From: Muribaculaceae bacterium
Lineage (GTDB): Bacteria > Bacillota > Clostridia > Lachnospirales > Lachnospiraceae
DNA length: 64,000 bases
Reading direction: 5' to 3'
Assembly: GCA_023666425.1 (NCBI GenBank)
Contig: JAMPCA010000001.1
Coordinates: 194,216-258,215 of the forward strand
Shown: in pieces, positions 1 through 64,000 of the stretch
Layout of the letters: every line of letters starts with the position of its first letter
How positions within the stretch are numbered: position 1 is the first letter of the stretch
Notes under the pieces: model-generated
What the model saw: the letters and a program-made list of their open reading frames with translations, nothing else
Told to the model about the DNA's origin: nothing
Databases searched by the model: none
Made by a program: the position numbers and the translations under genes

Positions 1-1820
1 GCATACCACATGGATTTATTAAACGCGCAGGCAATCAGCATTTCCGTAGGCCACGCGATTTCGCCTACTCCGGCAGGGCCGTCCTTATAAAAAACCGACC
101 TTATTCCCTGCTCCTCAATTGCCGGGGACACATAACCATTCAGACCTGCCGGGTGGTTGTTGATGGTCAGGGGTCTGCCTTTTTCATCAAAGATAGTCGC
201 GGGATCATTTCCATCCCGAAAAGCTGAAAACGGCATACCGGAGCCATAGCCTACACACATGGCTGCCAGCTGTTCCACAGTTAGCTTTCCCGCCTTTTCT
301 TTCCAGATATTTCTGCTTTTCCTCTTTCTGCTCCTGACACATTGCAAAACTTCCTGCTGCGCAAGCTCTATTTGCGGAAAAAGCCCCTGCAGCGCTTCTG
401 CTTCGTCAAATGCATTTTGAGGCGTACACGGCAGATCTGTCCGTGACAGAAATTCCAGTTGCCCAATATTACACGCCCGGATACACAGCCGGTTTTCACA
501 CTGTTTTGTCAGGATATCCTCATGCACCTTGATCCTGACTGCTGCTTTCGTATTCCTTGAAGAATTTCCAATCCTTAATTCATAGGTATCGCCCTTTATG
601 ATATATGCAGCTGATTCCTCACTATAACAGGCAAATTCCTCCCATGGAATAAAAATATCCAGTTCTTCTTCTTCTCCCGCCTTTAACAGTCTCGTCTTTT
701 CAAAACCTTTCAGCTCCTGCCAGGCCCGGGCCGGGTTCTCGCCGCGTGCCAGCATATAACACTGCACGGTTTCCTTCCCTGCCATACCGCCAATATTTTT
801 TACTTTCGCTGTTATCCTGACGCCCTCCTCTTCCTTTACAGCACCTGATGCTTCTATCTCAAATTTGGAATAAGAGAGGCCGTGGCCGAATGCATACAGT
901 GGCTCTTTCACAAAGGTGTCAAAATAGCGATAACCTGCATAAATATCTTCCCAATAAACGGTAACGGGGCTCTTATCAAATCCGGCACTGCCATTTTCTC
1001 CCGCTTCCAATCCATAACTCCCATAAGTAAGTATTTTGTCAGAATGTTCCTTGTCCCATGAGAAATGATTAGACGCCGGATAGTCCCCGTAAGCTTTTGC
1101 GATTGTTACTGCCAGTTTCCCGGACGGGTTTACGTCACCCATGAGAATACCTGCAAGCGCTGCAGCTCCTTCTTCTCCCGGAATCCCAATGAACAAAGAG
1201 CTCTTTATACTTTCATATTCCTGTGTCCATGACAGATCAATCAGCCCGTTTATATTCAGTATCAGCACCACACTTGCAAAGGCTTCACACACCCTGCTAA
1301 CCAGCAGCTTTTCCGAATCTGTCAGGTAATAATCGCCCTGCAAATGTCTGTCGCACTCCTCCCCTCCTGCCTTCCTGCCAATGACCATGACGGCTGTTTC
1401 CGTATAAGCCCGTGCAGCCTTTAGTAATTTTTCCGGGATATCATACTCTTCTGCAGGTGCATGATATTTCCCAAAAACCTCGTACATGATTCCACTGTTC
1501 ATCATCTGTTTTGCGTCCGACCAGTTGAAGCTGTCTGCCTCTGTTTTGATTTCTTCTCCCACCAGCTTTCGGTAATACGCTTTCAACTCCGGCTCTGCAC
1601 AGATTCCCTTTTTCTCACACTCCTCCAAAATGTTTCTGCAACCCGACGCATGGGCGGCTCCCGAACCGTTTCCTGAATAAATGGTGTCTATCTGGGTTCT
1701 TCCAAAGAACGCGACCCGCTGTCCTCTTTGAAAAGGAAGCACACCGTCTTTATTTTTCAGTAAAACAATGGATTCCTCCGCCAGTTTCCTTGCAATTACT
1801 CTGCTTTCCAATTCAACCAC
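1..1820 (-). CDS. GH3 beta-glucosidase with swapped domain order (3' end outside window)
   Basis: The reading frame is open from about 1820 to the left edge (about 606 residues). The segment that normally ends a GH3 enzyme comes first: the translation opens with KLAEESIVLLKN and VLPFQRG (start of the GH3 C-terminal domain), continues with the FGHGLSYSKFE motif and a fibronectin-III-like part, and only then, near the window edge, shows the start of a GH3 N-terminal barrel (KDGPAGVGEIAWPTE). This reversed order is known from beta-glucosidases of Ruminococcus albus and Butyrivibrio fibrisolvens. The nucleophile Asp lies beyond the edge. There is no ATG; GTG at 1820 behind GGAAAG is the likely start, TTG at 1816 the alternative. 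It follows the upstream GH3 gene by about 50 bases, so it is probably the last visible gene of the operon. No signal peptide: cytoplasmic. Confidence 0.85.
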   Translation of the reverse strand, partial: MVELESRVIARKLAEESIVLLKNKDGVLPFQRGQRVAFFGRTQIDTIYSGNGSGAAHASGCRNILEECEKKGICAEPELKAYYRKLVGEEIKTEADSFNWSDAKQMMNSGIMYEVFGKYHAPAEEYDIPEKLLKAARAYTETAVMVIGRKAGGEECDRHLQGDYYLTDSEKLLVSRVCEAFASVVLILNINGLIDLSWTQEYESIKSSLFIGIPGEEGAAALAGILMGDVNPSGKLAVTIAKAYGDYPASNHFSWDKEHSDKILTYGSYGLEAGENGSAGFDKSPVTVYWEDIYAGYRYFDTFVKEPLYAFGHGLSYSKFEIEASGAVKEEEGVRITAKVKNIGGMAGKETVQCYMLARGENPARAWQELKGFEKTRLLKAGEEEELDIFIPWEEFACYSEESAAYIIKGDTYELRIGNSSRNTKAAVRIKVHEDILTKQCENRLCIRACNIGQLEFLSRTDLPCTPQNAFDEAEALQGLFPQIELAQQEVLQCVRSRKRKSRNIWKEKAGKLTVEQLAAMCVGYGSGMPFSAFRDGNDPATIFDEKGRPLTINNHPAGLNGYVSPAIEEQGIRSVFYKDGPAGVGEIAWPTEMLIACAFNKSMWY

Positions 1821-1871
1821 CTGCTTTCCATATACTGCTGCCGTGTTGTCACCCGCCGATATCTTTTCTCT

Positions 1872-4289
1872 CTATTCTGTATAAGCCCTCGCATAAAACG
1901 CTCTGCTCCTGCCTGCTACCCACGCGTCTTTCGCAACCCGGTATTCTCCTGCCAGCCGGATATCCTCAGAGGAACTCCCAAGCTCCACAATAATCTTCCC
2001 TTTTTCAATCTTCCAGCGCATATCTTTATCCAAAAATGCCATCTGACTGGCGGACACTTCAAAACTAACCTTTCTTTTTTCTCCCGGCATAAGGGAAACT
2101 CTCTGAAATCCTGCCAGCTCCTTTACCGGTCTGGTCATGCCGGCATATTCATCCCGCAGATAGAGCTGTACCACCTCGTCTCCCTTACAGTTTCCGGTAT
2201 TGCGGATGACCGCACTGACAAAAATGCTTCCTTCCGGCGATATTTCCGTATCCGAAATCTCCATATCCGAATAGGAAAAGCTGGTGTAGGACAAGCCATG
2301 TCCAAAACAGTACCGGGGCGTATGTGGCAAATCCACATAATTGACAAATCCGATGCTCTCTCCCTGATGCCATGCGGAACCGTTTGGGTGATTATAATAA
2401 ATCGGAATCTGCCCCGCGTGATAGGCCACGGAAACCGGAAGCTTTCCGCCCGGATTATACTTTCCCAGCAAAACGCTCACAACCGCTTCTGCTCCCGTCT
2501 CAGACGGATTCCATGCTTCCACGATGGCATCCATGTATCTGTCTGCCGTATCGCTGGAAATGGGCCGCCCGTTAAAATGTACGCCCACAAGCGGCGTGCC
2601 CAGCTTTGCCGCCTGTCTGATAAAGGCATCCTGACACGCCGGAAGATTAATGTCACTCGCATCCACCCCCTCACCCATAGATGCCATTGAGCAGGTTCCA
2701 TGCTTCCCGCCAAGCGTCAGAATGGCAATATCCGCATCCTGCACCAGCGTAAGCGCCTCCTCAAAATGCGATTCATCACTCCCCGCAACCGGGTAGCCAT
2801 AGGCATAACAGATTTCTGTATCCGGCAGCTCTGCTTTAAGCTCTTCCAGCAGGCTCTTACAACCTGGCTTCTGACGGCGCAGAATCTCATCAAACAGCTC
2901 CGCCTCATCTGACTGGATATTTGTCCCCGGAACCACCCGCAGCTCTATTTCATCTGCGCTCCGGCTTCCATTTACCCCGGCGATGGAATTGGCAACCGCA
3001 TAGGTGGATTCCATCATGCACAAATGGGTATAGCCGCCAAAAAACTTCCTTGCACAGTCTCCATGCGGGCCAATCAGCGCGATTTTCTTAACCCTGTTTT
3101 TAATGGGGAGCACACCCCCGTTTTTGAGCAGAACCATGGATTCCTTCGCTGACTGCAGGGAAGTCTCTCTGTCCTCCTGATGGATAAATGTCTTTTTTAA
3201 TTCCTCACCCACAAGCGCAAATGGATGCTCAAAAAGCCCCATGCGGAATTTCGCTGCCAGGACGCGCAGAACCGCTCTGTCTAAAACTCCCATGTCTGCC
3301 CTGCCGTCTGCAAACATTTCCTTTAACCCGGCGCCATAACCGGTAGTACTGGGCATTTCAAGGTCAAGCCCCGCTTTCAGACACAGCAGGCCTGCCTCCG
3401 CCTCTGTCTCCCCTATATGCTGAACATTATGTACACCGCCGATTGCACCGTAATCGCTGATACACAGACCATCAAAGCCCATCTCCTCCCGGAGCAGAGT
3501 CGTCAGCAGCCCATAAGAGGCTGATACCGGCTCTCCGTCAATGGAACAATAGCAGGGCATGATTCCTTTCAGCCCCGACTCCGCAATCGCCGCCTGAAAA
3601 GGCTTGCCGTAAATTTCCTCCAAAAGCCTTGGCGGAGTGTCGCTGTGGGTTCCGTGAATCCCTCCCTGCGAATTATGGAAGGCAAGAAAATGCTTTGCCA
3701 CACTCTCCGTTTTTCTGCCCGCCGTCTCCCCGCTTTGAATGCCTCTTGTATAAGCCGCCCCCAGCGCGGAAGCCAGTACCGGATCCTCTCCGTAGGCTTC
3801 TCCCTGCCGTCCCATGCGGGAATCTCTGGAAATATCGAGCACGGGTGCCAGCACATGGGTGATTCCACATGCCGCTTCCTGCCTGCTGACAATCCTGGCA
3901 ATCCGTTCCTCCAGTTCCGGGTTCCAGCCTGCTCCCCTGCCGATACCGGAGGGAAAGCTGACTGCCTCTTGTATAAACGCCCCACACAAACCTTCCATAT
4001 GAAAGATTGCCGGAATATGATGTACGCTGTTTTCCATCACAATCTCCTGCACCTTCCTCTGCCAGTCCGCCGCTTCCTCAAGACTCTCCATTCTGCGCAT
4101 CTCCAGTGTACTGACCTCGCCGATGCCATATCTGGTCTGCTCTGAAATAACATTATAGTCCTTATAAATTGCATCATAGGGGAATACCGTATTGATCTGC
4201 GCCATCTTCTCGTCCAGATTCATTTCCGATAACAATAATTTTGCCCGCTCCTCACTTGAAAGCGTTGCATCCATATAGCTTCTGCCCAC
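1872..4289 (-). CDS. Glycoside hydrolase family 3 (beta-glucosidase/beta-xylosidase type)
   Basis: About 805 residues with the usual GH3 order: N-terminal (beta/alpha)8 barrel, alpha/beta sandwich, then a fibronectin-III-like domain. Visible motifs are APVLDISRDSRMGRQGEAYG, the KHFLAFH loop that contacts substrate, and LCISDYGAI, whose Asp (about residue 279) is the expected nucleophile. FGHGLSYTSFSYS and the Fn3-like end close the protein. I place the start at GTG 4289, eight bases after a GGAGG; a GTG at 4298 would overlap that ribosome site, and ATG 4274 is another choice. No signal peptide, so it should hydrolyse imported glycosides in the cytoplasm. Exact sugar specificity cannot be read from the sequence. 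It lies 24 bases after the rhamnosidase gene in the same operon. Confidence 0.9.
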   Translation of the reverse strand: MGRSYMDATLSSEERAKLLLSEMNLDEKMAQINTVFPYDAIYKDYNVISEQTRYGIGEVSTLEMRRMESLEEAADWQRKVQEIVMENSVHHIPAIFHMEGLCGAFIQEAVSFPSGIGRGAGWNPELEERIARIVSRQEAACGITHVLAPVLDISRDSRMGRQGEAYGEDPVLASALGAAYTRGIQSGETAGRKTESVAKHFLAFHNSQGGIHGTHSDTPPRLLEEIYGKPFQAAIAESGLKGIMPCYCSIDGEPVSASYGLLTTLLREEMGFDGLCISDYGAIGGVHNVQHIGETEAEAGLLCLKAGLDLEMPSTTGYGAGLKEMFADGRADMGVLDRAVLRVLAAKFRMGLFEHPFALVGEELKKTFIHQEDRETSLQSAKESMVLLKNGGVLPIKNRVKKIALIGPHGDCARKFFGGYTHLCMMESTYAVANSIAGVNGSRSADEIELRVVPGTNIQSDEAELFDEILRRQKPGCKSLLEELKAELPDTEICYAYGYPVAGSDESHFEEALTLVQDADIAILTLGGKHGTCSMASMGEGVDASDINLPACQDAFIRQAAKLGTPLVGVHFNGRPISSDTADRYMDAIVEAWNPSETGAEAVVSVLLGKYNPGGKLPVSVAYHAGQIPIYYNHPNGSAWHQGESIGFVNYVDLPHTPRYCFGHGLSYTSFSYSDMEISDTEISPEGSIFVSAVIRNTGNCKGDEVVQLYLRDEYAGMTRPVKELAGFQRVSLMPGEKRKVSFEVSASQMAFLDKDMRWKIEKGKIIVELGSSSEDIRLAGEYRVAKDAWVAGRSRAFYARAYTE

Positions 4290-4313
4290 AATAAACACCT
4301 CCGCTCATACTGC

Positions 4314-6605
4314 TCATTTTTTCTTTGATTCATTTGCCGTTATCTTATAATCCATTGCCAGTCTGCCGTCCTTTTCTTTGTGCCACTTCACATGTACAAT
4401 TCCATGCGGCGTAATGACATCCCCCTCCGCATAATCCAGATATCCCGGCACCGGCTGTATCTGGATCTTTTTGTAGCCGGGCGCTGCCGGACGCACTCCG
4501 AGAATCACGGAAGGTAATTCATAGAGTGCCAGAGCCCCCCACGCATGACAGTCGCTCCGTTCGTCCAGATTGTTTTCCACGCAGGTTGTAAGATGATTTT
4601 CAAGCATGTGCCTCCACAAATCCCACAGACTTTGGGTTTCCTCATAAATTCCGGCTTTTTCCAGTGACCTGAACAGATAAAAAGCCATTGCAACCGTACA
4701 TGCGGCAAAGGTATGGGAATCCCGCAGGGACTCAAACAGCAATTCTTTTCCCTCATCCACGGAAACTGTATCCGTGAGGACTGCAAATACCTGACAATGC
4801 TGACTGTATTGCATAATTCCGGGTCCATCTGTATAGCGTCCCTTTGCATCCCTGCAATACCGGTTGACCGCATCCTGTACCTGCATGGCACGCAGACGAT
4901 ATTCTTCTGCCGTGTCATGCCTCTGCAGATAATCCAGAATATCTGCGGCCTGCATCAGTCCATAGATATATAGCAGGCTCTCCATAGTCAGAGGCCCTTT
5001 CCGTCCTGCTGGCGGCATCCCCGTTGTTTCGCCCCAGGGCAGCGCCCAATCAATAAAGGACCAGTAAGCCCGGTCTGTAAGCAGACCGCCAACACGCCCG
5101 ACCAGCCCCCGTTCTTCCAGATGCCGGTCAAAGAAATTCAAAATATTGTCAACACAGCCCATATGCTGACGGAGAAAACCCTTATCACCGATATACATCA
5201 TATGGTCTTTAAGCATCAGTATGTAATAGATTGAAAATCCGGGAATCACATTTGGCTCCGCATCCGGATAACAAGAATTCAGCAGGCCGTCCGGGCGCTG
5301 GGAACGCCTGAAATCATCCATGCACTGGCGGGCCAGCCGGTCATCTCCTGCCACGGCATAGGTATACAAAATCTGGCTGCGGGCATCCATGGCATACTGC
5401 AGCTGCTCATAAAACGGACAGTCTGTATAGGTTTCCTGCATACACCTCCGCAAGGAGCGCAGACTGATGTCCCAAATATCCGTCAGTGAAGCATCCGAGG
5501 TAATTACACTGGAAACCGGTTTCAGGGGATAGCCCGTTTCGAGATAATCAAATCCGGTAATGGCAATCGGCGTTTTCGCTGTCATAATTTCAAGTCTTAC
5601 ATACCGGAAAGTCCTGAACCAAAAGGGCTCGTAACATTCCGGCGACTGCTCTGTTCCACTTCCCGCTGTCCGCACAGTATCCGTGAACCCATACAGTTCT
5701 CCGTTCTGCCAGTCCGTCCTGTCTCCCTTTTTCGGAAATACCGCCGGGTCGGAGGGAAGCTCAGGCACATATCCCTCACTGGTGAGGAGACGGATCTCTG
5801 TCCCTGCGCCGCCCGCGACCCGCAGAGAGAGAAAACCGCAGGTCAGCTCCCCCGCATCTATTTCCACAGATTCATGGCTGTCTGGCGCAATCCACACAAC
5901 ATCCTTTCCTTCCAGCATATTATTCCACTGCCCTGCCGGTGATGCGGAGACAAGTTTTCCATATTGCCCACAAAATTTTTTCGGTATTTTGTTCATTGCC
6001 GGAATAGGGCGGGGCTGCAGACTGCCCGGGCTGACAGTAAGACTAATCTGCTCCTCTGTATAGCTTTTTGCACAAGACCAGCCACTGTCATCAAAGCCAC
6101 ACTGCTTCCAGCCTGCGGACTGCTGCTCCATGACACAGGTTTCCAAAATCTGAAGCTGGGAATGCCATGGAAATTCCGACACGATCCGAAATCCCGGCTC
6201 CATGCGGCAATGCCATGTCCCGTCCGCCTCCAGTCCATACGAGCTGTCTGTCTCTTTCAAATAAAAGCCCGGTGTGGCTGTCCGTATAATGCTGTGGTTT
6301 CCCCACCCCGTCAGGGGATACCGCAGCACCTCCACAGCCAGTACATTTTCCCCTTCTTTTAGGAAGGGTGAGAGGTTCACTTCATCATAATACCAGACCG
6401 ACCTGTCTCCCTTGCAGGGTCCGATTTCGGCAAGCGTGCCATTTACATAGAGCTTATACCGGGAATCTGCAGATATCCGCACTCTGATATTTCCAAATCC
6501 TGCCGGAAGTGCAAACGTCTTGCGAAAACGAACCAGATGCGCTATACCCTGATCCTGCTTTTTCCACTCTGGAATCCAGATCCAGCCAGTCTTTACAATA
6601 TTCAT
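4314..6605 (-). CDS. Alpha-L-rhamnosidase (GH78-like)
   Basis: About 763 residues. The N-terminal part has the beta-sandwich features of bacterial rhamnosidases (YKLYVNGTLAEIGPCKGD, NVLAVEVLRYP). The catalytic (alpha/alpha)6 barrel follows, with DCPFYEQLQYAMDARSQ at about residues 395-410, where GH78 enzymes carry the DxPxREkxGW.GD signature; here the Arg-Glu-Lys-Gly-Trp part is altered. SFIDWALPWGE and the C-terminal beta domain (GVRPAAPGYKKIQIQPVPG) also fit the family. ATG 6605 is chosen because AGGAG sits seven bases upstream; an in-frame ATG at 6629 has no site. The enzyme would remove terminal rhamnose from plant glycosides or polysaccharides inside the cell, leaving glucosides for the neighbouring GH1 and GH3 enzymes. 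Confidence 0.85.
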   Translation of the reverse strand: MNIVKTGWIWIPEWKKQDQGIAHLVRFRKTFALPAGFGNIRVRISADSRYKLYVNGTLAEIGPCKGDRSVWYYDEVNLSPFLKEGENVLAVEVLRYPLTGWGNHSIIRTATPGFYLKETDSSYGLEADGTWHCRMEPGFRIVSEFPWHSQLQILETCVMEQQSAGWKQCGFDDSGWSCAKSYTEEQISLTVSPGSLQPRPIPAMNKIPKKFCGQYGKLVSASPAGQWNNMLEGKDVVWIAPDSHESVEIDAGELTCGFLSLRVAGGAGTEIRLLTSEGYVPELPSDPAVFPKKGDRTDWQNGELYGFTDTVRTAGSGTEQSPECYEPFWFRTFRYVRLEIMTAKTPIAITGFDYLETGYPLKPVSSVITSDASLTDIWDISLRSLRRCMQETYTDCPFYEQLQYAMDARSQILYTYAVAGDDRLARQCMDDFRRSQRPDGLLNSCYPDAEPNVIPGFSIYYILMLKDHMMYIGDKGFLRQHMGCVDNILNFFDRHLEERGLVGRVGGLLTDRAYWSFIDWALPWGETTGMPPAGRKGPLTMESLLYIYGLMQAADILDYLQRHDTAEEYRLRAMQVQDAVNRYCRDAKGRYTDGPGIMQYSQHCQVFAVLTDTVSVDEGKELLFESLRDSHTFAACTVAMAFYLFRSLEKAGIYEETQSLWDLWRHMLENHLTTCVENNLDERSDCHAWGALALYELPSVILGVRPAAPGYKKIQIQPVPGYLDYAEGDVITPHGIVHVKWHKEKDGRLAMDYKITANESKKK

Positions 6606-6640
6606 AAAGAAATCTCCTGCCCACGGCAATAAATATTTGT

Positions 6641-9070
6641 CTACTGCACAGAAATACGGAACTGGATCCCCGGAATCTCTCCCGTCATCTCAAAGCGGAT
6701 GCCGTCCTCTGTTTTTTCTCCATGAAGCTCTGCCAATACCACGCCCACCGGACTTAATACCTCCATGACGGCCTGTTCAGCCTTCACGCAGATGCTCCCC
6801 TCCAGGGTATCCGCATACAGTTTTCCCCGAAACGCCACCGCCGTAAAAGGTATGCCCATAATATCCGGGCCCGGATTAAACGTTGTTTCGTCCATACCGG
6901 TATTGCCCATAGCTGTCAGGACATATTCTTTTGCATCCTGCAATAATCCTTCGCCCACAGCAAGCAGGGACAAGGTGATTCTTTCATTTTTTGCCTGCAC
7001 GGAGATCCTGTCAGAAAGCACGCAGGTTTCTTCCGGCGCTCCACTGAAATAGCCACAATAGGGCGTATGAATCCAAAATCCTGAATGCTCCGGATCAAAC
7101 ACAAGCTCTCCTGTATCGGAAACCATAGCACCATCAATATACCCTGTATCCCCGCTTAAAATCCCCCAGTCCTTCATCGCCCGATCAAGAAGGGAGGCAA
7201 ACTCCCGGTAATCACCGCTTCCGGCAATCCTTGTTATCTCATCAAATACCAGCGACTGTTCTCCCAAATATACGCCCTGCTGTATTTCCTTATTTCCTCC
7301 CGCTGCTTTCTGCAGCCTGTTCTCCTCTTTGTAGCAGCGCATCGCATCGCGGTAGGGCGACCATGCGTAGTAGACTCCATGCTTTGCCTCTGACAAATCT
7401 GCTCCATTCAAAAAACCTGCATTCAGGGCAACGTCTGCGTTTCCCCGATAGATCTCCCCTCCGTCCAGAAATACATTCCTCATTCCAGTCACATAGGGCA
7501 GGAAGGTATTCGGCATCATATGGAAATTCGGGAGTGTCAGCAGATCGTCCTGCGTATAGACTATGTCTACTTTTGTTTTTGACGGCGAAACCAGTCCCTT
7601 TAAAAATACCGCCGCCATGAATCCCCACTGACAGATGACTGCCGGGTCATTGTACACATCAAATACATTTAATATTTCATCTGCAGGCTGGTCATCCCAT
7701 TTTTCAGATGTATGATGGTTGTACAGAATCAGTCCGTCCCAGTCGTTCAGGCAGGCGTATGCCAGCGTATGCACATAGGCTGTGGAATGAAACGGATGCT
7801 CCCCATATTCATTCCACTCACTGAGCATAAAGGGCTTTCCCTCCACGACCGCTGTAGCTGCCAAAACCGGAATTGTAGTTCCCATTGCACCAATCCCTTT
7901 TTGTATGGTAAGAGGGTTCACCGACACATATTCTGTCGGGCCCACCACCAGATATGTGTTGTCATGCACCGGCAGAAGCGGGTGGTTGAAATAGCTGTTG
8001 TTTTCCATTATATCCCCGTCTGTATGCCCATACACATCAGCAGCTCCGCCCAACAGATTGCTGGTTACAATAGGCACCTTTGCTCCAAGAGAATGTATAT
8101 AGTTTTTCATCATGCGGTAAAATTTTCTGTTTACTTCAATGCCAAATTCCATGTAATCCGCATAACGGGCAGGGCCGCACGGCGCATCCCACTGTCCCAG
8201 CGGATCATTCACCGGCTGCACAAAGCTGCCCTCCGCAATGCGCACCGTATTCTGTTCAGGGTTTTCATCTTCCCCAAGGGCGCAGCAGCCTTCGCAGGTC
8301 CATGCATTTTTCAGGTTTTCCCTGTTGTCATATTTCATCAGCAGATAATGGTTAAACTTTCTTTGTACCTCTGCACGATATGGTTTCAGGTTTTCTGTAT
8401 CCTGATGCTCTGCCGTTCCCTTGATGGCAGATTCCTCATTGTTAATCTGGATTGTAATGACAGCCGGGTCATCAATCAGTGCAAGCCCGGTATAGGGATT
8501 AACATGACAGAGCAGCTTCTTTGCATACTCCCGCTGTAGCTCGATCAGCCTTTCATTTACCATAGGGAAACATTTTGTGCAGGAGTTCATCTTACCCGGG
8601 TAATCCAGCCCGTCTCCCTCCACAAAATCCCTCGCCACCAAAAGGTCTATGTGCAGATAAATCCCTTTTTCTTTCAGCTTTGCCGCAAAATAGTCAAAAC
8701 GATCCAGTCCTTTTGAATGGAACTCCCTGCTGCTCCCGCTCTTATAATCAAGAAGCGGCGCTTCTTCGCAGCTGCTCCAGCTGCAGGGTTCTTCCCCAAT
8801 AGGAGCATCCGCCGCATGGAGACGGATTACATTGACACCCATACTGGCAAAGCGGTCTGCCAGCTTCTCCGCCGTTTCGTGATCCGGCGTATTCGAGCGG
8901 GCCGCCACATTAAAGCCCAAAAATCTCGCCCTTGTTCCATCTTCAAAATAAAGATGTCCATTTTTTGTCTGTACAAACCCATGCTTCCCGGCAGGTGCAT
9001 CCAAAAGATGGGAATAATCGAGCACCCCCGTATTCGGTTCTGCTTTGTGGATTCGGATATTCTGTTTCAT
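6641..9070 (-). CDS. Clan GH-A glycoside hydrolase, family uncertain (GH5-like)
   Basis: An 809-residue protein with a TIM-barrel beginning near residue 30 (FLGFNVAARSN, MGVNVIRLHAAD, GIYLHIDLL). Two clan GH-A hallmarks are visible: TIQINNEES with the probable acid/base Glu212 and MLSEWNEYG with the probable nucleophile Glu418. The last 250 or so residues look like beta-rich accessory domains. No signal peptide. I cannot assign a numbered family with certainty; cellulase-like GH5 relatives are the nearest match by motif. It sits between the GH1 and rhamnosidase genes with 35-45 base gaps and probably shares their transcript, so it likely acts on the same class of glycoside. Confidence 0.75.
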   Translation of the reverse strand: MKQNIRIHKAEPNTGVLDYSHLLDAPAGKHGFVQTKNGHLYFEDGTRARFLGFNVAARSNTPDHETAEKLADRFASMGVNVIRLHAADAPIGEEPCSWSSCEEAPLLDYKSGSSREFHSKGLDRFDYFAAKLKEKGIYLHIDLLVARDFVEGDGLDYPGKMNSCTKCFPMVNERLIELQREYAKKLLCHVNPYTGLALIDDPAVITIQINNEESAIKGTAEHQDTENLKPYRAEVQRKFNHYLLMKYDNRENLKNAWTCEGCCALGEDENPEQNTVRIAEGSFVQPVNDPLGQWDAPCGPARYADYMEFGIEVNRKFYRMMKNYIHSLGAKVPIVTSNLLGGAADVYGHTDGDIMENNSYFNHPLLPVHDNTYLVVGPTEYVSVNPLTIQKGIGAMGTTIPVLAATAVVEGKPFMLSEWNEYGEHPFHSTAYVHTLAYACLNDWDGLILYNHHTSEKWDDQPADEILNVFDVYNDPAVICQWGFMAAVFLKGLVSPSKTKVDIVYTQDDLLTLPNFHMMPNTFLPYVTGMRNVFLDGGEIYRGNADVALNAGFLNGADLSEAKHGVYYAWSPYRDAMRCYKEENRLQKAAGGNKEIQQGVYLGEQSLVFDEITRIAGSGDYREFASLLDRAMKDWGILSGDTGYIDGAMVSDTGELVFDPEHSGFWIHTPYCGYFSGAPEETCVLSDRISVQAKNERITLSLLAVGEGLLQDAKEYVLTAMGNTGMDETTFNPGPDIMGIPFTAVAFRGKLYADTLEGSICVKAEQAVMEVLSPVGVVLAELHGEKTEDGIRFEMTGEIPGIQFRISVQ

Positions 9071-9114
9071 ACTGACTCCTCCTGACTTCTATTCTTATTC
9101 CGTTCCAAGGCTTT

Positions 9115-10443
9115 TTACAAGTTTTCTCCATTTTCTTTAATCACACCGGCATACCAGAGTGCAGAATCCTTGGGTATCCGTTTCTGTGTCCGGTAGTCAA
9201 CATAAATCAGGCCAAACCGCTTATCATAGCCATCTGCCCATTCAAAATTGTCCATGACCGACCAGTACAGATATCCCATAACAGGAAGACCTTCCTCCAC
9301 GGCGCGTTTCAATCCTTTCAGATATCCTTTCAGATATTCAATCCGCTGCTGGTCATGTATCATTCCATCGCTCATAACGAAATCCAGATTTGCCATGCCG
9401 TTTTCTGTGATCATAATTGGCAGCTGATACCTCTCATGGAAAAAGCGAACTGCCCAGTAAAGGGCATCCGGTGTGATCGGCCACCCCATCGCTGTTCGCG
9501 GCAGCCCCGGATATACTGCCTCATTCCACCCGTTTTCATCATCATAATTATTTGCCTTGTAACAGTTATAGCCCATAAAATCAATATGCTGATGTATTTG
9601 TGTCAGCTCCTCCCCGCTGATGTATTTTGCCAGCTCTTCATGCATGGTTCCTTTTACAATTGGATCCAGCCACCAATTTACATGACACAGCTTTGCGTCC
9701 GCCGGGAATGTTTTCTCCTTTGCCTTTTCTATTTCTTCCTCCGTTTCTTCCCATGGCATCCACAGCGCTCCATCCATGGCTATCCCAATCTGCGGTTTTA
9801 GCGTAGCGCTTTCCCGAATCTGCCGAACCGCTTTTCCATGTGCAAGCAATACATTCCTTGTCAGTCTGCATGTCTTATCCAGTCTCTCTTTAGAGTTTTC
9901 AGGGCTGGTTTCAAAGGGCGCATGAACGCCATCTAAGTATCCCGCCCCCGTAAAGGTTGGTGCCTCGTTCACTGTCATCCATATGGAAACCTTGTCAGAA
10001 AGTGCCTCTGCAACTACTTTTACATAATCAGCAAAATAGTCGCTGACATCATCACAGAGCCAGCCTCCTTTTTCGTGTATCCACATGGGAAGGTTCCAGT
10101 GGAACAGAGTACACATAGGCGTAATCCCTGCTTTCAGCAGCTCCCCGACCAGATTTTTATAAAACGCGAGACCTTTTTCATTGACAACGCCTTCCCGGGG
10201 CATAACTCTTGGCCAGCTAACAGAAAAGCGGTATGCATTCACATGCATCTGTTTCATCATCGCAATATCTTCTTTGTATCTATGGTAATGGTCACACGCA
10301 ATATTTCCGTTATCACCATGCCTGACATGACCGCCCGACAAGGCATCCCATATCCCCATACCTTTCCCATCTTCATCATATGCCCCTTCAATCTGATAGG
10401 CGGCACTGGCAGCGCCCCAATAAAATGATTTTGAAAAACCCAC
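9115..10443 (-). CDS. GH1 beta-glucosidase / 6-phospho-beta-glucosidase family
   Basis: About 442 residues, the normal GH1 length. Diagnostic motifs are YWGAASAAYQIEGA at the N-terminus, WMTVNEAP with acid/base Glu near residue 160, and MITENGMA with nucleophile Glu near residue 347. The protein is cytoplasmic. There is no PTS transporter for beta-glucosides in the operon, which favours a plain beta-glucosidase, but this is inference. GTG 10443 follows GAGGAGGGG by six bases and gives the standard GH1 N-terminus (GFSKSFYWG); an upstream ATG at 10479 would add a non-homologous leader. It is the first gene of the hydrolase operon and is divergent from an AraC regulator. Confidence 0.9.
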   Translation of the reverse strand: MGFSKSFYWGAASAAYQIEGAYDEDGKGMGIWDALSGGHVRHGDNGNIACDHYHRYKEDIAMMKQMHVNAYRFSVSWPRVMPREGVVNEKGLAFYKNLVGELLKAGITPMCTLFHWNLPMWIHEKGGWLCDDVSDYFADYVKVVAEALSDKVSIWMTVNEAPTFTGAGYLDGVHAPFETSPENSKERLDKTCRLTRNVLLAHGKAVRQIRESATLKPQIGIAMDGALWMPWEETEEEIEKAKEKTFPADAKLCHVNWWLDPIVKGTMHEELAKYISGEELTQIHQHIDFMGYNCYKANNYDDENGWNEAVYPGLPRTAMGWPITPDALYWAVRFFHERYQLPIMITENGMANLDFVMSDGMIHDQQRIEYLKGYLKGLKRAVEEGLPVMGYLYWSVMDNFEWADGYDKRFGLIYVDYRTQKRIPKDSALWYAGVIKENGENL

Positions 10444-10531
10444 GGTATTCCCCTCCTCTTGTTTTTCTAAGCATAGCACACACAGCGGTTCATGTATTGT
10501 AAAATATCTTTCAAAATTGTAATTTTCAGTA

Positions 10532-10559
10532 TTGAAAAATTTTTCCTTTCTTTTATAAT
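10532..10559 (+). promoter_or_regulatory. Promoter of the AraC regulator gene, with overlapping dyad
   Basis: TTGAAA (10532-10537) and TATAAT (10554-10559) are separated by 16 bases, ahead of a strong AAAAAGGAGG ribosome site. TTTCAA at 10509-10514 is inverted relative to this -35 box, forming a loose dyad that could be an operator shared with the divergent hydrolase operon. The dyad assignment is tentative. Confidence 0.6.
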
Positions 10560-10594
10560 AAATCCATATAAACCGAAAAAGGAGGTGAATATCT

Positions 10595-11791
10595 ATGAAC
10601 TATATTTCGTTTTGTCAAAATTATTATGCTGTCACCAATATGCCTGTCTGCCTGATGAAAAAGAATGAGGCTGTTTACTCTACGATCGGCAGTCTTCTGT
10701 CTGTACAGTCCGCACATTTTCCAGAAGTATTTTGGGATATTCCGGGTTCCAGCCCAAACCCAACCTTCTGTCGTTTTTCACCGGAGCTTGAGTATGGATG
10801 CATCCATGTAGAGGGAACGGATTACCGAATTATTCTCGGGCCCTCTTTCAGTATCCCTGTTACGGAGGAAATTGTCCGGGCTTATATGTACGAAAATGCT
10901 ATTTCATTGGAGCACAGAGACGCTATTGCAGAACTTCTTTCCTCCATTCCCCGCATCAGCCATCTGCAATTTTCAAAACATCTCGCCCTGCTTCACTTAT
11001 GCCTGAATCAAAAAGAGATGGGACTGAATGACTTCTTTATACAGGATGAGCAACAAGCTATGGAACGCGAAAAACAGCATCAGAATCAGATAATAAATAG
11101 TGAAAAAGACCCTGACAACCATAATTCCTATTACTATGAACAGGATTTGTATCAGCATATCAAAGAAGGAAATATACAAAATCTGGACGACTTCCTTTCT
11201 TCCTCCTCGTTCCCTATGAGCGAGGGAAAGCTTGCAGGCACACCTCTGCGCCACGCAAAAAATCTTTTTATTCTGACTGCCGCAAAGGCAAGTATGCTGG
11301 GAGCCATTCCCGGAGGCGCCGACATAGAAAAAATCTACCGCCTGGTGGACTTATATGTGCAGGAATGCGAGCAACTGCTTTCCATAGAATCCATCAAATC
11401 CCTGCAATATGCCATGTTAAAGGATTTCTGTCAAAGGGCTGGCGAGACACACCTTCCAAAGGGGATTTCCTCGGAAGTTTATCATTGTATAAATTATATC
11501 CGTAGTCATACCAATGAATCTATCAGCATAAACGATGTGGCAAACCAGATTCACAGAAGCAGCTCCTATACTACAAAACTTTTTAAAGAAGAATTGGGAA
11601 TCAATATGGGAGCATTCATTACCAGATGTAAACTTGAGGAGGCCAAAAGCCTGCTTGCTTACAGCAAAAAAGGACTGGCTGAAATCAGTAATTACCTGTG
11701 TTTTTCCAGCCAGTCTTATTTTCAAAATGTATTTAAAAAGAAGTATGGCTTAACTCCCATGCAATATAGGAAGATACATGGGAAAATCTGA
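10595..11791 (+). CDS. AraC-family transcriptional regulator
   Basis: 398 residues. The last 100 or so form an AraC DNA-binding domain with two helix-turn-helix units: SINDVANQIHRSSSYTTKLF and LAEISNYLCFSSQSYFQNVF, ending in the typical KKYGLTPMQYRK. The first 290 residues form a sensor region of a kind common in Clostridia (opening MNYISFCQNYYAVTNMPVCL); I do not recognise a defined ligand-binding fold. AAAAAGGAGG sits just before the ATG. It is transcribed away from the five-gene hydrolase operon and is the obvious candidate regulator, probably an activator responding to a glycoside or released sugar. Confidence 0.88.
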   Translation: MNYISFCQNYYAVTNMPVCLMKKNEAVYSTIGSLLSVQSAHFPEVFWDIPGSSPNPTFCRFSPELEYGCIHVEGTDYRIILGPSFSIPVTEEIVRAYMYENAISLEHRDAIAELLSSIPRISHLQFSKHLALLHLCLNQKEMGLNDFFIQDEQQAMEREKQHQNQIINSEKDPDNHNSYYYEQDLYQHIKEGNIQNLDDFLSSSSFPMSEGKLAGTPLRHAKNLFILTAAKASMLGAIPGGADIEKIYRLVDLYVQECEQLLSIESIKSLQYAMLKDFCQRAGETHLPKGISSEVYHCINYIRSHTNESISINDVANQIHRSSSYTTKLFKEELGINMGAFITRCKLEEAKSLLAYSKKGLAEISNYLCFSSQSYFQNVFKKKYGLTPMQYRKIHGKI

Positions 11792-11809
11792 TACAGGGTC
11801 AAAAATATA

Positions 11810-11864
11810 TTGACATATTTACTCTATCGTGTTAGAGTATTTTTATACTCGAACGCGTTAGAGT
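11810..11864 (+). promoter_or_regulatory. Promoter with two BlaI/MecI-type operator dyads
   Basis: TTGACA (11810-11815) and TAGAGT (11833-11838) are 17 bases apart. A dyad with 7-base arms, TACTCTA-N6-TAGAGTA (11820-11839), covers the spacer and -10 box. A second dyad, ACTCGAACG/CGTTAGAGT with one mismatch, lies at 11847-11864 over the start of transcription. The shared GTTAGAGT half-site and the position before an M56 gene suggest a BlaI-family repressor. Confidence 0.65.
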
Positions 11865-11907
11865 TACTATGCACTACAGAAAACAAACGGCGAAAATGGG
11901 AGGAACC

Positions 11908-13575
11908 ATGGAAGCTTTTATTTTCCAGCTTTTCAGGCTGAGTATTACAGGAACATGGATGATAATTACTGTTCTCATTATACGACAGCTCTTTCGGTCT
12001 GCGCCAAAACGGATCATCTGTCTGCTCTGGTGCCTTGTTGGCCTGCGGCTGATACTGCCCTTTTCCCTGGAGAGCAGGCTTGGACTGCTGCCCGCAGAGC
12101 TTCCATGGTCGCTTATGACAGAATCTGCCTTTAAGCAGGGCAACTCTCCCGGGTCCGGTCAGGCTGTGGCTGGCGACAGTGCTGCCAATAAGCAGGAGAG
12201 CCATGACCAAAGCCAGAAGCAGGGCGCCGCTATTTCCCGGAATGATAATCTCATGGATGAACCTCTCCGGACATTCACTTTATCTGCAAAGCTCTTTCTT
12301 GTCTGGTTTGCCGGCGCTCTGGTGATGTTTGCCTATATGATTTTAAGTGGTCTAAGGCTGCGGTGGCAAATGGGTACCGCTGTACATCTAAAGGATAATG
12401 TCTGGCAGAGTGAGTATGCAGACTCCCCCTTTATTTTAGGGACTGTAAGGCCGCGCATCTATCTGCCCTACCATCTGGACGAAAAGACCCGTGAGCTGGT
12501 GCTTGCCCACGAACAGACACATCTGCGGAGACGGGATCACCAGGCAAAGCCTGCGGCGTTTCTAATCCTTGGCGTTCACTGGTTCAATCCCTTTGTGTGG
12601 CTGGCCTATGTCCTGCTTTGCCGCGATATCGAACTTGCCTGCGATGAAGCTGTGATTGAGGGTATGGACGGGGAACAGAAAAAAGCATACTCCCTGGCTC
12701 TTTTGGACTGTAGTGGGAAACAACGGATTTTTACAATATGCCCCGTCCGTTTTGCGGAGGTGGGAGTAAAGGAGCGAATTATGAGAGTGAAAAAATATAA
12801 GAAACCCGCCGTCTGGATTACCGGCACGGCAGCCGCAATCTGCGTGCTGGCCGCGCTATGCTTTTTCGTTACGCCAAAGGCGCAGGGAGGTGAAGCAAAT
12901 GCGATTTTGCATGAGGAACAATTATCTCAGGCTCTGAATGATTGGGCAAACGCATTTGTGGGCAGGGACGGCAGCGCAATTGCAGATCTCGCGTCGCCGG
13001 CGGCCGTGGAAGCGCTGAAAGCCGAAGGCCTTCTGTATGGCGAAGAAGGGGAACCCTGCTCCTTCGGCTACTCGAGCCCATGGCCCTGGAATCCTCAGGA
13101 TTACTGCATTTACTGGTATGACAGCTCGGGCGCAGAGATATATTATTATGCGCAGACATCAGACCCCAGTGTGACCTGCTGGAAGGAGACCCTGACCTGC
13201 GACTGGGACGGAGAAAACCTTGTAGTGACCGGGGAAACATTGAAAGTCTTTGACAATATTTCTACCTATGAGGAATTCATGGACGCCTATTCCCTTCCTA
13301 TTGAGGGAACAGCTATGGATTACACGGCAAACGGCCTGAGCGGCTTTGCTCCCTTCCGGCATCTTGCGGAGGATATCACAGACCCGGCCGATGCGGCGGT
13401 ATGGCTTTTAAACCTCTCTACAGATGAAAGCCTTGTGCAGGCGGCCGCAGGGGAGACGGCAGAGGATGGCTCCTCCATGCTTGTCGATATTACCTTTTTG
13501 CAGGACAATTCCACTGTATCTGTCCGCATGGTTCCCCTGGACGGCTATGACGGCGTCTGGGTTCCGCAATTCTAA
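11908..13575 (+). CDS. M56/BlaR1-family membrane metallopeptidase with extracellular sensor domain
   Basis: About 555 residues. Membrane segments lie near residues 5-25, 33-50, 130-150 and, after the peptidase region, around 300. The zinc-binding HEQTH (about residues 201-205, in LVLAHEQTHLRRRDH) and the following ELACDEAV match M56/BlaR1 peptidases. The final 240 or so residues, after the last membrane helix, are predicted outside the cell; they do not resemble a penicillin-binding domain and are unidentified. BlaR1-type proteins sense a signal outside and cleave or trigger cleavage of a BlaI repressor inside. No blaI gene is adjacent. ATG 11908 is preceded by GGGAGG; the earlier in-frame ATG at 11869 lacks a site and lies in the operator region. 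Confidence 0.85.
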   Translation: MEAFIFQLFRLSITGTWMIITVLIIRQLFRSAPKRIICLLWCLVGLRLILPFSLESRLGLLPAELPWSLMTESAFKQGNSPGSGQAVAGDSAANKQESHDQSQKQGAAISRNDNLMDEPLRTFTLSAKLFLVWFAGALVMFAYMILSGLRLRWQMGTAVHLKDNVWQSEYADSPFILGTVRPRIYLPYHLDEKTRELVLAHEQTHLRRRDHQAKPAAFLILGVHWFNPFVWLAYVLLCRDIELACDEAVIEGMDGEQKKAYSLALLDCSGKQRIFTICPVRFAEVGVKERIMRVKKYKKPAVWITGTAAAICVLAALCFFVTPKAQGGEANAILHEEQLSQALNDWANAFVGRDGSAIADLASPAAVEALKAEGLLYGEEGEPCSFGYSSPWPWNPQDYCIYWYDSSGAEIYYYAQTSDPSVTCWKETLTCDWDGENLVVTGETLKVFDNISTYEEFMDAYSLPIEGTAMDYTANGLSGFAPFRHLAEDITDPADAAVWLLNLSTDESLVQAAAGETAEDGSSMLVDITFLQDNSTVSVRMVPLDGYDGVWVPQF

Positions 13576-13603
13576 ACAATCTCTGAAATATCCGCCGGAT
13601 GCC

Positions 13604-13673
13604 TTGACGAAGCGGAAAAAGCGTCTTACAGTTAGAATAGTTAAAAATCTGACCGGGCAAAGGAGGCGCCTCC
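13604..13673 (+). promoter_or_regulatory. dnaK-paralog promoter and palindromic ribosome-binding site
   Basis: TTGACG (13604-13609) and TACAGT (13627-13632), spaced by 17 bases, make a plausible promoter. No CIRCE (HrcA) element is present. The ribosome site is inside a perfect 12-base palindrome, GGAGGCGCCTCC (13662-13673), which ends right at the ATG and could pair on itself or between transcripts. Confidence 0.5.
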
Positions 13674-15431
13674 ATGGGTAAGGTAATCGGAATTGATTTA
13701 GGGACAACAAACAGCTGTGTTGCTGTGCTGGAGAATGATCAGCCTGCAGTCATTACAAACACGGAGGGGTCGAGAACGACCCCTTCTGTTGTTGCATTTT
13801 CTAAAAACGGCGAACGTCTGGTGGGTGACACCGCTAAAAGACAGGCCGCCGTGAATGTAGACCGCACCTTTTTTTCTATTAAACGGGAAATGGGTACGGG
13901 CTTTCGCGCCAAAATCGACGGCAGGCAGTACACGCCGCAGGAGATTTCCTCTATGATCCTGCGGAAGCTGAAAAAGGATGCGGAAGGATATCTGGGAGAA
14001 ACGGTGAGCGACGCAGTTATCACCGTTCCCGCCTACTTCAACGACGCCCAGCGGCAGGCCACCAAGGATGCGGGGCGCATTGCCGGTCTTAATGTCCTTC
14101 GCATTATCAATGAGCCCACCTCCGCGGCTCTCGCCTATGGACTTGACCACGGGGAACCCCAGAAGATTTTGGTCTACGATCTGGGCGGCGGCACCTTCGA
14201 CGTGTCCATTATCGAAATCGGGGACAATCTGATCGAAGTTCTTGCCACAGCGGGTGATAACCATCTCGGAGGCGACGATTTTGATGAGCGTATCACTGAC
14301 TATTTAGTGGCGGAGTTCCTGCGGACAGAGCGCATAGACCTGCGCAGGGATTTAACTGCCATGCAGCGCGTGCGGGAGGAGGCCGAAAAAGCGAAAAAGG
14401 TGCTCTCCTCCTCTTCCACGACCAGCATCAGTCTGCCCTTTATCACTACCGCAAAGGGTGAGCCGAAGCACATGGAGACAAGCCTCACCCGGGCAAAATT
14501 CGACGAGCTGACAAGGGACTTAGTGGAACGGACAAAAGGCCCTGTGCAGCAGGCTCTAAATGATGCCGGTATCAGTGCCTCTGCGCTTGGCATGGTACTT
14601 CTGGTCGGAGGCTCTACCCGCATTCCGGCCGTCTATGAGGAAGTTCGACGGCTCACGGGCAGGGAGCCCTCCCGCAATCTGAATCCGGATGAGTGTGTAG
14701 CCCTGGGCGCCGCCGTGCAGGGCGGCAAGCTTGGCGGTGCGCTGATCCCGGGTTCCCAGGCCGCCGAGATCATTCTCATGGACGTGACCCCGCTCTCCCT
14801 CTCCATCGAGACGGTGGGTGGCATTTCCACAAAAATCATTGACCGCAACACGACAATTCCCACCCGCTACAGCCAGGTGTTTTCCACTGCGGCAAACTTC
14901 CAGACATCCGTGGACATCAAGGTACTGCAGGGAGAACGACAGTTTGCCAGAGACAACAAGCTTCTGGGACGCTTCCAGCTCCGGGGCATCAAGGCCGCGC
15001 CTGCGGGCGTGCCCCAGATTGAAGTAACCTTCGATATCGACGCCAACGGCATTGTGCAGGTTTCGGCAAAGGATTTAGGCACCGGGCGCCATCAGGAGAT
15101 CACCATCACCGCGAGCTCGAACCTCTCTGAGGCCGAGATTGAGCGGGCAATCCGCGAGGCCGCAGAGTACGAAGCCACCGATGGACAGCGCAAAGCCTAT
15201 ATCGACAGCCGCAGCGAGGCCGAGACTCTGATCCGGCAGGTGGACAAGGCTTACGGGGAACAAAAAAAGACACTGGACGGGGCGGCAAAGAAGCAGATTA
15301 AGTCCAGTCTCTCCTATGTAAAAAAGCTGGTGAGCCGCACGAAACCGGGCAATGTCTCCGAAGAGCAGGCAGATGAGCTCCGGCGGGCGACCGCAGAACT
15401 GCGGAATGCCGCTGCCGGTATTCTGATTTAA
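13674..15431 (+). CDS. dnaK: DnaK (Hsp70) chaperone, stand-alone paralog
   Basis: 585 residues. The ATPase domain shows [49 protein letters not shown] and [13 protein letters not shown]. The substrate-binding part ([42 protein letters not shown]) is complete, but the lid is short and ends without the acidic disordered tail of housekeeping DnaK (usually 610-640 residues). It is not in an hrcA-grpE-dnaK-dnaJ operon: the M56 gene is upstream and convergent bioY downstream. I therefore read it as a second, specialised DnaK, with the housekeeping copy expected elsewhere; if no other copy exists, it would be the main DnaK. Confidence 0.93.
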
Positions 15432-15457
15432 GAAAGCGCTGATGGAATCCGTCTTCC

Positions 15458-16042
15458 CTAAAGCCGTATTTTTGAGATTACGGGACGAAGCTGCACACTT
15501 ACGGCCGCCGCGAGCACACAGAGGACAAAATCCTCCCCCACCGTCAGCAGCAGACCGTTTGTGAGCGCCAGCGCCCAGCCAAACTCCGGGATTTTTAACC
15601 AGTAGACATTGATGAAATAGTAGTAGACGAGTCCCAGACCATAATAGACAGTAAGTCCGGCAAAAGAAACCAGCAGATGCTGCCGAAAGCCGGCGGTTCT
15701 TTTATGCTCTGTCAGCCATCCCATGAAAAACGCCGCAGCCAGGAAGCCTAAGAGGTATCCAAAACCGGGGCGCAGCACATAGGAAATACCTCCGCCGTGG
15801 GCAAAGACCGGGACGCCGGACAAGCCCGCCAGCAGATATACACCTACGCTCATCGCTGCAAGCCTCCACTCCAGAAGAAGCCCGGCCATCAGCACAAAAA
15901 ACCACTGCAGACTGAATGTCATGGGAGCAGGCTGCACCGGAATCGTTATTTTCAAAAAGGCTCCCACAGCAATCAGCGCCGCGAACAGTCCGCAGACTGA
16001 CAGATCGCGGGCGCTCCACTTTCTATGACCGGTAATCTGCAT
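15458..16042 (-). CDS. bioY: BioY biotin transporter substrate-binding (S) component
   Basis: 194 residues, strongly hydrophobic with about six membrane helices. LFAALIAVGAFLKITIPVQP and PMTFSLQWFFVLMAGLLL match the BioY N-terminus; PVFAHGGGISYVLRPGFGYL is the typical central segment. BioY takes up biotin alone or with a shared energy-coupling (ECF) module. The start overlaps the end of argJ by 20 bases, so the two are translationally linked on one transcript. No BirA-type operator is visible before argJ or bioY. Confidence 0.93.
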   Translation of the reverse strand: MQITGHRKWSARDLSVCGLFAALIAVGAFLKITIPVQPAPMTFSLQWFFVLMAGLLLEWRLAAMSVGVYLLAGLSGVPVFAHGGGISYVLRPGFGYLLGFLAAAFFMGWLTEHKRTAGFRQHLLVSFAGLTVYYGLGLVYYYFINVYWLKIPEFGWALALTNGLLLTVGEDFVLCVLAAAVSVQLRPVISKIRL

Positions 16043-17249
16043 TGATATCTATATATTCATGGGTCAGATCACAGCCCCATGCGGTGGCGGACTCCCCACC
16101 CATATGAAGATCTATGGTCATACTGACCTCTTCCTGCGACAGAATTTCCGTAGCAAATGTCTCCGAATAGCCTGCAGCCAGTCCGTTTTTTACAATGACA
16201 AGCTCTCCCGCTGTGCTCTTAACCGTTAAATCCACCCGCTCCGGGTCAAACTGCGCGCCGGAATATCCCATTGCGCACAAGACGCGTCCCCAGTTCATGT
16301 CTCTCCCCGCAACCATCGTCTTTACCAGATTGGAGCTGATCACAGACTTGGAGATTAACACCGCCTGCTCATGGCTCTCAGCTCCTGCGCAGACCACCTC
16401 GAGAAGTCTTTTTGCCCCCTCCCCGTCGCCCGCCATCTTCTTCGCCAGTTCTGTCGTGACGGTATTCAGTGCCGTGCAAAAATTATCAAAATCCTCCCCC
16501 TCCCTGTCAATCACGGGATTTTCTGCCAGCCCGTTTGCCATCACGATATAGGTGTCATTCGTGGAGGTATCCCGGTCCACGGAAATCATGTTAAAAGTTT
16601 TCTTCACGTCCTCCGAGAGTGCCTTTGCCAGCATCTCCCCGGAAACCGCACAGTCCGTTGTCACACAGCAGAGCATAGTTGCCATATTCGGATGTATCAT
16701 GCCGCATCCCTTTGTCATGCCGCCGAGCCTGACGGTTTTTCCTCCCACAGTAAATTCTACCGCACACTCCTTGGGAATCGTGTCCGTCGTCATAATCGCG
16801 ATGGCCGCCTCATGCGCCGCCTCCCTCGTGTCTGCAAGCTTTTCACAGAGCTTCTGTGCGCCCGCGCGCACCCTGTCCACCGGAAGCGGACGGCCGATCA
16901 CCCCGGTGGAGGCCGTCAAAATCTGCTCCACTTCTGCGCCCATGGTGTCCGCCACAGCCTTTGCCATAGCGTGATTGCCCTCCCTGCCCGCTTCACCGGC
17001 GCAGGCATTGGCAATTCCGCTGTTAAAAATCATTCCGTGGACATGCTTTCCGTCCTCCGCCAGCTTCTTGTCCCACTGTACCGGAGCCGCCTTTACGACG
17101 TTGGTGGTAAATACGCCCGCAAAAACCGCCTCTTTTTTTGTATATACCAGCGCCATATCGTCCTTCACGCTTCCCTCTTTGATGCCTGCGTGTACCGCCG
17201 CCGCCAAAAAACCGGCAGCCGCCGTCACTCCTCCCTCTATTTTCTTCAC
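16023..17249 (-). CDS. argJ: Bifunctional ornithine acetyltransferase / N-acetylglutamate synthase
   Basis: About 408 residues. ArgJ transfers acetyl from N-acetylornithine to glutamate and, when bifunctional, also makes N-acetylglutamate from acetyl-CoA in arginine synthesis. The protein self-cleaves before a conserved Thr, seen here in GCGMIHPNMATML; the new N-terminal Thr is catalytic. KKIEGGVTAAAGFLAAAVHAGIK-like N-terminus and GRDMNWGRVLCAMGYSGA near the C-terminus are family hallmarks. The start is GTG 17249, six bases after GGGGGAA; a start at 17327 is excluded because the promoter -10 box is at 17333-17338. No other arginine genes are nearby; bioY overlaps its end. Confidence 0.93.
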   Translation of the reverse strand: MKKIEGGVTAAAGFLAAAVHAGIKEGSVKDDMALVYTKKEAVFAGVFTTNVVKAAPVQWDKKLAEDGKHVHGMIFNSGIANACAGEAGREGNHAMAKAVADTMGAEVEQILTASTGVIGRPLPVDRVRAGAQKLCEKLADTREAAHEAAIAIMTTDTIPKECAVEFTVGGKTVRLGGMTKGCGMIHPNMATMLCCVTTDCAVSGEMLAKALSEDVKKTFNMISVDRDTSTNDTYIVMANGLAENPVIDREGEDFDNFCTALNTVTTELAKKMAGDGEGAKRLLEVVCAGAESHEQAVLISKSVISSNLVKTMVAGRDMNWGRVLCAMGYSGAQFDPERVDLTVKSTAGELVIVKNGLAAGYSETFATEILSQEEVSMTIDLHMGGESATAWGCDLTHEYIDINADYRS

Positions 17250-17332
17250 CTGCTGTTCCCCCTTCTGCATTTCCGCTTTTATTCCCTTGTCTCTTCCGCC
17301 AATGTCCGCCGACACAGCGCATTTCAATTTTC

Positions 17333-17361
17333 ATTATATGCATCCGCACTTTAAAAATCAA
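17333..17361 (-). promoter_or_regulatory. argJ-bioY promoter
   Basis: On the minus strand TTGATT (17356-17361), a 17-base spacer and TATAAT (17333-17338). Transcription would begin near 17326, leaving a leader of about 77 bases before the GTG start. Confidence 0.7.
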
Positions 17362-17383
17362 CGCTAATATGAAAAGGTTTTCC

Positions 17384-17412
17384 TTGCTACAAAACCCCTA
17401 TCATAGTAAAAT
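17384..17412 (+). promoter_or_regulatory. Promoter of the histidine phosphatase gene
   Basis: TTGCTA (17384-17389), 17-base spacer, TAAAAT (17407-17412); followed by AGAAGGAGGACACCCG directly before the ATG. Confidence 0.65.
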
Positions 17413-17442
17413 AGGCTGGTACTACAAGAAGGAGGACACCCG

Positions 17443-18174
17443 ATGAGACTTATTATTATCAGACATGGAGACCCAAACTACGAAATAGACTCTCTGACGG
17501 AGCAGGGCTGGAGGGAAGCAGAGCTTTTGGCCACACGCATAGCCGGACTGGACGTGAAGGAATTTTATGTATCGCCTCTGGGAAGGGCGAAAGATACCGC
17601 AAGCTGTACCTTAGAAAAAATGCATCGCACCGCGACCGTCTGCGAATGGCTGCGGGAGTTTGCACCGCGCATCCACAGACCGGACGACAAGAATAAAATG
17701 CATGTTCCGTGGGACTGGCTTCCCGCCGACTGGACGAAAGAGGACGCATTCTATGGCGCAGACACCTGGACGGACGACGAGCGCATGAAAGCAGGCCGCG
17801 TCCGGGAGGAATATGACTGGGTCTGCGCGGAGCTGGACAAACTTCTCGCTGTCCACGGCTATGTGCGGGAACATCGATACTACCGCGCCGAATCGCCAAA
17901 CAATGACACGCTTGTATTTTTCTGCCACTTCGGACTGGAATGCGTGCTCTTAAGCCATCTGCTCTCCGTATCGCCGATGATACTCTGGCAGGGGTTCTGC
18001 GCCGCTCCCACATCCGTCACTACAGTCTACACCGAAGAGCGCAGAAAAGGAATTGCCTCCTTTCGCGTCAACGCCTTTGGAGATATCTCCCATCTCTATG
18101 CTGCGGACGAGGAACCTTCCTTTTCCGCCCGCTTCTGTGAGTGCTTTACCAATAAAGAGGAGAGACACGATTAG
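17443..18174 (+). CDS. Histidine phosphatase family (phosphoglycerate-mutase-like) protein
   Basis: 243 residues. IIIRHGDPNYE at residues 4-14 contains the RHG motif whose His is phosphorylated during catalysis; the second conserved arginine and the later catalytic His are in VSPLGRAKDTA and FFCHFGLECVL. Family members dephosphorylate sugar phosphates, cobalamin or folate precursors, or proteins; the substrate is not evident here. It has its own promoter, divergent from argJ, and is followed by the convergent ptsI gene. Confidence 0.87.
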   Translation: MRLIIIRHGDPNYEIDSLTEQGWREAELLATRIAGLDVKEFYVSPLGRAKDTASCTLEKMHRTATVCEWLREFAPRIHRPDDKNKMHVPWDWLPADWTKEDAFYGADTWTDDERMKAGRVREEYDWVCAELDKLLAVHGYVREHRYYRAESPNNDTLVFFCHFGLECVLLSHLLSVSPMILWQGFCAAPTSVTTVYTEERRKGIASFRVNAFGDISHLYAADEEPSFSARFCECFTNKEERHD

Positions 18175-18183
18175 CGTCTCTCC
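18159..18183. terminator. Possible terminator hairpin between convergent genes
   Basis: GGAGAGAC (18159-18166) and GTCTCTCC (18176-18183) can form an eight-pair stem spanning the phosphatase stop codon, between it and the end of ptsI. Neither strand has a good U tract, so it is only a possible terminator. Confidence 0.35.
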
Positions 18184-18248
18184 CCAATTCTGCGTCTGCC
18201 TCAAAGGCTTTCGATACATTTCTGTATCCCAGACACCTCCATACACTC

Positions 18249-19871
18249 TCAGCCCTGCTCCACACAGCATTCGCGTATCTTCTGCCTCACCCTCAAAACC
18301 ATCGAGGGGCTGACAGACAGCTCATCGAAGCCCATGCGGAGAAATGTCTCCGTCAGTGTGGTGTCCGCGCCAAGCTCTCCGCATATGCCGACCCAGCAGC
18401 CTCCCGCGTGCCCATTGTCCACGATCATCTGCAGCATTCTTAAAATTGCGGGATGATGACTGTCGTATATACTGTCCAGCTTCGGATTCTGCCGGTCGAT
18501 TGCCAGTGTATACTGGGTCAGATCGTTGGTTCCCACAGAGAAAAAGTCCACATGCTCCGCCAGCTCACGGCTCACCATCACCGCTGCCGGAGTCTCTATC
18601 ATAACGCCGAGTTCCACGTCCCTGTAGGGCACGGACTCTGCATCCAGCTCCGCCTTTACCTCGTCGATGACCGCCCGGATCTGCACGACCTCATCTACCG
18701 ATATGATCATCGGAAACATGATTCCAAGACTGCCGTAATAGCTTGCCCGGTACAGCGCCCGCAGCTGGGTCTTGAAAACCTCCCTGCGGTCTAAACAGAT
18801 ACGGATTGCCCGGTAGCCCATCGCGGGATTTTCCTCCTTATCCAGCCCGAAATACTCCGCCTGCTTGTCAGCGCCGATATCCAGCGTGCGGATAATGACC
18901 TTCTTTCCCGCCATCGTCTCCGCCACCTTCCGGTAGGCCTGAAACTGCTCCTCCTCCGTGGGATAATCCTTCGCTTCCAGATATAAGAACTCACTCCGGA
19001 ACAGTCCGATTCCCTCCGCATCATTCGCCAGCACAGAGGCCACATCCGCCACACTGCCGATATTTGCATAAAGATGGATATGCTTTCCGTCCTTTGTTAC
19101 GCTCTCTTTTCCCTTAAGTTCCAGCAGCAGACGTTTCTGCTCTTCCTCCTGCTCTTTTTTCCTGCGGTATTCCTCTAATACCGCAGGCTCTGGATCGATG
19201 ATAAGCTTCCCCTCACAGCCGTCCACTATACCGAGCCTCCCCGCTGCATCCTCCGGGTAGTCCACGCCAATCAGCGCCGGAATATTCATTGTCCGGGCGA
19301 GAATCGCTGTGTGGGAGTTCGTCGAGCCGTAGCGGGTCACAAAGGAGAGCACCATGGACTTATCAAGCTGTACCGTCTCGCTGGGCGCCAGATCCTCTGC
19401 CAGCAGAATCACCGGTTCACCCGCCTCTATTCCGCCGACAGCGTTCCCCTGGAGAACGGCAATCACCCGGTTGCTGATATCCTTAACATCTGCCGCCCTC
19501 GCCTTCATGTACTCATCGTCCATTGCCGCAAACATGGCGGAAAAATTATCTCCGGTGGAGGCCACCGCATATTCTGCGTTGACCTCCTGCGATTCAATCA
19601 TGTTCGTGATCGATTCCACATAATCCAGATCCTCAAGCATCATCTGGTGAACCTCAAAAATCGCCGCGTTGACCTCCCCCACTTCCTTTAAGGCCTTCTC
19701 GTAGAGCTGTGCAAGCTGCTCCTTCGCCTGCTGCTTCGCTTCCGCAAACCTCTGAATCTCCGCCTGCACCTCCGTGATTTTTTCCCGCTTTACCAGACTG
19801 TCCGCCTTTTCAAAAACCGCCAGCCTTCCGATCGCAATTCCATTAAACACACTCTTTCCAATAATTTCCAT
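18249..19871 (-). CDS. ptsI: Phosphotransferase system enzyme I
   Basis: 540 residues, slightly shorter than the usual 560-575. Enzyme I takes phosphate from phosphoenolpyruvate and passes it to HPr. The phosphorylated His is in GSTNSHTAILARTMNIPALI (about residue 188). LLYLEAKDYPTEEEQ-like and IIRTLDIGADKQ segments belong to the PEP-binding barrel, and the conserved Cys is in WVGICGELGAD near the C-terminus. It is the last gene of fruR-fruK-fruA-ptsH-ptsI, 41 bases after ptsH, so general PTS phosphate supply is coupled to fructose induction unless another ptsHI exists elsewhere. Confidence 0.95.
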   Translation of the reverse strand: MEIIGKSVFNGIAIGRLAVFEKADSLVKREKITEVQAEIQRFAEAKQQAKEQLAQLYEKALKEVGEVNAAIFEVHQMMLEDLDYVESITNMIESQEVNAEYAVASTGDNFSAMFAAMDDEYMKARAADVKDISNRVIAVLQGNAVGGIEAGEPVILLAEDLAPSETVQLDKSMVLSFVTRYGSTNSHTAILARTMNIPALIGVDYPEDAAGRLGIVDGCEGKLIIDPEPAVLEEYRRKKEQEEEQKRLLLELKGKESVTKDGKHIHLYANIGSVADVASVLANDAEGIGLFRSEFLYLEAKDYPTEEEQFQAYRKVAETMAGKKVIIRTLDIGADKQAEYFGLDKEENPAMGYRAIRICLDRREVFKTQLRALYRASYYGSLGIMFPMIISVDEVVQIRAVIDEVKAELDAESVPYRDVELGVMIETPAAVMVSRELAEHVDFFSVGTNDLTQYTLAIDRQNPKLDSIYDSHHPAILRMLQMIVDNGHAGGCWVGICGELGADTTLTETFLRMGFDELSVSPSMVLRVRQKIRECCVEQG

Positions 19872-19912
19872 GGCCGCTCCCCCGCTTTGATCGTTATTTC
19901 GCCCCTGCGCGT

Positions 19913-20170
19913 TTACAGGTTTTCCTCTAAAAACTTACCCAGCTCCGCAATGGCTTCCTCCTCCTGCTCCCCGTCCGTCTTCAGGGTAATCTCCATCCCG
20001 CACTTAACGCCAAGGCTCATCACGCCCATGATGCGCTTCGCATCCACCTCGCGTCCGTCCTTCTCAATCTTCACCGCGCAGGGATACTTCGCCGCCGCCT
20101 TTACCAGCTCACCCGCAGGTCTTGCATGAATCCCCATCTCATCCCGAATCACATACTTAAATTCCTTCAT
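19913..20170 (-). CDS. ptsH: HPr phosphocarrier protein lacking Ser46
   Basis: 85 residues, full HPr length. His15 in MGIHARPAGELV is the site phosphorylated by enzyme I. In Gram-positive HPr the regulatory Ser46 lies in KSIMGVMSLG; here the same stretch reads KRIMGVMSLG, so position 46 is Arg. HPr kinase should not be able to modify it, and it should not act as CcpA co-repressor through that site. ATG 20170 follows AAAAGGAGG. It sits between fruA and ptsI, which suits a fructose-dedicated phosphocarrier. The His15/Arg46 reading is direct; the regulatory consequence is inference. Confidence 0.95.
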   Translation of the reverse strand: MKEFKYVIRDEMGIHARPAGELVKAAAKYPCAVKIEKDGREVDAKRIMGVMSLGVKCGMEITLKTDGEQEEEAIAELGKFLEENL

Positions 20171-20195
20171 AATTGAAACCTCCTTTTATTTGCTA

Positions 20196-22238
20196 TTACT
20201 GTGCATCCTTTTTGATAAAGCCGAGCATCACGGCCGTTATTACCGAGCCGACAAGCCACGACAGAATATACATAAGCGGATTTCCCACCGTCGCAAAGAC
20301 AAAGACTCCGCCGTGGGGCGCCATCAGCGTACACCCAAACAGTGCCGATAAAAAGCCGGCCACGCCCGCACCCACCAGTGTGCAGGGAATCACATGCACC
20401 GGATCCGCCGCCGCGAAGGGAATCGCACCCTCTGTAATGAAGGAGCAGCCCATCACGAGGTTAGACACTCTGGTATCCCGCTCGGTCTTTGTGAACTTCT
20501 TCGGGAAAAACTGGCACGCCAGGGCAATTCCCACCGGCGGCACCATGCCTCCGACCATGATGGACGCCATCGCAATATAGCAGGCCTGCACAGCCGGGTC
20601 GGAATTGCTTGCGCCCTCCGCCAGCATCTGGGAAGCCGTCGCCAGCATTCCGGAGCCGAATACATATGCCGCCTTGTTGATCGGGCCTCCCATGTCAATC
20701 GCCATCATCGCTCCAAGCAGAAGACCCAGAACCGTAATCAGCCCCGCATCTGCAATTCCGGTCAGCATATTGCTGAGTCCCGTATTGATAAGCCCGATCA
20801 GCGGATTGAAAATGAAGCACATCAAAATACAAATCAGCAGAATTCCGACCAGCGGATAGATCAGGGTCGGCTTGATCCCCTCAAGCGCCGCCGGAAGCTT
20901 CGAGCACAGCTTTTTCAAGAGCAGAACAATATACCCCGCGAGAAAACCCGCCACGATTCCGCCGAGGAAACCGGATACCGTATTGCCGCCGTCCATCCCC
21001 TGAAACGCAAAGTCCGCAATAAATTTCTGAAAACCCGTCACACTGCCAGCCCAGTCAAAACCATTCACAACGGCGTTTCCGCTGGAGGCTAACAGACCTC
21101 CGGTAAAGCCCACCGCAAGTCCCGGCCGGTCTGCAATCGAGTAGGCGATATACCCCGCAAGAACCGGAACCATGAGCCCCATCGCCAGCCCGCCGCCATA
21201 TTTGAAAAATGCCGAGAGGGGCGTACATGAACCAAATGTGCCTCCGCCCGTCGCACCGTAGCCCATTAGCGTATCAATCAGAAACGCCAGCGCGGTCATA
21301 ATACCGCCGCCAATGACGAAGGGCAGCATGTGCGATACACCGCTCATCAAATGCGTGTAGATCATGTGTCCGAAACCTGCACCTTCGCCCTTTTCCTCGC
21401 GCGCAGCCTCCCCGGACGCCTGATAGATTTTTGCCTCACCGCGAACGGCCTGCTGAATCAGGCTCTCCGCCTTGTTGATGCCGTCCGCCACCTTGCACTC
21501 GATCACTCTCTTGCCATTGAAACGAACCATCGGCACCTTCGTGTCCGCCGCCACGATAATCGCCGAAGCCTGCTTAATCTCCTCATCGGTCAGTACATTT
21601 TTCGCGCCGCCGCTGCCCCTTGTCTCCACCTTGATGGTCACGTCCAGCTCCGCCGCCTTCTTCTCCAGCGCCTCCGCCGCCATATAAGTGTGGGCGATTC
21701 CGGTGGGACAGCCGGTGACAGCTAAAATCTGATATCCCTTTTTAGGCTTTTGCTCCTGCTTCGCCGCCTCCGCCGAATCCTTGTCGCTCTCCGCCCGGTC
21801 AATGATCCCCAGAAACTCCTTCACAGAGCCCGCTTCTATCAAGCTCTGGGTAAAGGCCTCATCCATAAGCAGCATGAACAATTTACTCAATACGTCCAGA
21901 TGCACATTGTCCTTCGTGTTCGGCGCCGCAATCAGAAACAGTATTTTCACCGGAGCGCCGTCCAGGGAATCAAACTCTACGCCCTCCGGTACCACCATCG
22001 CCGCAAGTCCCGGCGCTTTCACCGCATCCGACTTACAGTGCGGAATGGCGATTCCCTCCCCGATTCCGGTGGTTCCCTCCTCTTCTCTTGCAAAAACGCC
22101 CTTGCGGTAGACATCCACATCCGCAATCTTTCCACTTTTTGCCATCAGATCCACCATCTGATTCAGCACATCTTCCTTCCCCTTTGCCGCGCCGTGCAGC
22201 TCAATGCTTTCCGCCGCCAACAGATCCCGAATTCTCAT
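20196..22238 (-). CDS. fruA: Fructose PTS permease, EIIABC
   Basis: 680 residues in the order EIIA-EIIB-EIIC. EIIA (residues 1-145) carries the phospho-His in GIGEGIAIPHCKSDAV. EIIB (about 170-270) has the phospho-Cys in LAVTGCPTGIAHTYMAAEAL. EIIC (about 310-680) has eight or more hydrophobic segments and ends in SWLVGSVITAVMLGFIKKDAQ. The protein imports fructose as fructose-1-phosphate. Its ATG overlaps the fruK stop codon (ATGA, 22235-22238), with AAAGGAGGG inside the fruK end, so translation is coupled. Confidence 0.95.
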   Translation of the reverse strand: MRIRDLLAAESIELHGAAKGKEDVLNQMVDLMAKSGKIADVDVYRKGVFAREEEGTTGIGEGIAIPHCKSDAVKAPGLAAMVVPEGVEFDSLDGAPVKILFLIAAPNTKDNVHLDVLSKLFMLLMDEAFTQSLIEAGSVKEFLGIIDRAESDKDSAEAAKQEQKPKKGYQILAVTGCPTGIAHTYMAAEALEKKAAELDVTIKVETRGSGGAKNVLTDEEIKQASAIIVAADTKVPMVRFNGKRVIECKVADGINKAESLIQQAVRGEAKIYQASGEAAREEKGEGAGFGHMIYTHLMSGVSHMLPFVIGGGIMTALAFLIDTLMGYGATGGGTFGSCTPLSAFFKYGGGLAMGLMVPVLAGYIAYSIADRPGLAVGFTGGLLASSGNAVVNGFDWAGSVTGFQKFIADFAFQGMDGGNTVSGFLGGIVAGFLAGYIVLLLKKLCSKLPAALEGIKPTLIYPLVGILLICILMCFIFNPLIGLINTGLSNMLTGIADAGLITVLGLLLGAMMAIDMGGPINKAAYVFGSGMLATASQMLAEGASNSDPAVQACYIAMASIMVGGMVPPVGIALACQFFPKKFTKTERDTRVSNLVMGCSFITEGAIPFAAADPVHVIPCTLVGAGVAGFLSALFGCTLMAPHGGVFVFATVGNPLMYILSWLVGSVITAVMLGFIKKDAQ

Positions 22239-23158
22239 AAAAGCCCTCCTTTATCATTTACCTTATCCAACAGGTTCAAAACCTCTTCCTTTGTGGCAAG
22301 CTCCTCGGAAAATGCACTGGCGCTTCCCGTACACACGCCATAGCGGAATGCCTCCGCATAGCTTCCGGTGGTCATATAGCCATAGAGAAAACCTGCCACC
22401 ATCGAATCTCCTGCCCCCACCGAGTTCACGACATGTCCCTGCGGAGCCTCCATCCGGTATTCATTTCCGTCCTCCGCCACGAGCACCGCGCCGTCCCCTG
22501 CCATGGAAACCAGCACATTTTTTGCGCCCTGCGCCTGCAGCTCCCTGGCGCAGCGGACTACCTCCTCCTTCTCTGTAAGCACCGTGTGAAAAATCTCCCC
22601 AAGCTCATGATTGTTGGGTTTGATGAGAAACGGCCGGTAGGGAAGCACATTCATCAAAAGATCCTTTGTCGCATCCACCGCGATCTGCAGCCCCCTGCCC
22701 TGGAGATGCTCCATAATATCCATGTACATGGACTCCGGCATGGTATCCGGTATACTTCCGGCCAGCACCAGCGTATCCCCCTCCACAAGCTGATCCAGCT
22801 TTGCGTAAAGCCGCCGGATATCTTCCGTACCAATCTGCGGTCCCTGCCCGTTGATCTCCGTCTCCTTCTGGGCGCGGAGCTTTACATTGATACGGCTGTT
22901 GCCGGAGGGTACATGGATAAAATCCGCACTGACGCCCTTTTCCCCGAGAAGACGGCTGATCTCCTGCCCCGTAAACCCCGCCATAAATCCCAGCGCCGTG
23001 TTCTCACAGCCCAGATTTTTCAGGACTATGGACACATTGATGCCTTTTCCCCCGGGAAAAAGGATCTCCTTACTCGTCCGGTTCACCACTCCCGTCATAA
23101 AATCCTGCACGGTAACGATGTAATCCAGGGACGGATTAAAGGTTACGGTATAAATCAT
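22235..23158 (-). CDS. fruK: 1-phosphofructokinase
   Basis: 307 residues of the PfkB family. FNPSLDYIV and LFPGGKGINVSIVLKNLG are the sugar-binding N-terminal motifs; VVNSVGAGDSMVAGFLYG contains the catalytic Asp and anion hole. It phosphorylates fructose-1-phosphate from FruA to fructose-1,6-bisphosphate. The ATG follows the fruR TAA with no gap and uses GGAGGTG within fruR. Confidence 0.94.
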   Translation of the reverse strand: MIYTVTFNPSLDYIVTVQDFMTGVVNRTSKEILFPGGKGINVSIVLKNLGCENTALGFMAGFTGQEISRLLGEKGVSADFIHVPSGNSRINVKLRAQKETEINGQGPQIGTEDIRRLYAKLDQLVEGDTLVLAGSIPDTMPESMYMDIMEHLQGRGLQIAVDATKDLLMNVLPYRPFLIKPNNHELGEIFHTVLTEKEEVVRCARELQAQGAKNVLVSMAGDGAVLVAEDGNEYRMEAPQGHVVNSVGAGDSMVAGFLYGYMTTGSYAEAFRYGVCTGSASAFSEELATKEEVLNLLDKVNDKGGLL

Positions 23159-23905
23159 TTATCTCACCTCCATAATATTATTATATCTCTTAAGGGACGG
23201 CGGAAGCGGTCCCTCTGTGATCACGCTTGCCTGCGCAAACTCTGCAAATCTTACACTGGAAAGCTGCTCGAACTTTGTGTGATCCGCCAGAACATAACGC
23301 TCCTTGCAGTTTTCCATCGCCCTTTTCTTCACCATCGCCTCCCGCACCTCCGGGGTAGAAAAACCCTTCGCCGTGCTGATACCGTTCGTGCCGAAAAACC
23401 CTCTGGTAAAATTGTATTTGTCCAGCGCCTCCAGCGCCTCCTCCCCGACAATCGCCTCTGTGGCGGATTTAAACTCGCCGCCCAGAATGTATACCCGGTA
23501 TCCCCGCTCCGCCAGGGTTCTCGCATGGCTCACCGCATTCGTGACAAACACCACATGCTCCGCAGATATATACTCCAGCATCATTCCGGTGGTCGTCCCC
23601 GCGTCGATGTATACAAAATCCCCGTCCTCGATCCGGGTCGCCGCGTACCTTCCGATGGCGCGCTTCTCCTCGGCGTTCAACATCTGCCGGCTCGTCACAT
23701 TCTCATCATGCGAGTGGATTTTCTGTCTCTTCGCAATCGCGCCGCCATGAACTTTCGTCACCAGCCCGTTGCTATCCATAGTGTTCAGATCCCTGCGCAC
23801 CGTAGATTCCGAAGCCTCCAGCTCCGCCATCAGCTCCTGCACGGTTGCACTTCCCCTCGCTTCTATTATGGACAAAATTTTTGAAAATCTTTCCTCCGTC
23901 AGCAT
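23159..23905 (-). CDS. fruR: DeoR-family repressor of the fructose operon
   Basis: 248 residues. The N-terminal winged helix (SATVQELMAELEASESTVRR and LVTKVHGGAI) is the DeoR signature; the C-terminal domain (YIDAGTTTGMMLEYI, VTNAVSHARTLAERG) is the sugar-phosphate sensor of the ribose-isomerase fold. As first gene of the fru operon it most likely represses its own promoter and is released by fructose-1-phosphate. Repeated TGAACGA elements around the promoter are candidate operators. Confidence 0.92.
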   Translation of the reverse strand: MLTEERFSKILSIIEARGSATVQELMAELEASESTVRRDLNTMDSNGLVTKVHGGAIAKRQKIHSHDENVTSRQMLNAEEKRAIGRYAATRIEDGDFVYIDAGTTTGMMLEYISAEHVVFVTNAVSHARTLAERGYRVYILGGEFKSATEAIVGEEALEALDKYNFTRGFFGTNGISTAKGFSTPEVREAMVKKRAMENCKERYVLADHTKFEQLSSVRFAEFAQASVITEGPLPPSLKRYNNIMEVR

Positions 23906-23937
23906 GACTTCGCTCTTCTTTCTTTTTCATTAACTAT

Positions 23938-24016
23938 CAATCAAATTCGTTCATCTATATTCTCATTATATGCGCTACTTCATTCAAATTCAACCACTTT
24001 CTTTCGAAATCGTTCA
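23938..24016 (-). promoter_or_regulatory. fru operon promoter with flanking FruR-type repeats
   Basis: On the minus strand TTGAAT (23988-23993), 17-base spacer, TATAAT (23965-23970). Two similar elements flank it: TGAACGATTTCGAAAG (24001-24016), upstream, and TGAACGAATTTGATTG (23938-23953), downstream. Their spacing around the promoter fits DeoR repression by looping. Confidence 0.6.
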
Positions 24017-24066
24017 CAAAAAGCCACCTTAAAAATTGTGCATTCCCTACAAACGAAATCTGTACA

Positions 24067-24096
24067 TTAAAAAAGAATCCGCTAAAGCCGGATTCT
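24067..24096 (-). terminator. Second of two tandem terminators after the ferredoxin gene
   Basis: Eight-pair stem AGAATCCG/CGGATTCT (24074-24081 with 24089-24096), seven-base loop, followed on the minus strand by six T. Lies just upstream of the fru promoter. Confidence 0.75.
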
Positions 24097-24114
24097 CCGC
24101 ACGCTGCGCATAAT

Positions 24115-24143
24115 AAAAACCCCCGGGACACAGCCCGGGGGTT
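24115..24143 (-). terminator. Ferredoxin gene terminator
   Basis: Ten-pair stem AACCCCCGGG/CCCGGGGGTT (24118-24127 with 24134-24143), six-base loop, then a run of T on the minus strand. Begins 22 bases after the ferredoxin stop codon. Confidence 0.85.
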
Positions 24144-24165
24144 CCTTCTTTCATTATGTTGCGTA

Positions 24166-24336
24166 TTAGCCCTGGGAAATTGCTCCAGTCGGGCAAACAC
24201 CTGCACATGTACCGCAGTCCACGCAGGTATTTCCATCAATCTCATACTGGGAAGCTCCTGCAGAAATCGCGCCTACCGGGCACTCGCCCGCGCATGTACC
24301 ACAGCTAACGCATGAATCAGAAATAACGTATGCCAT
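24166..24336 (-). CDS. 2[4Fe-4S] ferredoxin
   Basis: 56 residues, read directly from the minus strand. Two CxxCxxCxxxCP clusters are present: SCVSCGTCAGECPVGAI and TCVDCGTCAGVCPTGAI, separated by 18 residues, exactly the clostridial ferredoxin layout, each binding one [4Fe-4S] centre. It is a small cytoplasmic electron carrier for enzymes such as pyruvate:ferredoxin oxidoreductase or hydrogenase. AAGGAGGAATTCAAT precedes the ATG. It has its own consensus promoter and two terminators, so it is a single-gene transcript, probably strongly expressed. Confidence 0.95.
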   Translation of the reverse strand: MAYVISDSCVSCGTCAGECPVGAISAGASQYEIDGNTCVDCGTCAGVCPTGAISQG

Positions 24337-24387
24337 ATTGAATTCCTCCTTATATATTGATCAATATTTGCCTTTCGGCTTACTCGT

Positions 24388-24416
24388 ATCATAGTACAAA
24401 TTAACTGGAAGTTCAA
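24388..24416 (-). promoter_or_regulatory. Ferredoxin promoter
   Basis: TTGAAC (24411-24416), 17-base spacer, TATGAT (24388-24393) on the minus strand. Confidence 0.7.
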
Positions 24417-24452
24417 GAGAAATTCCGCATGTATTCTATTTTAGACAAAACA

Positions 24453-25784
24453 TCAGTGCTCCAGATTCGCAAATTTGGTATATTCCGGCAGCCATGCCAG
24501 GTTCACCGTCCCAATCGGGCCGTTTCTCTGCTTGGCAATAATAATCTCTGAAATTCCCTTAAGCTCCGTATCCTTATTATAGTAATCGTCCCGGTAAATG
24601 AACATCACCACATCGGCGTCCTGCTCGATCGCCCCGGACTCACGGAGATCCGAGAGCATTGGCCTGTGATCCGGACGCTGTTCCACCGCGCGGGACAACT
24701 GGGACAATGCGACCACTGGCACATTCAGCTCTCTCGCCAGCGCTTTCAGGGAACGGGAAATATCCGAAATCTCCTGCTGACGGCTGTCCGTATTCCTGCC
24801 GGAACCCGACATGAGCTGCAGATAATCAATAATAATAATGTCAAGCCCATGCTCCAGCTTATACTTCCGGCATTTGCTGCGAAGCTCCGAGATACTGATT
24901 CCCGGCGTATCGTCGATGATCAGCTTCGAGTCGCCAATAATGCCCGCGCCCTCCACCAGCTTTTCCCAGTCCACATCCGACAGATTCCCCGTGCGCAGCG
25001 CCTGCGCATCTACCCGGGACTCCAGGGAAAAAAGCCGGTTCACAAGCTGCTCTTTCGACATCTCAAGGGAAAAGATTGCGCAGGATAAATGCTCGTGAAA
25101 CGCAACATACTGGGCAATATTCAAAACAAAGGCAGTCTTACCCATTGAGGGGCGCGCCGCCACCAGAACCAGATCCGAGGGCTGCAGCCCTGCCGTCCGG
25201 TAATCCAGATCAATAAATCCCGTAGGAATCCCCGTCACCGTACCGGACTGCTGGGAAGCCTTCTCGATCCGTTCCAGCGCATTCATCACCACCTGCCGGA
25301 TCGGCACAAAGTCACCGCTGGTTCTGCTGGACAAGAGTGCAAAAATATCGTGCTCCGTCTTATCCATCACACTCTCTAAGGATTCCTTCCCCGCATAGCA
25401 TTCATTGCCAATATCCTCCGTGACCCGGATCAGCTTCCGTTTCATGGAGTTTTCCTTCACAATATTGCAATAATACTTAATGTTCGCAGAGGTGGGAACC
25501 GCGCGCACCAGCTCCCCCACAAACTCGAGACTGGAAATCTCGCTGGGCACATCCTTCTCTTTCAGCTTATTCTGCAGAGTCACCAGATCCACCGGCTGTC
25601 CCTCGCTGTAAAGCTCAATCATAGAGTCGAAAAGCACCCCGTACTGCTTATGGTAAAAGTCCTCCGTCAAAAGCTGTTCCATGGCTGTAACAATCGCATC
25701 CTTGTCCATGATCATCGAGCCGACGACAGACTGTTCCGCCTCTAAGCTATTGGGCATCACCCGCTTAATCAATGCATCCTCCAC
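24453..25784 (-). CDS. dnaB: Replicative DNA helicase
   Basis: 443 residues. The N-terminal domain (NSLEAEQSVVGSMIMDKDAI) and the RecA-like C-terminal domain with Walker A ARPSMGKTAFVLNIA and Walker B IIIIDYLQLM are typical of hexameric DnaB (DnaC in Bacillus). The arginine-finger region near PVVALSQLSRAVEQR is present. The start is GTG 25784 after AGGAGGG. Order gdpP-rplI-dnaB on one strand is conserved near the replication origin in many Firmicutes. Confidence 0.96.
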   Translation of the reverse strand: MEDALIKRVMPNSLEAEQSVVGSMIMDKDAIVTAMEQLLTEDFYHKQYGVLFDSMIELYSEGQPVDLVTLQNKLKEKDVPSEISSLEFVGELVRAVPTSANIKYYCNIVKENSMKRKLIRVTEDIGNECYAGKESLESVMDKTEHDIFALLSSRTSGDFVPIRQVVMNALERIEKASQQSGTVTGIPTGFIDLDYRTAGLQPSDLVLVAARPSMGKTAFVLNIAQYVAFHEHLSCAIFSLEMSKEQLVNRLFSLESRVDAQALRTGNLSDVDWEKLVEGAGIIGDSKLIIDDTPGISISELRSKCRKYKLEHGLDIIIIDYLQLMSGSGRNTDSRQQEISDISRSLKALARELNVPVVALSQLSRAVEQRPDHRPMLSDLRESGAIEQDADVVMFIYRDDYYNKDTELKGISEIIIAKQRNGPIGTVNLAWLPEYTKFANLEH

Positions 25785-25802
25785 GAGAATCCCTCCTACT
25801 AT

Positions 25803-26249
25803 CTATTCCTCCACCACGCGGACAGTCAGGTTCGCCGTCACCTGCGGGTGCAGCTTTACCAGAACCTCATAGCTTCCAAGGTTCTTGAGATTCTCCTTTA
25901 GATGCATCTTCTTCTTGTCGATATCAAGTCCCGCCTGCTCCTTTGCCGCCTGGGAAATTTCCTTTGAGGAGACAGAGCCGAAGGCCTTTCCGCCCTCTCC
26001 GCCCTTTAACTTCACCTCCACGGTGGTCTTCTCAATCACCTGGGCAAGCTGCTTTGCATTCTCCAGATTCTCCGCCGCCACCTTGTCTTTATGCTGGTTT
26101 TGAAGCTTTAAGTCGTTTAAGTTCTTTCCGGTGGCCTCGACGCCAAGCTTCTTCGGAAGAATGGCATTGCGGGCGTAACCGTCGCTGACATTCACGATAT
26201 CCCCCTTTTTCCCCAGTGCCTTTACATCCTCTAACAAAATTATCTTCAT
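25803..26249 (-). CDS. rplI: Ribosomal protein bL9
   Basis: 148 residues. [28 protein letters not shown] is a textbook L9 start, followed by the long connecting helix and the C-terminal rRNA-binding domain. Its ATG overlaps the end of gdpP by four bases (26246-26249), and dnaB follows after 18 bases. Confidence 0.97.
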
Positions 26250-28297
26250 AATTCAATATCTCCTTCATTTATCATCTCGTCCAGCGTCTCGCGAATCTGC
26301 CGCTTGGCCTGCTGAATACTGGAATCCTTAAGCTGCGTGGCCGCCACATTCAGATGACCTCCGCCGCCCATGCGCTCCATGATCAGCTGCACATTGATCT
26401 CGTCGATGGAGCGGGCGCTGATGTGGATTTTACCGGCATAATCCGTAAGCACAAAGGACGCCTTGATGCCGATAATATTCAATAGCTCGTTGGCCGCCTG
26501 CGCTCCCACGACAGTGGGACTTTCCAGATCCTCACTGGGACATACCGCAATCGCATAGGCTCCACGGTATACTTCCGCATGGGACACCGTCTCCGCCCGC
26601 GCCCTGTAGCCCGCCATATCATTGCGGAGCATTTTCCGCACCCGCGTCACGTCCGCTCCCGACCGCTTCAAATACGCCGCCGCCTCAAAGGTGCGGACGC
26701 CTGTCTTTGTCATAAAATTGTTCGTGTCGATCAAAATTCCGGCATAGAGACAATCCGCCTCCGACGGCGAAAGCCTGAGCCCCTCCTGAAAATACTGCAA
26801 TACCTCCGCCACCATCTCGCAGGCGGAGGAAGCGTAAGGTTCAATATAGGAAAGAAGCGGGTTCTCAATAACCTCACTGCCCTGCCGGTGATGGTCAAAC
26901 ACTACAATGGAATCCGCGCGCTTTAAAAGCTCCGGGCACTCCGTATAACTCGGCCGGTTCGTATCCACCACCATGACCACGGAGCCACGGCTTACCATCT
27001 CCAGCGCTTCCTCACTGTCCACAAACATATCCTCCGGATAATCGTCCTCCGGCGAAAAACTCTCTAAGAACGGGCGTATGGAGCTGCTGGGATTGTTAAT
27101 GACAATCTGCGCTTTTTTCCCAAGGGTGCGGGCGGCGCAAAAAATACCAATCCCGGCGCCTAAAGAATCCACGTCTGTGCAGGAATGTCCCATGATCAGG
27201 ACATTCTGACGGCTCAGCATAATCTCCCGCAGCGCCTGCGCTTTCACCCTCGCCTTTACACGGGTGTTGCGCGCTACCTCCTTCGCTTTGCCGCCATAGT
27301 AGGAAGTCTCCTCCTCCTCCTTGACCACCACCTGATCCCCGCCGCGCCCCAGCGCCAGATCAATGGCCGCCCGGGCATAATCGTAGCTCTCATTGTAGGA
27401 ATCTCCCCGGATTCCAACACCGATGCTCAGCGTCACCGCCATCTCATTGCCCACCTTGACGGATTTCACCTCTTCGAGAATACTGAATTTGTCCTCCTCC
27501 AGCATCTGCAGATTCTTATATTTGAAAACTACAAAGTATTTGTCCTTCTCAATCTTGCACACCAGCGCGTCCAGCTTGGTAAAATACTGCGTCACCTTCC
27601 GGTCGATCAGCGCGATCAAAAGCGAGCGCTTCACGGACTCAATACTGTCCAGCGCCTCGTCGTAATTGTCGATGTAGACAAACGCCGCCACCTGCTTCTG
27701 CTCCTGATTCTCCTGCTTATAGCGGTCCAGCTCTGTCTCATCAAACAGATAAATCGCCGTCAGGAAATCCTCCGAGCCGGCCAGATCCAGATTCAGGCTC
27801 TGCTCTGTGATAGAATCAAAATAAATCCGGTTCAGCGAAATCCGGAAAATTCTGTCATTCCGTTCTACTTTGAGCGTACCCACGCCCTCATTCTTCTGTA
27901 AAAAATCCCTCGTGACAGCGGGAAAGAGCGTCGTCACCGACTTGTGGTATTCTCTGTCCACCCCGGTCAGCTCCGTAAACTGCTCATTGACCCAGAGCAC
28001 CTTGCCCGTATGATCTAACAGAGCATATGGAATCTCAAACTCATTCAGCAGCCGCTTCTGCACAGTCGCATACTGGGTCGCAAAATTTATGATCTCATTC
28101 GCCAGATGGGGCTTCATATAATGGTAAAAGGACAGCTCCACCGTCAGATAGATCACCGTAAAGGCAGCCACCACCACACCGATCGTCACGTCGTAAAAGA
28201 ACAGCCCAACCGCCGCCAAAACCAGCAGTATGGTCAAAACCAATGGCCAGCACAGATAGAGCTTGAGCTTGCCTCTAAATCGAATCTTTGACTTCAT
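26246..28297 (-). CDS. gdpP: GdpP-type cyclic-di-AMP phosphodiesterase
   Basis: 683 residues: two N-terminal membrane helices (about 12-55), a PAS domain (about 85-190), a degenerate GGDEF domain (ending [21 protein letters not shown] with ARGGD-like remnants) and a DHH/DHHA1 phosphoesterase. Metal-binding motifs are seen in [26 protein letters not shown] and VVFDHHRQG, and the DHHA1 signature is [11 protein letters not shown]. It cleaves cyclic-di-AMP and so tunes potassium and osmolyte balance and cell-wall stress. First gene of the gdpP-rplI-dnaB operon. Confidence 0.94.
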
Positions 28298-28337
28298 CTA
28301 ACTCTCCTTATTTGCCTCCGAACGGAACACTATAAAT

Positions 28338-28346
28338 ATTATAGCA
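28338..28346 (-). promoter_or_regulatory. Extended -10 promoter before gdpP
   Basis: TGCTATAAT on the minus strand, an extended -10 element with only a weak -35, about 40 bases upstream of the gdpP ATG. Confidence 0.55.
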
Positions 28347-28385
28347 TTTTCAGGAGTGCAAATAAAGCATTTTCGGATATCCTTC

Positions 28386-28426
28386 CAAAAGAAAGGGAAC
28401 CCTCTACAAGATGTAGAGGATTCCCC
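28386..28426 (-). terminator. Terminator after the stomatin-like gene
   Basis: Long hairpin with arms 28395-28409 and 28413-28426 (mostly paired around CCTCTACA/TGTAGAGG), followed on the minus strand by TTTCTTTT. Lies 24 bases after the gene's stop codon. Confidence 0.8.
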
Positions 28427-28449
28427 GAATCCATACAACAATATCTATT

Positions 28450-29376
28450 CTACACGTCCTTCGCCGCTTCGACAATGGACTTGGAAAGCCCCGCGATTCC
28501 CTGAATCTCGGAAGGAATTATAATTTTCGTCGCCTGCCCGTCCGCGGCCTTGGCGAATGCCTCCAGACTCTTGAGCTGAAGCACCGCGCTGTCCGGCCCG
28601 GCCTCCTTTAGCATACGAAGTCCGTCCGCATTGGCCTGCTGAATCTTAAGAATGGCTTCCGCCTGACCCTCGGCCTCCTTGACAGTGGCCTCCCGCTTTG
28701 CCTCGGCGCGAAGGATCGCCGCCTGCTTCTCCGCCTCTGCGTCCAGAATCGCGGACTCCTTATTACCCTCCGCCACAAGAATCGTGGACTTCTTTTCACC
28801 CTCGGCACGAAGAATCGCCTCACGGCGCTCACGCTCCGCCTTCATCTGCTTCTCCATCGCATCCTGAATAGCCTTCGGCGGAATGATGTTTTTGAGCTCG
28901 ACACGGTTCACCTTGATACCCCACGGGTCGGTAGCCTCGTCCAGTGTCGCGCGCATCTTTGTATTGATCGTCTCTCTCGAAGTCAGCGTCTCGTCCAGCT
29001 CCATATCACCGATAATATTACGGAGCGTGGTCGCGGTCAGGTTCTCGATCGCCATGATCGGATTCTCCACACCATACGCATACAGCTTCGGATCTGTAAT
29101 CTGGAAATACACGACCGTGTCAATCTGCATGGTCACGTTATCCTTCGTGATGACCGGCTGGGGCGGAAAATCCACCACCTGCTCCTTTAAAGTAACACGC
29201 CTTGCCACCCGGTCGATAAAAGGCCATTTGAAGTGAAGTCCCACTGACCATGTCGTCAGATAACCTCCCAGACGCTCCACCACCATCGCCGTTGCCTGCG
29301 GAACGATCTTCACGCATCTTGCAAGGATGATGAGAAGAATAACCAAAATAACCAATAGTGTAATAATTGGGCCCAT
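28450..29376 (-). CDS. SPFH-domain stomatin/flotillin-like membrane protein
   Basis: 308 residues. One N-terminal membrane helix (about 4-20) precedes a band-7/SPFH domain (VVERLGGYLTTWSVGLHFKWP, VDTVVYFQITDPKLYAYG, LDETLTSRETINTKMR), then a long charged helical coiled-coil rich in Ala, Glu and Lys (about 190-260). Such proteins form oligomeric scaffolds in membrane microdomains, often with an NfeD partner. The NfeD-type gene sits 14 bases upstream in the same transcript. AAAGGAGG precedes the ATG. Confidence 0.9.
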   Translation of the reverse strand: MGPIITLLVILVILLIILARCVKIVPQATAMVVERLGGYLTTWSVGLHFKWPFIDRVARRVTLKEQVVDFPPQPVITKDNVTMQIDTVVYFQITDPKLYAYGVENPIMAIENLTATTLRNIIGDMELDETLTSRETINTKMRATLDEATDPWGIKVNRVELKNIIPPKAIQDAMEKQMKAERERREAILRAEGEKKSTILVAEGNKESAILDAEAEKQAAILRAEAKREATVKEAEGQAEAILKIQQANADGLRMLKEAGPDSAVLQLKSLEAFAKAADGQATKIIIPSEIQGIAGLSKSIVEAAKDV

Positions 29377-29389
29377 AACAAATCCTCCT

Positions 29390-29845
29390 TTATACCTTTT
29401 CTACTATGAGCTTGACGCCACTGATCTCGAGAACCCGCGCGGATTCCCCCTCCTCAATGACCTCACTGTCCAAACGGGTACGCACCGTCCACTCCATCCC
29501 CTGGACGACCGCCTTTCCGCTTTGATTACGGTTACTGACCCGCTCCGTAATTTGGATAATCTGTCCGACGAGGCGGTCTGCATTCGTCCTCTGGGTATGG
29601 CTGTTGATAAAATTCTGCACCTTTGTCTTTGTCAGTACAAGAAGCACAACCGACACCACAACAAACAAAATGACCTGTATCACAGGATTTAATCTGCAGC
29701 AGGCCGCAATCAGAGCCGCAAGCGCGCCCGCAGCGAACCAGATGGAGGTAAGTCCCACCGTCGCGATCTCACCTGCCACAAAGGCGATAAAGAGCAGAAG
29801 CCAGAGAACGATCATCGGATTAAGCGTACTTAAAAACTCTCCCAT
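29390..29845 (-). CDS. NfeD-family membrane protein
   Basis: About 151 residues: two to three closely spaced membrane helices (about 7-75) followed by a soluble OB-fold-like domain (VGQIIQITERVSN, KAVVQGMEWTVRTR, ARVLEISGVKLIV), the short NfeD type. NfeD proteins work with SPFH proteins, and here the SPFH gene follows directly. ATG 29845 is chosen because GGGGGA lies about six bases upstream; a GTG at 29863 would lie before that site. Confidence 0.88.
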   Translation of the reverse strand: MGEFLSTLNPMIVLWLLLFIAFVAGEIATVGLTSIWFAAGALAALIAACCRLNPVIQVILFVVVSVVLLVLTKTKVQNFINSHTQRTNADRLVGQIIQITERVSNRNQSGKAVVQGMEWTVRTRLDSEVIEEGESARVLEISGVKLIVEKV

Positions 29846-29936
29846 CTCATGTCCCCCTTTCACTTTCTCAAAATTTATTGTAATGAATTCCCGCAGGTTT
29901 TACAAGGAATTTCTTTCAATTCATAAAATATCTGTC

Positions 29937-31121
29937 TCAGACAAGAGGAATTTCTATCACAAAAGCCTTTGCATAGCGCGCAAGCCCCTCCAGCCTCTGA
30001 ATCTGCGGCTGCTGCACAAGAAAAAGCGCAAAGCCGTGCATCTCCACCACTTTTTTCGCAATGGACAGTCCAAGGCCGCTTCCGCCGCTACTCCGGGATT
30101 TGTCTCCCCGGGAGAATGGCTCAAACAGCTTCTTTTCCAGCTCCTCCCCGATACAGGCTCCCGTATCCGCAACCGCCACCCGCAGACATTCTTCCTCCTC
30201 CAGAAGAAACAGTCCAATGTGCGTTCCCTCCGAATTGTGGCGCATCGCATTGACCAGCAGATTCGTCACTACCCGGGCAAGCTGCAGACGGTCTGCCTCA
30301 AGCTCTATGACCTTTTCCGGAATATCCGCCATAAGCTCCATATGGCAATCCTCCACATCGGCGTAGAGCAACGCCGCATTCTCCCGCAGCAGTTCACAGA
30401 GGTCAAATTTTGTCTTTTCTAAGGAAAAGCCCTCGCTGTCCAGCTTCACATAGTCAAACAGCAGCGTAATCAGCTCGTTCATCCGCACCGCCTTGGCGCG
30501 GATAGCGTCCAGGTACTCCTGCACCCGCTCCGGCTCCGCAATCCCGTCGGACAGGGCTGTCGCATAGCCCGCCACTGTCGTAATCGGCGTGCGCAGGTCG
30601 TGGGCAATGTCAGAGAGCATGAGATTCCTCTGCCTGTCGTACTCTCTGCGCGTCGCTTCCCGCTCCCTCTCCAGCATCGCAAACTCCTTCGCCACAATGC
30701 GGGCAAAAACGACCGCCGCTACCGCAAAGGGAAGGAGAATCACTATGGAAGCCGCCAGCAGAAAACTCACCAGCGCAGTCCTGTGCCCCCCGTCCATCTG
30801 CAGTACGCCCTCACCGGCCGCCGGAAAAAGCGTCGCCGTTCCCCGCTCCAGCATCCCGGTTATCCAGTAGAGCAAACTGTTCATGGGGGCAGGTATGAGC
30901 CGGGAGATTCCCCACAAAAGCAGCGACAGGAGCACCAGCACCAGCGCCGCCACGGAATCCATCCCCAGAGACAGCCTGCTCGTGTAATTTGGAAAAAGTG
31001 ATTTGCCCACTATCGGAAGCACAAACCTCTCAAGCGCCTGCATCAGCAGATATTCCACTACGCCCACTACAGCTAAGATCCAGACAAAGGTACGAATCAG
31101 AAACCATCGCAGCTCTTTCAT
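29937..31121 (-). CDS. Sensor histidine kinase
   Basis: 394 residues. Membrane helices around 7-30, 55-73 and 117-140 are followed by a HisKA domain with the phospho-accepting His in LSDIAHDLRTPITTVAGY, and a HATPase domain (NLLVNAMRHNSEG, GGSGLGLSIAKKVVEMHG). Forms a two-component pair with the response regulator whose gene ends four bases upstream. The extracytoplasmic loop between helices is moderate in size; the signal is unknown. Confidence 0.9.
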   Translation of the reverse strand: MKELRWFLIRTFVWILAVVGVVEYLLMQALERFVLPIVGKSLFPNYTSRLSLGMDSVAALVLVLLSLLLWGISRLIPAPMNSLLYWITGMLERGTATLFPAAGEGVLQMDGGHRTALVSFLLAASIVILLPFAVAAVVFARIVAKEFAMLEREREATRREYDRQRNLMLSDIAHDLRTPITTVAGYATALSDGIAEPERVQEYLDAIRAKAVRMNELITLLFDYVKLDSEGFSLEKTKFDLCELLRENAALLYADVEDCHMELMADIPEKVIELEADRLQLARVVTNLLVNAMRHNSEGTHIGLFLLEEEECLRVAVADTGACIGEELEKKLFEPFSRGDKSRSSGGSGLGLSIAKKVVEMHGFALFLVQQPQIQRLEGLARYAKAFVIEIPLV

Positions 31122-31124
31122 TGC

Positions 31125-31811
31125 CTACTCCTTTTCCAGCCGGTAACCCAGCCCCCGGATTGTCTTGATATATGCTGAAGGATCCTCGTCCAGCTTTGCC
31201 CGCAGCTTGCTGATACAAACCATAATATTATTGTCGCTGGTGATGAATTCCTCTCCCCAGCCCTGCTCATAAATCTGCTGTTTCGTATATACCTTTCCCG
31301 GATGCGACATAAATAATTCCATAATCCTGTATTCTATGGAGGTCAGCTCAATCGTCTCCTCCCCTCTTTTTAATGTGCAGGAATCTGCATCCAGCGTCAA
31401 ATCTCTTACGGTGACCGCTTTCTTTGCGCTGACGCCGCCTCCCATGGAATAAAAACGCCGGATATTGGAATTGACCCGCGCGATGGCCTCCAGCGGATTA
31501 AAAGGCTTTGCCAGATAATCGTCCGCGCCCAGATTCAGCCCGAGGATTTTTTCCGAATCCGCATCTTTGGCGGAGAGAATCATCACCGGGATATTGCTGG
31601 TCTTTCGCATCTCCTGAAGCACATGGAATCCGTCCATCCCGGGCATCATAATGTCCAGGATGCACAGATCCACCTTACTCTCCTTTAGCAGCTCCAGCAC
31701 GCGCCGCCCGTTTTCCGCCTCTATGACGGTATAACCTTCATTTTCCAGATAGAGGCGGAGAAGATTCCGAATCTCCGCCTCGTCGTCTGCTATCAAAATC
31801 GTATAGCCCAT
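31125..31811 (-). CDS. OmpR/PhoB-family response regulator
   Basis: About 228 residues. The receiver has the acidic pair in ILIADDEAEIRNLL, the phospho-Asp in CILDIMMPGMDG and Lys in DDYLAKPFNP; the C-terminal winged helix is of OmpR type (ELTSIEYRIMELFMSHPGK, YIKTIRGLGYRLE). ATG 31811 follows AGAGAGGAAATT; a start at 31850 would run back into the region before that site. Direct repeats of ATTAAG upstream of the DUF975 gene may be its binding site, implying autoregulation of the DUF975-regulator-kinase operon. Confidence 0.92.
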   Translation of the reverse strand: MGYTILIADDEAEIRNLLRLYLENEGYTVIEAENGRRVLELLKESKVDLCILDIMMPGMDGFHVLQEMRKTSNIPVMILSAKDADSEKILGLNLGADDYLAKPFNPLEAIARVNSNIRRFYSMGGGVSAKKAVTVRDLTLDADSCTLKRGEETIELTSIEYRIMELFMSHPGKVYTKQQIYEQGWGEEFITSDNNIMVCISKLRAKLDEDPSAYIKTIRGLGYRLEKE

Positions 31812-31859
31812 AATTTCCTCTCTTACTGCTGCATGAAAACGTCTGTCCATGCATCCTGC

Positions 31860-32660
31860 CTATGCACCCATTGTTTCCTGTGCGCCATCGAAGCCTTCCG
31901 TCCGGGGCGCCGGATTCCCATAACGCAGCGCCTCATACAGTGCGGCGTGAGTGGCATTCACATAGGGCGCTACATAGAAGAAATCTAAAACTCCCAGCGT
32001 CATTACTGCAAGAAGCTTCCAGCCAAGGAAGGACAGATCCAGCACAAAAGCTTTCCACTTCTGCCCGTTCATCATGCGCTTACTCTCTCCAAAGGCCTCC
32101 TCCTTCGACATCTGCGGATGCTCTGCCAGAAGATAAGGAATCATCTGGTATTCATAACTCTTGACAATGCCCGGAATGACGAATAATAGCGACCACAAAA
32201 GAATATAGATATCTCTCGAAAACAGAATCTTTACTATATTTTTATAGCTGTGGTCAAAGCCGAAGGCAACCTCCTTCACCTGCGCAGGCTCACTCAGGTT
32301 TCTGAAAAAGAATCTGTCACAGCCAAGCTCCACCGGATTGCAGATGAATGCGTCGAGCACAAATACCATGGCAATCGCCGCCAGAAATACAATCAATACA
32401 ATGATTACGACTACGATCAGGGCAACCATCTCTTCCGTCTCCGTCTCCATATGCAGATCCGCCGGTTCCAGCGTATATGTGATCTCGTAGCCTTCCTTAT
32501 ACTCCGGTTCCGGCGAGTTGCCCGAATCCCCGCCAAAGGCTGTCGCCGCGGTCACGCCGCCGGCCACCAGCGCAAACAAAAGACTGATCAGCACCGATTT
32601 CCAGTAATTTCTCTGAAACGAGACTTTTGCCCTCTCCTTTAACTTTTTTCTTTCCCACAT
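31860..32660 (-). CDS. DUF975 family membrane protein
   Basis: 266 residues with about five to six membrane helices. The start, MWERKKLKERAKVSFQRNYW, and the segment FLDLSFLGWKLLAVMTLGVLDF-like near the end, YVNATHAALYEAL, are typical of the DUF975 family found across Firmicutes; function unknown. It is the first gene before a response regulator and kinase, so it may be a target or accessory of that system. AAGGAGGAACAATT precedes the ATG. Confidence 0.85.
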   Translation of the reverse strand: MWERKKLKERAKVSFQRNYWKSVLISLLFALVAGGVTAATAFGGDSGNSPEPEYKEGYEITYTLEPADLHMETETEEMVALIVVVIIVLIVFLAAIAMVFVLDAFICNPVELGCDRFFFRNLSEPAQVKEVAFGFDHSYKNIVKILFSRDIYILLWSLLFVIPGIVKSYEYQMIPYLLAEHPQMSKEEAFGESKRMMNGQKWKAFVLDLSFLGWKLLAVMTLGVLDFFYVAPYVNATHAALYEALRYGNPAPRTEGFDGAQETMGA

Positions 32661-32741
32661 AATTGTTCCTCCTTATAATGAATCGTGTTTGTTGTATGGT
32701 CTTAGCTTATCACCCAATTCTTTCCGGCAGACATGGGAAAT

Positions 32742-32758
32742 CTTAATATTACCTTAAT
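32742..32758 (-). promoter_or_regulatory. Direct repeat resembling an OmpR-family regulator box
   Basis: ATTAAG occurs twice with an 11-base period (complement of CTTAAT at 32742-32747 and 32753-32758), one helical turn apart as in many OmpR/PhoB-type binding sites. It lies about 80 bases before the DUF975 start. The rest of the surrounding 246-base gap holds the HD-GYP promoter and no gene. Confidence 0.4.
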
Positions 32759-32834
32759 CCACAGATATTTGTAGTTTATCATGGGCAGACGGCTCTATCA
32801 AGCACATATAATTTCAATCTTTTGACAAAAGCGG

Positions 32835-32863
32835 TTGCATTTTTCTGTAAATTTTACTATGAT
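32835..32863 (+). promoter_or_regulatory. Promoter of the HD-GYP gene
   Basis: TTGCAT (32835-32840), 17-base spacer, TATGAT (32858-32863). Confidence 0.6.
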
Positions 32864-32906
32864 AACAATATCCCCCTAAGAATCCGACGCAGAGGAGTAT
32901 ATCGTT

Positions 32907-35072
32907 ATGCTAATAGGCTATTACACCGGGATGCTGCTTATATCGCTCCTGTTTTTATTTTCATTTATCTGGCTGGGAATAAAGTTTAATATATGCTATA
33001 TTCTCACTTATGTCACCATAGTCATCACCAACTTTGGTTATCTGTCGCTTGCACTCTCCACTTCCACGGAGGAGGCGCTCCTTGCGAACCGTGTGGTCTA
33101 CCTCGGCGGGGTATTTCTGCCCTTTTTCCTCTTTTTGATTATGGTAGATCTCTGCCGGATTAAAATTCCCCATCTGGCAGTCGGCCTTCTTACCGGATAC
33201 AATTTCCTCGTACTTTTATGTACCTTTTCACCTGGTTTCAGCTCTGTCTATTACCGCTCCGTGGAGCTTCGCCAGTTCCTGGGCAGTACATATCTTGTAA
33301 AGGAATACGGCCCCCTGCACAGCGCCTACCTTGTACACTGGCTCTGCTTTATGCTTGTGATGGTCATTATCGTCGGCATTTCCATGTTCCGGCAGCAGAT
33401 GGTGTCCTACAAGACCGCAAATATGCTGAGTATACTTGTCATAATGAATGCCCTGATCTATCTGACTGAGCGCCTGATCAAGGTTCCGATTGAGCTCATG
33501 CCCCTCTCCTACTGTATTTCCGAGGGACTGGTGCTCGCCCGTTTGCGCAGCATAAACCTCTACGATATGTCCTCCAATATTATGAATGTCATGCAGCATC
33601 GGAATGAGTACGGCTATTTTACATTCACCACCGACTTAAAATTTGTCAACACGAACGAATTCGCGACATCCATATACCCGGAGGTCCGGACGCTGCGCAT
33701 CGACCACCATGTCGGCGACGACGATACGCCCTTCCGTCAGGAAATTATGCTGTGGCTGGAGCCTCTTAGCAGGGGCGAAGACGTCCCCACAGAGAAAATG
33801 ATCGTTCACGGCAGCCAGATTCTCAAGTGCAGTGTCAAGAAAATCTATCAGGGGAGCAATAAACGGTATGTGGGCTATCTCGTGGAGATACTTGACGACA
33901 CCAAACAGCAGAACTATATTACAATGATTGAGAAATTTAATGAGACTCTCGAGCAGGAGGTTGACAAAAAGACGGCAAACCTCCAGCGAATGCAGGAGGA
34001 GATTATCTTAAGCTTCGCCAATATGGTCGAGAGCAGGGATCATGTCACCGGAGGACACATCAAGCGCTCCAGCGGCTATGTGCGGATTCTCGCGGACAAG
34101 CTTGCGCAGATGGATCTGTTTCCGGAATTTCAGGATCCCGAATATATCAAGGATATCTGTATGGCCGCGCCTCTGCACGACATTGGCAAGATTGCCATTC
34201 CGGACAGTATCCTGAACAAGCCCGGAAAATACGAGCCGCAGGAATACGAGATTATGAAAAAGCATCCGCTCCTCGGCGGCAACATTCTGGACGAGACACT
34301 TTCTACACTTGAGGATCAGAAATACTACCAGATTGCATGGCAGACGGCCATGTTCCACCACGAGCGCTGGGACGGCAACGGCTATCCCACAAGACTGTCC
34401 GGGGAAGAGATTCCGCTGTGCGCCAGAGTGATGGCCATCGCGGACGTCTTTGACGCTCTGACCTCCCGGCGTCCCTACAAAGATGAGTTCACGCTGGAGC
34501 AGGCCTTTGATATTATCTATGAGGGCAAAGGCACCCAGTTCGACCCGCGCCTCGTAGATGTGTGCATGGCCTGCAAAGAGGAGTTCGCCTCCTTCTGTAT
34601 TGAGCAGAAAGAAGCCGGGGAAAAGCTCTCCAAAGACGACCTCGATAATCTGATGCAGACCGTCTTTAACGAGGAGGAGTACTCCAACGCCTATCAGGTC
34701 TCCTATGCAGAGTGGGGAAAATTCGTCAGCTACATCAAGAACCTAGCGATCCGCAACAAACAGAATATGTATCTGATCATGTTTACGATTGACTCCAAAT
34801 CGAACCAGTACCTGACGGACGACCAGAAGCGGCTCGCCATGATCAACCTGAAACTGTCCGTCGTATCCTCTCTGCGCAGCTCGGATATGACCACACAGAT
34901 TTCCAACATTCAGCGTGTGGTCATGCTGTTAAACATTGATTACAGCGGAATACGCATTGTGACAAAGCGGATTCGCGACGCTTTCGACAAACAGAACACC
35001 GACGAGGATATCACAATCAACTACGTTGTCACCAATCCACTTCGGGAAGAGCACAATGTCCCCATACGCTAA
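32907..35072 (+). CDS. 7TM-HD-GYP cyclic-di-GMP phosphodiesterase-type protein
   Basis: 721 residues. The first 215 hold about seven membrane helices resembling the N-terminal 7TM sensor of some histidine kinases. A PAS-like segment and a short coiled coil (about 330-360) lead to an HD-GYP domain with its key motifs: GHIKRSSGYV, PLHDIGKIAIPD, HHERWDGNGYP and ADVFDALTSRRPYK. This domain hydrolyses cyclic-di-GMP in its intact form, and all metal ligands seem present. The last 130 residues (MYLIMFTIDSKSNQ, AMINLKLSVVSSLRSSDMTT) resemble a GGDEF fold lacking the GGDEF motif (QISNIQRVVMLL stands in its place). Monocistronic. Confidence 0.87.
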   Translation: MLIGYYTGMLLISLLFLFSFIWLGIKFNICYILTYVTIVITNFGYLSLALSTSTEEALLANRVVYLGGVFLPFFLFLIMVDLCRIKIPHLAVGLLTGYNFLVLLCTFSPGFSSVYYRSVELRQFLGSTYLVKEYGPLHSAYLVHWLCFMLVMVIIVGISMFRQQMVSYKTANMLSILVIMNALIYLTERLIKVPIELMPLSYCISEGLVLARLRSINLYDMSSNIMNVMQHRNEYGYFTFTTDLKFVNTNEFATSIYPEVRTLRIDHHVGDDDTPFRQEIMLWLEPLSRGEDVPTEKMIVHGSQILKCSVKKIYQGSNKRYVGYLVEILDDTKQQNYITMIEKFNETLEQEVDKKTANLQRMQEEIILSFANMVESRDHVTGGHIKRSSGYVRILADKLAQMDLFPEFQDPEYIKDICMAAPLHDIGKIAIPDSILNKPGKYEPQEYEIMKKHPLLGGNILDETLSTLEDQKYYQIAWQTAMFHHERWDGNGYPTRLSGEEIPLCARVMAIADVFDALTSRRPYKDEFTLEQAFDIIYEGKGTQFDPRLVDVCMACKEEFASFCIEQKEAGEKLSKDDLDNLMQTVFNEEEYSNAYQVSYAEWGKFVSYIKNLAIRNKQNMYLIMFTIDSKSNQYLTDDQKRLAMINLKLSVVSSLRSSDMTTQISNIQRVVMLLNIDYSGIRIVTKRIRDAFDKQNTDEDITINYVVTNPLREEHNVPIR

Positions 35073-35082
35073 AGCATCACTC

Positions 35083-36714
35083 CTATAAGGAGACATCAAT
35101 CGAAGCTCCCTCCACCGCGACTGCCGTCACCGCTGTACTTGCGCTGACTGCCGCGCCTGCCGGAGATCCCGTGGAAGTGCCAAGCTCTGCCGCCGGGGCG
35201 GAAGATGCCGCCGGAGCAGAAGATGCCGGGGCAGAGGATACCGCTCCGCTCCTGCCGGAGGTCGTGGCGCCGGAAGTCAGGGAGAGCACTCTGGCTCCGC
35301 TGTTGACTGCCGCCGCAATCTTCGCCGCGCCGGAGGCTACCGCTTCCCGCTCCTGCTGCAGCTTTTGGAAAAATGCCCTGAGATACTTGGAGTCCGCCTC
35401 CGCGATCGCCTGCTGCTCCTCCTGCCGGTGCTTGCGCTTTAACTCCTCTAAGTCTGCAGGATCCAGCTCCCTGCCGGACGACAAGGAATCCGCCAGCTCA
35501 TCCAGCCCCATATCCTCCAGCGTCTCCGCCATCATGTCCGAGAACTCATCCATGAGCTCCTCCATGCTGGCCGTCAAATCTAAAACCGGCGTCTGCATGG
35601 CTTCCGCCATCAGCTCCTCGAGATTTACATCTTCCAGAGGTACGCTCGTATCCGTCGCAACTGTATAGACCGGCGAAGCCTCTTCGGCCTGCTTCTCCAT
35701 GAGCATCTGCTCATCCTGCCACGCCTGCTCCATGCGGTCTTCTTCATCCGTGTCCCCTGCACAGACGCCTCCAAGTCCCTGGCCTCTTGCGGCAGCCGCC
35801 TCTTCCTCCTGCAGATGGCGCATCTTCTTTTTTGCCACCCGCTCCATCGCCTCCGCATGAACGAGCGCTGCCTGCAGGGACTGGTCGTCATATTTCCACC
35901 TCCTGCGGATCTGGACGGTCTTCTGTCTTGCCCGGATCAACACCTGCTTTGCATTGCTGGAGGTCTTCGCACTCAGAATCTGGGCGGAAATCTGCTTAAA
36001 ATTATAATAAAAACGCTTACTGTACTTTGATTTCTTCACATAGCGGCTCACACTCATGCCCGTGCTGATACTGCTCTTGGAAATCGCCTTTACGCTTTCC
36101 AGCAGCGCACTGTAATCCACCTCCGCCGCGTTTCCTGACGCCAGTCCGGATGCAGCCGCGCTGTTCTTCGCCGCGTTTCCGCTTCCCAGCACAGCAGCTG
36201 ACACACTTCCCGACGCAGAGGAACCACTATTTCCCGGGGTGCTTCCCGACGCAGAGGAACCACTATTTCCCGGGGTGCTTCCCGACGCAGAGGTATCGTC
36301 TCCCAGCACGCTCGCCGCCTCTCCGCTGCACTCCTTCATACTGGCCATGTTCTTCGCCGCCATGTACATCTTAAAATTCTTAGAGAGAAGAAAGCTCTCA
36401 TCCTTCGCCGGAACTTTCAGACCCCGCATAATGTTGTGGGCGATCCGGAGCGCCTTCATCTCATCGTTTGCTCCCCGCTGTGCGTTGTTCTGCTTCGCGT
36501 TCTTAAGCTGCTCAAAATATAATAACAGACCGGCCTCGGACGGCTCATAGCTCTCCTGCTCTTCCTCCTGCCGGACGACGCCGATACCACTTTCCCTGTC
36601 TGTTCCCAGTGTTATGTCATTCTCCTCCTGCAAAAACGCAGGAACATTTCCATAATCTGCCTCCGGTGCAAAATCCATTTGCCCCCATACGGCCGCATTT
36701 CCACCAATCTGCAT
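35083..36714 (-). CDS. Unknown repeat-containing, Ala/Ser/Glu-rich protein
   Basis: 543 residues with no signal peptide or membrane helix; family not recognised. It begins MQIGGNAAVWGQMDFAPE, has a conserved-looking helical block (ALRIAHNIMRGLKVPAKDES, KNFKMYMAAKNMASMKE), a Gly/Ser/Ala linker with a 12-residue repeat (GSTPGNSGSSAS), a basic block (VSRYVKKSKYSKRFYYNF, RARQKTVQIRRRWKYDD), then acidic coiled-coil-like stretches and an Ala/Ser-rich tail. CACGGAGGTGACAGT precedes the ATG. Its convergent neighbour is the HD-GYP gene, only ten bases away. The alternation of basic and acidic helical blocks suggests a structural or assembly role; this is inference only. Confidence 0.75.
   Translation of the reverse strand: MQIGGNAAVWGQMDFAPEADYGNVPAFLQEENDITLGTDRESGIGVVRQEEEQESYEPSEAGLLLYFEQLKNAKQNNAQRGANDEMKALRIAHNIMRGLKVPAKDESFLLSKNFKMYMAAKNMASMKECSGEAASVLGDDTSASGSTPGNSGSSASGSTPGNSGSSASGSVSAAVLGSGNAAKNSAAASGLASGNAAEVDYSALLESVKAISKSSISTGMSVSRYVKKSKYSKRFYYNFKQISAQILSAKTSSNAKQVLIRARQKTVQIRRRWKYDDQSLQAALVHAEAMERVAKKKMRHLQEEEAAAARGQGLGGVCAGDTDEEDRMEQAWQDEQMLMEKQAEEASPVYTVATDTSVPLEDVNLEELMAEAMQTPVLDLTASMEELMDEFSDMMAETLEDMGLDELADSLSSGRELDPADLEELKRKHRQEEQQAIAEADSKYLRAFFQKLQQEREAVASGAAKIAAAVNSGARVLSLTSGATTSGRSGAVSSAPASSAPAASSAPAAELGTSTGSPAGAAVSASTAVTAVAVEGASIDVSL
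36206..36293 (-). repeat. 36-base in-frame tandem repeat (2.4 copies)
   Basis: Two identical 36-base units (36206-36241, 36242-36277) and a 16-base partial third unit lie within the linker of the unknown protein and encode its GSTPGNSGSSAS repeats. Identical copies point to recent slippage; copy number may vary between strains. Confidence 0.9.
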
Positions 36715-36814
36715 ACTGTCACCTCCGTGTGAACTGCATAACCCGATTGTACTCCGTATCTTTTATATCGGATGCAGACCAGTGAAAATTAACCTCTTCC
36801 TATTATATTTTTCC

Positions 36815-37612
36815 TTAGTTCCCGGCGCTCTCATACCTTCTCGTCCCATAGCAGAACAGCGCATAGGCTATCGCGAAAAAGACCACGGCAATCACGCACT
36901 CCACGCCGATGACTGCTGCTCCCTTTCCCATGAGGAAATAGCTGGCCGGAAGATAGGCGACAAAGGCGAAGGGAATCACCCATGTAATCAGAAACTGTAC
37001 CACCTTACCGTAAATCTCCGTCGGATATTTGGCAAAGTTTGCCATTTCATATGCCACCTGCAGAAACGGTCCGCTCTGTTTCACCCAAAAGGCTAAGGAT
37101 GCAAAAAACAGCTTCACCGCTGTGTAGATCAGCGCCCCTGCCAGGATTGACACAAAAAACAACAGAATGTGTACCGCATCCACCGTCAGAATCCCCTTCG
37201 ACAGCGACATTCCCACCAGAATCGTCCCCACCAGGAGCTCTCCCAGCGCATCCGGCTGCAGCTTTTCGCAGATCACCTGAAAAAACACATTCATCGGTCT
37301 GAGCATATAGCGGTCAAAATCCCCGTCAATCACCATCCACCATGACACCAGCCAGATATTGTCCGTGAGCAGATGGTCGATGCCCCTCGGAATCTGCGCA
37401 AAGCCATAGATAAAAATCAACTGCTCCAGCGTCCAGCCCTGCAGGCTCGGAATCTGTTCAAACACCAGATACAAAAAGGCGATTCCCATGATCTGGGTAA
37501 AAAAGAAGCCAAACAGCCCCATCAGAAAATCCACTTTCGACTGCAATATCGTCTTTAAGAACTGGGACGCCAGCACCCGGTATAACCGGCCGTACCGTTT
37601 TAACTTTTTCAT
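36815..37612 (-). CDS. ABC-2 type transporter permease (COG3694-like)
   Basis: About 265 residues with six predicted membrane helices (FLMGLFGFFFTQIMGIAFLYL and AVIGVECVIAVVFFAIAYAL among them). DNIWLVSWWMVIDGDFDRYML is typical of the COG3694 permease paired with a COG4587 permease and a COG4586 ATPase. ATG 37612 follows GGGAGGG; the upstream in-frame ATG at 37633 lies inside the preceding gene. Third gene of an exporter operon with unknown cargo. Confidence 0.85.
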   Translation of the reverse strand: MKKLKRYGRLYRVLASQFLKTILQSKVDFLMGLFGFFFTQIMGIAFLYLVFEQIPSLQGWTLEQLIFIYGFAQIPRGIDHLLTDNIWLVSWWMVIDGDFDRYMLRPMNVFFQVICEKLQPDALGELLVGTILVGMSLSKGILTVDAVHILLFFVSILAGALIYTAVKLFFASLAFWVKQSGPFLQVAYEMANFAKYPTEIYGKVVQFLITWVIPFAFVAYLPASYFLMGKGAAVIGVECVIAVVFFAIAYALFCYGTRRYESAGN

Positions 37613-37616
37613 AACA

Positions 37617-38435
37617 TCACCCTCCCAATACAACCAGACGCTTTGTTACCTGCCGCCAGATCACACTCCCGAGTACATAGAGAAGCACGACCCACACCGC
37701 CTGCCGTCCAAGGACGAACAAAAGCTCTGCGCCCTCATACTTCCCGAGATAAATCATCACCGGCGTATAGACCATGGAGGAGAAGGGCAGAAAGTCAAAA
37801 ATCCTCTGCACCACCCCCGGGAAAAAGGAAAGCGGAATCAGCTGCCCCGTCAGAAAGGACAAAAGCGCCTCCTTCGCCATCTGCAATCCGAAGATATAGG
37901 TCGTAAAAAAAGCGATCATGCCAAAACAAAAGTCAAAAAGTACATAGATCAAAAAGCTCATAAACACGCTCACCAGAAACAGCAGGATATTTTCTATCCG
38001 CACCACCGGCTCGTGGAGCACCCGCACCTTATAGACCTCTAAGATGACCCATACGATCAGCCCCGGCATAAGGAAGTGGTAAACTGCCGTCCCGAAGGAC
38101 TGGGCTACAAGGCTGATCCGATAGTCCATCGGCTTGATCAGGTTCATCGCCACATTGCCCTTTACCACATCCTTACCCACAGTTTTTGAAATAGAGATCA
38201 TCACAAGGGAGGAGGCAATGTAGCTCATAAACACATATACCACCATCTCATGTCTCGTCAGCCCCCCAAGAGTCGCATTGTCCGCGCTCCCGTAAATCGC
38301 CATCCACAGATAGTAATTGATAAAAGAGGCGAACAGACTGCAGAACATATACAGATAAAATGCGCCCTTATATGCCATATTCCGCTTCAGCTCATTGGAC
38401 ACAAAGGGCAGATAGACCCGGAAAAACTTTCTCAT
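37617..38435 (-). CDS. ABC-2 type transporter permease (COG4587-like)
   Basis: 272 residues with six predicted membrane helices. NMAYKGAFYLYMFCSLFASF, TRHEMVVYVFMSYIASSLVM and VVKGNVAMNLIKPMDYR fit the COG4587 permease family. The gene lies between the ATPase (13 bases upstream) and the second permease (four bases downstream), giving a heteromeric exporter of two permeases and an ATPase dimer. Confidence 0.87.
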   Translation of the reverse strand: MRKFFRVYLPFVSNELKRNMAYKGAFYLYMFCSLFASFINYYLWMAIYGSADNATLGGLTRHEMVVYVFMSYIASSLVMISISKTVGKDVVKGNVAMNLIKPMDYRISLVAQSFGTAVYHFLMPGLIVWVILEVYKVRVLHEPVVRIENILLFLVSVFMSFLIYVLFDFCFGMIAFFTTYIFGLQMAKEALLSFLTGQLIPLSFFPGVVQRIFDFLPFSSMVYTPVMIYLGKYEGAELLFVLGRQAVWVVLLYVLGSVIWRQVTKRLVVLGG

Positions 38436-38448
38436 ACGCCGCCCCTTT

Positions 38449-39456
38449 CTACAGCCCGTGCTGATAGATCGCCTTGACGATCTCCGACAGTTCTGTCTCC
38501 TGCAAACGGATATCCTTCACCTCGCAGGCCGCCATGGCCGACGCAATTACCTCCGATACCTGCAGATCATTCTTGTCAAAAGTAATCGCAAGCTCATTAT
38601 TCTCTGCATCCACCGTCACGGAAAAAAGCGCCGCATCCACTCCCAGCGCCGCCTGCCAGTCCACATGCTTTGCCTGCTCTGTGGAGCGCACCTCCATAAT
38701 CACCTTCCGCTTTGTGCCATATGTATCCTTGAGATCGGCAAGACTTCCATCATAAATCTTCTTCCCCTCGTCGATCACAATAATCCTGCTGCACAGCTCC
38801 TCAATATCGCCGATATCATGCGTCGTAAGAATCACGGTCGTCCGGTATTTCTCATTGATCTCCCGAATGGCGTCGCGGATCTTGTCCTTGACCACCAGAT
38901 CCAGACCTATCGTCGGCTCGTCCAGATACAGCACCCTGGGATTGTGAATCAGCGCCGCCCCCAGATCCGCCCGCATCCTCTGTCCCAGCGACAGCGTCCG
39001 CACCGGATGGTCAAAAAATTCCGGCAGATCCAGCACCGCATTTAAAAAGTTCATCCGCTCCTTATAATCCTCGTCCGGCACATCGTATATCTCCTTAAGG
39101 ATCGTAAAGGACTCCGACAGCGGCAGATCCCACCACAGCTGCGTCCTCTGCCCAAACACCACGCCTATATTCTTCGCGTTCACCATCCGGTTCCTGCTGG
39201 GATCCACACCATTCACCATACACCGCCCGCTGGTGGGAGTGAGAATTCCCGTCATCATCTTGATTGTCGTAGACTTTCCCGCGCCGTTACTGCCGATATA
39301 GCCCACGATCTCGCCCTCGCCGATCGCAAAGGAAATGTCATTCACCGCCAGCTTTCTCACCTTCTCCGTGGAAAACAGACCCTTAACCGCTCCTTTTAGT
39401 CCCGGATACTTCTTCGGGGAGACAAACTCCTTCACAATATGCTCTACCTGAATCAT
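38449..39456 (-). CDS. ABC transporter ATPase (COG4586-like)
   Basis: 335 residues. Walker A GYIGSNGAGKSTTIKMM, signature TLSLGQRMRADLGAALI, Walker B PRVLYLDEPTIGLD and the H-loop ILTTHDIGDIEEL are all present. The N-terminal extension (FVSPKKYPGLKGAVKGLFS) and roughly 100-residue C-terminal extension are typical of the COG4586 group, which pairs with the two permeases downstream. Known relatives export viologens, drugs or unknown compounds. AAGGGAGGGATGTT precedes the ATG. Confidence 0.92.
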   Translation of the reverse strand: MIQVEHIVKEFVSPKKYPGLKGAVKGLFSTEKVRKLAVNDISFAIGEGEIVGYIGSNGAGKSTTIKMMTGILTPTSGRCMVNGVDPSRNRMVNAKNIGVVFGQRTQLWWDLPLSESFTILKEIYDVPDEDYKERMNFLNAVLDLPEFFDHPVRTLSLGQRMRADLGAALIHNPRVLYLDEPTIGLDLVVKDKIRDAIREINEKYRTTVILTTHDIGDIEELCSRIIVIDEGKKIYDGSLADLKDTYGTKRKVIMEVRSTEQAKHVDWQAALGVDAALFSVTVDAENNELAITFDKNDLQVSEVIASAMAACEVKDIRLQETELSEIVKAIYQHGL

Positions 39457-39479
39457 AACATCCCTCCCTTATTCCAGCC

Positions 39480-39527
39480 TCAAACAAGTGTTTGACCTAT
39501 TATACTGGAATCCGGGAGGGACTGCAA
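39480..39527 (-). promoter_or_regulatory. ABC exporter promoter with TetR-like operator
   Basis: On the minus strand TTGCAG (39522-39527), 17-base spacer, TATAAT (39499-39504). A perfect dyad TCAAACA-CT-TGTTTGA (39480-39495) starts three bases after the -10 box, over the transcription start, where a TetR-family repressor would block initiation. No TetR gene is in the window. Confidence 0.65.
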
Positions 39528-39555
39528 GTGTTTTTTAAGAAAATTTTCGTAACGC

Positions 39556-41748
39556 TTATTTTACTTCCAGCTCGTCTAACTGCTCATATCCTGCCTCCAT
39601 ATCGTAGGAGCGGAGCAGATAGCCGCCGTCTTTTTGATTGACGAGGTAAAAGCGGTTTCCCGCGTAGAGTCCCCGGGTCTTTGACTGATCCCAGCTGCTC
39701 TCCTCATCCATCTTCGCTTTCAGAAGCCTTACAAATTCACCGTCCTTCCATGTATAGAGCAGATAGCGTATCATATCCGCCCCTTCCTTTCTCCAGTCTG
39801 TCACGGAAAAGCCGATCAGATTTTTTCCCGCGTCCGCCAGTGCGCTCTTGTAATAGCCCGCCGCTTCACAGTATGTCCCGTCCACCGTAACCGTATCCAG
39901 TATCTTTAAATCCACCGGGTCAGAAATATCAAACATGACAATCTTTACGCCCAGCCGCTCACTGGTCTCAGGATCCGTCTCGTAGCCGATGCCCAGAAGC
40001 AGGCCGTCCCCGTAGGGATGCAGATAATCGGAAAATCCGCTGATCTCTATCTGCCCCAGCATTTTCGGATTTGCCGGGTCGGAGATATCCACCGCAAAAA
40101 GCGGGTCGGTATTGTGGTAGGTAATGAAATACGCCATATTGCCAATGTAGCGCGCCGCATAGACCTCCTCGCCCTCCGCGATGTGGCTGAGCGAGCCCAG
40201 CTCCTTTAGATTTTCGTCCAAAAGATACAGACGGTTCTCCGAGTTTGTGCTCCACTCCGTCGTCAGCACCCTGAGAACTCCGTTCCCCTCCGAAATTGCG
40301 AAGGTGTCCATCACTCCTCCCCTCACCGAGGCCGCCCCCACGCCATTTAAGATGCCATTCTTATAGGAAAACTTTGCGATGTCCGTATAGGTTTTTCCCT
40401 CACTGTCCCCTTCCGTCCACTCATAATCCTCAGAGTACAGATAGATTGCCCCGGTGCTCATGTAAATCTGCGCATAGTTGTTCATAAGCACCATATAGTC
40501 CACCGTCCTGTCCGGATTCTTCGTGTCCACCGAGGAGATAATCAGCTCGCCCGCCACCTGATCCTGCACATAAATACAGTCCGCCGCCGCTTTTTCTCCG
40601 TCAATCACCGGAATCGCCGCGCCCTGTTCCGTATCCTTCGTTTTTACCCCGTCATCATAAATCCGGTAATCAGAATACAGATCCTCGCGGGTAAACAGAT
40701 AAATATAATCTCCCACCTTGCGGGAATCGTAATAGCCGCCGTCCTGGCTTACCGTTCCGGCAAGCACGCCCCCGTTGCGCCCCGCAATATCATAAGTCTG
40801 CAGCTCAACCGTCATATTTTCATTCACATAGTACGCGTCCACGACATCTGCCATTGGCTTATCGCTGCTCCATACATCTTCTGTGCCGGAGGATACCGCA
40901 TCCGTCTCCAGATTACTCTCCCTTTTCTGCACAATCAGATACAGTCTGTCTCCATCGACATACATCTCGCAAATGTCTGCTCCCGTATCCAGTTTCGGCT
41001 CTATCTCCGCCACCGTCTTCATCTTATCGCCGCGAATGTCCACAAGGCTGACTTTTTCGCCCGTCTGCACATAGAGATAGCTGCCATCATTTTTGATGAA
41101 ATCGCTCTCATCCACGCCCTCGACCTGCGTGTTGGTTTTGGAGAAATCGCCGTCCTGCACGTCCATCTCTGACCTTGCATCCGCAATCTCCTCGACTTCC
41201 TTTTGGTTTTCCTGCGCGGACGTTGCGGCATATTCTGCGCCATTCTCCGCTACACCGTCTGTCGTGTTAAATATCATGTCGTCGTAGTCCCACACATATC
41301 TGCCTGCACTGTTCTCTATGGCCGCATAGACCTCCTCATAGTCCGATGCCAGCCGGTAACTTCCCACAGTCGCTTTCTTGGGAAGCTTCACAGGCTCCGC
41401 CTCACCCGCATCTGCTCCCACATCTGCTCCAAGGCCTGCATCCGCTCCTCCGGCCAGCGCCTCCTCCGGTACCGCGCCCGCATCTGCTCCTCCGCTCATG
41501 CTGCTGTCTGCATCGCCCTGCATGATTTTTCCGTAGATTCCCGCCCCTCCCATCGCTGCGACAAGGACGATAACAGCGGCCGCCTCCGCCAGACGGCGCA
41601 CGGAAAATGTCCTGCGCGCCTGCTTCTTTCCGCGCAGCTGCTCCTTCACCCGCTCCGGCTCCAGAGACTCCGGGATACGGATATCTTCCGACGACTCCTC
41701 AATCTGCTTCATAAGTCTCTCCATCTCTTTCCTGCTCTGTTCTTCCAT
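39556..41748 (-). CDS. Membrane-anchored beta-propeller protein, probable anti-sigma partner
   Basis: About 730 residues: a cytoplasmic N-terminus of about 45 residues (EDIRIPESLEPERVKEQLRG), one membrane helix near 50-72 (AAAVIVLVAAMGGAGIYG), then a large extracellular domain of the secreted beta-propeller type (PF09826-like) with repeated blades such as SYLYVQTGEKVSLVDI, DYIYLFTREDLYSD and YFITYHNTDPLFAVDISDP. The IPESLEPE motif before the helix resembles the short cytoplasmic sigma-binding segments of Clostridia anti-sigma factors, and the gene directly follows an ECF sigma gene. I infer that it senses something outside with the propeller and controls the sigma factor. ATG 41748 (GGGGGA eight bases upstream) is preferred over 41763. 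Confidence 0.82.
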   Translation of the reverse strand: MEEQSRKEMERLMKQIEESSEDIRIPESLEPERVKEQLRGKKQARRTFSVRRLAEAAAVIVLVAAMGGAGIYGKIMQGDADSSMSGGADAGAVPEEALAGGADAGLGADVGADAGEAEPVKLPKKATVGSYRLASDYEEVYAAIENSAGRYVWDYDDMIFNTTDGVAENGAEYAATSAQENQKEVEEIADARSEMDVQDGDFSKTNTQVEGVDESDFIKNDGSYLYVQTGEKVSLVDIRGDKMKTVAEIEPKLDTGADICEMYVDGDRLYLIVQKRESNLETDAVSSGTEDVWSSDKPMADVVDAYYVNENMTVELQTYDIAGRNGGVLAGTVSQDGGYYDSRKVGDYIYLFTREDLYSDYRIYDDGVKTKDTEQGAAIPVIDGEKAAADCIYVQDQVAGELIISSVDTKNPDRTVDYMVLMNNYAQIYMSTGAIYLYSEDYEWTEGDSEGKTYTDIAKFSYKNGILNGVGAASVRGGVMDTFAISEGNGVLRVLTTEWSTNSENRLYLLDENLKELGSLSHIAEGEEVYAARYIGNMAYFITYHNTDPLFAVDISDPANPKMLGQIEISGFSDYLHPYGDGLLLGIGYETDPETSERLGVKIVMFDISDPVDLKILDTVTVDGTYCEAAGYYKSALADAGKNLIGFSVTDWRKEGADMIRYLLYTWKDGEFVRLLKAKMDEESSWDQSKTRGLYAGNRFYLVNQKDGGYLLRSYDMEAGYEQLDELEVK

Positions 41749-41766
41749 AATTCGTTCCCCCATCTA

Positions 41767-42294
41767 TTAACTACTCAAAAGCTGACAGCTCATCCGTTTT
41801 AGCGCGCGGCTCTCCCGGGAACGCACCGTGTTCTCATTCATGCCCAGTGCCTCCGCGATTTCCCTTGTGCGGTAGCCAAAAAATACATGCAGACCCACGA
41901 TCCGCCTGTCCTCCTCCGGCAGCTGAAAAAATGCCTGCCGCACCTGCAGGGACTCCTCCCTCTCATCGCTCCAGCAATCCTTCGGCGGCCCCTCCGCTTC
42001 CATCAGATCTTCCGTGAGCTCTCCTCCCTGACGATAGTACTCCCGCATTCGCTGATTACATTTATTCGCCACGATCCGGTACATCCAGCCCGCAAAAGAC
42101 TCCTCTTTTTTCAGCTGTCCAATCGTGGCAAAAGCGTCCGCCACCGCCTCACTGACGGCGTCCTCTGCGTCCGCCGGCCTTTTTAATGTATACAGCGCAT
42201 AGGCATACAGCTTTTTATATACCTGCGCGTACAATTCGCCGAAGGCCTCCACATCGCCCCTCTTTGCCCTCTTTACCAATAACCGTTCTTCCAT
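41767..42294 (-). CDS. ECF-type RNA polymerase sigma factor
   Basis: 175 residues with region 2 (EAFGELYAQVYKKLYAYALY, DAEDAVSEAVADAFATI, SFAGWMYRIVANKC) and region 4 (LPEEDRRIVGLHVFFGYRTR, IAEALGMNENTVRSR). It is followed after 18 bases by the membrane-anchored beta-propeller protein and preceded by the serpin gene 27 bases upstream, all in one operon. Membrane-anchored partners normally hold such sigma factors inactive until an outside signal arrives. Confidence 0.92.
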   Translation of the reverse strand: MEERLLVKRAKRGDVEAFGELYAQVYKKLYAYALYTLKRPADAEDAVSEAVADAFATIGQLKKEESFAGWMYRIVANKCNQRMREYYRQGGELTEDLMEAEGPPKDCWSDEREESLQVRQAFFQLPEEDRRIVGLHVFFGYRTREIAEALGMNENTVRSRESRALKRMSCQLLSS

Positions 42295-42321
42295 AGATTT
42301 CCCCGTAATCCTTTATCAGTC

Positions 42322-43614
42322 TCACTTACTTTCCATATCCTGCATAACGCCGAGAAACAGCGGTATATGATTCTCGCAATCCACAATCATGTACACAAAG
42401 GGACGGTTCAGATATACCTCCTTTACCATCATCGCAGCTCCACAATCATACTCCACCGCAGTCGCAGCTCCGGCTCTCGTGCCCGCCTCGTCCACCGCCA
42501 TATAGGTCTTATGGATGACTTTTGAAATGTAAAGGTTTCCGTCCGCGCAGGTTCCCATGCCCGTAAAATCTGCCAGCTCTGCGTCAAAGGCGTCGCTCAT
42601 TCCCATGTCCGCAAGAACCTCACCCAGCTCCGTACCGTACTCTGCCTGAAATTTGGGCAGCATAGTCACAACCGGCTCCTGGCTCTCATTTTCCAACAGT
42701 CTGCCCAGCTCCTCTCCCGTTAGCGTTCGCAGATAATCCTCCATGGACAATCCCTCTTCGGGGAGCAGGGCGACAAAGGCATAACTCTTATCCTCCCCGT
42801 TGTCCTTATAGTACTTTGCAAAACCGGTCTCATTGTCCCCCTCGAGATAATGGAACTCCTCGCCGTACATAACCTTCACGTTCTGCTCGCGGCCGTCCTC
42901 CGTAGTAAAAATCTCCTGCCCTGTCTGATCCTTCCTGTAGGGTTCCTGCCACTTCGCGTCAAATGCCACCGCATTGATTAAATATGCCGCCGCATTCGGA
43001 TTCATCTCACTCAAAAGCTGTGGAATCATTTTATCGGTGTTCTCCATGACCCAGCCGTTCACCTGCTCCTTCGCCTTATTGTCAAAGGGAAGCATATAGA
43101 TTTCTGCATCATAATTGTCCACATTCGCCTGCAGAAAATCCTCCTCAATTTTCATTTCCTTTGACTCATTCAGCCAGATGGAATCCGCTATGTGCAGCTT
43201 ATAATTTTTCCCGGAGGGAAGCTCTCTGATATAGTTCCCGAGGAACTGGTTCATGCTCTCCTCCTCCACGCCAACTACGCTCTCCATCTGCTCCCGCGTT
43301 GCGCCCTGCGCGCCGCTCTCCGCCATTCCCAGCGCACACAGCACCGATACCGGGGACAGCAGAATATTTTCATCTGCCCCGCAGCTTCGCAACAGTTCCA
43401 CGGAAAAATCCATCACCGCTGCCTTCGCCGCCTCCTGCTGCCTGCTGCCCTGACTCTGCTCCTTCACCGTTTCCTCCTTCCCGTTGTCCTGACTCTGCGC
43501 ATCCACTGTCCTTAGGGGCGTCAGGTCTGCCGTCAGGCTGGCGCTTTTCCCGCAGCCCGCCAATAACAGCACCGACAGCAGCGCCGCCGACACGCGCAAC
43601 TCTCTCCTCCTCAT
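42322..43614 (-). CDS. Serpin (serine protease inhibitor) lipoprotein
   Basis: 430 residues. A lipoprotein signal peptide with lipobox LLAGC (Cys21) anchors it outside the membrane; a 45-residue polar linker follows. The body is a full serpin fold: NILLSPVSVLCALGMAESGA, LINAVAFDAKWQEPY, VTMLPKFQAEYG, VIHKTYMAVDEAGTRAGAAT and VYLNRPFVYMIVDCE. The hinge of the reactive loop (GTRAGAATAV) has the small residues needed for loop insertion, so it should be inhibitory. By counting from the hinge or from NRPF the cleavage point falls at Gly or Ala in DCGAAMM, which suggests elastase- or subtilisin-like target proteases. AAAGGAGG precedes the ATG. First gene of the serpin-sigma-propeller operon. Confidence 0.93.
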   Translation of the reverse strand: MRRRELRVSAALLSVLLLAGCGKSASLTADLTPLRTVDAQSQDNGKEETVKEQSQGSRQQEAAKAAVMDFSVELLRSCGADENILLSPVSVLCALGMAESGAQGATREQMESVVGVEEESMNQFLGNYIRELPSGKNYKLHIADSIWLNESKEMKIEEDFLQANVDNYDAEIYMLPFDNKAKEQVNGWVMENTDKMIPQLLSEMNPNAAAYLINAVAFDAKWQEPYRKDQTGQEIFTTEDGREQNVKVMYGEEFHYLEGDNETGFAKYYKDNGEDKSYAFVALLPEEGLSMEDYLRTLTGEELGRLLENESQEPVVTMLPKFQAEYGTELGEVLADMGMSDAFDAELADFTGMGTCADGNLYISKVIHKTYMAVDEAGTRAGAATAVEYDCGAAMMVKEVYLNRPFVYMIVDCENHIPLFLGVMQDMESK

Positions 43615-43642
43615 ACAAAAAACCTCCTTTCAAGCCCTTCTG

Positions 43643-43670
43643 CTTATACAGTGTCTTAAAAAGAGGTTTT
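43643..43670 (-). promoter_or_regulatory. Candidate ECF-type promoter before the serpin
   Basis: AAAACC (complement of 43665-43670) and GTATAAG (complement of 43643-43649) are 15 bases apart. The AAC-type -35 element is typical of ECF promoters and would allow autoregulation by the sigma factor of this operon. Based on one site only. Confidence 0.35.
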
Positions 43671-43689
43671 TGATGCATTTTATTTGAAT

Positions 43690-45000
43690 TTATCTTTCCA
43701 TCTTCCAATAAACCGCAGAGCGCGGCGCAAGCAGGCTCCCCCCGCCAAAATCGTGAGGCTTCCCGCTCAAAAGCTCATCCGCCATGCCGCAGCCCGCATC
43801 AAAATGCGCCGTATAGGGCTCGTCCGACAGATTGATGGCGACCAGCACCCTCTCTGTGCTGCACGCCCGTTCAAAAATGCACTGCTGGCTGGTCAGCAGA
43901 ATATGGCGGTAGCTCCCCTCATTCAATGCCCGGCTGTTCTTTTTTGCACGGGCAAGCTTTGCAATCCACTCTGCCAGCCCGCCGAACTCCGGCGCGTCAA
44001 AGCCTGCGCGCAATGCGGGATCCCCATCGTTCTTGTCACCCTTTGCGCCCCACTCGCTTCCATAATATACGCAGGGAATGCCCGGCATTCCAAACATCAT
44101 GGCATAAATAAGCGGCAGCAGGCTTTCATCTTCCAGACAGCTCGCAATGCGGCTCACATCGTGATTATCCACAAAGCTTAACAGATGCAGACCTTTATAC
44201 TGCGTCCATTCCTCCACCCCGAACTGCTTTTCCAGCATATTGCAGACCTCGCACAGATCCCGGTTATTAAAACCGGAGCGCAATACATTGTAGCATTCAT
44301 AGTTAGTGACGGAGTGGCACATCTCGTCGTTCGCCCACTCTCTGTAATCGCCGCCCGTCACCTCGCCGACTAAGAAAAAGTCCTCTTTCAGCGTATCCGT
44401 AAACCGGCGCAGCCTCTTTAAGAACTCCTTATCCAGACAGTAGGCCACGTCCAGACGCAGCCCGTCAATGTCAAAAGCTTCGACCCAGTATTTGACCGCG
44501 TCCAGAATATGCGCAATGACCTCCTCATTCCGGAGATTCAGCCTCACCAGATCGTAATTTCCCTCCCAGCCCTCATACCAGAGGCCGTCGTTATCATTTG
44601 AATTGCCGGAAAAATCAATATGGAACCAGTCGCGGTATCTGGAGTTCTCCCTGTTCTGCAGCACATCCTGAAAAGCCCAGAAGCCCCTGCCCACATGGTT
44701 AAACACGCCGTCCAGCACGACCTTCATCCCCGCCGCATGGAGCGCCCCGCATACCTTTGCAAAGTCCTCATTACTTCCAAGCCTGCAGTCAATCTTCTTA
44801 AAATCCCTTGTATTATAGCCGTGAGTATCGGACTCAAACACCGGGGAAAAATAGACCGCGTCCGCTCCCAGCCTTTCTATATGTCCGATCCAGTCCAGCA
44901 CCTTTAAAATTCTTGGCTCCCGGATCCCGTCATTCTCATAGGGCGCTTTACATAAGCCCAACGGATAAATCTGATAAAACACACTGTGATCTGCCCACAT
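43690..45000 (-). CDS. Alpha-amylase family GH13 glucosidase
   Basis: About 436 residues. The catalytic barrel shows FYQIYPLGLC, VVLDGVFNHVG, DGLRLDVAYCLD (nucleophile Asp), FFLVGEVTGGDY (acid/base Glu) and LSFVDNHDVSR (third carboxylate), then PGIPCVYYGSEWGA. A small C-terminal beta domain follows. No signal peptide: it probably degrades imported maltodextrins or glycogen, resembling neopullulanase/maltodextrin glucosidase-type enzymes without their N-terminal domain. ATG 45000 follows AGGAG at seven bases; ATG 45021 has no site. It has its own promoter. Confidence 0.9.
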   Translation of the reverse strand: MWADHSVFYQIYPLGLCKAPYENDGIREPRILKVLDWIGHIERLGADAVYFSPVFESDTHGYNTRDFKKIDCRLGSNEDFAKVCGALHAAGMKVVLDGVFNHVGRGFWAFQDVLQNRENSRYRDWFHIDFSGNSNDNDGLWYEGWEGNYDLVRLNLRNEEVIAHILDAVKYWVEAFDIDGLRLDVAYCLDKEFLKRLRRFTDTLKEDFFLVGEVTGGDYREWANDEMCHSVTNYECYNVLRSGFNNRDLCEVCNMLEKQFGVEEWTQYKGLHLLSFVDNHDVSRIASCLEDESLLPLIYAMMFGMPGIPCVYYGSEWGAKGDKNDGDPALRAGFDAPEFGGLAEWIAKLARAKKNSRALNEGSYRHILLTSQQCIFERACSTERVLVAINLSDEPYTAHFDAGCGMADELLSGKPHDFGGGSLLAPRSAVYWKMER

Positions 45001-45043
45001 ATTCCTTCTCCTCTCAAACAAACTGTCATCATCTTTTCATTCC

Positions 45044-45072
45044 ATAATGGGGCAACGGCTCCAATTTGTCAA
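45044..45072 (-). promoter_or_regulatory. GH13 gene promoter
   Basis: On the minus strand TTGACA (45067-45072), 17-base spacer, CATTAT (45044-45049). It lies in a 342-base gene-poor gap (45001-45342) that also holds a terminator and a possible small transcript. Confidence 0.65.
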
Positions 45073-45113
45073 GTAATTTAGATTCTTGTGATTATATGTG
45101 CCTCCCTGCAACC

Positions 45114-45141
45114 AAAAAAATCAGTGGCCATAGGCCACTGA
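45114..45141 (-). terminator. Strong rho-independent terminator
   Basis: Nine-pair stem TCAGTGGCC/GGCCACTGA (45121-45129 with 45133-45141), three-base loop, followed on the minus strand by seven T. It ends transcripts coming from the beta-helix gene or from the possible small RNA upstream. Confidence 0.88.
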
Positions 45142-45240
45142 CTAAGTAGGTAGATTTATAGGAAACCGCTCACGCGAATAATTTTTTGTCGGAACTGACA
45201 GCACCCCAACACATATTGAAACACCACAGCTCCTTTTGAT
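45114..45240 (-). ncRNA. Candidate small transcript, with a possible 22-residue reading frame
   Basis: An extended -10 element TGTTATAGT (complement of 45247-45255) would start a transcript near 45240 that ends at the strong terminator at 45114, about 127 bases. Inside it AAAAGGAG (complement of 45230-45237) precedes GTG 45224, opening a 22-codon frame to TAA 45156 (MFQYVLGCCQFRQKIIRVSG, then FL). It may be a small RNA, a short peptide gene, or simply the 3' untranslated part of the beta-helix transcript. Confidence 0.3.
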
Positions 45241-45342
45241 ATCTCTACTATAACAGCAAATTGTGAACACATTATGACATTATGTTAAATTCTTTCTAAA
45301 AAGTATAAATAATCTTTTTTGTATGTACGGACAGCAGAGACT

Positions 45343-47055
45343 TTATTTGTTCAGTATGTTTATATCGCGCTGTTTTGCATTGGAAATCTTATTGCCGGAA
45401 ATCTTCTTCACCTTACTGTTTTCGATTCCGATTCCGTATTTTCCGGAATTCTTAATCGTATTTCCGGTAATCACCGCCGCCTTTGAGGCCGAGCCGTTTG
45501 ATAAGAAGAAAATTCCATTTACAGCCGTCTTACTGATGGTATTCTTATTGATTTTCCTAACCGTGCTTTTCTGCTCCACAAAAATACCGTGCTTCTTAGA
45601 ATCTGTAATTTTATTACTTGTCATCGTCCCAACCGATGCATTTTCAACCACATGAATCCCTATCAGGCTCTTGGATACCTTATTTCCCTTGACGCTGTCT
45701 ACAGATGCCTTCTCCCGCACGTCAATTCCATATTCCTTGTTTTTCGTGTCCGCCGAATTTTTTATAGTATTATTTTCTATCGAGGCCTTTTTTGCATCTT
45801 TTACCCGAATGCCTACCATTTTCCCGGATATGGTGTTGCCCGAAATTTTGACTCCGCTCAGATAATAGTTTCCTGCAGGGATTACCTCTGCGCCGCTCTT
45901 TAAATCCTTATCCAGATCCAGGCCGCCGACATATATCCCCGATTTTTCCCATTTCGCGTACGGGTCTTTTCCGGCAATCTGAATATCATTATTCTTTATC
46001 ACAATCTTCGCATTTGCGGCCGGCTTCTGATAATCTGAGGACAATTGTGTCGCAATCCCGCCCTGTTCTGCGAGTGTGGACGGAAGATACAGCCCCTGCT
46101 CCGAATAAGAAAGAACCATAATTCCCTGCGGTGTATTCGTAATTTTATTATTGGCAATCGTACAACCCACGCCGTTGAGAATCTGGATTGCCCGGCTCTT
46201 CATATTCGTAAATGTATTGTTGCTGATCTCGATATTTTCCATCGGACAGTTCAGTATGCTTGTATGGCTTCCCACGCCCCGCGGCAGATCCTTAAATGTA
46301 CATCCGGTGATGGAGACATTTTTCATTTGCAGCGCCTCTGCCTTATATCCGTTGAAATGGCCTTTGACCAAAATATCAAGCTGAATGGCCTCATAGGTCT
46401 TCGTCCCGGCTGCATTCGAGCTAGTTGTCTTTACATCTAAAACCTGATCCTGAAACACGCAGGAGTCAACCGTAAAGCCATCTATCGCTGCCACCTCTGC
46501 CAGATGGCTGTCCTTACAGTTCTGAACCGTCATGTTTAACCACTTAATATTTTTTGCATGGGCGAACTTTATCGCCGTATTACTGTTGCCGTTCTCGTCC
46601 CAGACGCCGCCGTCAATGACAATATTGGAATGGTAATATCCCTGCGCCGTATCTTCGGCGTCCCCGCACTTGATCAGGTTCGCTTCGATACCCGCCTTCT
46701 GCTTTATCACCACATCGTGTACATAGAGATAAGTATTACTGTAAATATTTAAGCCATGCTCTATGACATACTCTCCCGGCTCTACAACCACCTTCACCGG
46801 AAGCTCCTTTGTCGCCTTCTCCTTTGCCTGTAACAAAGCCCGTTTCAGTGCCTGATAGTCGCCGCGCTGCTGCGCCTCCGCCCGGCTGACTTTCATAATG
46901 TAGTATCCCCCGGAGACACTACCCTCCTGCAGCTGGTCATATAAAGAGGCCTCCGCCTTTAAAATGGGCTGCGCCCCCGCGCTTTCTACCGGAGCAGCCC
47001 CCAAAATCAGGCACAGGCTTACCAGCAAAGTTCCAATTTTTTTCCAAACATTCAT
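45343..47055 (-). CDS. Secreted right-handed beta-helix repeat protein
   Basis: About 570 residues. A signal peptide (KKIGTLLVSLCLILGAAPVES) is followed by a short region and then a pectate-lyase-like parallel beta-helix, with repeated 22-25 residue turns such as NIEISNNTFTNMKSRAIQIL, CTIANNKITNTPQGIMVL, VKISGNTISGKMVGIRVKD and ASIENNTIKNSADTKN. No catalytic residues of a known lyase can be assigned. Such proteins bind or cut polysaccharides or act as cell-surface adhesins. ATG 47055 follows AGGAGGATAGTGAA. It is 30 bases downstream of the MATE gene, so they may be co-transcribed. Confidence 0.85.
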   Translation of the reverse strand: MNVWKKIGTLLVSLCLILGAAPVESAGAQPILKAEASLYDQLQEGSVSGGYYIMKVSRAEAQQRGDYQALKRALLQAKEKATKELPVKVVVEPGEYVIEHGLNIYSNTYLYVHDVVIKQKAGIEANLIKCGDAEDTAQGYYHSNIVIDGGVWDENGNSNTAIKFAHAKNIKWLNMTVQNCKDSHLAEVAAIDGFTVDSCVFQDQVLDVKTTSSNAAGTKTYEAIQLDILVKGHFNGYKAEALQMKNVSITGCTFKDLPRGVGSHTSILNCPMENIEISNNTFTNMKSRAIQILNGVGCTIANNKITNTPQGIMVLSYSEQGLYLPSTLAEQGGIATQLSSDYQKPAANAKIVIKNNDIQIAGKDPYAKWEKSGIYVGGLDLDKDLKSGAEVIPAGNYYLSGVKISGNTISGKMVGIRVKDAKKASIENNTIKNSADTKNKEYGIDVREKASVDSVKGNKVSKSLIGIHVVENASVGTMTSNKITDSKKHGIFVEQKSTVRKINKNTISKTAVNGIFFLSNGSASKAAVITGNTIKNSGKYGIGIENSKVKKISGNKISNAKQRDINILNK

Positions 47056-47085
47056 TTCACTATCCTCCTTAGAATCTAAACACAA

Positions 47086-48447
47086 TCAGGATTTTTCTTT
47101 CCCTGCTTTAATATATGGATTATTCCAGAATGCTATCATCAGCTCCACGGACATCAGGCACCAGATGACAGGCTCGCAGAAGATCACGGCCGTGTACGCA
47201 TACTTTGGAATAAACACCATCACAAATACGATTTTTCCGATAAGCTCTATAATGCTGGAAAATACCGGCAATACTTTCTGTCCGATTGCCTGCAGGGCAT
47301 TCCGGGTACAGTTTACCAGTCCCAGTATAAAATAGAATGGCGCGACAACCCGCAGATACATTGCACCGTTTTCCAGAACCACCGCTTCCGCAGACCCGGA
47401 AACCAGACGTACCATGTACGGTGCAAACAGCCACAGAAGAACGGTGATGACAAGTGTGGCGCAGGCGTTATACAGATACGCGCACTTCATGGCTTTGCGG
47501 ATACGTCCCACCTGATTCGCGCCGCGGTTCTGGGAAACAAAGGTACTTACCGTCTGTACCATGGCACTAAAGAGCATCATACCAAACTGATACAGTTTCC
47601 TTGCCGCAGTATGGCCTGCAATCACGAGGTAGCCCAGATTATTGATTCCCGACTGTAAAATAGCGCTCCCGGCAGAAACCAGACAATGCATAAGCGCCAT
47701 GGACAGCCCCTGCCCTGTCATTTCCTTGTATAAGTTTACATCTATGGCAAAATGCTCCCTCTTTGGTATTAACAATCTGGCAGATTTTATTATGTAAATC
47801 AGGCAGAGCACCACAGAAATTCCCTGGGCGATCACGGTCGCAATGGCGGCGCCCACTACACCCATTCCCATATGGCGGATAAACAGTATATCCAGTCCAA
47901 TATTGGACACCGAAGAAACCACCAGAAACACCAGCGGCATAACACTGTTGCCAATCGCCCGCAGCATTCCGGAGCACAGATTATAAGCAAACATAACTCC
48001 CATAAAAAGGGTGATGGCCGAGACATAGCGGTGCGCTTCATCAATGATCTCAGGCGGCGTATTCAAAAGCCTTAAAAAAGGCATTAAAATCACTCTCGTC
48101 AGCAGTGTGAGAACTACCGTGATCACCGCGGCAATCACAAGGGAGGAGGCCACCGAGCGTTTCAGCAGGTTTTCATCCTTAGAGCCGTAGCTTCTGGCTG
48201 TCACAATGGACAGACCTCCGCCGATGCCAAAGGCAAAGCCGATCAGCAGGTCATATACCGGCGTAGCCGCTCCCATGGCTGCAAGCGAGGCTTCACCCAG
48301 CGTATGCCCTACGATTACCGTATCCACCGTATTGTACAGCTGCTGGAAAATACTGGATAGAAAAAGGGGAATTGCAAAGCGAACCATGGGCCCGAAAATC
48401 GGCCCATGCAGCAAATCCACCTGGGATGCCTTTGAAGTTTTATTCAT
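47086..48447 (-). CDS. MATE-family multidrug efflux transporter
   Basis: About 453 residues with twelve predicted membrane helices in two halves. PMVRFAIPLFLSSIFQQLYN, DTVIVGHTLGEASLAAMGAA and the second-half repeat TVSTFVSQNRGANQVGRIRK are typical of the NorM/DinF-like group. It exports cationic drugs or metabolites using sodium or protons. ATG 48447 follows AAAGGAG; the in-frame ATG at 48501 is upstream of the -10 box at 48473-48478, so it cannot be used. The promoter matches consensus perfectly and contains a dyad in its spacer. Confidence 0.92.
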   Translation of the reverse strand: MNKTSKASQVDLLHGPIFGPMVRFAIPLFLSSIFQQLYNTVDTVIVGHTLGEASLAAMGAATPVYDLLIGFAFGIGGGLSIVTARSYGSKDENLLKRSVASSLVIAAVITVVLTLLTRVILMPFLRLLNTPPEIIDEAHRYVSAITLFMGVMFAYNLCSGMLRAIGNSVMPLVFLVVSSVSNIGLDILFIRHMGMGVVGAAIATVIAQGISVVLCLIYIIKSARLLIPKREHFAIDVNLYKEMTGQGLSMALMHCLVSAGSAILQSGINNLGYLVIAGHTAARKLYQFGMMLFSAMVQTVSTFVSQNRGANQVGRIRKAMKCAYLYNACATLVITVLLWLFAPYMVRLVSGSAEAVVLENGAMYLRVVAPFYFILGLVNCTRNALQAIGQKVLPVFSSIIELIGKIVFVMVFIPKYAYTAVIFCEPVIWCLMSVELMIAFWNNPYIKAGKEKS

Positions 48448-48472
48448 ACTTTTCTCCTTTGATTTTGCTTCC

Positions 48473-48557
48473 ATTATATGCCTATACATAGGAGTTGTCA
48501 AAAACTAAATGGTTTACGCCCGCGTAAATTGACAAAGTTCCCTTCAATGCATATAAT
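48473..48557. promoter_or_regulatory. Back-to-back consensus promoters with two dyads
   Basis: For the MATE gene (minus): TTGACA (48496-48501), 17-base spacer, TATAAT (48473-48478), with palindrome CCTATACATAGG (48481-48492) inside the spacer. For the hydrolase (plus): TTGACA (48529-48534), 17-base spacer, TATAAT (48552-48557). Between them lies dyad TTTACG-N4-CGTAAA (48512-48527). Both promoters match consensus at all twelve positions, so repression at these dyads is likely. Confidence 0.8.
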
Positions 48558-48607
48558 TATAAGCTATAGATTTCCGGGGAATTTTAGCTTAAGAAAGAGA
48601 GGCAGAT

Positions 48608-50170
48608 ATGTTTCATTTTGGATTTTCCTATGTAGGATTCCTGTACCTTTTGATGCTGTTTATACCAAATATCATCTGGTCACGGCATATGCCTAAAGGC
48701 TATGAACATTATGTGCAGGAAGAAAATAAGCTCCTGCTGTTTCTGGAGAGAGCCGGGGAGATTCTCGTATGCTGTTTTGTACTGGTATTTTCTGATTTTA
48801 ATATCCGGCTCAATTCCCTGTGGAGTATATGGCTCCTGCTCTCTTTTGTGCTGATGCTGCTGTACGAATTATACTGGATTCAGTATTTTAAAAGCGAAAA
48901 AAATATGTCCGATTTCTACAGGAGCTTTTGCGGGTTTCCGGTAGCGGGGGCATCACTTCCGGTCTGTGCCTTTTTCTTCTTAGGAATATATGGAAGCAAC
49001 GTCTTTCTGCTTGCGGCAACTGTTATACTTGGCATTGGACATATCGGCATTCATCTGCAGCACAGAAATCAGGTGCTCGGAAAACAAAAAGGCAGGCTCC
49101 CGGTTCGGATTTTAAAATGGTGCGGAGCCATCATCGGCATTCTCTTTATCGCGGTAAATATTTTTTTCATCGGGTGCAGAAACATAAATTATAGCAAACA
49201 TTACCGGATTTCTGCGCACGGCCTGGATGAGGGAATCTATGTAACCCTGGGCGGTCAGGAACAGTATGTGCTCATACGCGGAATGAATGTCGATAATCCT
49301 ATTATGATCTATCTGCACGGCGGCCCGTCTTCCCCCGACACATATATGACATATGGATTTACCGATTATCTCATTGACGGGTATACAGTCGTTGCATGGG
49401 ATCAGAGGGGATGCGGAAGAACCTATTTTTATAATGAAGAAAGTGATCCTGAAAATACCGCGGCCAGCTTTGAACAGGCAAAAGCCGATCTGGATGCACT
49501 CGTAGATTATGCCTTGAATCGCTTTGGAAAAGAGCAGGTTATCATTCTTGGACATTCCTACGGAACAATTCTTGGGAGCGAATATGCCCTGGAGCATCCG
49601 GAGAAGGTATCCGCGTACATAGGGGCAGCGCAGGTGGTTTCCCTTGAAAAAATGGATATTTACAGCTATGAAGATGCACTGGAAAGAGCAGCAGCCGCCG
49701 GAGACGATACATCAGAATTAGCCGAGGCATTTCAGACATTCCAGACCAGCGGCAGCCTTATGGATATGCTAACGCTTCGCACATTGACCTCAAAATACCA
49801 CACGGCAGACGTCCCAGATAAAGCTTCATGGCTGGCTGTCACTTCTCCCTATTTTGGAATGAATGATTTCCGGTGGTTTCTAAGACAATTGGGCGATATA
49901 AATGCATACTATTCCCTGAACCGGCAGCTGTTTGATTATACCCTTGCATTTGACGCCCGCGCGAACGGATTAGAATATCAAATGCCGGTTTGCTTTATAT
50001 CGGGGGACTGCGACTGGATCTGTCCGGTGGCTTCTGTCCAGGAGTATGCAGAAGAAATTTCAGCGCCGGATGTGCGTATGGAACTCATAGAAGGATGCGG
50101 CCATAATCTACAGTTTTCTTCCCCGGAAGAATTTGCAGATATGGTCATGGAGGTATTGAAGGATTTATAA
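48608..50170 (+). CDS. Membrane-anchored alpha/beta hydrolase, prolyl-aminopeptidase-like
   Basis: 520 residues. The first 195 contain about six membrane helices (FSYVGFLYLLMLFIPNIIW, LWSIWLLLSFVLMLLYELYW, AIIGILFIAVNIFFIG). The hydrolase domain has the proline-iminopeptidase oxyanion motif IYLHGGPSSPD, WDQRGCGRTYF, nucleophile Ser in LGHSYGTILG, catalytic Asp in ISGDCDWICPV and His in GCGHNLQF. All triad residues are present. After the last helix the enzyme domain is probably outside the cell. The N-terminal membrane block on this hydrolase type is uncommon. It shares a control region with the MATE gene. Confidence 0.85.
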   Translation: MFHFGFSYVGFLYLLMLFIPNIIWSRHMPKGYEHYVQEENKLLLFLERAGEILVCCFVLVFSDFNIRLNSLWSIWLLLSFVLMLLYELYWIQYFKSEKNMSDFYRSFCGFPVAGASLPVCAFFFLGIYGSNVFLLAATVILGIGHIGIHLQHRNQVLGKQKGRLPVRILKWCGAIIGILFIAVNIFFIGCRNINYSKHYRISAHGLDEGIYVTLGGQEQYVLIRGMNVDNPIMIYLHGGPSSPDTYMTYGFTDYLIDGYTVVAWDQRGCGRTYFYNEESDPENTAASFEQAKADLDALVDYALNRFGKEQVIILGHSYGTILGSEYALEHPEKVSAYIGAAQVVSLEKMDIYSYEDALERAAAAGDDTSELAEAFQTFQTSGSLMDMLTLRTLTSKYHTADVPDKASWLAVTSPYFGMNDFRWFLRQLGDINAYYSLNRQLFDYTLAFDARANGLEYQMPVCFISGDCDWICPVASVQEYAEEISAPDVRMELIEGCGHNLQFSSPEEFADMVMEVLKDL

Positions 50171-50225
50171 TTTACAGATATAGATAAGGAAAATACTCAA
50201 AAAATCAAGACATTTTTTCTCCCTC

Positions 50226-50234
50226 TGCTATAAT
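50226..50234 (+). promoter_or_regulatory. Extended -10 promoter of the AraC-GGDEF gene
   Basis: TGCTATAAT, an extended -10 element with a poor -35, about 30 bases before the ATG. Confidence 0.55.
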
Positions 50235-50264
50235 AAAACTACGATATCGGAAGGAGTTGGTTGG

Positions 50265-51065
50265 ATGTATAATCTGGAGCTTTTGGTAGACAGTCTCACC
50301 TATATAGAACAGCATATCGGTGAAAATATTCGAACAGAGGTCATCTGCCAAAACTGCGGATGCTCCAAATCAGCCTTAGAAAAAGTATTTCGATGTGTAA
50401 ACGGCATATCCGTGCATGATTATATAACCAGACGAAAGATGATGTATGCGGCTCTGGAAATATCCAGAAATGCATCGAGAAATATTCTGGATATTGCACT
50501 GGATTACGGCTACACCTCGAACGAAGCCTTTTCGCGCGCATTCAAAAGGATCTGGAACTGTAAACCCTCTGAGTTCAGGAACCGCAAATTTTATGAATTG
50601 TATCCTAAGCTGAGAGATCCTCTAAAGGAAGGAGACCCTTATACTATGTCAAGAAAGAATGTAGATATCAGCGAATTGTACGATCTTTTCGCAGAAAGAA
50701 AAAACTGTTTTTTTGTGTGCTGCGACATTAAGTCCCTCGTGCCCATCAACGAGATTTCAAGGAAAGCCGGAGATCTTGCAATCCTTGAGGCAATGAACCG
50801 TCTGAATGCGGAGGCCGCTGAGACAGACTATGTTTTCCGCATCGGCGGGGATGAATTCTGTGTCCTCACTGACTCCGATTCCAGACCGTACGCTGAACGG
50901 CTTTCCCAAAAAATCACGGCGCACAACGGGGAAGCTTTTCTCTATGAAGGGAGAGAGATTCCGCTGACCCTCTATGCCGCTGTCACCAGATATCCTGAGA
51001 AGAATCTGAAATACAATGACCTGTTCCAGGAGCTTCATCTGGCAATTCAGACGTCAAAGAACTGA
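50265..51065 (+). CDS. AraC-type DNA-binding domain fused to a GGDEF domain
   Basis: 266 residues. Residues 5-110 form an AraC helix-turn-helix pair at the N-terminus (TEVICQNCGCSKSALEKVF, ILDIALDYGYTSNEAFSRAF, CKPSEFRNR). Residues 130-262 read as a compact GGDEF domain: FFVCCDIKSLVPINEISRKA, GDLAILEAMNRLN and the intact signature FRIGGDEFCVL, with shortened later strands. If active it would make cyclic-di-GMP; if not, it may bind a nucleotide as ligand. Coupling to an AraC DNA-binding unit is an unusual architecture. AGGAGTTGGTTGG precedes the ATG. It follows the membrane hydrolase, so it may regulate that gene and the MATE pump. Confidence 0.83.
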   Translation: MYNLELLVDSLTYIEQHIGENIRTEVICQNCGCSKSALEKVFRCVNGISVHDYITRRKMMYAALEISRNASRNILDIALDYGYTSNEAFSRAFKRIWNCKPSEFRNRKFYELYPKLRDPLKEGDPYTMSRKNVDISELYDLFAERKNCFFVCCDIKSLVPINEISRKAGDLAILEAMNRLNAEAAETDYVFRIGGDEFCVLTDSDSRPYAERLSQKITAHNGEAFLYEGREIPLTLYAAVTRYPEKNLKYNDLFQELHLAIQTSKN

Positions 51066-51120
51066 TTACATGACATATCCTCTCCGTCCCTGCTGCCTGC
51101 GGGCAGCGGGGATTTTACCG

Positions 51121-52167
51121 TCAGACATATTCCTCCCACGCCTCTTTTTTCTCATAATAAAACAACAGCTCGGCAGGAATTTTCGTAGTCTCCGCTGTTA
51201 CAGGCATTCCGTCAAGGGCACAGCCCTTTAGGGGAAGACCGTGGACGCCCGTCTTTTTATCCGGCTGAAGCCGCACCACAAGAAATACTGCGGAACCCGA
51301 ATTGTTTTCCTGATATGCACTCAGATATTCCTTCATATAAAACTGCAGGCTCACGTCCCTGCTGCACTCATATTCCACGCCGACGAAGTACATTCCTTTT
51401 GGACATTTTTGCTCTAATACCTCAAGATACTGCCTCTTCATCTCCCGAAGATCTTCTTTAGAAAAGCGTTTTTCCAGATTCGGATCACAAAACTGTTCCT
51501 CTGCCTGCTTCCACATATCTATCAATTCTACCTGATTTATGTAGCACCATACTTTTTCCCCATTCTCGTCGGTAAACTGAAAACGACGGGGTTTTCCAAT
51601 CTCAAGAGTGACTGTTTTTTCCAGCCAGTGCCGTATGGAGCCAGGTCTGTGTTTTAGCACGACCGGCATATCCGGCGTATATTTCGGAAGCCTTTGAACG
51701 TCAGAAAATTTCAGCGTTACAAGCTGCAGATTTTCCCAGTCTATTTCTTTCAGCCACTCTGGCACCTCCCAGCCGGCTCGAAGCATATCGTAGAACAGAC
51801 CAATCTCCTCAAAAAGCGTATCCACATATTTCAGACAGGTGCCCGATCCTCCCTGTGTCTTAAGAACTCTTTTGCCAATCCGAACCTCCTCACAGTCTAA
51901 ATAGCGAACCCTGCTTTCCTCCTGCCTTTTTAACATGGTTCGGTTTGTCACTCTTGTTCTGCGCAGATGCTTTGTCTCCTCCGGCTCATGGGCTGGCTCT
52001 AAAATATAGAGCTTAGCGTCTTCCTCCAGCGTCATTCCTATAATGTGGCATCTTTCTTCCCCTTCAATGGTTCTTCCAATGACCAGAATATCCCGCCATT
52101 TTTTACACACATGTTCTAAATAGGCAAACTGCATCGTCGCTGTTAATTCCTTTCTTTTTATTACCAT
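51121..52167 (-). CDS. Unknown protein downstream of the chaperone cassette
   Basis: About 348 residues, mixed charged and aromatic (for example YLEHVCKKWRDILVIGRTIE, RPGSIRHWLEKTVTLEIGKP, YFVGVEYECSRDVSLQFYMK); soluble, no signal peptide, no motif that I recognise. ATG 52167 is chosen; ATG 52134 is the alternative, and ATG 52191 falls inside a terminator hairpin and is rejected. It lies on the same strand and just after the J-protein, Hsp70 and 71-residue genes, which suggests a functional tie, although the intervening terminator could separate transcripts. Confidence 0.75.
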   Translation of the reverse strand: MVIKRKELTATMQFAYLEHVCKKWRDILVIGRTIEGEERCHIIGMTLEEDAKLYILEPAHEPEETKHLRRTRVTNRTMLKRQEESRVRYLDCEEVRIGKRVLKTQGGSGTCLKYVDTLFEEIGLFYDMLRAGWEVPEWLKEIDWENLQLVTLKFSDVQRLPKYTPDMPVVLKHRPGSIRHWLEKTVTLEIGKPRRFQFTDENGEKVWCYINQVELIDMWKQAEEQFCDPNLEKRFSKEDLREMKRQYLEVLEQKCPKGMYFVGVEYECSRDVSLQFYMKEYLSAYQENNSGSAVFLVVRLQPDKKTGVHGLPLKGCALDGMPVTAETTKIPAELLFYYEKKEAWEEYV

Positions 52168-52179
52168 TTTATAACCACC

Positions 52180-52206
52180 AAAAAGAGCCACTTGCGTGGC
52201 TTTTTT
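52180..52206. terminator. Bidirectional terminator-like hairpin
   Basis: AAAAAGAGCCAC/GTGGCTTTTTT around a TTGC loop, with A and T runs on both sides. It separates the small 71-residue gene from the unknown gene downstream. Confidence 0.75.
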
Positions 52207-52230
52207 GGTTCCCTTTCTGTCTTACCAACA

Positions 52231-52446
52231 TTAGGCATGGAAATCAAATCCCTTTACGTCCATACCATCCTGCGAATTCTGTATAGATACAAGCAGCTTT
52301 GCAAAAGAATTTTTATCCTGCTGCGAGTGGTTCGAATCTCTCTGCTGGCGTGAGTACTTCTCATACCGGCCTACAGGAGTCACAGGTGCAATCGGAAGAA
52401 CAGTCGCCCAAAGGGCATTCTCATTTCTGTATGCTGCGACAATCAT
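52231..52446 (-). CDS. Small unknown protein (71 residues)
   Basis: Begins MIVAAYRNENALWATVLPIA, with SVAPVTPVGRYEKYSRQQ-like Pro/Gln-rich middle and ends QDGMDVKGFDFHA. The NSFAKLLVSIQNS segment could form an amphipathic helix. AAGGAGG runs straight into the ATG with almost no spacing, so the exact start is unsure. No homolog recognised. Placed between the Hsp70 gene and a terminator, so it is probably a real gene of the chaperone cassette. Confidence 0.6.
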   Translation of the reverse strand: MIVAAYRNENALWATVLPIAPVTPVGRYEKYSRQQRDSNHSQQDKNSFAKLLVSIQNSQDGMDVKGFDFHA

Positions 52447-52545
52447 CCTCCTTGATAAAAGTACAAAGAAATGGGTCTACTAGATTCTTCTTATTTAGTA
52501 TATCGGCAGGAATTGTTAGATATTTAGTTTTATTTCCAGAAATTT

Positions 52546-54213
52546 TCAAATATCGACTTCATCAATAAAATTTTGTATTATTTTCTGCAGCTGCACCACA
52601 GCCTCCCGGTCGCGGATTGCCAGCGCGGACTCATATGCCTGCAGCAATTCCCCAAGCTTCTGGCGCGTGGAGCCGATGCTCTCTGCAAATACCCGGCGCC
52701 CTCTCGCCAGAATCAACTCACTGTGTTCGTCTTTTCCCCGGCGGCTCCGGTATTTCTCCAGCTCTTTCACCTTTTCACTGATCTCCTTTTCCGAGAGACG
52801 GTTGTTTTTGCTGGTAAAAATCTTTTGACCCTCATTCTTCTCATTTTTCGCATCCACCACCAGTATTCCGTTGATATCGTAGGAAAAGGTCACTTCAATT
52901 GCCGCCTCCCCTGCACTCACCGGCTTAAGCTTAAGCTCCAGCATTCCCAGTTCAAGATTCTCATCGCAATAATATGCCTCCCCCTGATAAACTTTCAACT
53001 CCACCTTTCGCTGTCCGTCATGTACATTGGTATAGAGTCTGGTATTCGCGCTGGGAAGCACACTGTTGCGCTCAATAATCGGAGAAAAGATGAGACGGTC
53101 GCTCCCTCCATGATCCATAATGCCAATCCCCAGCGAAAACGGACAGATATCCGTCAAAAGCAGCTCCTTTAGATCCTCATTCCGCTCCTTTATTCCCGCG
53201 TATATACCCGCACCCTGGGAAACCAGCTCATCCGGAGAGCCCACAATCCTCGGTTTTCTCCCCATATAGCTGCTGAGAAAATAAGAAACCACCGGCATTT
53301 TCGAGGAGCCTCCCACCAGAATAATATCCTCGAGATCCTCTGCGTGATAACCACTGTCCTTCAAAGCCCGGACAATCGTATGCCCTATCCTCGAAAAAAG
53401 ATCCTCACAGCATTTTACCAGAACCTCATTGTTTAAAAATACACCCTTGTCCTCCCCGTTAATTTCACAGTGATACATCACGACTTCCTTCTCTGTCAGC
53501 TCCTGCTTGCTCTTTTCCGCAAGGCGCAGCAGAGTAGCCTGAAGCCCGGGAGGAAGTTCCTCATAATTCAAATTGTGGGTATCACAGAGATGTTCTACAA
53601 TCTTCCGGTCAAAATCCGCACCTCCCAGATGGTTGTCCCCGCTCACTGCCACAATCTCTATGACATTTTCAAAAATATCTACGATAGAAACATCAAGAGT
53701 TCCCCCGCCAAAGTCAAATACCAGATAAACGCCCTCTTCTTTTTCCTCCATCCTTCCTGCCAGCGCGGCGGCGGAAGGCTCATTGATCAGGCGCTCTACT
53801 TTAAGCCCTGCCAGAAGTCCGGCCTCTCTGGTAGCGGCACGCTGATTGTCATTGAAGTAAGCAGGCACGCTGATCACTGCCTCTTTGACTTCCTCGCCGA
53901 GATAGCTTTCTGCATCAGCTTTTAGCTGCTTTAATACAAAAGCCGACAGTTCCTGCGGTGAAAACTTTTGATTTCCCAGTGCAATCGTCTGCTCTGTTCC
54001 CATTTTTCGCTTGAAGGCGGCCGCCGTATCCTCCGGGTGCGTGACAAGACGCTCCTTTGCCACAGAGCCTACAAGAATCTCCTTTCCATCTATGCTCACA
54101 ACACTCGGAGTCAGGTATTCTCCCAGCGCATTGGGAATCTGTTCAATTTTTCCATTCCGGTACACAGATACTAAGCTGTTTGTCGTACCCAGATCAATTC
54201 CTATAATCGACAT
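52546..54213 (-). CDS. HscC-like Hsp70 chaperone
   Basis: 555 residues, almost the same length as E. coli HscC (556) and well below DnaK. The ATPase motifs are [55 protein letters not shown] and IILVGGSSKMPVVSYF. The substrate-binding part (LLLTDICPFSLGIGIMDHGG, YDINGILVVDAKN) is present, with a short lid ending RDREAVVQLQKIIQNFIDEV. HscC works with membrane J-proteins in E. coli; here the upstream gene encodes a membrane J-protein and overlaps it by 20 bases. GGAGGATAGCA precedes the ATG. Probably a specialised chaperone, separate from the DnaK at 13.7 kb. Confidence 0.92.
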   Translation of the reverse strand: MSIIGIDLGTTNSLVSVYRNGKIEQIPNALGEYLTPSVVSIDGKEILVGSVAKERLVTHPEDTAAAFKRKMGTEQTIALGNQKFSPQELSAFVLKQLKADAESYLGEEVKEAVISVPAYFNDNQRAATREAGLLAGLKVERLINEPSAAALAGRMEEKEEGVYLVFDFGGGTLDVSIVDIFENVIEIVAVSGDNHLGGADFDRKIVEHLCDTHNLNYEELPPGLQATLLRLAEKSKQELTEKEVVMYHCEINGEDKGVFLNNEVLVKCCEDLFSRIGHTIVRALKDSGYHAEDLEDIILVGGSSKMPVVSYFLSSYMGRKPRIVGSPDELVSQGAGIYAGIKERNEDLKELLLTDICPFSLGIGIMDHGGSDRLIFSPIIERNSVLPSANTRLYTNVHDGQRKVELKVYQGEAYYCDENLELGMLELKLKPVSAGEAAIEVTFSYDINGILVVDAKNEKNEGQKIFTSKNNRLSEKEISEKVKELEKYRSRRGKDEHSELILARGRRVFAESIGSTRQKLGELLQAYESALAIRDREAVVQLQKIIQNFIDEVDI

Positions 54214-55948
54214 TGCTATCCTCCTCCAATATGTCCATCACCATATAGCATGTGATATCGCAGCCCGGCGTTTCATATTTATAGGTAATATCGCCATCCT
54301 TACGCTCAAGGGAAAATCCGTCCTCCGTCTGTTCTACCGTAAAATTCATGCCCAGACTTTTTGCCAGACGATAGAAATCCCCTACCGTAATATAGTCTAA
54401 GGTTTCTTTGTGATACACCAGCACCTGCTCCCCGGCTTTCTGTGCCATTGTCTCCACCGACGTGCCAAAACTTGTCTGCGGAGCTTCTCTGAGTTCTGCT
54501 GCTTTCCTCTGATATTTTTTCAGCCACTCTCCATAATCTGAGGTATCGTCCACACTCCAGGGTTCAATATGAATATAATAGTCAATCATTCTCTCCTGCA
54601 GATCCTTCGCCATCGTGCCAGCTCCCGGAAGTTTTCCCGGCGTGTACAACAGAGGCTCCGGCAATCCTCCATAATCAGAGACAAAGGCAACCGGCACTGC
54701 ACAGTAATCGACACAAAAAGAAATTCCCTCAATACCGGTCAGGGCACAAACCTCGTCGCTCTGGACAAAATCCCGGAAATTATTCATATAATCTGAAATA
54801 TTATCTGAGCCCTGATAATATCCCATCAGAAGCATGTGCGTATCCCCGTCGTTCCATGGAAGCTTTGCATATCCCAGTCCACATTTTAAGCCATAAGGGT
54901 CTGCGAGTTTCTGGATATACCATGCACCGAAATCCTCCGATATGTATGTGTGGCGCCCCTTGTATGCAATGCTGGCCTGCACCTCCACAATCTCATTTTC
55001 TTCCGGAAGAAGCGCCTTGAGCGTATAGCCTCTCGTCTCGTCGTAATCCTCTTCGAAAATTGCCCCTGTCTTTTTCACATCGGCAAAATTCACGGAAGGA
55101 TAATTTTCCTGCATAAAGCTGAGTATCCTTTCACTTTCTGCCTCCGGCGTTCGCGCCATGCGGTATTTGTAGGAAATCCAGAGCGCATATGACAGCAGAC
55201 AAAAATTTACCAGTAAAAATACAACTCTTCTTCTTTTCTGCCACTTCTTTTTCTTTTCTTCTTTCTCTCTCCTCTTCTCCTGCTCTTTGACCTCCGGCCT
55301 CTTCTCATAAAAACAGAGAGGGTCTTCCAGCAGCGCATGGTACAGGCCGAGAAGCTCATCCCTATTTTCTTTTTCCTTCACATGATCTAAATCATAAAAA
55401 AGCCAGATGTCCTCTTTTAAGGATTTGCCATTTTTCGGGCAATATTTAATGACAGAGGTTAAAAGAGCAATTACCTCCGGCTCTTTTGCAATATCTGAAA
55501 AGTAAAGCGATGAAATATATTGCCGCATCTCCCATTCCGCGTGGGCGTCATTCTGATTCTCCAGATACCACTGCCACTTGCGCCGGAAAAGACCCAGTTT
55601 CCTCTGCCGTGTATGCTGCAGCTCCTGAAAAAGTTCTTCTATCTGATTTTGATTGTTTTCTTCTTTCTGTCTGCTTTCAGTCTCTTCTTCCTGTCTGCTT
55701 TCAGCTTCTTCTTCCTGTCTGCTTTCAGTCTCTTCTTCCTGATTATGCTCTACGCGAAATGTCTGCTCCATGTCATTTTGCGCATAAGACATTGCCTGCT
55801 TATATGCAGCATACACTCTCTGAAATTCCTTTGGATTTTCTTCCGGGTGGTATTTTTTTGCCGCTTTTCCATATGCCTGCCTGATCAGCCGTTTGTCTTT
55901 CGTCGGCTCAAGCTCTAAAATCTCCCAGACCTCTTTCATATTTATCAT
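54194..55948 (-). CDS. Membrane J-domain protein with HPE in place of HPD
   Basis: 584 residues. Residues 5-55 are a J domain: VWEILELEPTKDKRLIRQAY, AKKYHPEENPKEFQRVY. The loop has His34-Pro35-Glu36 instead of the HPD that stimulates Hsp70 ATPase. A Glu/Arg/Gln repeat (about 75-100), a charged helical region and a run of Lys/Arg/Glu (about 220-235) lead to a membrane helix near 240-258 (VVFLLVNFCLLSYALWISYK). The last 320 residues should be outside the cell and are not recognised (for example YTPGKLPGAGTMAKDLQERM). The protein could couple an outside event to the HscC-like Hsp70 made from the next, overlapping gene. Confidence 0.88.
   Translation of the reverse strand: MINMKEVWEILELEPTKDKRLIRQAYGKAAKKYHPEENPKEFQRVYAAYKQAMSYAQNDMEQTFRVEHNQEEETESRQEEEAESRQEEETESRQKEENNQNQIEELFQELQHTRQRKLGLFRRKWQWYLENQNDAHAEWEMRQYISSLYFSDIAKEPEVIALLTSVIKYCPKNGKSLKEDIWLFYDLDHVKEKENRDELLGLYHALLEDPLCFYEKRPEVKEQEKRREKEEKKKKWQKRRRVVFLLVNFCLLSYALWISYKYRMARTPEAESERILSFMQENYPSVNFADVKKTGAIFEEDYDETRGYTLKALLPEENEIVEVQASIAYKGRHTYISEDFGAWYIQKLADPYGLKCGLGYAKLPWNDGDTHMLLMGYYQGSDNISDYMNNFRDFVQSDEVCALTGIEGISFCVDYCAVPVAFVSDYGGLPEPLLYTPGKLPGAGTMAKDLQERMIDYYIHIEPWSVDDTSDYGEWLKKYQRKAAELREAPQTSFGTSVETMAQKAGEQVLVYHKETLDYITVGDFYRLAKSLGMNFTVEQTEDGFSLERKDGDITYKYETPGCDITCYMVMDILEEDSNVDYRN
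55661..55741 (-). repeat. 24-base in-frame tandem repeats in the J-protein
   Basis: Three near-identical 24-base units plus a partial unit encode repeats of EEETESRQ between the J domain and the rest of the protein, a polar linker. Confidence 0.85.
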
Positions 55949-56006
55949 TGACTAAACCCCCGGCTCACAAACAGCCGTTACAATTCTTCTATAATGTAAC
56001 TGCGCG

Positions 56007-56684
56007 TTATGACTCTTTTTTCGGCCTTCGCCCGCAGGACTTCTTTTCCGTACAAAAGCCGACAGCCTCACATTTTGCCACAAAATAATGTTCCACTAAA
56101 TACTTCCATTCGTCCGAATACCCGCAGAGCGCTTTCGACATATCCTGCATCAGCTCCCTATATTCCCAGTAAGCTCTCGTGCAGAGTCTCTGGTGCGACA
56201 TATCCACCAGATTCCGCAGATTTGTCCGAAGCACCACCTTGCTCTCCATTCCAAGAGGCAGCAGCATTCCCGTATCCTCCCGGGGTATGTCCAGCTTTTC
56301 CAGCTTCTGCATCGCCGCAAGTATCTCCTGCATCGCCCCTTCATAAATGTCCTTCGCTTCATCGTTTTCCCGAATTTTTGGCGGAACTATATAACCAAAA
56401 CCGCTCTCATAATCAATGTAACGGGTGGACGCCTGCAATCGGGTGGGGCTTCCCCCGATGTGGGTATAAAGTTCCCTGATCACTCTTGCGGAGTATCCGT
56501 CCAAAATCAAATAGACCTGCGGATATTCCCAAGTCCTTCCGTGTCCCGAAACCAGACAATCTATGCCTCTCTTATAATTTTTCTGTGCATCCGTTATGTC
56601 TGCCCCCCAGCAAACTCCCGCCTCCCGGCCAATCAGACTGACTGGATCTGCGGTGGTCTCCCTCTGTACAATAATCCTTCCCAT
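56007..56684 (-). CDS. ThyX-like FAD-dependent thymidylate synthase, variant signature
   Basis: 225 residues, normal ThyX length. LLPLGMESKVVLRTNLRNLV and RLCTRAYWEYRELMQDM match the second half of ThyX. The signature region, normally RHRxxSxNExSxRY, reads ELYTHIGGSPTRLQASTRYID: the STRY end is kept, while the RHR part is THI. ThyX makes dTMP from dUMP using FAD and methylene-tetrahydrofolate. With that change activity is uncertain; it may be a divergent enzyme or a relative with another role. Cysteines cluster at the C-terminus (FVAKCEAVGFCTEKKSC). GAGGAGACAAGG precedes the ATG. Confidence 0.75.
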   Translation of the reverse strand: MGRIIVQRETTADPVSLIGREAGVCWGADITDAQKNYKRGIDCLVSGHGRTWEYPQVYLILDGYSARVIRELYTHIGGSPTRLQASTRYIDYESGFGYIVPPKIRENDEAKDIYEGAMQEILAAMQKLEKLDIPREDTGMLLPLGMESKVVLRTNLRNLVDMSHQRLCTRAYWEYRELMQDMSKALCGYSDEWKYLVEHYFVAKCEAVGFCTEKKSCGRRPKKES

Positions 56685-56719
56685 CCTTGTCTCCTCTTTT
56701 CTTCTCTATCGCTTAAAAT

Positions 56720-56728
56720 ATTATAACA
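56720..56728 (-). promoter_or_regulatory. Extended -10 promoter of the ThyX-like gene
   Basis: TGTTATAAT on the minus strand, about 35 bases before the ATG; -35 box not clear. Confidence 0.5.
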
Positions 56729-56771
56729 TAAAAAGTAATTGATTCCTATGGAAGCTGTCAAAAATGTAGTA

Positions 56772-56800
56772 TTCAAATTGAGACATTAGTGATATATAAC
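56772..56800 (+). promoter_or_regulatory. Promoter of the small membrane peptide gene
   Basis: TTCAAA (56772-56777), 17-base spacer, TATAAC (56795-56800). Confidence 0.5.
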
Positions 56801-56846
56801 AAGTTATTTACCGCCCCAACGCTTTTAACAGAAAAGGGGTCTAGTA

Positions 56847-56939
56847 ATGGAGTTATTTATTCCATTTTTGATTGCTGTCATGGCAGGCGTGGTTTGCCAC
56901 CTCGTCTGCAAATGGTTAGATGACAACGGCAAGTGGTAA
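56847..56939 (+). CDS. Small hydrophobic peptide, type I toxin-like
   Basis: 30 residues: one membrane helix (MELFIPFLIAVMAGVVCHLV) and a short charged tail (CKWLDDNGKW). The helix followed by KWLD and a polar end resembles the small holin-like or type I toxin peptides common in Firmicutes. AAGGGG lies seven bases before the ATG, a promoter lies upstream and a strong terminator just downstream, so it is a self-contained unit. No antisense RNA could be confirmed, so the toxin role is inference. With it and the terminator, the gap 56685-57022 is accounted for. Confidence 0.6.
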   Translation: MELFIPFLIAVMAGVVCHLVCKWLDDNGKW

Positions 56940-56964
56940 TTAGCCAGTGCACCCAAAAGCACAA

Positions 56965-56996
56965 AAAACCCAGAGAGCTGCAACTCTCTGGGTTTT
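56965..56996. terminator. Bidirectional terminator between the small peptide and fic genes
   Basis: AAAACCCAGAGAG/CTCTCTGGGTTTT (56965-56977 with 56984-56996), six-base loop; A and T runs serve both convergent transcripts. Confidence 0.88.
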
Positions 56997-57022
56997 CGCT
57001 TGGTCTGGCATAAAGCTATTTC

Positions 57023-57751
57023 TTACATAAAATATTTACATTTTTCAAAATAAAATTGTTGCTCTCCTTCAAAAAGCTTAATCAATTTATCCTGCTTTTT
57101 TTCTTCTCTATATTCTTTTAATGATTCCAAATAATCATCTCTATTCGCATCCTCAATCACAACCGGCGCAATTTCATTCTTTAAGCATTCTCTAAAAAGA
57201 ATGAGTCTGCCAGTTCTTCCGTTTCCGTCTTGAAATGGATGAATGCTCTCATACCTTGCATGAAACTCAGCCAATACAGAAACATCTATCATTTGGTTAT
57301 TATACCACTCCATCAACAGATACATTTCCTGGGCTACATCTTCCGGTCTTGTCGTCTGGTATATACCAATCATATTAGGACGCTCTTTATAATCTCCAAT
57401 GGCATATCCATTGGCACGATCTTCAAATACGCCAGATTTCAACTCATAATGAAACTGTTTAATCAATTCTTGTGTTAATGGCTTGTCCAGAGTGTCCAGC
57501 ATCTTATTAAACATCAAGAAATGTCCATTCATTTCCTCAACATCTTTTGCTCTATAATAGTTATCTGATCTGGGCAAAGTGCCGTTATCAAACAAAGATG
57601 CCGTTTGTTCCTCAGTGAGTGTACTTCCTTCAATTTTGTTTGAATTATAAGCTAACAAACGCTGCGTAAAAGCATAAACGCCTGTTCTGTCAAACTTTTC
57701 TCTTTCCACTTTGAATCTTTCGAGAAGAAACATTAAAAACTCTTTACTCAT
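57023..57751 (-). CDS. Fic-family protein (probable AMP-transferase)
   Basis: About 242 residues. The Fic motif is complete: IHPFQDGNGRTGRLILF, catalytic His near residue 171. An inhibitory helix motif S/TxxxE(G/N) is seen early in the protein (NSNKIEGST, Glu near residue 41), so this is an autoinhibited class II Fic. DVEEMNGHFLMF is a further family block. Fic enzymes usually attach AMP to target proteins. ATG 57751 is preferred over 57781. It follows yefM-yoeB-MBL on the same strand. Confidence 0.92.
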   Translation of the reverse strand: MSKEFLMFLLERFKVEREKFDRTGVYAFTQRLLAYNSNKIEGSTLTEEQTASLFDNGTLPRSDNYYRAKDVEEMNGHFLMFNKMLDTLDKPLTQELIKQFHYELKSGVFEDRANGYAIGDYKERPNMIGIYQTTRPEDVAQEMYLLMEWYNNQMIDVSVLAEFHARYESIHPFQDGNGRTGRLILFRECLKNEIAPVVIEDANRDDYLESLKEYREEKKQDKLIKLFEGEQQFYFEKCKYFM

Positions 57752-57815
57752 TTCATTTACCTTTCCTAATTTCTGCCACAAAACTAGAAATTCATTGATT
57801 TATTCCATATTCTTC

Positions 57816-58475
57816 TCATTGTACCCATATACGGTTTTTCTTTGGCCTTCCATGTCCAAAATAAACGATTCTTTCTCCCAACTCACTAATTTTCCTTGCG
57901 CTTTCTATCATTTGATCATAGTTATGATATAGCATGGAAACCGTGGGATAAAACATATTCATCAGGGCATCTCCTACAAGTATCCCTTCTTTGCCAAAAT
58001 CAATGCCGATTGAACCATTGGTATGTCCCGGTAAACCTATAATTTTTGCATTTATTCCAAAATCCTCTAATGTATCTCCATCTTGTAAATATATTTCAGG
58101 TGTAAATACTTGTATCTTATCGTGATAAAATGATTTTTCAGAAAAAAATAGCACCAGTTTTCCCGCCAGTGTTTTTGCATATAAAGTCTGCAGCATATTA
58201 TTTTTAATCAGTTCTTCATCTTCTTTACAAATGGCAATGGGAACATTCAGTTCTTTGGAGATAGATGCCGCGTTTTGACAATGATCCATATGTGTATGTG
58301 TTAGAATAATTAATCTAATATTTGCTTCACGGCAGGCTGATAAAACTTTATCCCGGTATTTCGGTCTTGCTGTGTCCACAAGAACCGCATTTCCGTTTTC
58401 CTCTATAATATAGCAATTACCATTTCCACATCTTATACGCTGTATTTTTATCATTTCTTTGTCTAATTTAATCAT
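57816..58475 (-). CDS. Metallo-beta-lactamase-fold hydrolase
   Basis: 219 residues. ILTHTHMDHCQN contains the HxHxDH zinc motif; GLPGHTNGSIGID, LVGDALMNMFYP and VYFGHGRPK give the remaining ligands. The fold covers glyoxalase II-type hydrolases, lactonases and others; the substrate is unknown. ATG 58475 is five bases after the shortened yoeB stop codon; ATG 58454 is a possible second start. Part of an operon with the yefM-yoeB remnant and fic. Confidence 0.88.
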   Translation of the reverse strand: MIKLDKEMIKIQRIRCGNGNCYIIEENGNAVLVDTARPKYRDKVLSACREANIRLIILTHTHMDHCQNAASISKELNVPIAICKEDEELIKNNMLQTLYAKTLAGKLVLFFSEKSFYHDKIQVFTPEIYLQDGDTLEDFGINAKIIGLPGHTNGSIGIDFGKEGILVGDALMNMFYPTVSMLYHNYDQMIESARKISELGERIVYFGHGRPKKNRIWVQ

Positions 58476-58479
58476 AACC

Positions 58480-58629
58480 TTAATCGCTATAATGACCTTT
58501 GCAGGATTTTACTATAATCTGTCCATCTGATATTTCATAAACCAGGCGATTAGCTTCATCTATTCGTCTGCTATATAATCCAGTCTTTCCATATTCACTC
58601 CATCCATCTTCTGCAAAAGTGATTTTCAT
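58480..58629 (-). CDS. YoeB-family toxin with a large internal deletion
   Basis: 49 residues, read directly: MKITFAEDGWSEY followed at once by GKTGLYSRRIDEANRLVYEI, then SDGQIIVKSCKGHYSD. Normal YoeB is about 84-88 residues; the N-terminal strand and the C-terminal half align well, and about 33 residues between them, including helix 2 and the KPEPLKHN segment, are missing in frame. The Arg of the RLVY motif and the C-terminal His are kept, but the catalytic Glu46 of E. coli YoeB is in the lost part. It is probably an inactive toxin or a remnant still made with its antitoxin. The start is three bases after the yefM stop codon. Confidence 0.85.
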   Translation of the reverse strand: MKITFAEDGWSEYGKTGLYSRRIDEANRLVYEISDGQIIVKSCKGHYSD

Positions 58630-58632
58630 AGT

Positions 58633-58890
58633 TTAATTCTCCATCGACAGAAGCTCGTCCATAGTCTTCGTCACTACCTGCCCATTTTTAATTTGTTCAT
58701 CTGCCTTGTTTGATTTTTTTAAATATTCAGCATTTCTTTTTGCCTTTGCTAACTCATTGTATTCTGATTCAGATATAATAACAACATTTTTATTTTCTTG
58801 ACAAGACACTACCACTGGTTCACCCTCAAATGCCATGTCAAAATATTTTTTAATATTTTCTCTTACTTCTATCTGTTTTGTTGCAATCAT
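58633..58890 (-). CDS. yefM: YefM/Phd-family antitoxin
   Basis: 85 residues. KQIEVRENIKKYFDMAFEGE and NVVIISESEYNELAKAKRNA are YefM/Phd hallmarks (DNA-binding N-terminal domain, then a disordered C-terminal toxin-binding tail). It would repress its own operon and bind YoeB. Its partner here is internally shortened. AGAGGGGCATT precedes the ATG. Confidence 0.9.
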   Translation of the reverse strand: MIATKQIEVRENIKKYFDMAFEGEPVVVSCQENKNVVIISESEYNELAKAKRNAEYLKKSNKADEQIKNGQVVTKTMDELLSMEN

Positions 58891-58917
58891 AATGCCCCTC
58901 TTTCTATGTTAAAAACC

Positions 58918-58967
58918 GTACTACTTATTGTACTAATATTATATGTTCATTACGTTATACTAGTCAA
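58918..58967 (-). promoter_or_regulatory. yefM operon promoter with possible operator
   Basis: On the minus strand TTGACT (58962-58967), 18-base spacer, TATAAT (58938-58943). Two GTAC cores (58918-58921 and 58930-58933) are 12 bases apart downstream of the -10 box, comparable to the TGTACA cores bound by YefM in E. coli. Confidence 0.55.
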
Positions 58968-58997
58968 GTAAATTAACGTTTTCAATTTACTCTGCCC

Positions 58998-60254
58998 CTA
59001 TCCTTTACTCCTGGGGAAAGTCAGGACACTTTTAAAGGTATCCCCCTCCAGCACAATCTCAAAGCTCCCGCCAAGCATATTGGTATATGTCTCCACAATC
59101 GCAAGTCCCAGACCATTTCCCTCTGTGTTGCGGGATTGATCCCCCCGGATAAACCGCGCCTTCACTGTCTCCGGTTCAAATTCAATCGGATAGTTGGACA
59201 CATTTATTATCTCACAGACAACTCTTTTCTCCTGCATCTTTACCCTTATAAAGATGCGGGTGCCATCAAGAGAATACTTTATTGCATTCTCTACCAGATT
59301 TTGTATGATTCGATAAAGGTATGTGCTGTCTGCCTGTACCATCGTCTCTTTTTCTGGAAAATCCAGTTTCAGTATCTTTTTCTTTTCTGTTATAGATTCG
59401 TCCCAGTCTGCAAGTATCTGTTTTATAAGTCTGCTCAGATCCAGCTCTTTTATTTCCAATTTGATATTGCCGCTGGAAGCCTTGGCGAGCTCGAAGACAT
59501 TCTCTACCATTTTCTTTAGAATATCCGTTTTTCTCGAAAGCACTTCGATATATTTTTCCATTGTCTCAGAGTTTTCTTCTTTTTTCATCAGCTCAATATA
59601 GCCAATCACAGAAGTGAGCGGTGTTTTCAAATCATGGGATACATTTGTAATCAGCTCGATTTTCATTCGTTCACTCTTGACCTGCTCCTCCACAGCGGTA
59701 TGCACCCTCTCCTCTAACTCTGCCATGAGTTCTTTTTGTGTCTTATTCTGTTCTGACATTTCAAAATTTATTGTTACAAGCTCCTGCAATATTTTCAGGC
59801 AAAGTGGGAGTACAAAGCTGAAAATTGGGCCAGTCAAGAGTGCCAGTGCAATCCAGTCCATGTTGTATCTATATAATTCCCCCAATATACTATCAGAGAG
59901 ACTAAATAGAGGTCTGTATAATCTCAAGGTGCTGACACTCAGACACCGGAGAAGAAGATAGATGACAAAAAAGTAAGCTACACCTGCATAGATGCATCTT
60001 TTCTGCACTGTCTTTAGCTTTTCAACATAGACCTTTACGTCGCCTCTATATTTCTTTTCCACATACCTAAATATCCATTCTGCAAAACAGAATAGTATAT
60101 ATGCCATTCCCAGAACAAAGGTAAGATTCAATACAGGATAATTCGTATACTTATAAATTTCCAATATTACAAATACCAGAGCAATCACTGTATAAATTGC
60201 AATTACACTTACTATTATTTTTTTCTTATCAATATTTTTCCATTTTATATCCAA
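58998..60254 (-). CDS. VanS-like sensor histidine kinase
   Basis: 418 residues. Membrane helices near 13-33, 42-62, 88-108 and 133-155 precede a coiled-coil linker (EQNKTQKELMAELEERVHTA), HisKA with the phospho-His in ELITNVSHDLKTPLTSVIGY, and HATPase (NLVENAIKYSLDG, GNGLGLAIVETYTNM). It overlaps its regulator gene by 26 bases, so translation is coupled. No transporter or resistance gene is adjacent to suggest the stimulus. Confidence 0.92.
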   Translation of the reverse strand: MDIKWKNIDKKKIIVSVIAIYTVIALVFVILEIYKYTNYPVLNLTFVLGMAYILFCFAEWIFRYVEKKYRGDVKVYVEKLKTVQKRCIYAGVAYFFVIYLLLRCLSVSTLRLYRPLFSLSDSILGELYRYNMDWIALALLTGPIFSFVLPLCLKILQELVTINFEMSEQNKTQKELMAELEERVHTAVEEQVKSERMKIELITNVSHDLKTPLTSVIGYIELMKKEENSETMEKYIEVLSRKTDILKKMVENVFELAKASSGNIKLEIKELDLSRLIKQILADWDESITEKKKILKLDFPEKETMVQADSTYLYRIIQNLVENAIKYSLDGTRIFIRVKMQEKRVVCEIINVSNYPIEFEPETVKARFIRGDQSRNTEGNGLGLAIVETYTNMLGGSFEIVLEGDTFKSVLTFPRSKG

Positions 60255-60939
60255 TGCCCCACACCACCTTTAAATATTTTGGTTTTCTTGGTACTACTTC
60301 TATTTTTTCACGGATTCTGCGGATATGAACCATGACGGTATTTTCCACCATATAGTCACTGTCCTCATTCCATATCCGTTCATAAATTTCCTCTGCGGAG
60401 AAAACTCTTCCCATATTGCTCATTAACAAATATAAAATTTTGTATTCTGTAGCAGTCAAATGCTTTTCCTCACCATCTACAACAACGGTTTTATTTTCCA
60501 GCATTAGCTTGATATTTCCATTGACAATTACATTCTCCTGAACTTTCTCTTGTGTTTTTTCCTCACTCCACGCCCGGTATCTTCGAAGCAAAGCTTTCAC
60601 TCTCGCTATCAGTTCTGAGGGATTGTAAGGTTTGCTGATATAATCATCTGCTCCAGAGACTAATCCATATACTTTATCTCTGTCTTGTGTTTTTGCAGAA
60701 AGAATAATAACTGGAATATGACTCTTTTCCCGTATTTTCATCAGCGTCTCAATTCCATCAAGCTTTGGCATCATCACATCTAAAAGAATCAGATCTACAT
60801 TTTGTTGTTCCAGCCTTTCAAGCGCTTCTATTCCATTATAGGCACGGATGATTTGAAAACCTTCATATTCTAATAGCTTTGCTATAGAAAACACGATTTC
60901 TTTATCATCGTCCGCGACAAGTATTAGCTGCTGTTCCAT
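60229..60939 (-). CDS. VanR-like OmpR-family response regulator
   Basis: 236 residues. Receiver motifs ILVADDDKEIVFSIAKLLEY, LILLDVMMPKLDG (phospho-Asp) and DDYISKPYNP; winged-helix DNA-binding domain with HLTATEYKILYLLMSNMGR and YLKVVWGIGYKME. GGAAGGGAGGTAGAA precedes the ATG. First gene of the pair with the VanS-like kinase. Confidence 0.93.
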   Translation of the reverse strand: MEQQLILVADDDKEIVFSIAKLLEYEGFQIIRAYNGIEALERLEQQNVDLILLDVMMPKLDGIETLMKIREKSHIPVIILSAKTQDRDKVYGLVSGADDYISKPYNPSELIARVKALLRRYRAWSEEKTQEKVQENVIVNGNIKLMLENKTVVVDGEEKHLTATEYKILYLLMSNMGRVFSAEEIYERIWNEDSDYMVENTVMVHIRRIREKIEVVPRKPKYLKVVWGIGYKMEKY

Positions 60940-61058
60940 TTCTACCTCCCTTCCATAGCTATAATAGCATATAGAATGTATAAAATATCAGACATATTTC
61001 TTAAGATTTTCCTTATATAACCACATTTCAAAAAAAATAAAAATTGTATTTTTTAAAA

Positions 61059-61074
61059 TGTTTCACGTGAAACA
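61059..61074. other. parS site (ParB/Spo0J binding) 1
   Basis: TGTTTCACGTGAAACA, a perfect match to the Firmicutes parS consensus (TGTTNCACGTGAAACA) in the intergenic region. ParB binds such sites, usually clustered near the replication origin, to segregate chromosomes. Confidence 0.9.
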
Positions 61075-61156
61075 TCTTGTTATTTGTTTTCAAAATATTG
61101 TATTTTGATAAACTGTCAAAAACAAAATATGGTAGATTTTCTATATTTATTTAATT

Positions 61157-61192
61157 AAAAAGAGAATGTTTCACGTGAAACATTCTCTTTTT
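61157..61192. other. parS site 2 embedded in a terminator palindrome
   Basis: The same 16-base parS sequence at 61167-61182 forms the centre of a perfect 36-base palindrome whose arms end in A and T runs. It starts one base after the stop codon of the DegU-like gene and, read on that strand, is a rho-independent terminator with a T tail. The two parS copies are 108 bases apart centre to centre. Confidence 0.9.
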
Positions 61193-61193
61193 C

Positions 61194-61838
61194 TTAATAG
61201 AGCTTTATCAAATTATTTCGAATTGCAAATACTGCTGCCTGCGTCCGGTCTGTAACCTCTAGTTTTTTAAATATATTTGAAACATGATTCTTTACAGTAC
61301 GCTCACTTATGTTCAATTTTACAGCAACTTCTTTATTATACATTCCGACAGCTAAAAGCTTTAATACTTCCAACTCTCTACGGGTAAGACTATCAATCCT
61401 GCTTTCATCCTCATTCTTTTCAATCATTTTAGAATTCAGCATAGGAATCAAACTGGGTTGTATATAAGTCTCTCCTTCCATGATTGAAAATATTGCCTTC
61501 TTTAATTCTGCAGATTCAGAATCTTTGAGTACATAACCATTGACTCCTATATCAACAGCTTTCATTAAATATTCAATTTCATTGTGGACTGTCAGGACAA
61601 GAACCTTTAACTTTGATTTCTGATTCTTGAGACTTTCTAACACTTCCAGTCCATTCTTTTTTGGCATATTGATATCTAACAAAAGCACATCCGGTTCTAC
61701 AAGTTTTAATTTTTCAAGACAATCCTCTCCGTCCTCCGCTTCTGCAATTACTTCTATATCACCCTCTAATTCCAAAAGCTTTTTTAATCCTTCACGAATC
61801 ATAGAGTGATCGTCCGTAATCATAATCTTTACCGCCAT
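61194..61838 (-). CDS. NarL/LuxR-family response regulator (DegU-like)
   Basis: 214 residues. Receiver motifs IMITDDHSMIREGLKKLLEL, VLLLDINMPKKNG (phospho-Asp) and GYVLKD; the LuxR-type helix-turn-helix reads LTRRELEVLKLLAVGMYNKE, LNISERTVKNHVSNIFKKL. AAGGAGG precedes ATG 61838, which shares its A with the TGA of the kinase gene (TGATG), so translation is coupled. Ends one base before the parS palindrome. Confidence 0.93.
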   Translation of the reverse strand: MAVKIMITDDHSMIREGLKKLLELEGDIEVIAEAEDGEDCLEKLKLVEPDVLLLDINMPKKNGLEVLESLKNQKSKLKVLVLTVHNEIEYLMKAVDIGVNGYVLKDSESAELKKAIFSIMEGETYIQPSLIPMLNSKMIEKNEDESRIDSLTRRELEVLKLLAVGMYNKEVAVKLNISERTVKNHVSNIFKKLEVTDRTQAAVFAIRNNLIKLY

Positions 61839-62860
61839 CACTTCTCCTCCTTACTATTCGATATCGCCACCTCAATCACACATCCATTTCCCGGACTGGA
61901 CCGAATATTCAATTTTCCCGATAACAGATAAACACGCTCCTTCATCATTGACATTCCAAATCCGGAATTATCCTCCCTTGAAGAATCCGGTATTGTATTC
62001 ACATCAAATCCTTTTCCATCATCTGCAATACGAAGTATTAACTGTTCTTCTTCGTAAATTAAATAAACATCCAGACGAGATGCATGTGCATGTTTTGAAG
62101 CATTATTACAAGCCTCCTGGATTACCCGAAGAAGAGTGAGCTGCACGACAGAATTCAATGGATAAGGCTCCCCCTCGACATGATAATAGCACAGAATATT
62201 ATTGAGCTTTCTAAATTTATCCAAAGTACGCTCCACTGTCACATCAAAGCCAATATCATCCAATGACATCGGGCGCAAATCAAAGATCATCTTGCGCATT
62301 TCATCAATGACTTCCCGGAGAGTTTTATTTATAGCTAAAAGCTCAAGCTTGCATCTCACCGGATCCACATCCAGCAGCTTCGTACACAGTTCTGTCTTAT
62401 GCACAAGAGATGTAAGATTCTGTGTCGTAGAATCATGCAAATCCCTTGCAATCCGCTGACGCTCCGTCTCCACTGTCTGAAGCAGTGCCATCTTCATATC
62501 TTCGGTAAAATCGTCCAGTGAATCTGAAGTATCTTCGGTCGCCACCTTAATGACACTCGTAATCTCATCAATTTTATAGTCCATTTCACTGAGCTGATTC
62601 CGAAGCTCCGTTACCTGCCCGGTAAGCTCCTTTTGTTCCTCCTGCAGCTCAACAATTTTTTGACGATTAAAAGCATTCACTTCTCTCGGAGTAAAAGCCT
62701 CATAATTTGAATCATGGGTATCCAAAACCTGGATAAATTGGATATTTTCTTTTATCTTATTTTCCGTAGAATGAATTTGCTCTTTAATAAGAAGCCTTTG
62801 TTCCAGAAAAGCTTCTTTCATTTTTTCCAAATATTCTTTTACCATATCATACCAAAACAT
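61838..62860 (-). CDS. Cytoplasmic DegS-like sensor histidine kinase
   Basis: 340 residues with no membrane helix. Residues 1-125 are coiled coil (KIVELQEEQKELTGQVTELR). The HisKA_3 box is ERQRIARDLHDSTTQNLTSL (phospho-His in RDLHDS), and the HATPase shows RVIQEACNNASKHAHAS, IADDGKGFD and GFGMSMMKERVYLLSG. Layout and sequence style match DegS, which senses cytoplasmic signals and phosphorylates DegU. The ribosome site before ATG 62860 is poor, and ATG 62845 is possible. Divergent from the hydrolase-like gene. Confidence 0.9.
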   Translation of the reverse strand: MFWYDMVKEYLEKMKEAFLEQRLLIKEQIHSTENKIKENIQFIQVLDTHDSNYEAFTPREVNAFNRQKIVELQEEQKELTGQVTELRNQLSEMDYKIDEITSVIKVATEDTSDSLDDFTEDMKMALLQTVETERQRIARDLHDSTTQNLTSLVHKTELCTKLLDVDPVRCKLELLAINKTLREVIDEMRKMIFDLRPMSLDDIGFDVTVERTLDKFRKLNNILCYYHVEGEPYPLNSVVQLTLLRVIQEACNNASKHAHASRLDVYLIYEEEQLILRIADDGKGFDVNTIPDSSREDNSGFGMSMMKERVYLLSGKLNIRSSPGNGCVIEVAISNSKEEK

Positions 62861-62942
62861 ATGTTCTACATAAATGTTACTAAAGTACTAATTTATTATA
62901 AATCATTTTTCCAATAAAGAAAAGAAATAAATAAAAAATAAT

Positions 62943-62971
62943 TTGTATAATTAGTAAAAAATGTCTATAAT
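62943..62971 (+). promoter_or_regulatory. Promoter of the hydrolase-like gene
   Basis: TTGTAT (62943-62948), 17-base spacer, TATAAT (62966-62971), then AAAGGGGGATTCCT before the ATG. Confidence 0.65.
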
Positions 62972-62999
62972 AACTATATAAAGATAAAGGGGGATTCCT

Positions 63000-63953
63000 A
63001 TGAAAAAGAGTACAAAGCATTTTCTTTTTGTTGCAACAGCTACCCTTACGGGCATGTATGCCTATAACCGGTTTGTGGCAAACAATGCAACAAGTAAAAA
63101 TATGCTTCCCACCAAAAATGGCTCCTATTACTCCTGGAAGCAGGGAAATGTATTTTACACAAAAGCAGGAAGCGGCAAGCCCGTGCTGCTTATACACGAT
63201 ATTAACTCGATGAGCTCGTCCATGGAATGGTCAAAGATCATTCGCCGTCTACAAAAAAATCATACTGTCTATGCAGTTGATCTGCTCGGCTGCGGCCTGT
63301 CCGACAAACCGGCTGTCAGCTACACTGTCTATATGTATGTGCAGATGATTACCGCCTTCATCAAAGACGTCATCAAAGAAAAGACAGATGTTGTTGCGAC
63401 AGACTTATCAGCGCCTGTTGCAATTATGACAAACCAGCTGGACGACTCTGTAATAGATAAGATTATTTTAATAAATCCTGTTTCTCTCAAGCTCCTGGAT
63501 CGCATTCCAGACCGTGAGAGTAAACTAAAACAGAATATCATCAATCTTCCACTTGTCGGTACATTTATTTACAATTTGTTGTTCAATCCGGCCAGAGTAG
63601 ACTGGATGTTCCGCAACACATATTTTTCCAGAGAACAACTGGTTTCTGACAAAATAAAGGATACCTACTACGAAGCTGCACACATAGACGACAGTCACGG
63701 TAAATTTTTGTATTCCAGTGTGCTTGGCAATTATATGAATGGAGATATCCGTCATGCCATTAAAAAAATCGAAAAACCAGTATATATGATCATAAGCCGG
63801 GATATTCAAAACAATCTCAGCGCCACCGAAGAATATCGAAAACTTAACCATCATATTGAAGTTACAAATATTTCGAACTGTAAGCTCTATCCACAGCTGG
63901 AAAACCCGGAAAAAATCAGTCAGATCATCGAATCCATTCTGGCAAAAAAATAA
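63000..63953 (+). CDS. Alpha/beta-hydrolase-fold protein with degenerate active site
   Basis: 317 residues. An N-terminal hydrophobic segment (KHFLFVATATLTGMYAYNRF) anchors it in the membrane or serves as a signal. The fold is clear from PVLLIHDINSMSSSMEWSKI and YAVDLLGCGLSDKP. The nucleophile elbow, normally GxSxG, reads TDLSAPVA: the Ser is kept but both glycines are gone. At the usual catalytic His (GCGHxxxxExPE) it reads NCKLYPQLENPEKI, without His. It may be a catalytically dead binding protein, or it may use another residue. It has its own promoter and terminators. Confidence 0.85.
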   Translation: MKKSTKHFLFVATATLTGMYAYNRFVANNATSKNMLPTKNGSYYSWKQGNVFYTKAGSGKPVLLIHDINSMSSSMEWSKIIRRLQKNHTVYAVDLLGCGLSDKPAVSYTVYMYVQMITAFIKDVIKEKTDVVATDLSAPVAIMTNQLDDSVIDKIILINPVSLKLLDRIPDRESKLKQNIINLPLVGTFIYNLLFNPARVDWMFRNTYFSREQLVSDKIKDTYYEAAHIDDSHGKFLYSSVLGNYMNGDIRHAIKKIEKPVYMIISRDIQNNLSATEEYRKLNHHIEVTNISNCKLYPQLENPEKISQIIESILAKK

Positions 63954-63969
63954 GTGGGTAAACCCACTT
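63952..63969 (+). terminator. Hairpin at the end of the hydrolase-like gene
   Basis: AAGTGGGT/ACCCACTT begins inside the stop codon; the T tract is weak. A second, stronger stem follows. Confidence 0.5.
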
Positions 63970-63979
63970 CAACTTTCCT

Positions 63980-64000
63980 GCCCCTCAATTCTGAGGGGCT
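63980..64000 (+). terminator. Second hairpin, cut by the window edge
   Basis: GCCCCTCA/TGAGGGGC (63980-63987 with 63992-63999), four-base loop, then T at the edge. Probably a rho-independent terminator whose T run lies outside. Confidence 0.6.

Follow-up and report, generated by a model that had tools for sequence, protein, structure and literature searches.

The closest described systems to the locus studied here are the chromosomal ParABS system of Bacillota, which consists of parS sites, the Spo0J/ParB protein and the Soj/ParA protein, the NrdR operators of ribonucleotide reductase promoters and the comCDE region of Streptococcus pneumoniae. ParB is loaded at parS and then moves along the DNA as a sliding CTP clamp, whose spreading in vitro can be attenuated by a repressor bound to the DNA (PMC7053999, excerpts). 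NrdR is a known repressor of promoters, its sites are paired 16 bp palindromes with mostly 15-16 bp between them, it binds with ATP and dATP, and two boxes are needed in both species discussed in the accessible text (PMC12051234). According to the available part of a review, mutating one parS in S. pneumoniae raised the expression of comCDE 5 kb away (PMC7022226).

The locus at positions 61,059-61,192 of the analysed stretch of DNA (the window, 64,000 bp in total) shares with Bacillota ParABS the exact parS 16-mer, the clustering near dnaA and the presence of genes for both ParA and ParB. It differs in that parAB lie away from the parS locus, one parS forms the apex of a terminator and a putative NrdR-type operator is positioned between the parS sites. 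Like the reductase operators in the accessible text (PMC12051234), this element has two 16 bp boxes with a 16 bp spacer and starts 32 bp apart, and its box words resemble those of same-genus nrdD promoters. Unlike them, it has no reductase gene behind it and is fixed to parS and not to a -10 element, and in 11 other genera a parS overlaps box 1 and the spacer. As in the excerpted comCDE case a parS is found near a two-component operon; there it lies 5 kb off, whereas here it is located at the 3' end of the operon and fused with a terminator (PMC7022226). This terminator has the perfect stem and following U run of an intrinsic terminator, one base past a stop codon, and differs from an ordinary one in that its apex is probably a DNA site for protein binding, with fixed letters.

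parS sites near the origin and the position of parAB

The two parS copies, already seen in the initial annotation, are perfect 16-mers without assigned strand at 61,059-61,074 (inner copy, on the side where relatives carry parA) and 61,167-61,182 (outer copy, core of a hairpin), 108 bp apart from start to start. Nothing else in the window matches at up to three mismatches; 0.18 matches were expected, and two such matches arose in 2 of 100 shuffles. We located all parS copies in the genome (2.74 Mb, 28 contigs, 98.11% complete; the window is C11:194216-258215) and found no perfect copy besides these two. The single copy with two mismatches falls inside an ORF, and a reversed-pattern control likewise gave one match.

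The start of dnaA is about 10 kb from the parS pair, with a confirmed rsmG in between, and the proposed origin-proximal placement is confirmed. In the stretch towards dnaA there are also genes which we take, from the appearance of their ORFs, to be mnmG, mnmE, jag, yidC, yidD and rnpA. Copy count and distance to dnaA together exclude a window far from the origin with many such palindromes genome-wide. The gdpP-rplI-dnaB genes, which had been named as a further sign of origin proximity, are supported for DnaB and L9, both above the NCBIfam cut-offs, while the GdpP-like protein stays below the cut-off of the GdpP-L9 fusion model. As rare 16-mers clustered near the origin, the two sites are genuine parS sites, an ordinary and well supported assignment. 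In one complete genome of the genus (L072:3006; G008:C1:1938005) an extra perfect parS is located 1.5 Mb from the origin-side cluster, far round the chromosome.

The genome encodes one ParB-family protein (TIGR00180, above cut-off). Its best matches among solved structures (PDB) are ParB and Spo0J chains, with Noc chains weaker. The Noc model TIGR04285 outscores TIGR00180 on this protein, yet remains below its own cut-off. The specificity positions presumably bear ParB-type letters, and the protein is of the parS-binding type.

Within the genus, perfect parS sites were found in 38 of 62 genomes and in 25 of the 30 good ones. Origin stretches were taken from all 38 parS-positive genomes, our own included, and from two ParB-positive genomes without parS. 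The usual gene order is rsmG, hydrolase, degS, degU, one to four parS, parA and parB, with parA in 31 of 33 loci and degS together with degU in 25 of 33; the remaining two of the 33 are contig pieces without parA, degS and degU. In L066 and L067 the parS precedes degS. parS, ParB and DegS are jointly missing from 5 of the 30 good genomes (G029, G030, G034, G042 and G060), which we dropped as evidence, since the genes are adjacent in the genus and one missing contig would explain their joint absence.

In our genome the parA and parB genes are on contig C10 with cysK in front, and not on C11, where the parS pair is followed by an OmpR-type two-component system. Its response regulator (60,229-60,939, minus strand) occupies the place that parA has in relatives and is followed by its partner sensor kinase (58,998-60,254, minus strand; HisKA and HATPase_c). 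No parS and no boxes were found in the 20 kb examined around parAB. A TGTGTTATAGTGG stretch, which resembles the parA -10 of relatives, precedes parA on C10; since this -10-like stretch is kept there without parS, the break appears to have occurred between parS and the parA -10. The separation could also be a misassembly. In two relatives that are close by their ParB, the gap between parS and parA is 7.5 kb (G053) or holds two ORFs (G061). On C10 a NUDIX-like ORF (L007:12792-13355) is positioned between parA and parB, and was not seen there in the relatives examined.

A terminator-like hairpin with parS at its apex

The outer parS is the centre of a perfect 36 bp palindrome at 61,157-61,192 with arms of 18. 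On the minus strand, one base separates it from the end of the DegU-like response regulator gene (61,194-61,841; receiver and LuxR-type HTH), which is preceded by a DegS-like sensor kinase gene (61,838-62,860, minus strand; HisKA_3 and HATPase_c). The palindrome folds with -19.8 kcal/mol on the minus strand (z -7.4) and -19.0 on the plus strand, and 0 of 200 shuffles were equally stable; the copy at 61,059 folds far more weakly (-8.6 and -5.7 kcal/mol). The T tail described in the initial annotation is present, yet the U run is base-paired to a run of A within the stem. This pairing is also why a generic consensus terminator scan did not list 61,157-61,192. With a stable hairpin and a U run 3' of a gene, the element has the features of an intrinsic terminator, which we assign from the fold and from covariation in the genus to the minus strand and the degS-degU-like operon.

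We compared 82 parS sites from 38 loci of the genus, after dropping L068 as a copy of L153; one site was truncated at the end of a contig. A fixed rule classes the first parS towards parA as terminator-like in 15 of 37 cases, with 1.9 expected from shuffled flanks and at most 7 in 500 rounds, and later parS sites in 5 of 45 in the same direction. In the opposite direction the counts are 2/37 for the first and 8/45 for later sites. At positions 10-17 from the centre, 185 of 296 pairs are Watson-Crick for the first parS, whereas permuting the right flanks among species gives 121.0 (sd 7.5, at most 151 in 2000 rounds). For later parS sites the count is 149 of 360, against 151.0 when permuted. Stem positions 11-13 vary in pair type (A-T, G-C, T-A and C-G) among 15 sites; these were picked for perfect arms, so the permutation test alone counts. 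Outside the genus the excess is smaller (58/112 against 40.3, sd 5.0, at most 59) in 14 hand-picked loci in which degU directly precedes a perfect parS. Against a terminator role speaks, besides the missing entry in the generic scan, that 18 of the 37 first sites are not unusually stable, compared with 40 of the 45 later ones.

Given the stem-like covariation of the sequences flanking the first parS in the genus, the fusion of parS and terminator is real, and the earlier description of one parS as part of a terminator-like hairpin extends to relatives. It thus appears that ParB maintains the core and termination the stem. Such a parS-capped terminator would expose one sequence to two simultaneous selections, one on the protein site in the DNA and one on the hairpin in the RNA. 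The accessible parts of the literature on parS or ParB with intrinsic terminators (including PMC12779278) contained no description of a parS fused with a terminator.

The hairpin with its U run also fits palindromes that act as terminators only, with ParB not binding here. We regard this as highly improbable, since the outer stem varies around a core that is exactly the parS 16-mer, the 61,059 copy folds much more weakly, the genome holds no further copies and relatives keep parS beside parA.

Tandem NrdR-type boxes at fixed distances from parS

Aligning the inter-parS stretches of 18 loci revealed a tandem repeat with a period of 32 bp, whose words resemble the nrdD promoter of our own genome. 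At our locus, box 1 is CTACCATATTTTGTTT (61,120-61,135, minus strand), which starts 32 bp before box 2, ATACAATATTTTGAAA (61,088-61,103, minus strand). DnaA boxes had been considered as the identity of these repeats because of TCCACA words, and were rejected since box 2, judged by eye, is no match for them. An initial matrix built from the boxes at parS themselves was circular, and we replaced it by one trained on nrdD promoters only. For this matrix we scored one strand of 30 nrdD loci of the genus against a consensus; a pair was visible in 12, of which 10 promoters chosen by eye (20 boxes, made palindromic) were used, leaving out L094 and L098, reading L073, L090 and L092 at 32 bp spacing and taking for L087 the pair given by the consensus scoring.

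With this nrdD-trained matrix our box pair scores 25.3, the top of the 64 kb window. The second-best pair in the window (14.9, at 28,404-28,451) is found just upstream of the gdpP-like-rplI-dnaB genes and overlaps a terminator-like hairpin, so that chance is likely. Pair scores of at least 15 were reached in 20 of 40 loci of the genus and in 14 of 80 loci of other genera. The latter come from 250 searched genomes of the family, nearly all of different genera, of which 233 have ParB; the stretch upstream of parA was taken for 80 among the best matches, one per genome. Since 20/40 and 66/80 loci have no pair at this score, the operator is not general.

In each of the 34 loci with a pair of at least 15, that pair lies no more than 150 bp from a parS, and no such pair was found away from parS in 769 kb (the window, 39 genus loci, 80 family loci and two pieces of our own genome). 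Around nrdD genes there are 49 pairs in 238 kb, training promoters included. Of 80 shuffled stretches none reached a score of 12, 60 column-shuffled palindromic matrices gave a mean of 0.45 hits and at most 4 against 14 with the real matrix, and other box spacings gave 0-3 hits. When parS was masked, as its letters might inflate scores in the overlapping form, 16 of 80 loci remained at a score of at least 13, all near parS; the masking admitted two weaker pairs (L222 and L264). We also scored 20 nrdD loci from the 14 other genera, and 10 have a pair of at least 15 in the first 1.9 kb. All 17 genomes checked, ours included, encode NrdR (TIGR00244, above cut-off). One tandem pair (L290:1948-1995, score 20.2) lies near nrdR of G133; it is the sole one away from parS and nrdD in the scanned loci, one in 58 kb around nrdR genes and in about 828 kb scanned outside nrdD loci.

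Two 16 bp boxes that match nrdD-promoter boxes, with starts 31-32 bp apart, are the pattern of NrdR operators. The location is not that of a reductase operon promoter, the neighbours being two-component genes here and usually parA in the genus. From matrix and spacing we claim the element as an NrdR-type site that is not a reductase promoter. The boxes might instead belong to another factor, or be a remnant, beside an ordinary parS and terminator, and the genus boxes do differ from nrdD boxes at one central position (ATTT for ATAT). We rate this as improbable given that a matrix from nrdD promoters alone finds the boxes, with NrdR spacing, and scores such pairs almost nowhere else.

Counting parS sites with up to one mismatch, the genus spacing is parS-31-box-16-box-12-parS. 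In 19 of 20 loci box 1 begins 46-49 bp after the start of an upstream parS, and a downstream parS starts 59-61 bp past the start of box 1, with L048 counted via two pairs that have one parS beside each. The exception is L044 (38 bp upstream and 68 bp downstream). The inner copy of our locus has the same distance to the boxes as a parS in relatives. For the 14 other genera the distance to the upstream parS is 37-39 bp (10 loci) or 48-51 bp (4 loci), two classes about one helical turn apart. The second parS starts at +11 in 11 of them, where it overlaps the spacer and the end of box 1; in one it starts at +21, and in two at +60 or +61. Two geometries thus occur in Lachnospiraceae, boxes between two parS sites and a parS that overlaps box 1 and the spacer. 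In some family loci (L199, L202, L203, L208 and others) about two GTGAAACAT half-parS words are found within roughly 100 bp past the overlapping composite.

The main rival reading is that the boxes are an NrdR operator that regulates transcription of parAB, which would then belong to the NrdR regulon, and that parS merely resides in the same intergenic region. It draws on the repressor role of NrdR at promoters (PMC12051234, accessible text), on the composite lying upstream of parA in most loci of the genus and on a GnTATAAT motif before parA, 58-101 bp past box 2 in 16 of 20 pairs and 164 bp in one; the motif was not found in 3 of the 20 loci. Against it, the boxes hold their distance to parS while that to the -10 varies, which ties them to parS and not to the promoter, and in the nrdD promoters inspected box 2 runs into the -10, unlike here. 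The composite is also whole where parA no longer adjoins it, in our own genome, G053, G110 and G220. With our parAB on a separate contig, NrdR could hardly act on them from this locus; as this break is perhaps recent, the intact composite may be a mere remnant. Control of parAB by NrdR is on balance rather unlikely, and may also hold, alongside other roles, where the usual gene order is kept.

A candidate composite centromere

We favour, at roughly 55% and on the evidence of site arrangement, the reading of 61,059-61,192 as a composite centromere in which dATP-loaded NrdR gates the loading or spreading of ParB. Two parS sites would flank a tandem NrdR operator, ParB would load at both and slide outward, and the outer parS would also serve as terminator of the degS-degU-like operon. 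NrdR with ATP and dATP would sit on the stretch flanked by the parS sites, or in other genera on a stretch that overlaps one parS, where its occupancy may block, lower or redirect ParB loading or spreading, and centromere activity would then track the deoxynucleotide pool. The genuinely deoxynucleotide-gated form of this centromere, with NrdR controlling ParB from a position flanked by parS sites or partly covering one, is put forward tentatively, at somewhat less than even odds. ParB loading and sliding, NrdR occupancy and the NrdR effect on ParB are what we infer here from the parS sites, their uniqueness and origin proximity, the covarying parS-capped hairpin and the NrdR-type boxes at fixed parS distances. 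As a counter-point, B. subtilis ParB can pass roadblocks through recruitment in trans (PMC9242446, excerpts).

New here is the parS-NrdR composite; its components, parS, NrdR operator and terminator, are of known kinds. Through this arrangement, present in many relatives, chromosome segregation may be coupled to how well the cell is supplied with DNA precursors. If the gating is true, origin segregation, SMC loading or the control of initiation through Soj and DnaA would track the dNTP pool. With a reductase-repressor operator joined to a centromere, a link between dNTP level and ParB action is directly testable. We are not aware of any cis element that chromosome segregation and DNA-precursor supply have in common, and found none described in the accessible parts of the literature. 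The accessible papers on NrdR with parS, Spo0J or ParB (including PMC3781837, PMC9736018 and PMC4989314; regulon databases were outside the scope) likewise contained no description of NrdR sites at parS.

The composite is a larger finding than the reading in the initial annotation, which is partly supported and incomplete, having overlooked the departure of parAB from the locus and the tandem operator between the parS sites. Its assignment of two-component systems to both sides is confirmed, with a HisKA_3 kinase and LuxR-type regulator on one side and an OmpR-type regulator and HisKA kinase on the other. It had proposed that spreading ParB regulates both systems, which is compatible with any of the other readings and has the position of parS between them and the comCDE precedent (PMC7022226, available part) in its favour. 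The same source reports that loss of ParB alters few genes in most species tested, and with degS and degU in 25 of 33 loci against 31 of 33 for parA, the two-component pair is the less constant neighbour; we consider such regulation doubtful. Beyond the OmpR-type system, the window encodes a Phd/YefM-like antitoxin ORF (58,633-58,890), slightly below the Pfam cut-off, and a Fic-domain protein (57,023-57,781).
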